From the NCBI GenBank assembly GCA_903884375.1, contig CAISER010000008.1, positions 1-38,429 of the forward strand: a stretch of DNA of 38,429 bases, written 5' to 3'. Position 1 is the stretch's first letter, and the number at the start of each line of letters is the position of its first letter. The position numbers and the translations under genes are program-made. Of the stretch, positions 1-38,429 are shown piece after piece. The stretch comes from Candidatus Collierbacteria bacterium (GTDB lineage Bacteria > Patescibacteriota > Microgenomatia > UBA1400 > MFAQ01). Under the pieces are notes generated by a model, which saw nothing but the letters and a program-made list of their open reading frames with translations, was not told where the DNA came from and searched no databases.

Positions 1-53
1 GGACAATCGGCAAACCCAAAAATTGTTACTGCTTTAATTTTTTTAAATGCCAT
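1..53 (-). CDS. 5' end of a gene that leaves the window (function not assigned)
   Basis: An ATG at 53 on the minus strand opens a frame without stop to the window edge, giving 17 residues that start MAFKKIKAVTIFG. It begins 8 nt after the stop of the rpe-like gene, so it is probably the next gene of the same long operon. The start resembles nucleotide-binding Rossmann proteins such as the LOG (lysine decarboxylase-like) family, but 17 residues are too few to decide. The rest lies outside the window. Confidence 0.5.
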   Translation of the reverse strand, partial: MAFKKIKAVTIFGFADC

Positions 54-61
54 AACTAATG

Positions 62-697
62 TTACTCTACGTTTTCTAATTTTCGGAATGTTTCTTCAGG
101 TTTTTCGGCTGTCAATATCTCACTTCCCACCGCAAACTCCATTTTTTCTCCCCCTACTTCTAAACATTTTTTAATATTTTCTTCGTTCAAACCCCCGTCA
201 ATCATTATTGTCACCGAAGAGGATAGTTCTCTAACTTTGATTATTTTTTCAATCACAGAATTCTCAAATTGTTGACCTTGGATTCCGGCTTTTACCGCCA
301 TCAACAACACCACGTCCACCAAATTAACCCAATCTTCAACCCCCTCCAAAGAACTGTCCAAATCAAACGCCAATCCCGTCTTCATACCAGCTTCCTCTGC
401 TTTTGAAATAAAGCTCAATTTATCTGACATTTTTTCCACATGGCCATAAACTGCCGTAATACCCGCCGCCACACACCTTTCAATCCACTCAATCGGCTCT
501 TCCACCATTAAATGTGCTTCTATTTCTGATGGAGTCTCAACAGATAGCAACACTTCCGGCATCACTGTTTCTGTTGAAAAAAATTTTCCATCAATAATAT
601 CCATCTGTACCGTTCCCGCAAACATATCCACCTTTGCCAAATTCTCTTCAAACTTACTAATATCTTTAGCTAATATTGTTGGAATTATTTTATTCAT
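62..697 (-). CDS. ribulose-phosphate 3-epimerase-like TIM-barrel protein
   Basis: A 211-residue protein with the layout of Rpe, which interconverts ribulose 5-phosphate and xylulose 5-phosphate. It keeps the first Asp motif (MDIIDG, Asp33), HLMV (His62) and the late DGG motif near residue 167. It differs from classical Rpe in two places: the metal-ligand His before the first Asp is Gln31, and the phosphate-loop motif NPGFGGQ is replaced by VKAGIQGQ. It may therefore be a divergent epimerase or a related enzyme with another substrate. The ATG overlaps the rpiB stop (ATGA), and rpiB is its natural pathway partner. The family is fairly certain; the exact reaction is not. Confidence 0.75.
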   Translation of the reverse strand: MNKIIPTILAKDISKFEENLAKVDMFAGTVQMDIIDGKFFSTETVMPEVLLSVETPSEIEAHLMVEEPIEWIERCVAAGITAVYGHVEKMSDKLSFISKAEEAGMKTGLAFDLDSSLEGVEDWVNLVDVVLLMAVKAGIQGQQFENSVIEKIIKVRELSSSVTIMIDGGLNEENIKKCLEVGGEKMEFAVGSEILTAEKPEETFRKLENVE

Positions 698-1134
698 TTA
701 ATTAAGTTATCAAGCTTCATAATCCGTCTTGCATATTTTTCATCTTTTGCAAACTCTTTTGATAAAAATATCATCACCATTTCTTTTACCGACTCAACAT
801 CAACATAATCGGCCGGAATTGAAAGACAATTTATATCGTCATCTGTCCTACCTCTTGCTACCGCCTCTTTATCAAATGCCAATCCACATCTTTCTCCGGT
901 AAATCGATTTGCAGCGATCATCATTCCAAATCCATTTCTACAAAACAAAACAATTCTATCTTCATCGGAAACTGTTTTAGCAATTGCCTCCTTTGCAAAA
1001 TCTACATAATCATCATCTAAGTCAATACTCGTTGCTCCTACATCAACAACACCAAATCCTTTGTCTAATAACCAAGACTTAATTTCTTCTTTTTTTTGAT
1101 AACCCCCATGGTCAGCTCCTAGTATTACATGCAT
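694..1134 (-). CDS. rpiB: ribose 5-phosphate isomerase B family (RpiB/LacAB)
   Basis: A protein of 146 residues from the ATG at 1134; the frame is open to a TTG at 1152, but that would overlap the previous stop and adds residues not expected in the family. RpiB converts ribose 5-phosphate to ribulose 5-phosphate. The sequence shows the N-terminal GADHGG motif and the active-site cysteine loop (LFCRNGFGM) followed by IAANRF, matching the usual CGTGIGMSIAANK block. Its stop overlaps the start of the rpe-like gene by 4 nt, so the two are translationally coupled and represent two neighbouring steps of the non-oxidative pentose phosphate pathway. Confidence 0.85.
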   Translation of the reverse strand: MHVILGADHGGYQKKEEIKSWLLDKGFGVVDVGATSIDLDDDYVDFAKEAIAKTVSDEDRIVLFCRNGFGMMIAANRFTGERCGLAFDKEAVARGRTDDDINCLSIPADYVDVESVKEMVMIFLSKEFAKDEKYARRIMKLDNLIK

Positions 1135-1148
1135 ATATATACAATATA

Positions 1149-1448
1149 TCAAACCCCAAACTCAGCCTTCAGTTCATCGCTCATCAAATCACGACTCCAA
1201 GGCGGATCCCATACCAACTCCACTCTTAACTTTTTTATCTCGGTAACGTTTTTTAGTGCCTCTTTAATTTTATTGTCTATTTCCGGTGCCAAAGGACACC
1301 CCGGTGAAGTTAAGGTCATCTCCACTTCTGCTTCTCCTTTTTCATATCGCACATCATAAATTAAACCCAAATCCACAATCGAAACTCCAAGCTCCGGGTC
1401 CATCACTTTTTCCAATGCCTTTCTAATTTTATCTTCCACCATTTTCAT
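1149..1448 (-). CDS. SufT/MIP18-like (DUF59) Fe-S assembly factor
   Basis: A 99-residue protein that is essentially one DUF59 domain. The hallmark blocks are DPELGVSIVDLGLIYD near residues 17-32 and MTLTSPGCPLAP near 43-54, with the conserved Cys in SPGCP. The tail WDPPWSRDLMSDELKAEFG is typical of SufT/PaaD-type members. These proteins help deliver or mature Fe-S clusters. Its place in the operon downstream of sufCBDSU supports that role. It starts 3 nt inside the end of the preceding small membrane gene (ATGA overlap). Family assignment is firm; whether it is the SufT orthologue is inferred from context. Confidence 0.85.
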   Translation of the reverse strand: MKMVEDKIRKALEKVMDPELGVSIVDLGLIYDVRYEKGEAEVEMTLTSPGCPLAPEIDNKIKEALKNVTEIKKLRVELVWDPPWSRDLMSDELKAEFGV

Positions 1449-1639
1449 TTCTTCATTCTAAATTCTGCTTCAATTAGAACAAATACTCCCCAAATTGCCG
1501 CGATTAACCCAACTAACATCCATTGAGTACTGGCAAACCACAAGTCGGTTCCTAAAGCACCGATAAATGCCAAAACAACACTTACAACTGAAAAATATAT
1601 TAAGGCTTTCCCGATAGCTAATTTATCTTTATTTCTCAT
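1445..1639 (-). CDS. small two-helix membrane protein, unknown function
   Basis: A 64-residue protein with two predicted hydrophobic helices (about residues 13-32 and 40-56), a basic N-terminus and a short charged C-terminus (EAEFRMKK). I do not recognise a family. It lies between the ferredoxin gene (16-nt gap) and the SufT-like gene (4-nt overlap), so it is very probably made from the same transcript. A role close to the membrane with the CcdA/DsbA or ferredoxin proteins is possible but not shown. Confidence 0.75.
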   Translation of the reverse strand: MRNKDKLAIGKALIYFSVVSVVLAFIGALGTDLWFASTQWMLVGLIAAIWGVFVLIEAEFRMKK

Positions 1640-1655
1640 ATTTTCACCCCCTCTC

Positions 1656-1880
1656 TTATTTTGGCCAAACCGTTTCTCCGGTTGCCGTATTAATAATTTT
1701 TATTGCCATTACTGGACATGCTCGAGCCGCCATGGTTTTTTCTTCATCGCTATTCCCATCCTGATCTATCAAACCAACCTTCCCGTCTTCCTCCAATTTA
1801 AAAGTCAAACCTGCAAGATTCACACACGATCCCGTACTGATACATTTATTTTTATCTATTACCACTTTATACTTCGTCAT
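1656..1880 (-). CDS. single-cluster ferredoxin with three cysteine ligands
   Basis: A small ferredoxin of 74 residues from the ATG at 1880. That start has a GAGG motif 8 nt upstream, better placed than for the upstream in-frame ATG at 1928, which would overlap the reductase gene by 17 nt. The cluster motif is C-x2-T-x2-C (in CISTGSC) with a distant third Cys in ACPVMAI; the usual second Cys is Thr. This fits a [3Fe-4S] cluster or a [4Fe-4S] cluster with a non-Cys ligand, as in some ferredoxins with Asp there. It directly follows the flavin reductase gene, its likely electron donor or acceptor. Confidence 0.85.
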   Translation of the reverse strand: MTKYKVVIDKNKCISTGSCVNLAGLTFKLEEDGKVGLIDQDGNSDEEKTMAARACPVMAIKIINTATGETVWPK

Positions 1881-1911
1881 CACCGGTTCCTCATTCATTA
1901 TCATCAGTTTA

Positions 1912-2619
1912 TCACGCAAATCTCTCATAAAGTATTTGCCTCTTTGGTACCCCCTTATTAGTTAATAAATCATTAATTTCCATAATCATTTCTGAATTTC
2001 CACACAAAAAAGCTATCGTCTTATTTCCTTCTATCCTTAAATCGCCAATTACATCACCTACATGTCCTTGTACCCCTGGCCATCTCTCTCCCGGACGTGA
2101 TAGGGTAATCTCCATACAAAAATTGTCATACTCTCTTTGTAATTTATCCAGTTCCGCCACCCAAAATAAATCTGTTTCATACCTCATTCCCCAAATTAAA
2201 TTTATCCTTCCATGAAATTTTTTATTAATCAGCAAATCTTCAATCATCGGTTTAAGGGGTACCATTCCAGTTCCCGTACCCACGAATAATAATTCTTTCT
2301 CTCCTGTTAGTTCTTTTACGTCCACCACAAACTTTCCCAAAAAACCAAGCACCTCAACCGAATCACCAACCTTTATTCCTAAGATATATTTTGAACCTAG
2401 CCCCATTGGTGATACATTAATTACCAACTCAATCATTTTCTTTCCAGGCAAACTTGCCACAGAATATGACCTTCTTAGTCCTTCTTCACTTACCTTCAAA
2501 CTTACAAACTGCCCGGGAACAAAAATTGCAACTTCCGGAAGTTCAATTCCCAATAACCAAGTTTCTTCCGATAAGTTCTCTTTGTAGATTACCTTCCCAA
2601 ACATTTTCTTTACCACCAT
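1912..2619 (-). CDS. ferredoxin-NAD(P)H reductase-like flavoprotein
   Basis: A 235-residue FNR-family oxidoreductase. The FAD-binding motif RSYSVAS is near residue 49, the glycine-rich nucleotide loop GTGTGMVPL near 113 and the C-terminal CGNSEMI block near 207. Such enzymes move electrons between NAD(P)H and ferredoxins or other small carriers. The ferredoxin gene is immediately downstream and the CcdA-like gene ends 6 nt upstream. This suggests an electron chain feeding either Fe-S assembly or the membrane thiol relay. The choice of NADH or NADPH cannot be read from the sequence. The C-terminal residues (YERFA) are short, as in the FNR group without a C-terminal extension. Confidence 0.85.
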   Translation of the reverse strand: MVVKKMFGKVIYKENLSEETWLLGIELPEVAIFVPGQFVSLKVSEEGLRRSYSVASLPGKKMIELVINVSPMGLGSKYILGIKVGDSVEVLGFLGKFVVDVKELTGEKELLFVGTGTGMVPLKPMIEDLLINKKFHGRINLIWGMRYETDLFWVAELDKLQREYDNFCMEITLSRPGERWPGVQGHVGDVIGDLRIEGNKTIAFLCGNSEMIMEINDLLTNKGVPKRQILYERFA

Positions 2620-2625
2620 ATTTGT

Positions 2626-3315
2626 TTATTTTATTGCTATCCAAAACCCTACAGCCACTAATGCCACTCCCAATATCAATCTCATCCATTTTGTATTTTT
2701 ATGCTGCCATTCTTTCATGTTTATAATCTGTTTTCCTCCTGCCATTATTACCAAAATCACCACCAGAGGCAATATAAAAATTAAATTGTAATAAAGAAAA
2801 AATCCCAACACTTTTGCCATTGGTAATCCTGACCTGGCGATTACGGCAGTCGTTCCTATATAAAGAGGCAACATACAAGGAGTCGAAAATATCGTTGTTA
2901 AAAATCCAATTAAAGCTGTCACTCCGAAACTTGCCTTTGTCATTAGTTTGGTTAATTTTTCAAAACCCTTAGAACTCATCTGGAGATGAATCGGTGAGTC
3001 CAAACAAAACACATCTTTTAACTGGATTATTCCGGCAATTATCAATGCGCCTCCTACAAAATATTTAAATACTCTAGCAAACCACCAATGTTGGAAATAA
3101 TAAGCCACTCCATAAAACAATAATCCTGTCATTAAGTATGTTAAGAAAACAGCCAAGATGTAGATCGCTCCTGTTTTTAAAATATAATTTTTATCCTTAC
3201 TCCTTCCCCCAAAAACAATCAGATACCCCAAAAATGTAATCATCATCCCAATACCACAGGGATTAAGTCCATTTGTTAGTGCAGCAACAGAAAGCAATGG
3301 AATATTTATTTCCAT
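2626..3315 (-). CDS. CcdA/DsbD-type transmembrane thiol-disulfide carrier
   Basis: A 229-residue polytopic membrane protein with about six hydrophobic helices. Two helix-embedded Cys-Pro motifs are visible: NPCG near residues 18-21 and TPCM near 145-148, the redox pair of the CcdA/DsbD core. CcdA-type proteins pass reducing electrons from the cytoplasm to thiol proteins outside the membrane. The DsbA-like gene lies directly upstream with no gap, so the two probably form donor and acceptor. An extra Cys in VFCLDSP near residue 103 lies in a loop. No thioredoxin domains are attached, so it is the short CcdA form and not full DsbD. Confidence 0.85.
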   Translation of the reverse strand: MEINIPLLSVAALTNGLNPCGIGMMITFLGYLIVFGGRSKDKNYILKTGAIYILAVFLTYLMTGLLFYGVAYYFQHWWFARVFKYFVGGALIIAGIIQLKDVFCLDSPIHLQMSSKGFEKLTKLMTKASFGVTALIGFLTTIFSTPCMLPLYIGTTAVIARSGLPMAKVLGFFLYYNLIFILPLVVILVIMAGGKQIINMKEWQHKNTKWMRLILGVALVAVGFWIAIK

Positions 3316-3948
3316 TTATTTAACTTTAAGTAATTCATTAACCTTAGCCACCACAAAATCGGCTGCAACCTGTTCTCCATTTACATAAATTGTTGGTGTC
3401 CCCGATAGTTTTAAACTATTACCCAGATTAACATCTTGTTGCACGGCTACTGCCACTTCTGTAGAGTTAAGTTTTTCCAAAAATATTTTTTCATCCAACC
3501 TTAAACTTTTTGCATACTCTACCAATTTATCCTCGATTTTGGGAGCAACAGACCACTCTTCTTGTTTAACAAAAAGCAAATCAATCATCTCCCAACCTTT
3601 CCCCATCACCCTTGCTGCTTCAACTGCTTTAGCTGTCATTGGCGCATATTTATGAATACCCAAAGGGAAATGTCGAAACACCATTTTTACTCCGGCAGTA
3701 CTATTCATACTAGTTATTAATTCATGTGCTCTTTTACAAGCAGGGCACTCCATATCGGAAAAATTTACCACTGTTACTTTTGTTTCTCCATTTTCTTTAA
3801 CCATTACTGCTCCATTAATCAATAAATTTTGGTCAACGCTTAGTAAGTTTCTGTTACCGGCCATTTTTGACAATCCATAAATCATCACCATTACCAAAAG
3901 GGCACTTCCCATAATAACTTTTAATATTAATTTCCAATCGTTTGTCAT
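3316..3948 (-). CDS. membrane-anchored DsbA-like thioredoxin-fold protein
   Basis: A protein of 210 residues from the ATG at 3948, which follows the sufU stop by 1 nt; a TTG at 3957 is in frame but less likely. An N-terminal helix (about residues 7-26) anchors it outside the membrane. The thioredoxin fold carries the active site CPAC at 68-71 and the cis-Pro loop SGTPTIYVNG near the end. It belongs to the Thioredoxin_4/DsbA-like group. Its role may be disulfide formation or, with the neighbouring CcdA-like protein, reduction or isomerisation of extracytoplasmic thiols. Its place inside a suf operon is unusual. Confidence 0.87.
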   Translation of the reverse strand: MTNDWKLILKVIMGSALLVMVMIYGLSKMAGNRNLLSVDQNLLINGAVMVKENGETKVTVVNFSDMECPACKRAHELITSMNSTAGVKMVFRHFPLGIHKYAPMTAKAVEAARVMGKGWEMIDLLFVKQEEWSVAPKIEDKLVEYAKSLRLDEKIFLEKLNSTEVAVAVQQDVNLGNSLKLSGTPTIYVNGEQVAADFVVAKVNELLKVK

Positions 3949-3949
3949 A

Positions 3950-4306
3950 TCAATCAAATACTTTTAATAATCCACGATAGGCGAGTGTAGCACACTTCAT
4001 TCTGCCCACATTTATTTCTCCTCCAAGCATCTCAACTACACCTGTTTCTCCAAATTTTTCCAAATCAATTTTATTCATCCCTGTTACTTTTTCTGAAAGC
4101 ATTGACGCTCCTGCTGTAGAGATCGCGCAACCTACCCCTTGCCATTTCATATCTGTAATTTTTCCATTTGTAAGTTTCACAAATATTTTTATTAAGTCTC
4201 CGCAAGAAGAGTTTGCCTCATCAATGGTTTTGTCTGCTCCAATTAGTTCCCCCATATTTCGAGGATTCTTGTAATGATCAATAATTATTTGGCGGTACTC
4301 GGACAT
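3950..4306 (-). CDS. sufU: SufU/IscU-type Fe-S scaffold or sulfur-transfer protein
   Basis: A 118-residue IscU-like protein. It starts with the typical IIIDHYKNPRN motif. It has the three conserved cysteines in SSCGD, VGCAIS and MKCATLA. SufU works with SufS, taking the persulfide sulfur in a Zn-dependent way or acting as scaffold. The ATG shares one base with the sufS stop (TAATG), so translation is coupled. SufU is shorter than many homologues (about 140 residues), mainly in the region between the second and third cysteine. No SufE gene is seen in the operon, so SufU is the expected partner of SufS. Confidence 0.92.
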   Translation of the reverse strand: MSEYRQIIIDHYKNPRNMGELIGADKTIDEANSSCGDLIKIFVKLTNGKITDMKWQGVGCAISTAGASMLSEKVTGMNKIDLEKFGETGVVEMLGGEINVGRMKCATLAYRGLLKVFD

Positions 4307-5586
4307 TAAGCAAATACTTTTGGTACTTCTCTAATTTTATCAACGAAATAGTCAATTTCCTCTTTTGTATTGTAAAGATAAAAAGTTGCTCTTACCATCG
4401 CCTCTACTCCATAACTTTTTACTAAAGGAGCTGCACAGTGTTGACCGGAGCGCACCGCAATCCCAAAATTGTTTAATATCTGAGCCGTATCGTGTGCATG
4501 AATCCCTTTAACATTAAATGCGATTGCCGCTCCTCGGTTTATATCTTCCGTTCCATATAACAATATCAAGCCTTCATTTTTCAACGTCTTCATTTTCTCC
4601 AATGCATATTTTAGTAAGTTATTTTCGTATTCATGGATGTTATCCATTCCAACTGACATTAAATATTTTATTGCCTCTCCTAACCCTACGATTCCGGCGA
4701 TATCGGGGGTCCCTGCTTCAAATTTTGAAGGGATATCTGCCCAAGTGGATCCGCCAAGCTTAACCTCGCCAATCATATCTCCACCAAAAAGAAATGGTTT
4801 CATCTTATTCAATATTTCCTTTTTACCCCACAAAACACCAACACCTGTTGGACCAAGCATTTTGTGTCCGGAAAAAGCCAAAAAGTCAATTCCAAGTTTA
4901 ACCACACTTACCTTCATGTGTGGCACCATTTGCGCTCCATCCAACAATATCAAGCTTTGAGGAGATTTTCTTTTAATCATCGGTACGATCTCCCCCAATA
5001 ACGGTACTGTCCCCAAGGTATTTGATTGCCCTGTTAAGGCTACCATTTTCACCTTGTTATCCAGTAGATTTCTCCAACCTCCAACCACAACTTCAAACTC
5101 GGCGTTGTTTATTTTTTCCGCTTCTTTTTCATTTTCCAGCTCTCCTTTTTCATTAACATCAATTACTCTAAGTTCTGCTCCTTTTCTTCGACACAGTTCT
5201 TGCCACGGAATCATGTTTGAGTGATGTTCCAACTTTGTGATTACAATTGCATCACCAGCCTTAATATTTTCCTCACCCCAAGAATAAGCCACCAAATTAA
5301 TACTTTCGGTTGTGTTTCTGGTAAAAATTATTTCTTCACCTAAAGCCCCAATAAATCCTGCCACATCTTTTCTTGCTTCATCCACCAATTCCGTCGACTC
5401 CACCGACATCTCATATACGCCCCTGTGAATATTGGCATTTATCTCTCGGTAATATCTATTCATCGACTCGATTACCGTTTTCGGTTTTTGGCTTGTTGCC
5501 CCGGAATCAAAATAAACCAAATCGTGTCCGTGAATTTTTCTTGAAAGAATTGGAAAATCAGCTCTAATTTTATTTATATCAATCAT
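4306..5586 (-). CDS. sufS: SufS cysteine desulfurase
   Basis: A 426-residue class V aminotransferase-fold enzyme that removes sulfur from cysteine for Fe-S assembly. Visible hallmarks are the N-terminal DFPIL block, FDSGATSQKP, the PLP region HHSNMIPWQ, the Schiff-base Lys in SGHKMLGPTGVG, and the catalytic Cys in RSGQHCAAP close to the C-terminus, set in the short SufS-type loop. Length is normal. It starts 8 nt after the sufD-like stop and ends on the sufU start. There is a modest insertion around residues 150-170 compared with common SufS proteins. Confidence 0.95.
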   Translation of the reverse strand: MIDINKIRADFPILSRKIHGHDLVYFDSGATSQKPKTVIESMNRYYREINANIHRGVYEMSVESTELVDEARKDVAGFIGALGEEIIFTRNTTESINLVAYSWGEENIKAGDAIVITKLEHHSNMIPWQELCRRKGAELRVIDVNEKGELENEKEAEKINNAEFEVVVGGWRNLLDNKVKMVALTGQSNTLGTVPLLGEIVPMIKRKSPQSLILLDGAQMVPHMKVSVVKLGIDFLAFSGHKMLGPTGVGVLWGKKEILNKMKPFLFGGDMIGEVKLGGSTWADIPSKFEAGTPDIAGIVGLGEAIKYLMSVGMDNIHEYENNLLKYALEKMKTLKNEGLILLYGTEDINRGAAIAFNVKGIHAHDTAQILNNFGIAVRSGQHCAAPLVKSYGVEAMVRATFYLYNTKEEIDYFVDKIREVPKVFA

Positions 5587-5594
5587 GTTTAATT

Positions 5595-6053
5595 TTAATT
5601 CATAAAACTATTAATTATCATCTTTTTCCCTTTATTTTCCCCAATTCCTCTTGATTTTAAATAAAATAGTTGTTCTTCATCAATTTTACCCACACTGGCA
5701 CAATGACTCGCTTTTACTCTATTCGCCTCAATTTCTAACTCTGGTTCAACGATAGCCAAAGACTTTTTGTCCAAAAGCAAAAACTTCATTATCAACATAC
5801 TATCAGTCAATTGCGCTTGTTTCTTAATTATTACCGTTCCTTTAATCTTTACTCTTGCACCATTTTCCGCCACCCCCTTAATAACCACCCTCCCAAATGT
5901 TTCCGGAACTAAATGGGTTATTACCAGATTCAATTCATAATCACCCTTTTTTCTGGCATCAATTATTCCCAACCACTCTAATCTGTCTCCTTCTCCGGCT
6001 AATCGAAGTTTTATTTCGTGAACCCCTGGTTTATTAATTAGATATTTTTCCAT
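5595..6053 (-). CDS. sufD: short SufD-like protein (SufB/D core, C-terminal part only)
   Basis: A 152-residue protein that matches only the C-terminal half of the SufBD beta-helix domain; full SufD is about 400 residues. The diagnostic block is VKASHCASVGKIDEEQLFYLKSRGI near residues 113-137, equal to the SufD segment with the conserved His; the residue after it is Cys where Gly is usual. It sits 5 nt after sufB and 8 nt before sufS. No stop-interrupted N-terminal part exists upstream, since sufB fills that space. So it is either a naturally minimal SufD or a worn-down one. It could still pair with SufB through the conserved helix and beta strands. Confidence 0.82.
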   Translation of the reverse strand: MEKYLINKPGVHEIKLRLAGEGDRLEWLGIIDARKKGDYELNLVITHLVPETFGRVVIKGVAENGARVKIKGTVIIKKQAQLTDSMLIMKFLLLDKKSLAIVEPELEIEANRVKASHCASVGKIDEEQLFYLKSRGIGENKGKKMIINSFMN

Positions 6054-6058
6054 ATGTT

Positions 6059-7426
6059 TTATCCCACCGAACCCTCCATTTCTAATTCCACCAACCTATT
6101 CATTTCCACCGCGTACTCCATTGGGATTTCTTTCATCACCGGTTCCAAAAAACCATTAACAATCATTGCTTCGGCTTCGTGTTGAGACAAACCCCTACTC
6201 ATCAAATACAATAGTTGTTCTTCACTTACTCTGCTAACCACAGCTTCATGTTCCAAAATAACATCTTCCTCAAATATTTTATTTAATGGATACGTATCAC
6301 TGCGAGAAAACTCATCCAATATAAGCGCATCGCAGACCACCATAGATCTTGCTCCAACCGCCCCTTTATTAATTTGTATCATTCCCCGATAAGAAGTTCT
6401 CCCCCCGTTTTTACTAATTGATTTACTAGTTATTTGAGAAGTTGTATTTGGAGCCAGATGAATCATTTTCGCTCCGGTATCTTGATGTTGCCCTTTTCCC
6501 GCCCAAGCAATTGACAACATTTCTCCTTTTGCTCCATCTCCGGCCAAAACACAAGATGGGTACTTCATAGTTAAAGCCGATCCCAAATTTCCATCCACCC
6601 AACGCATTTCCCCGCCCTCATCCACCCACGCTCTTTTTGTCACCAAGTTATAAATATTTTTATACCAATTTTGTACTGTAGTGTATGCCACTTTTGCCTT
6701 TTTCTTTACTATTACTTCAACTACAGCCGCATGAAGTGACGCCGATGAAAATGAAGGGGCACTACATCCTTCTATGTAATGTACACTCGCACCTTCTTCT
6801 ACCACAATCAAAGTTCTCTCAAACTGCCCGGCATTTTCACTATTTATTCGAAAGTATGCTTGTAAAGGTAGCTCAACCTTTACCCCTTTCGGAACATATA
6901 CAAAAGATCCGCCACTCCACACTGCTGTATTCAATGCTGCCAATTTGTTATCACCCATAGGCACAATTGTGCCAAAATATTTTTTGACAATATCAGGATA
7001 AAGTTTTAATGCCTCATCCATCGACAAAAAAAGTACTCCTTTCTTAGCCAAAGTTTTTTTCAACGATCCATATACCACTTCCGAATCGTACTGTCCTTTA
7101 ACTCCAGCCAACAATTCTTGTTCTGCTTGTGGCACTCCTATTCTTTCAAAAGTATTCTTTATTGCTTTTGGTACATCATTCCAAGATTTTTTTTCGGTTA
7201 CTGCTGGTTTTAGATAATAATAGATATTTTCAAAATGAACAGGGGAGATATCTCCACCCCATTTAGGTATTGGTTTTGATAAATACACCTTATAAGCAGC
7301 TAATCTTTTTTCCAACATCCACTCAGGTTCTTGCTTCATCGCCGAAATCTCTCGGATTAATTTTTCATCCAAACCTCGTTCGCCTTTATACGAATAGGCA
7401 ATTTTGTCGGCTTTACTTATATCCAT
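6059..7426 (-). CDS. sufB: SufB, Fe-S scaffold subunit of the SufBCD complex
   Basis: A full-length 455-residue SufB. Recognisable blocks are the N-terminal region ending in [46 protein letters not shown] with the conserved Cys, and the C-terminal [20 protein letters not shown]. SufB holds the nascent cluster and binds SufC. It overlaps the end of sufC by 14 nt, so the two are tightly coupled. With SufD reduced to a fragment, SufB may carry most of the scaffold role in this organism, possibly as a homodimer; that is inference. Confidence 0.95.
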
Positions 7427-8135
7427 GTTTTTCTAATCTATTAGCAACTTCTTTCCCTCCGTTTTCCACAATTCTTCCATCTTTCATTACCGCTACTCTA
7501 TCGGGAATCAGATAATTCAATATCCTCTGATAATGCGTAATTACCAAAACGCTCATTTTATTTTCTTTCACCATTTCCGCTACATTTTTGGCAATGGTTG
7601 CTAAAGCATCAATATCAAGACCACTATCAATCTCATCTAAAATTAACAACCTGGGTTTCAAAATTCTCATCTGAAGTATCTCCATTTTTTTCTTTTCCCC
7701 TCCACTAAATCCTTCATTAAGTCCTCTATTCAAAAGTTCATTACTCAAATGTAATTTCTCTGCCTCATTCTCGATTGTTCTCTTTAATTCTAATGCTGAT
7801 ATTTTTATTTCTTTATATTTTGCACGAAGGGCAGTCAAAAGCATTTCTCGTACCGTTACTCCCGGTATTGCCACGGGATATTGGAAAGCCAAATAGATTC
7901 CCTTATTTGCTCTTTGGTCAGAAGTCATACTCAAAATATTTTCTCCTTCAAAATCGATTTTCCCTTTTGTCACCTCATATTTTGGATTTCCAATAATGGT
8001 TGAGGCTAAGCTTGATTTTCCGGATCCATTCGGACCCATAAGAGCCAACACCTCTCCTTCTTTTATAGATAAATTAATTTTCTTTAAGATTTCTTTTTCT
8101 TCGATATTAACCTTCAAATTACTTATTTTTAACAT
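7413..8135 (-). CDS. sufC: SufC, ABC-type ATPase of the Suf complex
   Basis: A 240-residue soluble ABC ATPase. Walker A is GPNGSGKSS near residues 34-42. The signature [14 protein letters not shown], with the KK-rich form typical of SufC, lies near 148. Walker B is [12 protein letters not shown] near 167 and the H-loop is VITHYQRIL. SufC powers conformational change of SufB and SufD during cluster assembly. Its ATG follows the Rrf2 stop by 1 nt and its end overlaps sufB. The gene order Rrf2-sufC-sufB-sufD-sufS-sufU is the common compact order in many bacteria. Confidence 0.95.
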
Positions 8136-8136
8136 T

Positions 8137-8523
8137 TTATTTAGCTAAATCTTCTAACGTGTATTTTTCTAATAATTTATTGATATCTTCTGTTAATTTG
8201 TCCATAAACCTCACTTGGCCACAATCCTCACCCATTGGGCATCCCTCACAAAATACCGGTGACACTTCGCCTTCAATGGCTTCAAGAGCCTCTCTTATTT
8301 GTATCTCTCTCGGTTCGTAATTCAAGCTATATCCGCCACCTTTACCCTCACGACTGTTCAAAATTCCAGCTTCCACCAAAGAAGCGGCAATTTTACTCAT
8401 AAAAGCTCTCGGCATACCCATATCAGAGAGTTCCTTTAGATTAATCCGTCCTTTCCGGCCTCGTAAAGCCAAAACTGAAAGCATAGATAGGCCATAATCA
8501 GCCTTTTTGGTAAGCGTAAACAT
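8137..8523 (-). CDS. Rrf2-family Fe-S-type transcriptional regulator of the suf operon
   Basis: A 128-residue winged-helix protein. The N-terminal Rrf2 motif MFTLTKKADYGLSMLS and the recognition region around GMPRAFMSKIA are clear. Three cysteines in CEGCPMGEDC near residues 92-101 match the cluster-binding loop of IscR/SufR-like regulators. It heads the operon and very likely senses Fe-S status and controls its own promoter. A 25-bp palindrome covers the -10 box just upstream. Because that -10 box ends 11 nt before the ATG and no Shine-Dalgarno sequence is present, its mRNA has almost no leader. Confidence 0.92.
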   Translation of the reverse strand: MFTLTKKADYGLSMLSVLALRGRKGRINLKELSDMGMPRAFMSKIAASLVEAGILNSREGKGGGYSLNYEPREIQIREALEAIEGEVSPVFCEGCPMGEDCGQVRFMDKLTEDINKLLEKYTLEDLAK

Positions 8524-8524
8524 A

Positions 8525-8549
8525 TACTTGGACTATTATACTCCAAGTA
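8525..8549 (-). promoter_or_regulatory. suf operon promoter with palindromic Rrf2-type operator over the -10 box
   Basis: On the minus strand, TACTTGGA and TCCAAGTA flank a nearly perfect palindrome of 25 bp, with a single mismatched pair inside. Its centre holds a consensus -10 box, TATAAT (8535-8540), 11 nt before the Rrf2 ATG. A weak -35 (GTGACA) lies 19 bp further upstream. The length and the ATAC...GACT-like half-sites recall type 1 IscR sites. Binding by the Rrf2 protein would directly block RNA polymerase. Confidence 0.75.
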
Positions 8550-8586
8550 ACCGTTATTTTGTCACTTTTTTAATTAGGAAACAATA

Positions 8587-9219
8587 CTAAAATAGTCCCA
8601 TTTGAAGCTTTGAGTCATTTGTGCCTTCGTCTTTAGGGTAAGAAAAATCAACCTCGATCTCTCTTAGTTCATTCCAATGATCTTTAAATCTAAGTTTCTT
8701 ATTTTTTAAACCATAATCATAAACACCTTTTGTCACCTCCACATCCATTTCACAATATTTTTTTAAATTGGCCAAGCTCTCAGGATCTCCCTTTGCCCAC
8801 CACGATACCGCCTCGGCTCCTCCGGCAATTTTTCCTTGTCCCAAACACTCCTTGGCTACCGAGTCCAGCTTTACTCGATGGCCAAAGACATCTTTGATTA
8901 TTTTCATTACATCAAAATGTTTTAATTTACTAAAATCTCCTTGATATATCCCATTTACCGCCGGAACGTCAAAACCCAAACTGTTATAGCCAATAATTCT
9001 GTCTGCTTCTTCAAACCAACCCCACATCAAATTAAAATCACTTTCCCAAAAGCTCTTCATTTCTCCCTTTATTTCCTTAAAATCACTGTCTATTTCTCTT
9101 CTATATGCCGATACTATAGAAATTCCCAAATCTTCCGGTTTTCTTGCTTTTATCTCATCAAAAAATCTTTTTGTTTCGATATCGAAAATCACTTCAATTC
9201 TATTCCCTTGGGTCGTCAT
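8587..9219 (-). CDS. DEDD-family 3'-5' exonuclease (RNase H-like fold, PolB-exonuclease type)
   Basis: A 210-residue single-domain nuclease. Exo I is FDIETKRFF (Asp and Glu near residues 13-15), Exo II is GYNSLGFDVPAVNG near 77-90, and Exo III is YCEMDVEVT near 154-162, giving the four acidic metal ligands. The closest recognised type is the family of predicted exonucleases related to the proofreading domain of DNA polymerase B. It may trim DNA or RNA ends. It is the last gene of an operon after the beta-CASP metallohydrolase and a secreted protein; start and previous stop are 11 nt apart. Confidence 0.85.
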   Translation of the reverse strand: MTTQGNRIEVIFDIETKRFFDEIKARKPEDLGISIVSAYRREIDSDFKEIKGEMKSFWESDFNLMWGWFEEADRIIGYNSLGFDVPAVNGIYQGDFSKLKHFDVMKIIKDVFGHRVKLDSVAKECLGQGKIAGGAEAVSWWAKGDPESLANLKKYCEMDVEVTKGVYDYGLKNKKLRFKDHWNELREIEVDFSYPKDEGTNDSKLQMGLF

Positions 9220-9230
9220 CAGAGCTACAT

Positions 9231-9737
9231 TTAATCACCCTTTTCCCATTTTTGCATCCGTCTTTTTCCAAACCTACCCAAAAAATATACTCCCAATCCA
9301 AAAGCAAATGCCGGAATATAATATTCCCACACTCCCGAACCAAGCAATTCAGATTCATCCGGTAAAGCAGACGGTGTAGCAATCTCTGCTGAAGCGGTAG
9401 CATTAAATCTTAATGTAAAAGAAATGCTTTGAATCCCGGAAGAAATCACCACCAGATTATCACCTTGATCCAAAGCAGTCGGTACAAATTGCCAAACACC
9501 GCTTGAACTCGCAATTGTATATTTCAACAACGACTTAATCTTTACTGCCACTTCAGCACTTGGTGATGCTGTTCCAACAAATGTTGGCACACCTCCTATA
9601 TAGCTTACGATATTATAGTTTGTCCCTAAAGTTGATTGTGTTCCTACGCTCGTAAGTGTCAAGTCATAAGCCAAAACATTTTTTACCACCATCAAACTTC
9701 CCAACAAACATACCAATGTAATTATTTTTCTATTCAT
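9231..9737 (-). CDS. secreted, C-terminally anchored protein with Ig-like domain
   Basis: A protein of 168 residues from the ATG at 9737, 1 nt after the upstream stop; an ATG at 9758 inside the upstream gene would add seven basic residues. The N-terminus is a signal peptide ending near VKNVLA. The middle (about residues 40-115) looks like a beta-sandwich, with the pattern PTFVGTASPSAEVAVKI seen in bacterial Ig-like modules. A hydrophobic helix near 138-155, followed by FGKRRMQKWEKGD, anchors the C-terminus. No enzyme motif is visible. It is probably a cell-surface protein. Confidence 0.75.
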   Translation of the reverse strand: MNRKIITLVCLLGSLMVVKNVLAYDLTLTSVGTQSTLGTNYNIVSYIGGVPTFVGTASPSAEVAVKIKSLLKYTIASSSGVWQFVPTALDQGDNLVVISSGIQSISFTLRFNATASAEIATPSALPDESELLGSGVWEYYIPAFAFGLGVYFLGRFGKRRMQKWEKGD

Positions 9738-9738
9738 T

Positions 9739-11079
9739 TTAAATTTCAATTTCTTCATCCAATACTGGAAGACTCACTTTTACATTAGGGAACTCTTGTC
9801 TCACTTTCTCGGCTAACACCAATCGTGGTAATTCCTCTCCATGGGTCAAAATAACCTGGGATAATCCTTCCATTTTACCAAGCCAGTTCAAAATCTGTAC
9901 CTGGTCTGCATGAGAACTCATTGTTTTTATTTCCTTAATTTTAGCTTTAACTGTCACTATGTTCCCCCACACGTTTACATTGTCCGCTCCATCTTTTATC
10001 TGTCTCCCCATCGTTCCGTCAGCCTGATAACCTACAAAAACAAGTTGTGTTTTTGAATCTCCCAAAAACGAAATTACATGGTGCAACACTCTTCCCCCCG
10101 TCATCATGCCACTTCCGGCCACAATGATTTTTACCCCAACCAAATTTTTTATCTGTCTACTTTTTTCCAAAGTGTCGCATAGTACCAAACTTGGAAAATC
10201 AAATGGGTCATCTGTTTTTGCTTGATTCTGTAATTTTCGATTATAAAGATTTGGAAATTCTCTAAACACTTCCGTTGCCTTAATCGCCATTGGGCTATCC
10301 AAAAACACCGGAGTTTCTGCTTTCATTTTCCCTTGTTTTTTTAATTGATCGAAAATATACAAAATCTCCTGTGATCTCTGCAAAGAAAATGAGGGTATTA
10401 TTACAGTTCCATTTTCTGATTCAGCCTCCATCACAATCTTTGCCAACTCCTCTACTTCATCTCGTCTCTTATGTATTTCATCTCCATAAGTTGACTCCAC
10501 AACAGACACATCTGCTTTATTTACCCAATGAGTAGGAGACAACAAAGGCTCTGGTGTGTTACCCAAATCACCACTAAATGAAATTAATTTCCCCGTATTT
10601 TTATCTTTTATCAGTACAGTCGCCGATCCTAAAATATGACCGGCATCCAAAAAAGTAATTTCAAAATCACCCACCGCAAACGGCTTATCATACTCAACTA
10701 GCTGAACTTGCTTCAAAATTTTATCAACATCCTCATCGGTATACAAAATTACTTTATTTTCTTCTTCTTTTGCAAGTTTAGCCGAATCATAAAGTACTAA
10801 CTCTACCAAGGCTTTTGTCGCTTCTGTCATAAACACGCTTCCCCTAAAACCATAACGAAGTAATAGGGGAAGTCTCCCGCAATGATCAAGGTGAGCATGT
10901 GTCAAAAGTACTGCCGTTAATTTATCAAAATCAATTTTTGGTTTTATTGAGTTTAAACCTGTTTCCTCAATTTTCCCTTGAAACATTCCATAATCAATTA
11001 ACAATCCTGTTTCTTTCCCCGTCAAAAAATAACATGAACCGGTAACCATTGAAGCTGCCCCCAAAAACTTTATTTTCAC
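9739..11079 (-). CDS. metallo-beta-lactamase-fold RNA metallohydrolase (beta-CASP family)
   Basis: A 446-residue CPSF/YSH1-type protein. The metal motif HAHLDHCGRLP is near residue 60, then HILGSA near 148 and SGDLGN near 170. The beta-CASP part follows with SFSLQRSQE and GSGMMTGGR. The last motifs are SSHADQ and LTHGEE, as in RNA-specific members. It probably acts as an endo- or exoribonuclease in RNA processing. The start is GTG at 11079, preceded by an extended -10 box (TGATAAACT) ending 6 nt upstream, so the mRNA is leaderless. The same transcript can carry the secreted protein and the DEDD exonuclease. Confidence 0.9.
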   Translation of the reverse strand: MKIKFLGAASMVTGSCYFLTGKETGLLIDYGMFQGKIEETGLNSIKPKIDFDKLTAVLLTHAHLDHCGRLPLLLRYGFRGSVFMTEATKALVELVLYDSAKLAKEEENKVILYTDEDVDKILKQVQLVEYDKPFAVGDFEITFLDAGHILGSATVLIKDKNTGKLISFSGDLGNTPEPLLSPTHWVNKADVSVVESTYGDEIHKRRDEVEELAKIVMEAESENGTVIIPSFSLQRSQEILYIFDQLKKQGKMKAETPVFLDSPMAIKATEVFREFPNLYNRKLQNQAKTDDPFDFPSLVLCDTLEKSRQIKNLVGVKIIVAGSGMMTGGRVLHHVISFLGDSKTQLVFVGYQADGTMGRQIKDGADNVNVWGNIVTVKAKIKEIKTMSSHADQVQILNWLGKMEGLSQVILTHGEELPRLVLAEKVRQEFPNVKVSLPVLDEEIEI

Positions 11080-11138
11080 TATTTCAGTTTATCAGAATCA
11101 ATAAAATACTTTCCTCAAACTTTTGCTAGAATGAACTC
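11080..11138. promoter_or_regulatory. 59-bp divergent promoter region, leaderless in both directions
   Basis: Towards the minus strand, TGATAAACT has its hexamer at 11086-11091, 6 nt before the GTG of the metallohydrolase. Towards the plus strand, TGCTAGAAT has its hexamer at 11127-11132, 6 nt before the ATG at 11139. Both are extended -10 boxes (TGn). No Shine-Dalgarno sequence is possible in so little space. Confidence 0.7.
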
Positions 11139-11894
11139 ATGACTTGTCCACACTGTAACAACCCCTTGTCATTTATTACTATTGACACCGTTGATGGTCA
11201 AACCCAAACCATAGATGAGTGCCTTAATTGCGGTGGTCACTTTCTCCCTCCGTTTCTTGCCAACTTCCTTTCTGTCGAAACGGCCAAAAATATTGATTCG
11301 GTTCTTCCCAAATCAAAAACGGTACCCTCCGTTGGTCCTGTTTGTCCCAAATGTGGTCAATCTATGTCTAGTATTAAAGACGATGCCGTGCCAGAAACAG
11401 TGACTGTTTTTACTTGTCCCAATAATCATGGTGATTTTTTTCCTAAAGGTCAACTCCTCAGTTTTAAAAAAGCTCAACAGGCAAAAATTTATTACCATAA
11501 ACTTTGGGGAATTCCATTAAAATCCGCCATGGCTGTTATTATTCCTCTTGTTATTGTTTTTTCTGCAATTTCTATCATGCCATCTGTGATTAAACAGCTT
11601 GGTATCTCTCAAGAATCTCGTGTCAAGGCAGGAGATATCCTTACACCACCCCTAATTACTCCCGTTTCCGACACTCAAGTTCTGATTTCATTTTCCACTA
11701 AAAATCAAGCCATTACTTCAATTCGTTTCACTGAAGGTCTAAACCAATTGTTTTTTGCTTCTCAAACGCCTCAAACTAACCATCTCGTTAGTGTTGACAA
11801 TCTAATTCCAGGAACTCTCTATAAATACGTCATCATTTTAAACATCAAGGGAAAGATCACTACTACAGAAGAATATATTTTTGCCACCCCTTAG
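11139..11894 (+). CDS. double zinc-ribbon membrane protein with extracellular FN3-like domain
   Basis: A 251-residue protein with a clear three-part plan. The N-terminal cytoplasmic part has two zinc ribbons: CPHC...CLNC (residues 3-28) and CPKC...CPNNH (about 69-94). One transmembrane helix follows (about residues 126-148). The C-terminal part (about 165-251) has the strand pattern of a fibronectin type III domain, ending in LIPGTLYKYVIILNIKGKITTTEEY. It may link an internal signal to the surface. I know no named family. The start is leaderless: an extended -10 box ends 6 nt before the ATG. Confidence 0.82.
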   Translation: MTCPHCNNPLSFITIDTVDGQTQTIDECLNCGGHFLPPFLANFLSVETAKNIDSVLPKSKTVPSVGPVCPKCGQSMSSIKDDAVPETVTVFTCPNNHGDFFPKGQLLSFKKAQQAKIYYHKLWGIPLKSAMAVIIPLVIVFSAISIMPSVIKQLGISQESRVKAGDILTPPLITPVSDTQVLISFSTKNQAITSIRFTEGLNQLFFASQTPQTNHLVSVDNLIPGTLYKYVIILNIKGKITTTEEYIFATP

Positions 11895-11901
11895 ATAAAA
11901 T

Positions 11902-11927
11902 AAAGCCACCTGTTTCCAAGTGGCTTT
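11902..11927 (-). terminator. hairpin terminator between convergent genes
   Basis: AAAGCCAC and GTGGCTTT form an 8-bp stem with a short extension. Read on the minus strand it is followed by the T-rich run ATTTTAT, so it best terminates the gene ending at 11937. It may also stop the plus-strand gene that ends at 11894. Confidence 0.65.
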
Positions 11928-11936
11928 AAAAAAACC

Positions 11937-12299
11937 TTAATCTTTTACCAGGCAGTACTCACTGCCATTGTTTTCCCATCTATATCCTTCTTTAAAATAT
12001 AGACGGATACTTTCCGTCCTATTCCCCACTCTTACACACTCTTTGCCTGGCCAAAAAACATCCCAGGCACTCCAGTTATACCACTCCTCATTTGTGGAGT
12101 GGTCTCCTAGAGAAATCGAACTCATGTCTGCCGAATATCCCCCCACAGACATATAGTCCGACGGGGTTTCAACGTAATGTATTTCTACGTTACGTTCTAT
12201 ATCTCCCCCCTTAAAAAAACTTACAGTATTAAATACCGTGTTAATTACAACTAACACTGTAATCAAAAATACTATAAAAACAACGAAACAGCTTTTCAT
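11937..12299 (-). CDS. N-terminally anchored extracytoplasmic protein, unknown function
   Basis: A 120-residue protein with a hydrophobic N-terminal helix (about residues 4-24) and a polar, Trp- and Tyr-rich remainder with cysteines near residues 87 and 115 that could form a disulfide. I recognise no family. In contrast to most single genes in this window it has a strong Shine-Dalgarno sequence, AAAGGAGG, just before the ATG, so its mRNA has a true leader. It stands alone between prmC and a convergent gene. Confidence 0.7.
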   Translation of the reverse strand: MKSCFVVFIVFLITVLVVINTVFNTVSFFKGGDIERNVEIHYVETPSDYMSVGGYSADMSSISLGDHSTNEEWYNWSAWDVFWPGKECVRVGNRTESIRLYFKEGYRWENNGSEYCLVKD

Positions 12300-12426
12300 T
12301 TCTCCTCCTTTGGAGATATAAGGTAATTTGAGATTTAAGGTTCACTTACAGGCACAATACTACCACAAAAAGCCCTATTTGTCAAGTTATGGGATATTAT
12401 TTGTGCCTAAGATATATAATCAAACT

Positions 12427-13170
12427 ATGCCTATCACCCGCACCCTATCTCCCTACGAACGAAACCAGCTTAACAAGTGGGCACCAAAAATAGATTTAAG
12501 CTCGATCGGAGAAAAACCAATTGAATACGTCACTGGTCACGCTGAATTTGCCGATCAAGATTTTATAGTCACCAAGGACACTCTCATTCCCCGCATCGAG
12601 TCCGTTCAAATAATCAGCATCGCTTTACAATTTATCGACAATCATTCTTTAAGTCACCCAGTTATCGCCGACATTGGTACTGGTTCTGGCTGTTTGGGGA
12701 TATCTCTTGCTGTAAAACTCTCCAAAACAAATACTCCCTACAGTATCTTTCTCTCCGACATCTCTCCACAAGCTCTCAAGGTTGCCGATTTAAACGCTCA
12801 AAGGATTCTTCATTCGCCAGAAAATATCTTTTTTCTTCAGTCAAATCTCTTAGAAAATTATCCTCAAATAAAATTCGATCTCATTTTAGCCAATCTCCCT
12901 TATATTCCATCTCAAAATATTTCCAAACTTCACTCTTCTGTAAAAGACTTTGAACCAAAAATCGCTCTTGATGGTGGTTTAAAAGGAAATCTTTACATCA
13001 ATGCTCTTCTCTCCAAACTCCCCCTGTTTCTATCCAAAGGTGGCCATGCTATCTTTGAAATTGACGACACTCACTCTTTTGATAGTTTCACTATTCCTCA
13101 AAACATCACTGCCACCATCAAAAACGACACTTTTGACAAACCCCGTTTTCTTATTTGCTCCTATTTATAG
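12427..13170 (+). CDS. prmC: PrmC/HemK-like release factor glutamine methyltransferase
   Basis: A 247-residue SAM-dependent methyltransferase counted from the ATG at 12427. Upstream codons (open from 12328) are not used: a TATAAT box at 12415-12420 lies only 6 nt before this ATG. The N-terminal part includes KPIEYVTGHAEF. The SAM motif IADIGTGSGCLG and the catalytic NLPY motif follow; classical PrmC has NPPY, so the second residue differs. The substrate is the GGQ glutamine of release factors RF1/RF2. Its end overlaps the convergent membrane-protein gene by 10 bp. Confidence 0.88.
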   Translation: MPITRTLSPYERNQLNKWAPKIDLSSIGEKPIEYVTGHAEFADQDFIVTKDTLIPRIESVQIISIALQFIDNHSLSHPVIADIGTGSGCLGISLAVKLSKTNTPYSIFLSDISPQALKVADLNAQRILHSPENIFFLQSNLLENYPQIKFDLILANLPYIPSQNISKLHSSVKDFEPKIALDGGLKGNLYINALLSKLPLFLSKGGHAIFEIDDTHSFDSFTIPQNITATIKNDTFDKPRFLICSYL

Positions 13171-13610
13171 TAACTTTTTATCTGAAAAAGAAAATACATC
13201 GATATTCCGGTCCCGATTATCAAACTTCCCAAATTAATAGTCACCAAATTATAAACTGCCATTACTAGTGCGGAATAATACATTAATTTCCATGACGTCA
13301 TTTTTCTTTTAAATAACCCCGGTAAGGCCACCGCCATCAAAATCATGCTGACAATTGAAATCAGCCACATAACACCATAACCGTATCCATAACCGTATCT
13401 ACCATAACCAAACATCATTCCGCCAAACCCCAAAGTAGCCAAAAGACTTGGTAAACTCACTACCAAAGCAACTACTACTATCCACGGACTAAACTTAACA
13501 ATTATTTCTTTTACTTTGGCTGGTAATGCCGGAAGTATTTTTACAAAAATATCCTCAAGTTTCAATTCCAGTTGTTTAATAACTCCTCCTTCAATCTTTT
13601 TTTTCGCCAT
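13161..13610 (-). CDS. polytopic membrane protein with Gly/Tyr-rich loop
   Basis: A 149-residue protein with an amphipathic N-terminal part (about residues 8-40) and about four hydrophobic segments. Between the first two lies a YGRYGYGYGYG loop. No known family is recognised. The last ten bases overlap the end of prmC on the other strand. Transcription probably starts within the start region: a TAAAAT box at 13616-13621 ends 5 nt upstream of the ATG. Confidence 0.7.
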   Translation of the reverse strand: MAKKKIEGGVIKQLELKLEDIFVKILPALPAKVKEIIVKFSPWIVVVALVVSLPSLLATLGFGGMMFGYGRYGYGYGYGVMWLISIVSMILMAVALPGLFKRKMTSWKLMYYSALVMAVYNLVTINLGSLIIGTGISMYFLFQIKSYYK

Positions 13611-13654
13611 AAGCTATTTTACACACATTGTTAATATTTGTTACACTTATCTGT
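13611..13654. promoter_or_regulatory. 44-bp divergent promoter pair
   Basis: The minus-strand -10 TAAAAT (13616-13621) is 5 nt from the ATG at 13610. The plus-strand -10 TACACT (13642-13647) is 7 nt from the ATG at 13655 and has a -35-like TTTACA at 13618-13623, spaced 18 bp. The two promoters overlap, so they probably exclude each other. Confidence 0.65.
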
Positions 13655-14311
13655 ATGTTTAAAATCTGGACCGTGTGCCTTGCTATCACCGTTCTTGGTT
13701 TGTTTTTTGGCTATAATACCCATACTATTAATCGTTTTGAAACACGAGAAGACTTCGACCCTAAAGATACCTCTGCCATTTTTCAAAACACCCCTCTCAC
13801 TGTTCCTAATTACCTCGCCAAACTCCCCACGCCAAAAAAAGTACTCGGAGATTCTAATGCCGACAAAAAAATCTATGTCGATTTAAACAACCAAATGCTT
13901 TACGCTTACGAAGGCGAAAATCTTATCTACAGTTTCCTTGTCTCCACTGGCAAATGGGGCAAAACACCTACTGGTGTTTTCAGTATTTGGGGAAAATTTC
14001 GTTATACCAAAATGAGTGGAGGTTCTACCGCTCTTCATACTTACTACTATCTCCCCAATGTTCCCTATGTTATGTTTTTTGAAAATGATCAAATTGCTGC
14101 AACACGAGGTTTTTCTATTCATGGCACATATTGGCACGAAAATTTTGGTCACCCCATGTCTCATGGCTGTGTCAATATGAAAACTTCCGAAGCAGCTTTA
14201 GTTTATGAATGGGCAAACCCTAGGATCCCCGATGGTAAGAAAACTATTCGTTCCTCAACCGAAAATCCCGGAACTCAAATCATTATCTACGGAACAGCAC
14301 CCAAATCTTAA
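13655..14311 (+). CDS. L,D-transpeptidase (YkuD domain), membrane anchored
   Basis: A 218-residue protein from the ATG at 13655. It opens with a signal-anchor (FKIWTVCLAITVLGLFFGY), then a linker, then a YkuD domain. The catalytic motif is HGTYW...GHPMSHGCVNM, with the nucleophilic Cys in SHGCVNM. These enzymes make 3-3 crosslinks in peptidoglycan or attach proteins to it, outside the membrane. The start is chosen because a -10 box (TACACT) ends 7 nt upstream; the nine codons upstream of it are not needed. Together with UppP it shows that the organism makes peptidoglycan. Confidence 0.9.
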   Translation: MFKIWTVCLAITVLGLFFGYNTHTINRFETREDFDPKDTSAIFQNTPLTVPNYLAKLPTPKKVLGDSNADKKIYVDLNNQMLYAYEGENLIYSFLVSTGKWGKTPTGVFSIWGKFRYTKMSGGSTALHTYYYLPNVPYVMFFENDQIAATRGFSIHGTYWHENFGHPMSHGCVNMKTSEAALVYEWANPRIPDGKKTIRSSTENPGTQIIIYGTAPKS

Positions 14312-14339
14312 TTCTCTTATCAACTAACCTCTAAATCCC

Positions 14340-15143
14340 TTAAATTAGTTTCTTAATTTTTGGCATTAACTTTTCAGTTGTCTTTTCCCCAATTTCAATT
14401 AATTCTTTTCCCTTCACAAAATCAAAATCTGTCACATAAGGCATTTCTGGCTCGATTATTACACTCGCTTCTCGTGCTTCTTTTTTTGCTAAATTGTATC
14501 TTAGCGCAAAATAACTATCTTTTAATATATCCAAAGTTGAGTTTCCCGCACCTCTTTTGCGATTTTCTTTTGAAAAATATACCCCATCCAAATTCACGGC
14601 AATGATAATATCCGCACCCATCTCTTTTGCCACCTCCACGGGAACAGGGTCTGAAACTCCACCATCAACCAATACTGATCCTCCTAATGCTATCGGAGAA
14701 TATATCAAGGGAACTGAAATACTTGCCCTCACTGCATCTGCCAAACTTCCTTTAGAAAACACAACCGTTTCTGCTGAATATAAATCTGTCGCTACCGCAG
14801 CAAAACGAATACTTAACTCTTCAATTTTGTTATCTCCATAAATTCTTTTTAAATACTCCAATGTTTTTTGACCTTTAATCAAACCACCCTTCCATGTCGG
14901 ATCAACCAATACTTCAATAAGATCTTTATAAGTAAACTCCTTTATAATCTCTTCCAGTTGTGATATTCCCCCTTGTAACGCAAACAACCCTCCAACCAAG
15001 GCACCCGCGCTCGACCCAACCACTAAATCAATTGGTATCTTATTCTTTACTAAAGCTTTAATTACTCCAATATGCGTCAATCCTCTCGCCCCGCCACTTC
15101 CTAGAACCAAACCAACTTTTTTCTTTTTTTGGAATATACACAT
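14340..15143 (-). CDS. patatin-like phospholipase (RssA-type)
   Basis: A 267-residue protein with all patatin motifs: the oxyanion loop GSGGARGLTHIGV near residues 16-28, the nucleophile motif GSSAG near 42-46, and the dyad Asp in DGGVSDPVPV near 160. It probably acts as a lipid acyl hydrolase at the membrane. N- and C-termini are short, as in RssA. The start is leaderless: TAACAT (15151-15156) ends 7 nt before the ATG. It is divergent from uppP with only 46 bp between start codons. Confidence 0.9.
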   Translation of the reverse strand: MCIFQKKKKVGLVLGSGGARGLTHIGVIKALVKNKIPIDLVVGSSAGALVGGLFALQGGISQLEEIIKEFTYKDLIEVLVDPTWKGGLIKGQKTLEYLKRIYGDNKIEELSIRFAAVATDLYSAETVVFSKGSLADAVRASISVPLIYSPIALGGSVLVDGGVSDPVPVEVAKEMGADIIIAVNLDGVYFSKENRKRGAGNSTLDILKDSYFALRYNLAKKEAREASVIIEPEMPYVTDFDFVKGKELIEIGEKTTEKLMPKIKKLI

Positions 15144-15189
15144 TAAAATAATGTTACACCACCCTCATTAACAACATATAATTATTTTC
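15144..15189. promoter_or_regulatory. 46-bp divergent promoter pair between patatin and uppP genes
   Basis: The minus -10 TAACAT is at 15151-15156. The plus -10 TATAAT is at 15177-15182, 7 nt before the GTG of uppP, with a GTTACA -35-like site that overlaps the minus -10 box. The overlap suggests the two promoters compete. Confidence 0.65.
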
Positions 15190-15954
15190 GTGAACTATAT
15201 TCAAACAATCATCCTTGCTATTATCGAAGGTCTCACAGAATTTTTGCCTATTTCCAGTACTGGGCATCTCATTCTCGCCCAAAAAATTCTCGGAATAACT
15301 TCAACTGAATTTACCAAAAGCTTCGATATTATTATTCAGCTCTCAGCCATTATTGCCGTCATCGTTCTTTACTGGAATAAAATACTAAACTCAAAAAATC
15401 TCTGGAAACAAATCACCCTCGCTTTTATTCCAACTGGGGTTCTTGGCTTTACTCTCTACAAGTTTGTCAAAGGATTCCTTCTTGATAATGTTACCGTTAC
15501 CATCTTTATGCTTCTCATTGGTGGTTTAATTTTGTTAATTATTGATCGTTTACCAAAGCAAAAACTAAATTCCAAAAAAATCACCCATTTAAACACCTTA
15601 AATCTTCTCTCTCTCGGTTTATTTCAATCACTCTCGATGATTCCGGGAGTATCTCGTTCTGCTGCCACTATAGTAGGTGGTCTTTTCTCCGGTCTTTCAA
15701 GAGTTGAGGCTGTTGAGTTTTCTTTTCTTCTTGCCATTCCCACCATGGCTGCCGCCAGTGGTTATGACTTACTCAAAACCGGGTTTTCCTTTTCTGCACA
15801 CGAATATTTACTTTTAGCCATTGGTTCTCTTTTTTCTTTTCTTTCAGCCATGGTTGCCGTAAAAATCTTTACCTCATTTGTTGCCAAACACAACTTTAGC
15901 GTTTTTGCCATTTACCGAATTATTCTGGCTCTTGCCTTCTTGATCATTTTGTAA
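15190..15954 (+). CDS. uppP: undecaprenyl-diphosphatase (BacA/UppP)
   Basis: A 254-residue polytopic membrane protein with the two BacA signatures: EGLTEFLPISSTGHLIL near residues 13-29 and PGVSRSAATIVGGLFSGLSR near 156-175. It dephosphorylates undecaprenyl diphosphate to recycle the lipid carrier for cell-wall synthesis. The start codon is GTG, 7 nt after a perfect TATAAT box, so it is leaderless. The length is normal for the family. Confidence 0.95.
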   Translation: MNYIQTIILAIIEGLTEFLPISSTGHLILAQKILGITSTEFTKSFDIIIQLSAIIAVIVLYWNKILNSKNLWKQITLAFIPTGVLGFTLYKFVKGFLLDNVTVTIFMLLIGGLILLIIDRLPKQKLNSKKITHLNTLNLLSLGLFQSLSMIPGVSRSAATIVGGLFSGLSRVEAVEFSFLLAIPTMAAASGYDLLKTGFSFSAHEYLLLAIGSLFSFLSAMVAVKIFTSFVAKHNFSVFAIYRIILALAFLIIL

Positions 15955-16022
15955 ACCCAACCTTAATTTCCAAATCTTCTATTATTTACATATATTATCG
16001 TAGTGCCATGCTAAACTAAACC

Positions 16023-17240
16023 ATGAAAGACAGCCTAAAAAAAATCTATCAAATTATTGACGATCTCTCTTCTTCCAATACTCTAAAAAAATATCGTGTT
16101 GTTTCTTCCTCTCAAGGTTCATGGTTAATTGTTGATGATAAAAAGGTTTTAAATCTTTGCTCAAACAATTATCTTGGTTTGGCCGCAGATGACAAAATCC
16201 GTCAGGCGTCTATCGATGCTATCAATAAATATGGTGTCGGTACCGGAGCAGTCCGCGCCCTTTCAGGGAACTCTTTTCTTCATGAAGAATTAGAAAAAGC
16301 CCTTGCCAAATTTAAAAATGTTGAGGCAGTTATGTTGACTAATAGTGGTTTTGTCGCCAATCTAATTGCTGTTCAAACCTTAGTCGACAAAGAAGATATC
16401 GTCATTAGCGATGAATTAAATCATGCTTCAATCATTGACGCAATAAAACTCTCTCAAGTCCAAACAAAATTCATTTATCCTCACAACGATTTAAGGGGTT
16501 TGGAAGAAAAACTTCAAGAAGCCAAAGTTCTTCAAAAAGAAAAACGTTCCGATGGAACGGATAAAATAATTCTTATCATTACCGATGGTGTTTTTAGTAT
16601 GGATGGTGATCTTGCTCCACTTCCCGGTATCGTAAAACTTGCCAAAAAATATGGCGCCGTCACTATGGTCGATGACGCTCATGGAGAAGGGGTCGTTGGA
16701 AAAGGAGGACGCGGTATTGTCGATCATTACAATCTTCACGGACAAGTCGATATTGAAGTCGGCACTCTTTCAAAAGCATTTGGTGTTCTTGGTGGTTGCA
16801 TTGCCGGAAATCGAAAACTTATCGAGTTTTACAAACAAAAAGCTCGGCCTTTTTCTTTTTCCACCGGCCTATCTATTCCGGACACCGCCGCCTTACTCGA
16901 ATCGGTCAAGATTTTATCCAACTCACCCTCATTAGTTGAAAATTTATGGGAAAATGCCGCTTATCTTAAAGCTGGTTTCCAAAAACTTGGATTTGATACC
17001 GGCCACTCGGAAACCCCTATAACCCCCGTCATGATTGGTGACGAAATAATCGCCAAAACATTAAGTGCCAATCTTTTTGAAGAAGGTGTTTTCGCCACCC
17101 CTATCGTTTTTCCTATGGTACCTAAAGGTAAGGCGAGAATAAGAGTAATGCCCTCTAGCTCTCACACCAAAAAAGATCTCAATTTTGGTTTAGAAAAATT
17201 CTCGATTGTTGGCAAAAAAATGGGGCTTATCTCAAGATAA
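16023..17240 (+). CDS. alpha-oxoamine synthase family PLP enzyme (Kbl/BioF-like)
   Basis: A 405-residue fold-type I PLP enzyme. Visible motifs are CSNNYLGLA near residue 47, MLTNSGFVAN near 105, DDAHGEGVVGKGGRG near 218-232, and the Schiff-base Lys in GTLSKAFG near 249. The family includes glycine C-acetyltransferase (Kbl), BioF, HemA-type ALAS and serine palmitoyltransferase. The motifs fit Kbl or BioF best, but no bio or tdh gene is near, so the substrate is open. The start has an extended -10 box (TGCTAAACT) ending 5 nt upstream. Confidence 0.88.
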   Translation: MKDSLKKIYQIIDDLSSSNTLKKYRVVSSSQGSWLIVDDKKVLNLCSNNYLGLAADDKIRQASIDAINKYGVGTGAVRALSGNSFLHEELEKALAKFKNVEAVMLTNSGFVANLIAVQTLVDKEDIVISDELNHASIIDAIKLSQVQTKFIYPHNDLRGLEEKLQEAKVLQKEKRSDGTDKIILIITDGVFSMDGDLAPLPGIVKLAKKYGAVTMVDDAHGEGVVGKGGRGIVDHYNLHGQVDIEVGTLSKAFGVLGGCIAGNRKLIEFYKQKARPFSFSTGLSIPDTAALLESVKILSNSPSLVENLWENAAYLKAGFQKLGFDTGHSETPITPVMIGDEIIAKTLSANLFEEGVFATPIVFPMVPKGKARIRVMPSSSHTKKDLNFGLEKFSIVGKKMGLISR

Positions 17241-17309
17241 TTATATCGCTATCGGCACAAACCTAAGATGCTCTGTAGCCAGAGTATCGCAATCATTTTC
17301 CCAACAAAC

Positions 17310-17362
17310 CCGATCTAAATCGGAAATTGTCCAGCGGATTTCAATAACAATCGTTATTGAAA
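17310..17362. other. two adjacent perfect hairpins in a 171-bp intergenic region
   Basis: The 17241-17411 gap holds CCGAT-CTAA-ATCGG (17310-17323) and the perfect 10-bp stem TTTCAATAAC-AATC-GTTATTGAAA (17339-17362). Neither is followed by a clean T-run on either strand. They may act as a double terminator between convergent genes or be part of a small RNA. I see no gene here. Confidence 0.45.
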
Positions 17363-17411
17363 AGGGACAGAGTGGGTTATTATTTAGAATCCCGTATATT
17401 TCTTAAAAAAA

Positions 17412-17639
17412 TTACTTTTTCTTTGAAATTCCCTTCTTTGCCTTTGTCATTGTCTTTTTGACTTTTGCTATTTCTGTTTTGCCTTTTCTTACAGTCTTTC
17501 TTACGGTTCTTTTAACAGCTTCTCTGTTTTCTTCTTTTGAAAGAAACATCGCTGCTGCTCCGGCAAATATACCCAACACGGTTGCTCCAATAGCAGCCAA
17601 GACTCCTTTGTTAACATTCTTTTTGGCAGGTCTTTTCAT
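17412..17639 (-). CDS. YtxH-like small membrane protein with Lys-rich tail
   Basis: A 75-residue protein. A Gly/Ala-rich helix (GVLAAIGATVLGIFAGAAAMF, about residues 12-32) is followed by SKEENREAVKRTVRKTVRKGK and a very basic tail. This is the general plan of YtxH/gas-vesicle-like stress proteins. The basic tail may bind nucleic acid or the inner membrane surface. Family placement is only by resemblance. Confidence 0.7.
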   Translation of the reverse strand: MKRPAKKNVNKGVLAAIGATVLGIFAGAAAMFLSKEENREAVKRTVRKTVRKGKTEIAKVKKTMTKAKKGISKKK

Positions 17640-17779
17640 ATCTTCGAAAATTATTAACTAATTCATTATTACATAAAATCTATTGTTATTATCAGCCACC
17701 TTCAATTACTTCTGACTCCATCACCAAAAAGTGTTCCAAACCCCAGGTCAAATACCGATATCTATATAATAGATACTTG

Positions 17780-18337
17780 ATGAAAAAAAGTTATATCAAA
17801 ATAATCCGCAATGTAATTATTGTCGTCACCACTATTGGATTACCTATTGGGCTAATCATCTTCTTTAAAAACGACATTAAATACTTCGAAAAATTAATCT
17901 CCACTTCAGGAATTCTTGGCCCCCTACTTTCTATTCTACTAATGGGAATGCTTTCGGCAACACCAATCCCCACCGATCCTATTGTAATTCTTAATGGTGC
18001 CATTTTTGGACCTATTATGGGCATCTTTGTTTCCTGGATGGGCAATAATTTTGCCTCGATTATTGAATACTTTATTGGACGTGGTCTTAGTGAAGTGGCA
18101 GATTTTGAAAAAATAAAAAGCAAACTACCCTTTGGCTTAAACCGTTTCCCTGCTGATTCAGTTTGGTTTCTTCTTTGTGGTCGTTTTATCCCTCAATTTG
18201 GAGGCAAAATTGTCTCCCTCACTGGTGGTTTTTACAAAGTTCCCAAGCTCCGTTACCTATGGACAGCAATTATTAGTAATCTTCTCGGTTCAATGATTCT
18301 CGCTTTTGGTGGTTATTCTCTCCTCCACATACTTTAA
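17780..18337 (+). CDS. VTT-domain (DedA/TVP38-like) membrane protein
   Basis: A 185-residue integral membrane protein with the SNARE-associated VTT domain. Typical blocks are NGAIFGPIMGIFVSWMGNN near residue 70 and CGRFIPQFGGKIVSLTGGFYKVP near 133-156. The group includes lipid scramblases and transporters. The ATG at 17780 is 9 nt after a TATAAT box (17765-17770). A TTG directly before it (17777) is 6 nt from the box and could be the true leaderless start; either way the leader is at most about 3 nt. Confidence 0.85.
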   Translation: MKKSYIKIIRNVIIVVTTIGLPIGLIIFFKNDIKYFEKLISTSGILGPLLSILLMGMLSATPIPTDPIVILNGAIFGPIMGIFVSWMGNNFASIIEYFIGRGLSEVADFEKIKSKLPFGLNRFPADSVWFLLCGRFIPQFGGKIVSLTGGFYKVPKLRYLWTAIISNLLGSMILAFGGYSLLHIL

Positions 18338-18398
18338 CAACCGCTGTTATGCCCTACAATCAAAAGTTATTTTCCGATAAATTTCTTCTTGTAATCAC

Positions 18399-18803
18399 TT
18401 AATACAATCCGTTTTCATGAAAACATTCGATATATTTTTTATCCATATCTTGAACATGGTTTACCAACCAATCAGACATAAACGTCACTAACTCTATAGA
18501 AAGCATTACCACATCATTATGATGTTTTTCTTTTATTTTTTCTAATTTCTCGACAAAGTTTCTGTGTGCTTCGATATGTTCTTTTTTTCCAAGATAATTA
18601 AACTCTATAAAATACTTTTCTTCTGTATTAAAGTGATATACCGCATAACGTTCGAGCTCTTTTATTATTTGACTTAACGTTTCTTTTGGATTGACCACAT
18701 TAATTGTTTTTGATAGTTTGTCCATCAATAATACAAACTGTTTATGTTGTTCGTCGATAATTGAAATCCGTACACTATATTTTTCATCCCAAATTATTGC
18801 CAT
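18399..18803 (-). CDS. bacteriohemerythrin
   Basis: A 134-residue four-helix protein with the hemerythrin ligands: W-D at the start (IIWDEKY), IDEQHKQF, HFNTEEKYF, the pair in HIEAHRNF, and LVNHVQDMDKKY. Together they supply the His, Glu and Asp ligands of a di-iron O2-binding site. It follows the lactate permease stop by 12 nt and is probably in its operon, though a TAAAAT box 9 nt before the ATG could also give a separate start. The role is likely O2 binding, delivery or scavenging. Confidence 0.92.
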   Translation of the reverse strand: MAIIWDEKYSVRISIIDEQHKQFVLLMDKLSKTINVVNPKETLSQIIKELERYAVYHFNTEEKYFIEFNYLGKKEHIEAHRNFVEKLEKIKEKHHNDVVMLSIELVTFMSDWLVNHVQDMDKKYIECFHENGLY

Positions 18804-18815
18804 AGTCAAACCATT

Positions 18816-20309
18816 TTATCTAATAATCAAAACCCCTACAATCCCCAAAATACTAAGACATAAAAGGCATGGACCAATGGCACCTCGAATAACTCTTCTT
18901 GTTTTATTCTTCATCCCCACCACCGCTTCAGCTGCCATAATATCTGCAACTGCCACCGTATTCCCCATAGCGGCTCCGGATATTTCCAAAGCCAATATTT
19001 TTGATACTGAATAATTATAGATATTTCCTGCTTGAACCAATATATTTGCAAACAATATATTGGAAACTGTAATACTTCCGGTAATAAATGTGCCAAAAGC
19101 ACCAATAAAGGGAACAAAAAACGGCAAAGCTTTTTCATGAATGCTCCCGGTCAATACACTCAATACTGGTGGCAGACCTGATATGTTATTTCCAGAATTC
19201 AGCATCAACTGCGTCATTGTTGACATTGAAAGTATTACCAAAAATGGTTCAATCGTTCTCTTTAATGCCTTCTTTAGGCTACCAAACAACAGTTGTTTTT
19301 TTCCCCACCACAAGGCAAAAGGAATTCCACTAATCACAAAAATTATTCCTGGATTAAAAAAATTAAAACTATATTTATATCCCCAAGGAAAATTAATATC
19401 TAAAGGTTTCAATACCAATTTTCCCAAAACCAATAATAACAAAGCTGTCAAATATGGCAACCCTACTTTATACAAAGGAAAGTTCATCTTATTCCTTGTA
19501 TTAATAATCAAACTTCTTTCAACCTTTGGAACAAATAATCTCAATTTTAATGAAACAACCACCAATATAATTGCCAAAATTGAACCAATCACTGAAACAA
19601 ATTCTTGACCAAAACTCACTACCGCAACTGAAGAAACAACAAACAAAAATCCTGACCAAATCGCAAACGGTAATCCTTCAATAAAATGACGCCATTTTTC
19701 TTTTTGGTTTTTAACTAAAATATAAAGCATAAAAATCGGAATTAATAAACCAACACTGTTAAACAACACTGCCATCCGTGGCACTCCAGTAATATCTAAA
19801 CCTGAAAAACCAACTCTAATTGGAGTTCCCACTGCTCCAAAAACACCCGCACTACTATTTCCCAAAAGAGAAATAACCACGGCTGTCAATGGTGACAAAC
19901 CTATGCTTACCAATATCGGTGCCACGATTGCCCCAGGAGTTCCAAATCCCGCCATTCCTTCAAGGAAATTAATCATAAACCAAGCCAATAATACTGTTTG
20001 AACCCGATAATCTTTTGAAATCGACTCTAAATATATACCTATATTATTGATTATTCCAATGTCCTTTAATATTTCCAGAAAAAATACTGCCCCAAAAACA
20101 ATTAATAAAATATCAAATCCAACAAAAAACCCTTTAATCGTCGAATTTAACAAAAACAAAGGAAATATTTTCCAATAAAATATTTGAATTAAAAACTCTG
20201 CCATCATAGCCAATAATGAAATTTTCAATAACGATATTTTCTTAAACAACAATAATCCCAAAATCAATAAGAAAGGAAAAAGTGCAACCAATAACCTTAA
20301 ATCAAGCAT
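18816..20309 (-). CDS. L-lactate permease family transporter (LldP/LctP)
   Basis: A 497-residue protein from the ATG at 20309, with about 12 or more hydrophobic helices. Family motifs are NFLEGMAGFGTPGAIVAPILV near residue 118 and SAGVFGAVGTPIRVGF near 156. The frame is open upstream to 20438, but the extra 43 residues are polar, run into the promoter of the divergent degV gene, and lie before a TAGAAT box that ends 8 nt before 20309. It probably imports or exports lactate or glycolate with protons. The hemerythrin gene is downstream. Confidence 0.88.
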   Translation of the reverse strand: MLDLRLLVALFPFLLILGLLLFKKISLLKISLLAMMAEFLIQIFYWKIFPLFLLNSTIKGFFVGFDILLIVFGAVFFLEILKDIGIINNIGIYLESISKDYRVQTVLLAWFMINFLEGMAGFGTPGAIVAPILVSIGLSPLTAVVISLLGNSSAGVFGAVGTPIRVGFSGLDITGVPRMAVLFNSVGLLIPIFMLYILVKNQKEKWRHFIEGLPFAIWSGFLFVVSSVAVVSFGQEFVSVIGSILAIILVVVSLKLRLFVPKVERSLIINTRNKMNFPLYKVGLPYLTALLLLVLGKLVLKPLDINFPWGYKYSFNFFNPGIIFVISGIPFALWWGKKQLLFGSLKKALKRTIEPFLVILSMSTMTQLMLNSGNNISGLPPVLSVLTGSIHEKALPFFVPFIGAFGTFITGSITVSNILFANILVQAGNIYNYSVSKILALEISGAAMGNTVAVADIMAAEAVVGMKNKTRRVIRGAIGPCLLCLSILGIVGVLIIR

Positions 20310-20384
20310 CTCACTCCATTCTATATTTATTATTACGATTCCGCAAAAATAACATAGGTGTGGTATGCTCGAATTAATTATTCT

Positions 20385-21257
20385 ATGAGTATTGAAAACA
20401 AAGTAGCCGTTGTCACAGACACAAGTTGTTCCATTCATCCAGAGTCTTCTCTCGCAAAAGAGTTAGGAGTTAATATTGTTCCGTTAGACATAAAATTTTT
20501 TGAAAATGGTCAATGGATTTCCCTACCCGACACTAATATTTCTGCAAAGGATTTCTATCAAAAAATGCGCTCCCAAGAGAAACTTCCTCAAACATCAGGT
20601 GCTCTTACCGGACGAGTCTCTAAGATTTATGAAAAATTTGGAGAGGAACACCGCCCTATTATTTCACTTCATATTACAGCTCAACATTCAACCGTCTGGG
20701 AATCCGCCCTATTAGGATCAAAAATTGCCACCGAAAAGTATCCCCATCTCCTTATCGAAGTTATCGATTCCAAACAAATATCTCTCGGCATTTGGTTTTT
20801 GGTAGAACAAGCCGTCAAATTAGCCAATGAGGGGTATCCGCTTGAAGATATCAAAAACCAAATTCTTCAATCTATACCCAAAACAGATTTATTTATCTCT
20901 CTTTCCACTCTTGATAATGTTATCAAAGGTGGTCGGTTACCCTCCGCAGCAGGATATATTGGTAGTAAACTCAGTCTCAAACCCATAATCGGCCTTGATA
21001 ACGGCAAAATGAAAATTCAAGGAATATCCAGAACAGAAACAAAAGCCCAAAGAGAAATGATAAAAAGGGTTGAAAATACCAAAGGAGACATCATAAAACT
21101 AGCAATTATCCACACAAATTTTCCGGAAGGAGCCCAGCTGCTCAAAGATAATCTGTCCGGTATATATTCCAACGATATCTCCATTTTTGAGGCAGGACCG
21201 GTTCTGGGGGTACACGCTGGAGAAAAAGCAGTCGGCATTGCCCTCCAAAGGGCGTAA
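20385..21257 (+). CDS. DegV family fatty-acid-binding protein
   Basis: A 290-residue DegV protein from the ATG at 20385. The N-terminal motif VAVVTDTSCSIHPE, the internal PQTSGALTGRV and the ISLSTLDNVIKGGRLPSAAGYIG block are typical. The protein binds a fatty acid for FakA-type kinases. No FakA gene is in the window. The promoter is less clear than for its neighbours; TGGTATGCT lies 15 nt upstream and would leave a leader of about 8 nt. Confidence 0.88.
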   Translation: MSIENKVAVVTDTSCSIHPESSLAKELGVNIVPLDIKFFENGQWISLPDTNISAKDFYQKMRSQEKLPQTSGALTGRVSKIYEKFGEEHRPIISLHITAQHSTVWESALLGSKIATEKYPHLLIEVIDSKQISLGIWFLVEQAVKLANEGYPLEDIKNQILQSIPKTDLFISLSTLDNVIKGGRLPSAAGYIGSKLSLKPIIGLDNGKMKIQGISRTETKAQREMIKRVENTKGDIIKLAIIHTNFPEGAQLLKDNLSGIYSNDISIFEAGPVLGVHAGEKAVGIALQRA

Positions 21258-21259
21258 AC

Positions 21260-21283
21260 ATACTCCGCTAACAAGCGGAGTAT
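21260..21283. terminator. perfect 9-bp hairpin between convergent genes
   Basis: ATACTCCGC and GCGGAGTAT flank a 6-nt loop directly after the degV stop (21257) and before the hsp20 stop (21298). It lacks a strong T-run on either strand, so termination is likely but not certain. Confidence 0.5.
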
Positions 21284-21297
21284 CGCTATCAAACTCT

Positions 21298-21714
21298 TTA
21301 TTTAGCCTTAATTTGAATCTTCTTTGGAGTTGTTTTTGGAGATTTTACAAAAATCACCGTCATTACTCCATTCTTACTAGTTGCCTCCGGTTCCACACCA
21401 TCATCAATGTCTCCCGGAACAGCCACTCTGTACGAAAATGACCTACTTGATTCACGATAGTATTTTCTTGCTTTATCTTCTTCTTTGGTTTCACCTCGAA
21501 TCCACAAATATCCATCTTGAAAAGTAATTTCTACATCTTTTGGCTCAATTCCAGGTACCGCCGCTTCAACGTATACATTCTTTTCATCTTCAGATACCGA
21601 TAAGCCACTTGGGGTTGAAGGGGTTGTCAACCAGTCGTCTTCATCATTCCAAAAAGAAGGCATTCTAAACGAAGGAAAAGATAATAATCTACTTGGTATA
21701 AGATCAAAAGCCAT
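21298..21714 (-). CDS. small heat shock protein (Hsp20/alpha-crystallin)
   Basis: A 138-residue protein from the ATG at 21714, which has a strong Shine-Dalgarno sequence (AAAGGGGGTGA) just upstream. The alpha-crystallin domain runs from about residue 45, with VYVEAAVPGIEPKDVEITFQ and YRVAVPGDI near 105, and KNGVMTVIF. It prevents aggregation of unfolded proteins. A CIRCE-like operator is located 36-62 bp upstream, so it is probably repressed by HrcA. The gene is monocistronic and bounded by hairpins on its 3' side. Confidence 0.92.
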   Translation of the reverse strand: MAFDLIPSRLLSFPSFRMPSFWNDEDDWLTTPSTPSGLSVSEDEKNVYVEAAVPGIEPKDVEITFQDGYLWIRGETKEEDKARKYYRESSRSFSYRVAVPGDIDDGVEPEATSKNGVMTVIFVKSPKTTPKKIQIKAK

Positions 21715-21749
21715 TTGGCTCACCCCCTTTCTTAAAGTAATTGATATTA

Positions 21750-21776
21750 TTAGCACTAATATAATACGAGTGATAA
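21750..21776. promoter_or_regulatory. CIRCE-like operator upstream of hsp20
   Basis: TTAGCACTA (21750-21758), nine spacer bases, then GAGTGATAA (21768-21776). The HrcA consensus is TTAGCACTC-N9-GAGTGCTAA, so 16 of 18 positions agree with exact spacing. It lies in the promoter region of the minus-strand hsp20 gene. Confidence 0.85.
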
Positions 21777-21820
21777 TTTATGTCAATATCTACCTTATTA
21801 TCCCGAATATTAAATACAAG

Positions 21821-21845
21821 AAAACCGGGGCATTCCCCCGGTTTA
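21821..21845 (-). terminator. intrinsic terminator of the thiamine-binding protein gene
   Basis: AACCGGGG and CCCCGGTT form a stable stem with a 5-nt loop. On the minus strand it follows the gene ending at 21851 and is followed by TTTTCTTGTATTT, a good U-rich tract. Confidence 0.8.
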
Positions 21846-21850
21846 TTATT

Positions 21851-22156
21851 CTATCTTTCGACAATTTTATCTAAAACACTATCAATTTTTTGCTCCATGG
21901 TTTGTGTTTTATCCGTTCGAGTACCAATTTTAATTATCGTGGCAATCCTTGGTACACCCAACCGATGTAGTCGTTCATGAATTTCATGAACAGCACCCAT
22001 CAGTTCCATAAAATCACCCACCATGTTTGTTCCGTTTGCATGAAGAATGTGGTTAATTGATCTTTCGTTCAATATTTCTTCGCAAACCGCTATGTATTTA
22101 GACAAGCTTACCCCAACCCCAATCGGTATCACTGTTAACTCAACCATCGCGTCCAT
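21851..22156 (-). CDS. thiamine-binding protein of the MTH1187/UPF0045 family
   Basis: A 101-residue ferredoxin-like-fold protein. The family pattern is clear: VIPIGVGVSLSKYIA at the N-terminus, HANGTNMVGDF in the middle, and IIKIGTRTDKTQTMEQK near the C-terminus. Members bind thiamine or related ligands and form tetramers. The ATG at 22156 has the best Shine-Dalgarno in the window, AAGGAGGT, 5 nt away, so this mRNA has a real leader. A terminator lies just after the gene. Confidence 0.85.
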   Translation of the reverse strand: MDAMVELTVIPIGVGVSLSKYIAVCEEILNERSINHILHANGTNMVGDFMELMGAVHEIHERLHRLGVPRIATIIKIGTRTDKTQTMEQKIDSVLDKIVER

Positions 22157-22247
22157 CTAAACCTCCTTAAATTAACGTGCTCTATCTTGGCTAGATATTA
22201 CCACAAATCACAAAGAAAGGTTCAAATATTAAATCAACCCCAATATT

Positions 22248-22550
22248 TCAAAACACCCTCAAAAAAAGTAAAATCAATGCCAAAATCGTCATCAACCCAA
22301 AAACCCCAACTGTTTGCATAAATAATTTAACCCCTTGTTTCTTCTTTCCCTCAAAATATAGTTGAATCGGTTGGTAACAAAACAAATAAGCCATCACTGC
22401 TGCCGAAAGAGTAAATAGCGAAATCATCGCAATTGGAGCCATAAATGAATCGGGCCCTTTTAAATCTTTGGTTCCAAAATACATTCCCAGCACTAAAACA
22501 ACTATATATAACGAAGCCGTCAAAGCATTTAATACTGGATTTTTACTCAT
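22248..22550 (-). CDS. three-helix membrane protein, unknown function
   Basis: A 100-residue protein with three predicted membrane helices (about residues 8-26, 38-60 and 76-98) and a loop with FEGKKKQG. No family is recognised. It has its own leaderless promoter: TATAAT (22557-22562) ends 6 nt before the ATG. Confidence 0.7.
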   Translation of the reverse strand: MSKNPVLNALTASLYIVVLVLGMYFGTKDLKGPDSFMAPIAMISLFTLSAAVMAYLFCYQPIQLYFEGKKKQGVKLFMQTVGVFGLMTILALILLFLRVF

Positions 22551-22581
22551 AAATTAATTATAAACCTCACTCAAATAGTGA

Positions 22582-22806
22582 TTACAACAAATGTTCCTGA
22601 AAATATTTTTCCAGTCTTTTCCTTTCATTTTCGTCTTCATCCGCCAATAATTCTACTACACTTGTATACGTCTTAACAATTTCTTCTTCTAGCACCACAT
22701 CTTCTTTTGATAATTCTTTTTCATCACCCCATTGAAAAGGTTTTTCCTCTCTTTGTATTTCAGGGGTCAAAAAAGTGGCTTGAATATATTGCTCCTTTTC
22801 ACTCAT
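22582..22806 (-). CDS. small acidic soluble protein, unknown function
   Basis: A 74-residue protein, highly acidic, with a helical C-terminal half (EEEIVKTYTSVVELLADEDENERKRLEKYF). I recognise no family. An extended -10 box (TGATATTCT) ends 6 nt before the ATG, which supports that this short gene is real and leaderless. It may be a regulatory or adaptor protein. Confidence 0.65.
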   Translation of the reverse strand: MSEKEQYIQATFLTPEIQREEKPFQWGDEKELSKEDVVLEEEIVKTYTSVVELLADEDENERKRLEKYFQEHLL

Positions 22807-22926
22807 ACAAACAGAATATCATTGCTCTGATTAATAATCAAACGTAAATAACTTTTCACAACAACAACCTGCGGTTCACAATCTCGTGCCATTTTAGTGA
22901 CAAATAAATTATTTGGGAACAAAAAA

Positions 22927-23691
22927 TTACAGAATCAGCAAACTAATAGATACAATCATCATCCCCAAAGTTATTCCCAATATTGCATTGTGTCCATGTT
23001 CATCTCGGAAACAGGCCGGAAGCAGTTCATCAAAACTGATATAAACCATTACCCCTGCAACCACAGCAAAAATATATGAAAGAATATTTTGGTTAAGAAA
23101 TGGCTTCAAAAGCAAATAGGCGATTATTGCTCCAAACGGTTCTGCCATCCCGGCAACAAATGCGTATTTAATCGCTTTTCTTTTACTCTGAGTAACTTGA
23201 TAAATTGGTGTCGCGATCGCAATTCCTTCAGGTATATTGTGAATCGCAATTGTTAAGGCCAGAATAATTCCTAATCCGGTATCTGAATATGAACTCAAAA
23301 ATACAGCCATGCCTTCCGGAAAATTATGAATTATTAATCCTAATGTAATAACTACCGCTGTAGATAACATTCGAGAATCAATATTCTTATCTTTTTGGCC
23401 TATTTTTTCTTTAAGATACTGGTGAGGTACCAAAAAATCGATTAACGCCATTACAACAATTCCAAAATAAAAAAATATATTTGCATATAAATAACCAACA
23501 TTCTTTGTAGCATAAGGCAGTAATTCAATAAATGAAATACTAATCATTACTCCAGCAGACAGTCCAAGGAAAAATCCAACAAATTTTCGATTTGACAGTG
23601 CGTGAAAAAAATACAAAACGCTTCCAGTTACCGTCGATAATCCAGCAAGAAATGTAAGAAACAACGGAAATGCTATTTCATTTAAACTCAC
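22927..23691 (-). CDS. ZIP family divalent metal transporter (ZupT-like)
   Basis: A 254-residue membrane protein with eight likely helices and the two ZIP metal motifs: IIHNFPEGMAVF near residues 120-131 and AIHNIPEGIAIA near 149-160. It probably imports zinc or other divalent metals. The start is GTG at 23691 with an extended -10 box (TGATACAAT) ending 6 nt upstream. It is the last gene before the region that looks like an integrated element. Confidence 0.9.
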   Translation of the reverse strand: MSLNEIAFPLFLTFLAGLSTVTGSVLYFFHALSNRKFVGFFLGLSAGVMISISFIELLPYATKNVGYLYANIFFYFGIVVMALIDFLVPHQYLKEKIGQKDKNIDSRMLSTAVVITLGLIIHNFPEGMAVFLSSYSDTGLGIILALTIAIHNIPEGIAIATPIYQVTQSKRKAIKYAFVAGMAEPFGAIIAYLLLKPFLNQNILSYIFAVVAGVMVYISFDELLPACFRDEHGHNAILGITLGMMIVSISLLIL

Positions 23692-23805
23692 CCATCAATT
23701 GTATCAAGAAAACTATTTGTTCCTCTCCAATCGTTATTATCTCAATTATTTAAATTATTATTTTTCTCTAATACTGCTCATTATCGCTTGTGGTTTATAC
23801 TAAAT

Positions 23806-23825
23806 TGGCTCGCTCGCTGGGTCGA
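23806..23825. other. possible left end (att-like site) of the integrated element
   Basis: The segment TGGCTCGCTCGCTGGGTCGA resembles the 3' end of the tRNA-Asn gene (30779-30800). With two 1-nt gaps, 18 of 22 aligned positions agree. It lies in a 152-bp gap between the ZIP gene and the Fic gene, where ordinary genes change to accessory ones. The match is imperfect and may be chance. Confidence 0.3.
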
Positions 23826-23843
23826 TTTTCGAACAAGAACAAT

Positions 23844-25001
23844 TTATTTTCCGAGAGAGGCTGCCTCTTCCTTACTAATAAACTGATCTAAGTAATTCTT
23901 ATACCAAAATTCTCTCCCATATTCGATCTTTTTATTCCTTTGTTCCAGAATTCCCAGATCTACAAGACTTTTTACCAACTTATTCGCTTGTGGACGTGAA
24001 AGCTTAGTCCACTCTTCAACTTTTTTAACATTAACAATGGGTAGCTTAAATAAATTTTCAAGAACAATAATGCCTTTCTCAGTACGTCTACCCAGTGATT
24101 GTATTTTCAACATATCAGACTGTCTCAGAACATTAATTTTTTTTGAAGTCTCAATTGCTTCAGTAGCAATGATTGCCACTCCGTCGAGGAAAAAATCTAA
24201 CCACCCAGAAACATCTCCATCCTCGCTATGATATGAATTCAAAGCCTCATAATACGCTTTCCTATTATTTAAAAAATATTCAGACAAATAAAGAACCGGC
24301 CTCTCAAGAACACCTAACTTGCATAAATAAAATGTTGTTAACAATCTACCTGATCGTCCATTACCATCCAGAAATGGGTGAATAGTCTCAAATTGCGCAT
24401 GTGTCAAAGCCGCTTTAATAAGGGGGGGATATTCATCTTTTTCATATAAAAATTTCTCCAAATCACTCAAGGAACCGTTCATCTCATGGGGAGGCGGTGG
24501 AACAAATTTAGCTGTACTTGGAGATCCTCCACCTATCCAATTCTGAGACTTTCTGAACTCTCCAGGAGTCTTACCGGGCGCATCCATAGTATCTTCTAGT
24601 AATACTTTGTGAATTTCCCGAATGAATCTTAAAGATAAAGGTAACGATTCAATCCTTTTTAACCCATATTCCATGGCATCAATATAATGAAGAATCCGAT
24701 CAACATCCTCGGGAAACTTACTCTGGATATTAGCTTCAGATTTAATTACATCTACCATTGTTGCCTTGGTTCCTTCAATTTCACTTGATTTCGACGCCTC
24801 CTTCCGAATATACATTAGGATAAAAAAGTCTAGATCGGGTAACAATTGTGTGATTCCGTCAAGTTTTCCCAAATTTAAGACGGCTTTCGCGTGCAATTGC
24901 TGAGTCTTTGGGCTCAAAGAAATAAGTTCTTCAGGCGGAAATTTGTCAGGCACAAACGCCCTGTATCCGGCCGGTTGATAAATATATTTACCTATTGTCA
25001 T
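23844..25001 (-). CDS. Fic domain protein (AMP-transferase type) with inhibitory helix and winged helix
   Basis: A 385-residue Fic protein. An N-terminal Fic_N region includes the inhibitory motif S-x3-E-G (in SSEIEGT, near residue 76). The catalytic motif HPFLDGNGRSGR is near 209-220, complete with His and Arg. The C-terminal part (about residues 310-375) is a winged helix with VEEWTKLSRPQANKLVKSLVDLGILEQ. Such proteins transfer AMP or other groups to target proteins and often act as toxins or regulators. The promoter has consensus TTGACA-17-TATAAT and two inverted repeats, unlike the leaderless genes around it. That fits autoregulation and transfer from elsewhere. Confidence 0.9.
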   Translation of the reverse strand: MTIGKYIYQPAGYRAFVPDKFPPEELISLSPKTQQLHAKAVLNLGKLDGITQLLPDLDFFILMYIRKEASKSSEIEGTKATMVDVIKSEANIQSKFPEDVDRILHYIDAMEYGLKRIESLPLSLRFIREIHKVLLEDTMDAPGKTPGEFRKSQNWIGGGSPSTAKFVPPPPHEMNGSLSDLEKFLYEKDEYPPLIKAALTHAQFETIHPFLDGNGRSGRLLTTFYLCKLGVLERPVLYLSEYFLNNRKAYYEALNSYHSEDGDVSGWLDFFLDGVAIIATEAIETSKKINVLRQSDMLKIQSLGRRTEKGIIVLENLFKLPIVNVKKVEEWTKLSRPQANKLVKSLVDLGILEQRNKKIEYGREFWYKNYLDQFISKEEAASLGK

Positions 25002-25002
25002 A

Positions 25003-25070
25003 CCTTACATCTTCTATTAACTTGTAAGGATTATACAATAAAACCTAACATCTGTCAAGAAGATGTTAGG
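25003..25070 (-). promoter_or_regulatory. fic promoter with two inverted-repeat operators
   Basis: -35 TTGACA (25053-25058) and -10 TATAAT (25030-25035) are spaced exactly 17 bp. A perfect 10-bp inverted repeat, CCTAACATCT (25044-25053) and AGATGTTAGG (25061-25070), covers the -35 box. A second, CCTTACA (25003-25009) and TGTAAGG (25023-25029), covers the transcription start and leader. The half-site CCTWACATCT occurs three times. The winged-helix end of the Fic protein is a candidate binder. Confidence 0.75.
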
Positions 25071-25140
25071 AGTGACAAGTGCTTTCTTAAGGGGAATTTT
25101 CGAAGTTTGGTCTACTGCAAGAGATATAAAATCTATCAAG

Positions 25141-25974
25141 CTACTGATTCAGGAGGCTAATACAAGCAGTCGACGCAGCCATTATCTCCTTAGGAAGACT
25201 ACCGCTAGATTCATACTCTGTATCAAACCTCGTAAGTTCAGTTTCACTATAGTTGCTTGTCATGTAATTTGCCACGCATGTGCAATATGATACTTTTGTT
25301 GAATCCCCCTCAATGCATGCCTTCACGAAATTTTGACGGTAAAGATCTTTAAACGACTCTCCATTCGTATTACCAACAGAGCCGTAAAACGCCAATGCGT
25401 ATAGCATTGCGCCGATTACAGTCAAAACAATATCTCCAGTGCCAAACTTTGATTTAACTAGTTTATCGTCAAATCTTTTTTCCCAATACTTGTTTAGAGC
25501 CTTCTGAACAAACACAAGAATCACTACCTGTCCTAATATGAAAAAACCTGAAGCTTTTATGCATATATTAAAGATAAGAAACAAAGTAGCAAGAAGGTCG
25601 GGTCTTATCTTATTTTCTTTATCATTCTCACTGACAATTGTTGAAATGTGTTTAAAGAGTGGAAATGCAGTAAATCCTGCAAACAATGCATCAAGCAAAA
25701 GCGTAAACTTTCCCCTCTTAATCCCCAACAAGAAGTTTGTTGATTTACATTGTCTATAAAACCAATATATTTCATATAGCCCAAATGTTGCAATCGAAAG
25801 AACAATCAATTTTGTTGTCGAAATTACATATGGATATGGAGCTATTTTTTGATCTACAACCTCAACCTCATCAATTACTTTCTTCACCAAAGTTCGCTTT
25901 AGTAATTCCTTTCCACATTTTTGACAGAATTTCGCCCTGTCTCTGTTTTCTGCTCCGCAATTTATACAGAACAT
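25141..25974 (-). CDS. zinc-ribbon multi-helix membrane protein, unknown function
   Basis: A 277-residue protein that opens with a zinc ribbon (MFCINCGAENRDRAKFCQKCGKE). A linker leads to several membrane helices (about residues 53-72, 88-105, 128-160 and 180-198), with a pattern that recalls DUF4234 proteins. The C-terminal 75 residues are polar, probably extracytoplasmic, with Cys residues that may form disulfides (CIEGDSTKVSYCTC). It has its own leaderless promoter, TATAAT ending 7 nt before the ATG. The neighbour gene has the same zinc-ribbon start. Confidence 0.75.
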   Translation of the reverse strand: MFCINCGAENRDRAKFCQKCGKELLKRTLVKKVIDEVEVVDQKIAPYPYVISTTKLIVLSIATFGLYEIYWFYRQCKSTNFLLGIKRGKFTLLLDALFAGFTAFPLFKHISTIVSENDKENKIRPDLLATLFLIFNICIKASGFFILGQVVILVFVQKALNKYWEKRFDDKLVKSKFGTGDIVLTVIGAMLYALAFYGSVGNTNGESFKDLYRQNFVKACIEGDSTKVSYCTCVANYMTSNYSETELTRFDTEYESSGSLPKEIMAASTACISLLNQ

Positions 25975-26011
25975 AATTCGGATTATATATTAATTAATAA
26001 TCTCGCTACAA

Positions 26012-26923
26012 CTACTTCTTTATGCCCGATGATGTCGCTTCATATGAAACTTCATCAAAAAATTCAGTAATCACATGTGAAGGAATTAATACTCCAAAAT
26101 TCTGATAATCACCTGTTAAGACCGCTGACGGAATACCAACAAAACAACCATACTGATCTATCGCCAAGCCACCAGAGTTGCCACTATCAACCTTTGCGGA
26201 AGTTAAAATATAGCCAGATTCAAAATCAAAATTACTAATAACTCCATCAGTAACCGTAAGATTGTAGTTGTGACTTGTTGACGGATATCCAAATATTCTG
26301 ACAGAATCTCCTAGTTTTGACGGAATATCTGAGCAACCAGGAGGTGCTTGAAACGCAATAAACGAATTAGGATATGTTCCCCATGAATATCCATCTTCAT
26401 CAAAATACAATCCCACAATCTTCAACAATGCAATATCATATTTTTCGCTCAATTCTGGAATAATTACAGGGTTTGCCTCATATATCTCAAGTGGTTCACC
26501 AGTATCTGAATCTGGAATTGTAACAAAACAATATGTTGCACCTTCGACCACATGGTTATTAGTTAACACATCGCCATCTTCTGAAAAGACTGTTCCAGAA
26601 CCACTGTATTCATTATCACAAATGATATTGACCACCGACCTAATGTTTTTTGACTCTATTGATTCTTGCTGACCTTGAACAAAATTACCTTCTTTCACAC
26701 CTGATTCATCCCCCGTGTTACCAATCACTACAATAGTGGTAAACAAAAGAACAATTGCTATTACACCAACTACAAGAAGGGTGTTTCCTATCGACTTTTT
26801 ACCTCGTTTATTAGGAGGTGTTTCTTCCTTCAAGGATAAATTTTGCCCACAATAAATACAAAACTCGTCGTCTTTCTTTACTATTTTTCCACAAGTATCA
26901 CAATATTTAGTTATTTTTAACAT
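26012..26923 (-). CDS. zinc-ribbon, membrane-anchored trypsin-like serine protease
   Basis: A 303-residue protein. A zinc ribbon (YCDTCGK...FCIYCGQN, residues 7-29) is followed by one membrane helix (about 46-68) and an S1-type protease domain. The triad is visible: His in TNNHVVEG, Asp in YDIALLKI and Ser in DSGNSGG. There is no PDZ domain, so it is shorter than DegP. The catalytic part should lie outside the membrane. It follows the HTH gene by 5 nt and is probably in one operon with it. This joins a DNA-binding protein to a surface protease. Confidence 0.87.
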   Translation of the reverse strand: MLKITKYCDTCGKIVKKDDEFCIYCGQNLSLKEETPPNKRGKKSIGNTLLVVGVIAIVLLFTTIVVIGNTGDESGVKEGNFVQGQQESIESKNIRSVVNIICDNEYSGSGTVFSEDGDVLTNNHVVEGATYCFVTIPDSDTGEPLEIYEANPVIIPELSEKYDIALLKIVGLYFDEDGYSWGTYPNSFIAFQAPPGCSDIPSKLGDSVRIFGYPSTSHNYNLTVTDGVISNFDFESGYILTSAKVDSGNSGGLAIDQYGCFVGIPSAVLTGDYQNFGVLIPSHVITEFFDEVSYEATSSGIKK

Positions 26924-26928
26924 TTTTA

Positions 26929-27105
26929 TTATTCAAGGAGTTTATTAACGTCATTTTTTTTATATCTTCGATCACGCCTTACTCCAATCCTGACAGCTTT
27001 TAAAATTCCCTTCTTGTCCCACTGTCTTAACGTGTTTGGATGAACCTTTAACATCTTACAAACCTGAGACATTTTTAGGAGTTCGTTACTTTCGTTTCTT
27101 ACCAT
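26929..27105 (-). CDS. excisionase-like MerR-type HTH protein
   Basis: A protein of 58 residues from the ATG at 27105; a second ATG at 27111 would add two residues. The HTH segment KMSQVCKMLKVHPNTLRQWDKKG followed by RRYKKNDV is typical of excisionase/HTH_17 proteins. TAAGAT at 27112-27117 ends 6 nt before the 27105 start, so this start is favoured. It may control the element's genes or help recombination direction. The bound sites may be the TACTTGATATTACTT repeats found next to its own start and upstream of the recombinase. Confidence 0.8.
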   Translation of the reverse strand: MVRNESNELLKMSQVCKMLKVHPNTLRQWDKKGILKAVRIGVRRDRRYKKNDVNKLLE

Positions 27106-27111
27106 GACCAT

Positions 27112-27156
27112 ATCTTACTTGATATTACTTCACATTGAAATACAATATGAGTCAGA
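27112..27156. promoter_or_regulatory. divergent promoter region with TACTT repeats
   Basis: The 15-mer TACTTGATATTACTT (27116-27130) overlaps the minus-strand promoter of the HTH gene. The plus-strand box TACAAT (27141-27146) ends 10 nt before the ATG at 27157. An identical 15-mer lies upstream of the recombinase gene at 29178-29192. Confidence 0.6.
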
Positions 27157-27966
27157 ATGAAAATAACAATTTTTAAGAATCCCAAAGAAGTCGACAATAA
27201 TACACTCAAATACATTAAGCTACTAGAGCAATCAAAAGACTTTTGGAAACTAATAGAAATAGTACGAAAAAAATCAAATATTCCCCAAGGGGGTTATTTA
27301 TTCTTAGATGATAAATTACCAATAAAACAACAAAAAGTAATTATTAAACAAATTCTTGAACCGTGGCCCGAACTAGATAGAAAGGGTCCTCGTCATAGAG
27401 CAATTGTGAGAAGCAGCCTTATTATTCTTTTGTTGTTAGATCTTCCAGAAAGTTGGTTTTTTGCAATAACTACAATAATCATGTTCAACCTCATATTTCC
27501 TCCAAGCTCGTATCAAGACTCATTCGAAACAAAATATATTGATACACGAGTTCCTAAAACCAAACAAGATGCTTTTCGTCCCGAAAGATCTGTTCAAATT
27601 TCAATCAAAGAAAAAATGACAATAAAAGAGATCGTCAATCAAATTAATAAGCACAAAAATCAACTTTTAAAACAAATAAGTAATTTGCCATCAGGACCAC
27701 AACAAATAACCTGGTTAAATAAAACAAAAAATATTGACATTAAAACAAGAATTAAAGAGCTCAAAGAAAGTGGAAAAACATATAAAGAAATAGGCGATAA
27801 GATCCTGTCGGAAAATAATGATTCATCAATCAGCTTTGAACTATCTAAATCACAACTATCAACTTATCTAAAAAGATTTAACAGAACAATAAATAAAATT
27901 ATCACTGATAAACCATCACTGAATTACATCTATAAAGAGGCAAAAAAACAAAAGTTAACAAGTTGA
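27157..27966 (+). CDS. unknown protein with C-terminal HTH-like segment
   Basis: A 269-residue protein I do not recognise. The middle has a hydrophobic stretch (about residues 88-115, IVRSSLIILLLLDLPESWFFAITTIIMF) that may be one or two helices. The C-terminal part (about 185-215) has IKTRIKELKESGKTYKEIGDKIL, which reads like the HTH used in resolvases. It is divergent from the HTH/protease operon and upstream of the small genes of the element. Confidence 0.65.
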   Translation: MKITIFKNPKEVDNNTLKYIKLLEQSKDFWKLIEIVRKKSNIPQGGYLFLDDKLPIKQQKVIIKQILEPWPELDRKGPRHRAIVRSSLIILLLLDLPESWFFAITTIIMFNLIFPPSSYQDSFETKYIDTRVPKTKQDAFRPERSVQISIKEKMTIKEIVNQINKHKNQLLKQISNLPSGPQQITWLNKTKNIDIKTRIKELKESGKTYKEIGDKILSENNDSSISFELSKSQLSTYLKRFNRTINKIITDKPSLNYIYKEAKKQKLTS

Positions 27967-28039
27967 AGTAATCACAAATGTTAACCTTTAGTATTTGAGA
28001 ATTATCTAAGTCAAATGGAGATCGTATATTTATCTCCAA

Positions 28040-28276
28040 ATGATAATAGATGAATATTTCTCCAGCTCTGATTTAGCTCTCGTCACCACCCTTTCTCTCT
28101 TCTACCCCATCGATTCACTCGACAGGTCTAGTCCTCCCAAAGTCCAGTTCTATTTCAAAAGAGATAGTGATCTAGACAAAATTATCGAGTCCTACTGGAA
28201 AGGTGAAATAAAAATAAATCCTCAAACCTTTTTCAACCAGCTCAAAATTATCAAAACTAGGCTCTATGAGCACTAA
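28040..28276 (+). CDS. DUF5659-like small protein
   Basis: A 78-residue protein whose pattern fits the DUF5659 family: an N-terminal DLALVTTLSL, a central DRSSPPKVQFYFKRDSDLDKIIESYW and a C-terminal INPQTFFNQLKIIKTRLYEH. To my knowledge such proteins often sit near recombinases in CPR genomes. A TATATT box 9 nt upstream suggests a very short leader, and a small hairpin (GGAGAT/ATCTCC) lies across the box. Its end overlaps the start of a 51-residue gene. Confidence 0.75.
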   Translation: MIIDEYFSSSDLALVTTLSLFYPIDSLDRSSPPKVQFYFKRDSDLDKIIESYWKGEIKINPQTFFNQLKIIKTRLYEH

Positions 28277-28421
28277 TTTCAATGAGCCAAACTTTGATCT
28301 CAGAGCTCCAACAGATCCTTATTTCAGACTTTGGAATCAATGCCAACATCAAACAGGCTATAGAAATTGGCGACTCTCTTACAAAGTTTTCGAAACTATT
28401 ACTAAACATGAAAAAAAATGA
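28266..28421 (+). CDS. 51-residue protein of the element, unknown function
   Basis: An ATG at 28266, inside the last codons of the DUF5659 gene, opens a frame of 51 residues (starts MSTNFNEPNFDLRAP, ends KHEKK). Its stop overlaps the start of the next gene (ATGA). The overlaps on both sides make it a likely real, translationally coupled gene. It is rich in aromatic residues (YFRLWNQ, YRNWRLSYK). No family is recognised. Confidence 0.6.
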   Translation: MSTNFNEPNFDLRAPTDPYFRLWNQCQHQTGYRNWRLSYKVFETITKHEKK

Positions 28422-28615
28422 CAAATCTAAAACCTCGATCAAAATATAGCCTCATCAAAATAATAAGAGACACTGAAAAAGCAATTAAGCTCAAATGTTA
28501 CAACTGTCAATGTTTCCAAAAAAAACTTGATTGCCAATTTACACCCTGCACCCTCTATCCCTATCGACCATGGGCATCTAAGAAACATTCCCGTTTTCCC
28601 AAACCTAGAAAATAG
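28418..28615 (+). CDS. Cys-rich small protein (CxxC...C...C-LYPYR type)
   Basis: A 65-residue protein with a compact Cys motif, KCYNCQCFQ...DCQFTPCTLYPYRPW, near residues 26-51, likely a zinc site. The ending CxLYPYR is a motif I know from small phage- and element-encoded proteins. It starts inside the stop of the 51-residue gene (ATGA). It is probably a nucleic-acid- or protein-binding factor of the element. Confidence 0.7.
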   Translation: MTNLKPRSKYSLIKIIRDTEKAIKLKCYNCQCFQKKLDCQFTPCTLYPYRPWASKKHSRFPKPRK

Positions 28616-28639
28616 AAAATCAGAAATCACATAACTAAA

Positions 28640-28993
28640 ATGACTATTGATATACAAGACGTCAAAGTAAAAATAAAACTCCTTAAAGATGCGGGGAAAA
28701 CTCTCGCTCAAGTCGACTTAATTCTCTTTGATGGTTGGACAGAACACGGATGGCGAGTTATGACTTCAGAACATCTGAATCCCATCCTTCAAGAACACAT
28801 ATGGATTCAATCCCCGTGTTTCAGAATCGGATCCACTTGGAAAGAAATGGTTTTTGTCGACGATAAAAAACTTTACGAAAAATTGCAAGAAAAAATATAC
28901 GATTCCTACCATCTATCAAAAATTAAACAAGATCAAGAACAAAACAGCGCATCATTTGAAAACGGAGAACCAATTGAAGAAATACCTTTCTAA
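28640..28993 (+). CDS. small protein, possibly SpoVG-like
   Basis: A 117-residue protein. The region DLILFDGWTEHGWRVMTSEH...IWIQSPCFRIG...EMVFVDDKKLYEKLQEKIYDSYH follows the strand and helix order of SpoVG-type nucleic-acid-binding proteins, but identity is low, so this is tentative. The acidic tail (GEPIEEIPF) resembles C-terminal tips of ssDNA-associated proteins. It is the last small gene before the recombinase. Confidence 0.6.
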   Translation: MTIDIQDVKVKIKLLKDAGKTLAQVDLILFDGWTEHGWRVMTSEHLNPILQEHIWIQSPCFRIGSTWKEMVFVDDKKLYEKLQEKIYDSYHLSKIKQDQEQNSASFENGEPIEEIPF

Positions 28994-29042
28994 AGTGTGT
29001 AAAAACTCATCACCCTATTCAAATAAAAATACGTATATAGTC

Positions 29043-29068
29043 CTCTATATAGTAACTCTATATAGTAA
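29043..29068. repeat. two perfect tandem copies of CTCTATATAGTAA
   Basis: The 13-mer occurs at 29043-29055 and 29056-29068. Partial copies follow, with GTATATAGT at 29034 and the opposite orientation ACTATAGAG near 29093. They lie in the 225-bp gap between the small genes and the recombinase. They may be protein-binding sites or part of the element's att/regulatory region. Confidence 0.7.
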
Positions 29069-29177
29069 CTATATTATTTCTCTTAAGAAAGTAACTATAG
29101 AGTCTATATTACCCCCTTGTTTAATGGTTTCGTTTAGCGTTTATCTGAGTGGATTACTACGGCTAATTACTTAACAA

Positions 29178-29192
29178 TACTTGATATTACTT
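29178..29192. repeat. TACTTGATATTACTT, second copy of the 15-mer at 27116-27130
   Basis: Here it is embedded in a phased run: ATTACTTAAC, AATACTTGAT, ATTACTTAAT (29166-29195), with a period of about 10 bp. It lies 27 bp before the recombinase ATG. It is a candidate operator bound on one face of the helix. Confidence 0.65.
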
Positions 29193-29218
29193 AATATTTA
29201 AAGTAGACTTAAAATAAC

Positions 29219-30901
29219 ATGAAAAGTGTCATCTTGTGCAGGGTTTCTAGTAAAGAACAAGAAGAAACTGGCTATTCTTTAAGTGCGCAAGAAAAATTCC
29301 TGAACTCATACCGAGAAAAACAAGGTTTTCAGTTAGTAAAACTATTCTCTATCTCAGAATCAGCAAGTGGTAAAAAACAAAGAGCGTTATTTGACCAAAT
29401 GTTAAGTTTTGTTAAGTCCAATGAGATCAAAATCATTATTTGTGAAAAAGTCGATAGACTTACCAGAAACTTCAAAGACATGGTCATGATTGATGACTGG
29501 CTTGAGGGAGACGAAAACCGACAAGTTCATTTAGTCAAGGATTCTTTGATAATGCACAAAAACTCTCGTTCTCAAGAAAAACTCAACTGGGGTATCCGCA
29601 TTCTGTTTGCCAAAAATTATGTCGACAACTTGTCTGAGGAGGTTAAAAAGGGTCAAAAAGAAAAGATTTCTCAAGGTTGGTTACCAACAAAACCACCTCC
29701 AGGATACAAAACCATTGGAGAAAGCGGGCGTAAAGAACATGTCATTGATGATAAAAGATCCAGCCTCATCAAACGGATGTTCAATCTTTATGCTTCAGGA
29801 GATTACTCCATTATCCGTCTTACAAAAGTGATGTATCAAGAAGGACTAAGAACAGATACAGGAAACAAAGTTCAAAAAAGCAGAATCGGTTCCCTACTCT
29901 CAAATCCTTTTTATATTGGAAAAATCTATTGGAATAATCAAATATATGATGGCAAACAAGAAGGTTTGATTAGTGATGAAACTTTTAACAGAGTTCAGAG
30001 AGTCTTAAAAGGAAAAAATACACCCAAATACAGTAAACATGAGTACCAATTTAAGGGTCTTATTAGGTGTAAGGAATGTAAGGGAGTCATTACTTGGGAA
30101 ACTCATAAAGGAATAACCTACGGACATTGCAATCATTACAGAAACTGCACGCAAAACATTTGGGCAAAGGAAAAAGAAACAGAAAACACAATCGTCGAAG
30201 GTCTAAACAAACTCAAATTAAATAGCCCAAAACTTACAGAATGGATTAGAAAAGCCCTCAAAGAGAGCCATCAAACTGAAGTTGAATATCATCAGTCAAC
30301 CCAAGCCGAACTCAAACAACATTACGACCAGATACAAAATAGACTCGATCGCCTTTTTGACGAAAAGCTGGACGGAAATCTTGAAGATTCCTTCTACAAA
30401 CGAAAACTAGAGCAATATACTCAAGAAAAAGAAAATATTCTTAAAACAATAAAGAATCACTCAGATTCCTCAAATAACTACCGCCAAAAATGTCTCGAAA
30501 CATATGACCTTGCACAAAACGCCGGTATTTCATTCACTAACGGCAGTCCAGAACAAAAACATGAACTAATAAATCTGGTGTTTGAAAATTTAATACTCGA
30601 CCAAGGAAAGCTAAACTACACCTACACAAAACCCTTTGATTTGTTATTTAAGGCTGTCCAAGCCACAAACAGTTCGAAAGACGCAAAAACAACTCCACAA
30701 GACACAATTACTTTCGAACTCGGAAAAAAGACTGATGAATCAAACACAAATGGTCAAATATTACCTATTCGACCTACCTGGCTCCCCCGCGTGGGCTCGA
30801 ACCACGGACATCCTCCTTACAAGTGCCCTCAACTTTCGAAGAGGCTTGGACTATCTTATCTCCTTCGTTTGATATCTTCAAAGAAGGGGTCAGGCGTATA
30901 G
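29219..30901 (+). CDS. large serine recombinase (integrase)
   Basis: A 560-residue serine integrase. The N-terminal resolvase domain has the nucleophile in CRVSSKEQ (Ser near residue 10) and the arginine block VDRLTRN. The Recombinase domain follows (about residues 150-255), then a zinc ribbon (CKECKGVI...HCNHYRNC, about 284-309) and a coiled-coil region (about 345-425). It inserts or excises the element. The last 41 codons are antisense to the 3' exon and intron of the tRNA-Asn gene, so these residues (from WLPRVGSNHG onward) come from host DNA. The original C-terminus was therefore different. Confidence 0.93.
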   Translation: MKSVILCRVSSKEQEETGYSLSAQEKFLNSYREKQGFQLVKLFSISESASGKKQRALFDQMLSFVKSNEIKIIICEKVDRLTRNFKDMVMIDDWLEGDENRQVHLVKDSLIMHKNSRSQEKLNWGIRILFAKNYVDNLSEEVKKGQKEKISQGWLPTKPPPGYKTIGESGRKEHVIDDKRSSLIKRMFNLYASGDYSIIRLTKVMYQEGLRTDTGNKVQKSRIGSLLSNPFYIGKIYWNNQIYDGKQEGLISDETFNRVQRVLKGKNTPKYSKHEYQFKGLIRCKECKGVITWETHKGITYGHCNHYRNCTQNIWAKEKETENTIVEGLNKLKLNSPKLTEWIRKALKESHQTEVEYHQSTQAELKQHYDQIQNRLDRLFDEKLDGNLEDSFYKRKLEQYTQEKENILKTIKNHSDSSNNYRQKCLETYDLAQNAGISFTNGSPEQKHELINLVFENLILDQGKLNYTYTKPFDLLFKAVQATNSSKDAKTTPQDTITFELGKKTDESNTNGQILPIRPTWLPRVGSNHGHPPYKCPQLSKRLGLSYLLRLISSKKGSGV

Positions 30902-31072
30902 TCTCTGAACCTTCAATCCGTCCATGAGACGGAAAGCTTGGCTGCGGATTACCATGACCTTTCGGCCAACAGGCTTCCCGACAATTAACCCGATTTTCCA
31001 CCCAAAATTTCTTCTGGGCGCTGCAAGTTTACGTATTACAGGGAGGCGCTCTACCAACTGAGCTACAGGGGA
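30779..31072 (-). tRNA. tRNA-Asn(GUU), interrupted by a group I intron
   Basis: The 5' exon is 31038-31072 and the 3' exon 30779-30819. Joined, they give a 76-nt tRNA with a 7-bp acceptor stem (TCCCCTG/CGGGGGA), D arm GCTC-GAGC, anticodon stem CCTCC/GGAGG, loop CTGTTAA (anticodon GTT), T arm CGTGG-TTCGAGC-CCACG, discriminator G and an encoded CCA. The split lies between U35 and U36. Neither half alone gives a proper anticodon loop. The serine recombinase gene runs into its 3' end, which is the likely integration site. Confidence 0.88.
30820..31037 (-). ncRNA. group I intron in tRNA-Asn (IC3-like), 218 nt, no ORF
   Basis: The core segments are visible on the minus strand: GTTCAGAGACTATACG (R) and AAGATAGTCC (S), whose GACTAT and ATAGTC form P7; AATCCGCAGCC (Q); AATTGTCGGGAAGCC (P). 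The exon end CTGU pairs with GCAG of the guide sequence to give P1 with the required U-G at the 5' splice site. The intron ends with G. A P9 hairpin CCTC...GAGG precedes the end. There is no homing endonuclease. Confidence 0.88.
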
Positions 31073-31136
31073 ATATTAACGAACATCGTTATTTTATCAA
31101 ACGAGCCTACTATAGTAAAGCCAAAACCAATAAAAT

Positions 31137-31154
31137 GGGCACCTCTCGGTGCCC
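31137..31154 (-). terminator. intrinsic terminator after the 31159-31542 gene
   Basis: GGGCACC-TCTC-GGTGCCC is a perfect 7-bp stem. On the minus strand it follows the gene stop within 5 nt and is followed by ATTTTATTGG. It separates that gene from tRNA-Asn downstream. Confidence 0.8.
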
Positions 31155-31158
31155 AAAA

Positions 31159-31542
31159 CTACCACACGTGTCTTAATACTTTCTTTAGCAACGGTTCTTC
31201 CTCAGCCAAATAACTTAACGCCGCCGCTCTTTCTTTCGTCGGTTTTTGTATTTCTGGATCTGGATATAGATAAGCCACGGTCACCTTTGTCAAAATCAAC
31301 TTATAAAGATGATCATCCTTACAAAAAAACTTATCCATACACCCCTTTTCACGAATAAAATCAGCCATCTCGCTCCAGTCGTCTGTGATTAAAAAATCTC
31401 CCGACAAGTTTTCAATTATTCGGACATTTTCTTCTCCGTCTTCTACCAGGCTGCAAAAAACGAAGCGGCAATGTGGATTGTTCATATTTATCCACACTTC
31501 ATTTCCCGCAAACATGTCCAACAACCGTCTTAATTCTCTCAA
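31159..31542 (-). CDS. unknown soluble protein with TTG start
   Basis: A 127-residue protein, rich in acidic and aromatic residues, without a family I recognise. Segments such as NPHCRFVFCSLVEDGEENVRIIENLSGDFLITDDWSEMADFI suggest an alpha/beta fold. The start is TTG at 31542, chosen because a perfect Shine-Dalgarno AAGGAGGTG lies 6 nt upstream; no in-frame ATG lies closer. The gene ends on a strong terminator. Confidence 0.7.
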   Translation of the reverse strand: MRELRRLLDMFAGNEVWINMNNPHCRFVFCSLVEDGEENVRIIENLSGDFLITDDWSEMADFIREKGCMDKFFCKDDHLYKLILTKVTVAYLYPDPEIQKPTKERAAALSYLAEEEPLLKKVLRHVW

Positions 31543-31619
31543 AGTACACCTCCTTTAAAGGTTTAGATTTTCAACCCAGATTATATCAATCCTATAACTG
31601 TAAAACAAGCATATCCCTC

Positions 31620-31946
31620 CTACTTCAATCTTCCCAGCACTACATTCAATAATGCCAAAACAATAGCTGCCAATAGTGCCGTTCCAAAACTTTTTACTCC
31701 AAATCCAGGCACAATTTGCCCCATTAACATAATCAATGCTGCGTTTATCACAAAAGTAAACAAACCTAGTGTCATAAAATTTACCGGTAAAGTCAAAATA
31801 ATCAAAATTGGCTTCAATATAATCGACAACACGCCCCAAACCACAGCTACAACACCAAGAGTCCCCCAATCCTCAATTTTAATTCCTGGCACAATTCTAG
31901 CCGTAATAAAGAACCCTAAAGCGTTTATCAAAAGTTGCATTAACAT
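31620..31946 (-). CDS. phage holin family 4 (4TMS) membrane protein
   Basis: A 108-residue protein with four hydrophobic helices. Family-like pieces are LINALGFFITARIVPGIKI at the start and LKPILIILTLPVNFMTLGLFTFVINAALIML in the middle. In chromosomes this family is widespread and not tied to prophages. The start is uncertain: ATG at 31946 is preferred by family length, but a TTG at 31964 has an AGAGG motif 6 nt upstream. Confidence 0.82.
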   Translation of the reverse strand: MLMQLLINALGFFITARIVPGIKIEDWGTLGVVAVVWGVLSIILKPILIILTLPVNFMTLGLFTFVINAALIMLMGQIVPGFGVKSFGTALLAAIVLALLNVVLGRLK

Positions 31947-32008
31947 ACCTATATCTTCAGTCAAATACTACCTCTTGTCAAATTGACCAACTCATAAAAT
32001 AATGAACC

Positions 32009-32614
32009 ATGACCGAAATATTAAAAGGTATCTCAGGTTCCATGTTTGCCGGAAAAACAGAAACACTCATTAGAGAAGCAAATCGTGCCGAGATAGCCGG
32101 GAAAAACGTTCTTGTCTTTAAACCATCAACCGATGACAGATGGGGAATTAAAGATAAAATTAAATCTCACTCAGGCGCCGAACACGATGCTTTTGTCATT
32201 AAAAACGCTACCGACGTTGCCGATTTTCTAAGTTCCGACACAGATATTGTTGCTTTTGATGAAATTCAGTTTTTTGGACCAGAAATAGTCAATGTTGTTC
32301 AAGCTCTTCTTGAAGCCGACATTCGTGTTATTTTTGCTGGTCTTTCCTTAGATTTCAAAGGAGAACCTTTTGGCTCAATGCCCGAACTTCTTGCACTCTG
32401 TGACGAAATTGACAAACCAACAGCCATCTGTACTGAAATAATTAACGGTGAAATTTGTGGAGCCAACGCCACCAAAACACAAAGAATTGTCAACGGCCAA
32501 CCGGCCAATTACCACGATCCCCTTATCCTCATTGGTGCCGAACAAGACTATCAAGCTAGATGTCCCAAACACCACATAGTACCGGACAAACCATCAACAG
32601 GAATCAAACTTTAA
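32009..32614 (+). CDS. tdk: thymidine kinase (type II)
   Basis: A 201-residue enzyme that phosphorylates thymidine. The P-loop GSMFAGKTE is near residues 10-18, DEIQFF near 84-89, and the zinc-site cysteines lie in AICTE, EICGA and RCPKHH. The lasso region before it is normal. TAAAAT ends 8 nt before the ATG, so the mRNA is nearly leaderless. The stop codon overlaps the rpoD stop on the other strand (TTAA). This salvage enzyme fits a host that may rely on nucleosides from outside. Confidence 0.93.
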
Positions 32615-33714
32615 TCCAAATAGTCTTGCAACTTTCTTCTTCTTGAAGGGTGTCGCAATTTACGAAGAGCCTTACTTTCAATCTGTCTGATACGCTCACG
32701 CGTTACCCCAAACACTTTACCCACTTCTTCCAATGTCAAAGGTTTGCTGCCATCCAGTCCAAAACGCATTCGCAAAACCTTACTTTCTCGCTCGGTCAGA
32801 CTTCCCAAGGCTTCCTCCAAATTCTCATGCATCAGTTGTTTTGAAGTTGATTCATAAGGAGTTGCTTGTCTCTCATCGGGAATAAAGTCGCCGAGCATCG
32901 AGTCTTCGTCATCTCCAATAGGAGTTTCCAGTGATGTTGTTTTCTGGGCAATTTTCAAAATTTCACGCACCTTCTCCGGTGTTGTTTCCAGTTCACTAGC
33001 CACTTCTTCGTCGGTAGGTTCTCTTCCCAAGTCTTGCATCAATTTTCTCTGAGTTCGAATTAGTTTATTTATCGTCTCTACCATGTGCACCGGAATACGA
33101 ATAGTTCTAGCCTGATCGGCAATGGCACGAGTAATTGCTTGACGAATCCACCAAGTTGCATAAGTCGAAAATTTAAAACCTTTTGTCCAGTCATATTTTT
33201 CAACGGCGCGAATTAAACCTTTATTTCCTTCTTGAATCAAATCCAAAAAACTCATTCCTCTACCCATGTATTTCTTGGCAATGGAAACTACCAAACGTAA
33301 ATTGCTTTTTGTAAGCATATCTTTAGCATGTCTATCACCTCTTTCTACTTTTTGAGCCAAAGATATTTCTTGTTCACGTTTTAAAAGTGGAATTCTTCCA
33401 ATTTCTTTAAGATACATACGCACTGGATCATTGACTTCTGTTTCTTCCAGTTTTGACAAAGACTCCAACTCTTTTTCCAGATCACTGGTAGCTTCAATTA
33501 TCTCGGCATCTTGTCCAGACAATACGCTTTCAAAAACATCAATATCTTCTTTAAAAAGCAGCTCGTAAAGGTAATCAAGGTCGTTGACCTGATCTTCTGC
33601 CAACGGAAAATACTCCAAAATATCATCTTGGGTTACAAAGCCTTGCTCAGTTCCGAGTTCGAGAATTGCTTTGATTTTTTGTTGAATGGAAAGTGTCCCT
33701 TTATTTTCAGCCAT
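32611..33714 (-). CDS. rpoD: RNA polymerase primary sigma factor (RpoD/SigA)
   Basis: A 367-residue sigma-70 from the ATG at 33714, which has GGAG 6 nt upstream; an ATG at 33726 is also in frame. A degenerate region 1.1 (to about residue 75) is followed by region 1.2 ([11 protein letters not shown]), region 2 ([20 protein letters not shown], then [15 protein letters not shown]), region 3 and region 4 ([20 protein letters not shown]). It recognises the -10 and -35 boxes. It follows dnaG by 37 nt (25 nt to the upstream ATG) in the classic macromolecular synthesis order. Confidence 0.96.
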
Positions 33715-33751
33715 AATAATCTCCATTAGCTTACCACAAAAGAGCGTAAAA

Positions 33752-35518
33752 TCAACCCAAAAACGCCAATACCCTACTCTCTTTTTTGTTCAGCTCGTCT
33801 AATTTGGAAAAAATCTCATCAACTTTTTCTTCATTTTTTTCCTGTTTTGCAGTATTCATTTCCATCATAAGTTCTTTTTTTCTATCTCTAATCATTTCCC
33901 TTAAAAGTTGAATTGCTGCTTCTTCAACTTCTTTTTGTCCGGGTATTTCTTCCGAATCATCGGACATATATGCCTCTCCGACCACCTCTCTTAATTCTTC
34001 AGGAATATTCTCTACCAAAACCTCGATTGGCAGGTTTTCTCTATTCTCCAAAAGCCAAGCAATTAGTTTTCCTTCCGCACCCGATACAATCATTCCTCCA
34101 AACCAAGGAGCTACTACTTCCACCGCTTCTTGCCTCATAATCAAAAGTCCAATTAATCGTCGAGCAAGTTTTACCATTCGATTTTCTTCAACATCTTTTT
34201 CTTTATTTTCACTCACCTTACTATTCTCAAATTTCCCAATAATCTTTTTTTCAATTTCTCCCAATACTCCTTTTGTTGCCACTCCTAGTTTTTCTGCCAA
34301 TCGTTTTGCCCACACTTCTCTTACTATCTCGTTTTCGATTTTTGCCAAAAACGGTACTACTTCTTCCGTAATTTTTTTAATCCCTTCAACTTTTCCTACA
34401 TCATATTTTTTCAGTGCACCATTCATTACATATTCAAAAACATCTACTGATTTCTCGACTAATTCTTTCCATTTATCCGTCGACTTTCTGGCTATTTCAT
34501 CCGGATCTTTGCCTCCTTCTAGTTGTACAACTTTAATACTCATACCTCTTTTTTCTGCAAGGTCTACCGACCTTTTTATTGCCACGTTTCCTGCTTCGTC
34601 GGCATCCATAGACAAATAAATTTTATCTGCCAATCGAGCAATCATTTCTACTTGGTCTTCTGTTAACGCCGTCCCTCCAACTGCTACTGTTTCCGATATT
34701 CCAGCGGCATAAGAGCTAATACAATCCATCTGCCCTTCCACTAAAACAGCTCTTTTTTTTTCTCTAATTGCTTTTTTTGCTTGAAAAAATCCATACAGCA
34801 TTCTGCTCTTGTGATACAAAATTGTTTCCGGAGAATTCATATATTTTGGCTCATCATCTTTTGCCAACTCCGGTAATATTCTTCCTGTAAAACCTACCAC
34901 TTTGCCTCCCGCGTCTTGTAAAGGAAACATCACTCTCCCTCGGAATTTATCAAAAATTCCTCCTTTTGCACTGCGACTAATAAGACCAACTTTTTCCAGT
35001 AAATCTTCTTTGTATCCTTTTTTCTTAATTAAATAATTTACCAAACTATCCCAACTTTGCATCGCAAATCCCAAGTTAAAAGTCTCCATTATTTTTTCAT
35101 TTATCTTTCGGCTCTTTAGATACTCTCTTGCTTTTGCTCCAGCATTTCCTTCCATTAATAACCAGTGATAATATCTTGCAGCCAAATCCATTACTTCCAG
35201 CATCTTGGCTCTCTCATCACTGTCATCCTTTCTTCTGTTGATTAGTTTTACACCGGCTCTTTCTGCCAATCTCTCCAAAGCCTCTCGAAACTCAATTCCT
35301 TCAATCTCCATTAAAAATTTAATCACATCGCCACCCTGGCCACATCCAAAACATTTATAAAGACCCATCTCCTCATTTACCATAAACGAAGGTGTTTTTT
35401 CGGAGTGAAATGGGCAAAGCCCCTTGTGGTGTCGACCCATCTTTTTCAAAACCACATAAGATCCCACTACTCCCACAATATCTGTTTTTCTTTTTATTTC
35501 CTCAACTTGATCTTCCAT
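33752..35518 (-). CDS. dnaG: DNA primase DnaG
   Basis: A 588-residue primase. The N-terminal zinc site is [11 protein letters not shown]...CFGCGQGG (near residues 36-64). The Toprim core has VEGQMDCIS near 263 and SMDADEAG near 308. The C-terminal part is the helicase-binding region, helical and less conserved. It makes RNA primers for replication. The gene is followed by rpoD. The promoter upstream has TTGAAT-16-TACAAT with a leader of about 40 nt, one of the few leadered single promoters here. Confidence 0.95.
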
Positions 35519-35599
35519 CTTTGGGTTTTATTAGTATCAACCTGCCTCAATTGTACCCTAATAAGGTTTTAATTCAATCACATCATTGTTTTGCAGCAA

Positions 35600-35860
35600 T
35601 TACTTTCTCTGTTGTTTCCTTGCGGTTATTTTTTTAGAAGAGTGTGTAGAAAAAAATACAATGTCTTTATTTATTATTAAATATAGGATCGGCAATATTC
35701 CTAAACTATTCACAATTAAAAGAGCAATAAACCATATTTTTTGATCTTTTTTAGCACTTTTATATAAAGCAACACCTTTCAATATCAAGTCTGACAACAT
35801 CAATATCATCAATATTGGACTCATTCTTCCAAAAACTGAAATGGAGGATAAATTATTCAT
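35600..35860 (-). CDS. DUF5652-like small membrane protein
   Basis: An 86-residue protein with two membrane helices (about residues 13-33 and 42-62). The block LKGVALYKSAKKDQKIWFIALLIVNSLGILPILYL matches the general pattern of DUF5652, a family I associate with CPR bacteria. The tail is basic (HSSKKITARKQQRK). TAATAT (35867-35872) ends 6 nt before the ATG. Confidence 0.75.
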   Translation of the reverse strand: MNNLSSISVFGRMSPILMILMLSDLILKGVALYKSAKKDQKIWFIALLIVNSLGILPILYLIINKDIVFFSTHSSKKITARKQQRK

Positions 35861-35950
35861 ATATTTATATTACACCAATCAATAACAATTCCTTTACAAG
35901 AACGATAAAAATGCATTGTATCGACAAAATTTTGCTGAATGTAAAACTTG

Positions 35951-35969
35951 GCGGAGGAGGTGGGATTCG
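35951..35969. repeat. copy of the tRNA-Ser(GGA) 3' end
   Basis: This 19-bp stretch is identical to 36095-36113, the 3' end of the tRNA-Ser gene from the T loop to the discriminator base. On the minus strand the copy continues into CCA, which the intact gene lacks. The 125 bp between the copies contain a strong hairpin (TTTGAT...TCCGC paired with GCGGA...ATCAAA) and no gene. The rest of the 35861-36095 gap shows nothing further. Confidence 0.75.
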
Positions 35970-36095
35970 CTCTCAGTCACCTTCGGTGCTTCGAGGCCTG
36001 TCTCAGCAGGTTCGTCACGAAACTGCTTCCGACTGTTCGAATTCCAAGATTAGCATTTTGATATTTGTCCGCGCAAGGCGGACAATCATCAAATG

Positions 36096-36179
36096 CGGAG
36101 GAGGTGGGATTCGAACCCACGTAGGCTTACGCCTGCACGCTTTCCAAGCGTGTGGAATGGACCACTATCCGACTCCTCC
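36096..36179 (-). tRNA. tRNA-Ser(GGA)
   Basis: A class II tRNA. Acceptor stem GGAGGAG/CTCCTCC, anticodon arm CACGC-TTGGAAA-GCGTG (anticodon GGA), variable arm CAGGCGTAAGCCTAC, T arm GTGGG-TTCGAAT-CCCAC, discriminator G. CCA is not encoded. It reads UCC and UCU. Confidence 0.92.
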
Positions 36180-36186
36180 AAAGTGA

Positions 36187-36254
36187 GTTAGTTTAAAGTT
36201 ACTAATTTAAACTAACGAGCGCGGAGGAAGGATACGATTAGTATCCGACTCCTC
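36187..36254. repeat. perfect 11-bp hairpin plus collapsed tRNA-Ser relic
   Basis: GTTAGTTTAAA and TTTAAACTAAC (36187-36197, 36206-36216) form a perfect stem. Next, 36221-36254 holds GCGGAGGA and TATCCGACTCCTC, the two ends of the tRNA-Ser gene, joined with the middle missing; GGATAC and GTATCC inside form a small hairpin. These may act as terminators for the HAD gene that ends at 36271. Confidence 0.55.
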
Positions 36255-36270
36255 ACTTTCAGCTCTTATT

Positions 36271-37023
36271 TTACCTTAACCTATCGATAGCCGACAGAAG
36301 ATCCTTAATATCATCAATAACAACTGTATTATCTGGAACGTTACCAGTCCTATACACAGACCAACTAGAACCATTCTGTACCCACATGGTTTTAGCGCCA
36401 AGCTTTGAGGCAGGAATAATATCGCTATTTATGCTGTCACCAACAACTAAACATTTTTCAGGAATCACACCTAAATCACTCATCATTGATTGCCAATGCG
36501 TTGTTTCTTTGTGACCATTTTCATCGGCAATAAGTATTGAATCAAAATAATTTATCATTCCCGAAAAATTCAGTTTTCTCCAAGTCCAATCGGTATTTGC
36601 ATGTGTGACTAACCCTATTTTTGTTCCTGAAGTTTGAAGTGTATACAAAACCGCTCTCGCTCCTGGTCTTATTCGAGGTTCTTCAGTGTAAATTTTCATC
36701 AACAAATCCAAATTGTTGATAATGGCATTTTCATGACCAACAAACTCCCTTGTCATTTTATCAACGACATCAACCCAACGATGAGGATTAACCCCAGATT
36801 TTTTATATTCTTCGTCATTATTTCTTCTTAAACTTTCATTGATCGCTTTATATTCAATGCCCGTTTCATCACTAACCTTAGTGATATATTCATTCATGTA
36901 CTTGGTAAAAATCTCTGAAGTAAAAATCAACGTATCGTCAAAATCAAACAAAATCGCTTCAATCCCCTTATTATTTAATCGTTCTTTTGTCTCAGCAAAT
37001 ATTCTGTCCTTAAATATTTCCAT
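36271..37023 (-). CDS. HAD-superfamily hydrolase (phosphatase-like)
   Basis: A 250-residue HAD protein from the ATG at 37023. Motif I is FDFDDTL near residue 26, motif II is GLVTHANTD, motif III includes the Lys in GHKET, and motif IV is VVGDSINSDI. The helical cap lies between motifs I and II. It dephosphorylates a small molecule of unknown kind. The frame is open upstream to 37080, but those 19 codons read a tRNA-Arg fragment, and TACAAT (37029-37034) ends 5 nt before 37023, so 37023 is the start. Confidence 0.85.
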   Translation of the reverse strand: MEIFKDRIFAETKERLNNKGIEAILFDFDDTLIFTSEIFTKYMNEYITKVSDETGIEYKAINESLRRNNDEEYKKSGVNPHRWVDVVDKMTREFVGHENAIINNLDLLMKIYTEEPRIRPGARAVLYTLQTSGTKIGLVTHANTDWTWRKLNFSGMINYFDSILIADENGHKETTHWQSMMSDLGVIPEKCLVVGDSINSDIIPASKLGAKTMWVQNGSSWSVYRTGNVPDNTVVIDDIKDLLSAIDRLR

Positions 37024-37049
37024 GCCCAATTGTACATCAAAATATTTTG

Positions 37050-37092
37050 TGTACCTGATGAGATTCTGCCTCACAACCATTTCCTTCGGAGG
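37050..37092 (-). pseudogene. tRNA-Arg(CCG) 3'-half copy
   Basis: A 43-bp copy of the intact tRNA-Arg gene (37254-37327) from the anticodon loop to the 3' end, with 40 of 43 positions identical. The three changes lie in the T loop (GCAGAAT in place of TTCGAAT), so it cannot be a working tRNA. The 5' half is missing. Confidence 0.8.
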
Positions 37093-37098
37093 CTCTGA

Positions 37099-37190
37099 AT
37101 TAATTCTTTTGCATAATTTCCTTTATGGAAGTTATGCAATAAATAAAGAATTAATGAAGAGTGCCGGAGCCAAACCCGTAACGGTTTTGG
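37099..37190. other. long two-part hairpin and a second stem between the two tRNA-Arg copies
   Basis: ATTAATTCTTT/AAAGAATTAAT (37099-37109, 37145-37155) encloses TGCATAATTTCC/GGAAGTTATGCA (37110-37121, 37127-37138), with one G-T pair. A second stem CCAAACCCG/CGGTTTTGG (37170-37178, 37182-37190) follows, with one mismatch. No gene is seen. It could be a structural RNA, a terminator, or the remains of a small mobile element. Confidence 0.6.
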
Positions 37191-37253
37191 CGAGGCGGGG
37201 GTGAAGGTAAAGATGAAATCTTTAACCTGAACACAACCGAAATAGATACTCAG

Positions 37254-37327
37254 TGTACCTGATGAGATTCGAACTCACAACCATTTCCTTCGGAGGGAAA
37301 TACTCTATCCAGTTAAGCTACAGGTAC
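37254..37327 (-). tRNA. tRNA-Arg(CCG)
   Basis: Acceptor GTACCTG/CAGGTAC, anticodon arm TTTCC-CTCCGAA-GGAAA (anticodon CCG), T arm GTGAG-TTCGAAT-CTCAT, discriminator A, CCA not encoded. It reads CGG. Confidence 0.9.
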
Positions 37328-37366
37328 GTGAGTTGATTTTATATCTACATGGAAAAAGAAACTATG

Positions 37367-37448
37367 CGGAGGGTACAGGGGTCGAACCTGTTAGGGCTTA
37401 CGCCCATTGGTTTTCGAAACCAACGCATTACCGTCCTGCCCACCCTCC
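37367..37448 (-). tRNA. tRNA-Ser(CGA)
   Basis: A class II tRNA: acceptor GGAGGGT/ACCCTCC, anticodon arm TTGGT-TTCGAAA-ACCAA (anticodon CGA), long variable arm, T arm ACAGG-TTCGACC-CCTGT, discriminator G. CCA is not encoded. It is very close in sequence to tRNA-Ser(UGA) at 38202-38283, a recent duplicate. Confidence 0.92.
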
Positions 37449-37453
37449 AAAAG

Positions 37454-37527
37454 TGAGCCCGGCGCGATTCGAACGCGCGACCTACTGCTCCGCAAGCAGT
37501 TGCTCTATCCAGCTGAGCTACGGACTC
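37454..37527 (-). tRNA. tRNA-Arg(GCG)
   Basis: Acceptor GAGTCCG/CGGGCTC with one T-G pair, D arm GCTC-GAGC, anticodon arm ACTGC-TTGCGGA-GCAGT (anticodon GCG), T arm GCGCG-TTCGAAT-CGCGC, discriminator A. Most bacteria use ACG with inosine for these codons; here G34 is encoded. Confidence 0.92.
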
Positions 37528-37573
37528 ATCAACTTACAAGTGTATATTTTACCCTATAAATGAAGGTTTTTCC

Positions 37574-38074
37574 CTATTCCAAAGGAATTTTATTGCCTAA
37601 CCATTTGACCAAACGGTCAACCCAAGTAATCTGTGGTTCTTGATAAACGACATTTTGCAGCATTAGTTTCCTGATAGTATCTTCTTCTTCGGAGTTAATG
37701 ACAATTACCAGATGCCAAGGAGCTTTTTCCAGATTAATCCGCATCAGTCTTCCCCCCCATTTTGTTTCAAACCAAAAATTATTCATTTCTTCAAAACGAT
37801 ACGTTCTTTCTTTTGTTTTTAAACCCCAAGAAGAAATAGCATATCTTTCCATACGAGGTTCGGTACGGCTCATCGCCCAAAGCATAAAGACCATGGCCCA
37901 AATCACCAAAACAGGCATAACACCCTCAATAAAAAAGAAAATTACACTCGCAAGGAAAGCCATTACGATAACAGAACTATAGAATTCTTTCGTCCATTTT
38001 TTGTGAGGTCTCTCGTACGAATCCCATTCAAAAACAATTTTTTCTTCCATGTTTTGAGAATCTATGTTGGGCAC
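37574..38074 (-). CDS. two-helix membrane protein with PH-like C-terminal part, unknown function
   Basis: A 166-residue protein. The N-terminal part is polar (FEWDSYERPHKKWTKEFY), then two close membrane helices (about residues 34-68), then a soluble part with YAISSWGLKTKERTYRFEEMNNFWFE that resembles bacterial PH-like membrane proteins. The start is GTG at 38074, 5 nt after an extended -10 box (TGTTAAGAT); an ATG at 38050 is possible. It is not a named family as far as I can tell. Confidence 0.75.
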   Translation of the reverse strand: MPNIDSQNMEEKIVFEWDSYERPHKKWTKEFYSSVIVMAFLASVIFFFIEGVMPVLVIWAMVFMLWAMSRTEPRMERYAISSWGLKTKERTYRFEEMNNFWFETKWGGRLMRINLEKAPWHLVIVINSEEEDTIRKLMLQNVVYQEPQITWVDRLVKWLGNKIPLE

Positions 38075-38112
38075 ATTTCATCTTAACATAATCGAAGTAT
38101 ATTAAAGATATG

Positions 38113-38197
38113 CGGAGGGGGCGGGATTCGGACCCGCGGTATCTTACGATACGGAAGTTTAGTAAACTTCTACACTAGACCACTATGTGACCCCTCC
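38113..38197 (-). tRNA. tRNA-Ser with anticodon ACU and aberrant T loop
   Basis: Acceptor GGAGGGG/CCCCTCC, D arm ACAT-GTGT, anticodon arm GAAGT-TTACTAA-ACTTC (anticodon ACT), long variable arm CGTATCGTAAGATAC, T arm GCGGG-TCCGAAT-CCCGC, discriminator G. Class II form and G73 point to Ser. A34 in this box and C at position 55 of the T loop are both very unusual. Stems are fully paired, so it does not look like a simple pseudogene. Confidence 0.8.
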
Positions 38198-38201
38198 AGA
38201 G

Positions 38202-38283
38202 CGGAGAGTACAGGGGTCGAACCTGTTAGGGCTTACGCCCATTAGTTTTCAAGACTAACGCATTACCGTCCTGCCCACTCTCC
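38202..38283 (-). tRNA. tRNA-Ser(UGA)
   Basis: A class II tRNA: acceptor GGAGAGT/ACTCTCC, anticodon arm TTAGT-CTTGAAA-ACTAA (anticodon TGA), T arm ACAGG-TTCGACC-CCTGT, discriminator G. It reads UCA and probably other UCN codons. CCA is not encoded. Confidence 0.92.
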
Positions 38284-38342
38284 GAACCTATATATTTTAC
38301 CATCCTCAGAGGCTCAACTGATAAAATAAAGTGAACTTAGAA

Positions 38343-38429
38343 GGAGACGTCCAGTAATGGTTATCTGAACGGTTCGCTAAACCGTGACTCGAAAGAGTTT
38401 TGTGGGTTCGAATCCCACCGTCTCCGCCA
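38343..38429 (+). tRNA. tRNA-Ser(GCU) with C33
   Basis: A class II tRNA: acceptor GGAGACG/CGTCTCC, anticodon arm ACGGT-TCGCTAA-ACCGT (anticodon GCT), variable arm GACTCGAAAGAGTTT, T arm GTGGG-TTCGAAT-CCCAC, discriminator G and encoded CCA. It reads AGC and AGU. The base before the anticodon is C, where U33 is nearly universal. It is the only plus-strand tRNA in the window and ends at the last base. Confidence 0.88.

Follow-up and report, generated by a model that had tools for sequence, protein, structure and literature searches.

A group I intron, very probably an endonuclease-free member of a mobile family, in the sole tRNA-Asn gene detected in a Collierbacteria-related member of the Patescibacteria

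The group I introns of Azoarcus tRNA-Ile(CAU) and of cyanobacterial and plastid tRNA-Leu(UAA) belong to group IC3, are ∼200–300 nt long, and sit in the tRNA anticodon loop. They have a P1–P9 layout, a U-G pair in P1, a terminal G, and a P7 helix built on GACUA/UAGUC. These features are common to the intron described here, which we take to be IC3-like given its resemblance to the tRNA introns of Azoarcus and Anabaena, but its host is tRNA-Asn and it lies between U35 and U36. Another point of reference is the intron of Synechocystis tRNA-fMet, with the endonuclease I-Ssp6803I (PD-(D/E)XK type). As we propose for the tRNA-Asn family, it is mobile, sits in the anticodon loop, and has an endonuclease gene in some members. 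However, by our own placements it occupies position 33/34 rather than 35/36, and the frames found in the tRNA-Asn family are of the HNH type.

Passages in a review devoted to bacterial group I introns (PMC3984707) and in the tRNAscan-SE 2.0 paper (PMC8450103) give tRNA-Leu, fMet, Ile2, and similar tRNAs as hosts, and a study of cyanobacterial tRNAs adds Arg, Gly, and Lys (PMC5733544). For circularized CPR genomes, a passage in one paper notes group I introns in some of the tRNAs, which are hard to detect; the passage names no tRNA, site, or endonuclease (PMC8172020). Group I introns are common in CPR 16S and 23S rRNA, according to a study in which tRNA is not treated (PMC11270868). These share the host phylum and Rfam family of the intron described here but differ in being hosted by rRNA. 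A 2018 survey of archaea reported group I introns in rRNA only (PMC6125680). Among open-licence papers, we found no description of a group I intron in a bacterial tRNA-Asn gene (a subscription paper could exist). A preliminary description of this DNA considered the host unusual, which holds for the published host lists that we reached (tRNA-Leu, fMet, Ile2, Arg, and a few others) but not for genomes, in which the site is common. The family to which the intron belongs is widespread and, to our knowledge, undescribed; within it, this intron is ordinary.

The stretch analyzed (hereafter, the window) comprises 38,429 nt and is contig 8 of a metagenome-derived draft genome (0.81 Mb, 43 contigs, 97.28% complete). 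The tRNA-Asn(GUU) gene lies on the minus strand (31072–30779), with an intron of 218 nt between U35 and U36 (Table 1). ARAGORN, when introns are allowed, calls it as tRNA-Asn(gtt) with the intron at position 36; without the intron option, the split gene is not called. The intron starts with AATACG and ends with CACTTG, and the exons, once joined, give a 76-nt tRNA-Asn cloverleaf in which every stem position is paired and the CCA is encoded. Judged by the ARAGORN call and the fold of the joined exons, the coordinates given in the preliminary description (30779–31072) are exact to the base. Its reading of the locus as tRNA-Asn(GUU) split at U35/U36 by a 218-nt group I intron is borne out by the ARAGORN split and by a match to Rfam family RF00028. 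Of the other features that it listed, the P7 pairing is present (as GACTA/TAGTC), and so are the terminal G and the P1 U-G pair.

Table 1. Features of the split tRNA-Asn gene, in window positions
Feature	Position	Strand	Basis or remark
tRNA-Asn(GUU) 5′ exon, nt 1–35, 35 nt	31038..31072	-	Ends C32-U33-G34-U35 (CCTGT)
Group I intron, 218 nt, without endonuclease ORF	30820..31037	-	RF00028; ends from ARAGORN and empty sites L044, L040
Guide (IGS) GCAG, forms P1 with exon CUGU, U35 opposite G	31021..31024	-	Sequence
P2 hairpin	31001..31018	-	7 of 7 pairs changed on both sides, 26 introns
P3 5′ strand UCGGGU; 3′ strand 30890–30895	30988..30993	-	3 of 6 pairs changed on both sides; 95% of cells paired
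P4 5′ strand; 3′ strand 30943–30948	30977..30983	-	C-G to G-C exchange in 12 of 26
P5 and GAAA-capped P5a	30951..30974	-	Sequence; P5 in pair count, outermost weak
P6 and P6a	30909..30942	-	P6a, both-side changes in 7 of 7 pairs; P6, in one pair
P7 5′ strand GACUA; 3′ strand UAGUC 30849–30853; guanosine-binding helix	30899..30903	-	Invariant in 26 of 26 introns
P8 hairpin	30860..30889	-	6 of 7 pairs changed on both sides in homologs; one mismatch in window copy
P9 hairpin	30827..30844	-	Pair count in 26-intron alignment
P9.0 5′ side AA, pairs with UU 30821–30822 beside terminal G 30820	30846..30847	-	P9.0 comparison, 119 introns
tRNA-Asn 3′ exon, U36 through encoded CCA	30779..30819	-	Begins TAAGG; ARAGORN, spliced-exon fold

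The RF00028 match scores 69.1 bits (cut-off 50; E 1.1e-15) and covers all 253 model positions. Rfam places the 5′ end of the intron upstream of its true start, within the leader and 5′ exon, and we rejected this placement; the real P1 consists of exon CUGU and intron GCAG. Minimum-energy folding gives a value only modestly below that of shuffled sequences (z −2.26), which is weak alone and was left out of the evidence. The strong evidence for group I identity is the covariance-model score together with comparative covariation. The latter was evaluated by following 48 named pairs from P2 to P9 in an alignment that runs from the guide to the terminal G and contains the window intron plus 25 introns of Patescibacteria, Nitrospirota, Deltaproteobacteria, Bdellovibrionota, Omnitrophota, and Bipolaricaulota. 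Across these 26 introns, 87.9% of cells are paired and 30 of the 48 pairs have changed on both sides. The covariation score is 0.468; shuffling lowers it to 0.177, with none of 500 shuffles reaching the observed value, and sliding the register lowers it to 0.137 or less. It should be noted that P7, being invariant, contributes no covariation signal either way.

The 3′ splice site has separate support from covariation of P9.0. Its second pair is present in 97% of 119 introns, compared with 43% on average after shuffling, and A-U, C-G, U-A, and G-C are all common. The guide GCAG is found no more than 54 nt from the 5′ splice site in all 75 introns shorter than 400 nt at the tRNA-Asn site. The splice-site rules (exon end UGU, U-G pair, terminal G) are kept in 121 of 123 tRNA-Asn intron calls, the exceptions being two 42-nt archaeal introns (see below).

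In the splicing scheme that we propose, the precursor would be transcribed and the intron would fold, with the guide GCAG pairing with exon CUGU. Bound guanosine would then cut after U35, and the 3′ end would be fixed by P9.0 and the terminal G. Joining of U35 to U36 would restore the anticodon GUU. The window intron can probably carry this out by self-splicing. A different possibility, which we consider unlikely, is that it is group I by descent yet can no longer splice on its own and depends in the cell on a helper protein. Many group I introns do need protein cofactors, the window copy has the P8 mismatch, and by-eye inspection of this copy found no convincing P10 pairing between the guide region and the 3′ exon. 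However, the core pairs of P3, P4, P6, P7, and P9.0 are intact in the window copy, and short IC3-like bacterial tRNA introns (e.g., those of Azoarcus and Anabaena) self-splice in vitro.

A search of the host genome (G000) with the whole precursor gave one match, and neither a second nor an intronless tRNA-Asn was found in this 97% complete assembly; the remaining tRNA genes examined there have anticodons other than GUU. Given that the assembly is incomplete and in 43 contigs, a second tRNA-Asn could be missing from it, in which case the split gene might be a silent pseudogene alongside an intact copy. We regard this as very improbable, because the exons are fully paired with the CCA encoded, and the intron retains its core pairs and follows the splice-site rules. 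Also, the complete genome of Nitrospira moscoviensis, a cultured nitrite oxidizer (L264, NZ_CP011801), likewise has a single tRNA-Asn, split by the same intron. We are confident that what interrupts the only tRNA-Asn gene detectable in this Collierbacteria-related member of the Patescibacteria is an endonuclease-free copy of a group I (IC3-like) intron from a mobile family.

Other introns were noticed in the same genome. A second tRNA group I intron (L001/L302; G000:C24:3831-4019, minus strand) lies between U33 and C34 of a gene resembling initiator tRNA-fMet(CAU). Once spliced, this tRNA would have an unusual T loop (AGCGTGA); we saw no further initiator-like tRNA in the genome. In addition, a group I intron match in the 16S rRNA (L003; G000:C24:50717-50850) is located beside a LAGLIDADG-like endonuclease frame.

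Both empty and filled tRNA-Asn sites occur in near relatives. Intact, intronless tRNA-Asn genes were found in one genome of the same genus (G001, L044) and one of the same family (G014, L040), in each case next to the thymidine kinase gene that also neighbors the window copy, and these empty sites define the exact joint, CCCTGT followed by TAAGGAGG. The same-genus genome has other group I introns, none of them in tRNA-Asn. Three same-family genomes of “Candidatus Collierbacteria” (G002, G011, G015) do have the intron, in the same neighborhood as in the window; thus, its presence among near relatives is patchy. Because the window is a contig from a draft metagenome, one might suspect an assembly or binning artifact, but these three Collierbacteria genomes (L211, L223, and L232, corresponding to G002, G015, and G011) are independent assemblies with the same intron at 65–82% identity in this neighborhood, and we see practically no chance that the locus is artifactual.

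The gene converging on tRNA-Asn in the window encodes a large serine recombinase (560 aa, Resolvase and Recombinase domains; 29219–30901, plus strand). The two are arranged tail to tail, and the recombinase frame continues antisense through the tRNA-Asn 3′ exon and into the intron. Homologs of the recombinase abut tRNA-Asn in G002, G014, G035, and probably G005. This adjacency, seen both with and without the intron, suggests an integration site at the 3′ end of tRNA-Asn.

To place the intron in its phylum, we sampled 380 genomes of Patescibacteria, 177 of which have RF00028 matches. Flanks were examined for the best matches listed (147 loci, three of them from the host genome), and ARAGORN found an intron-bearing tRNA at 90 of these; the other loci are mostly in rRNA or not resolved to a host. 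Among the resolved loci, tRNA-Asn is the commonest tRNA host, with U35/U36 introns at 54 loci in 54 different genomes, i.e., in at least 54 of 380 (14%, about one in seven). This is a lower bound because only the best RF00028 matches were examined.

Some of the tRNA calls required correction. ARAGORN classified 23 genes of the phylum sample as tRNA-Thr(UGU) with an intron at 33. We reject this assignment and read them as tRNA-Asn split at 35/36, because all have the U1 and G73 of tRNA-Asn and a guide that pairs with CUGU. The calls for L108, L111, L112, and L166 were wrong ARAGORN splits of tRNA-Asn and were likewise corrected. Several “Leu” or “Ser” calls resemble CAU-anticodon tRNAs split at 33/34, and these were left out of the tRNA-Asn count. 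Another frequent tRNA host in Patescibacteria, the second, is tRNA-Phe(GAA), split by group I introns in a way that is consistent with U33/G34 (L065, L073, L078, L083, L089, L121, L130, L134, L146, L176, L177, L179).

A broad scan of 84,980 species genomes, with the tRNA-Asn 5′ exon followed by A as the query, returned 79 stretches, most of which are tRNA-Asn with the same intron. The carriers include many Nitrospirota (N. moscoviensis among them), Deltaproteobacteria, Omnitrophota, Bipolaricaulota, Bdellovibrionota, and Marinimicrobia, and seven records of DPANN archaea with the intron at U35/U36 (L247, L276, L208, L221, L227, L256, L272). Archaeal introns over the Rfam cut-off are those of L247 (84 bits) and L276 (63 bits). 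Just upstream of the latter is a gene for a “universal archaeal KH domain protein,” and L276 is thus no bacterial contaminant. The two 42-nt archaeal introns do not follow the U-G and terminal-G rules, and L237, the one of the two that was tested, has no group I match. These short introns from the same scan differ from the window intron, and this bears on whether the latter could be a protein-spliced bulge-helix-bulge intron of the archaeal/eukaryotic type, as its location in the tRNA anticodon loop might lead one to ask. We give that identity essentially no credence: it is refuted by the 218-nt group I core (69 bits), and the intron does not lie at 37/38, the typical position.

The 121 tRNA-Asn introns fall into 75 of 187–389 nt and 46 of 423–626 nt. 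All 46 introns of at least 400 nt include related HNH-endonuclease frames (several truncated), located in the P1 loop, where they lie between the 5′ splice site and the guide, close to the former. Thus, although the preliminary description was correct that the window copy has no endonuclease, other introns at the same site do carry an endonuclease gene, and we infer that the window copy lost its gene rather than never had one. When one member (L038) was compared with Pfam PF01844, the HNH frame matched with E 8.7e-4, slightly under the curated cut-off. In the PDB, the only credible relative of the HNH protein is a group II intron maturase chain, of which just the C-terminal part is matched (6me0, E 6e-6).

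In one genome (G279, L095), an intron that shares the guide GCAG interrupts a tRNA-Asp(GUC) gene, again after U35. This intron probably represents a jump from tRNA-Asn, and the case suggests that the guide sets the site. In a quickly built tree of intron cores, 56 of 112 branches are weak and resolution is poor. However, its well-supported branches force several changes of host group, and intron transfer between phyla is therefore likely on this phylogenetic evidence. Host groups change 18 times on the tree, relative to a minimum of 5, and none of 200 shuffles was as low, indicating that the introns are clustered by host group but with transfers.

The HNH frames, the patchy presence, the occurrence of the guide in tRNA-Asp as well, and the intermixed host groups together point to a mobile family of group I introns that would target the conserved CUGU/UAA anticodon loop, with predicted homing and endonuclease activity. 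The HNH endonuclease of other members would cut intronless tRNA-Asn genes, and the intron would then be copied into them. The target loop, CUGUUAA, is identical in both domains, which would explain movement across the bacteria–archaea divide. On balance, we favor the view that U35/U36 of tRNA-Asn is the home of an undescribed mobile group I intron/HNH family that crosses both phyla and this divide, archaeal tRNA genes included.

Given that tRNA-Asn is essential and usually single-copy, the cells that bear the intron would all depend on the ribozyme. The split gene escapes standard tRNA finders, so many genomes of Patescibacteria, Nitrospira, and DPANN archaea would seem to be without tRNA-Asn. 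With a target that is identical in both domains and an HNH frame in more than one-third of copies, the family would provide a clean natural system for intron homing between distant lineages, for which N. moscoviensis is a culturable carrier.
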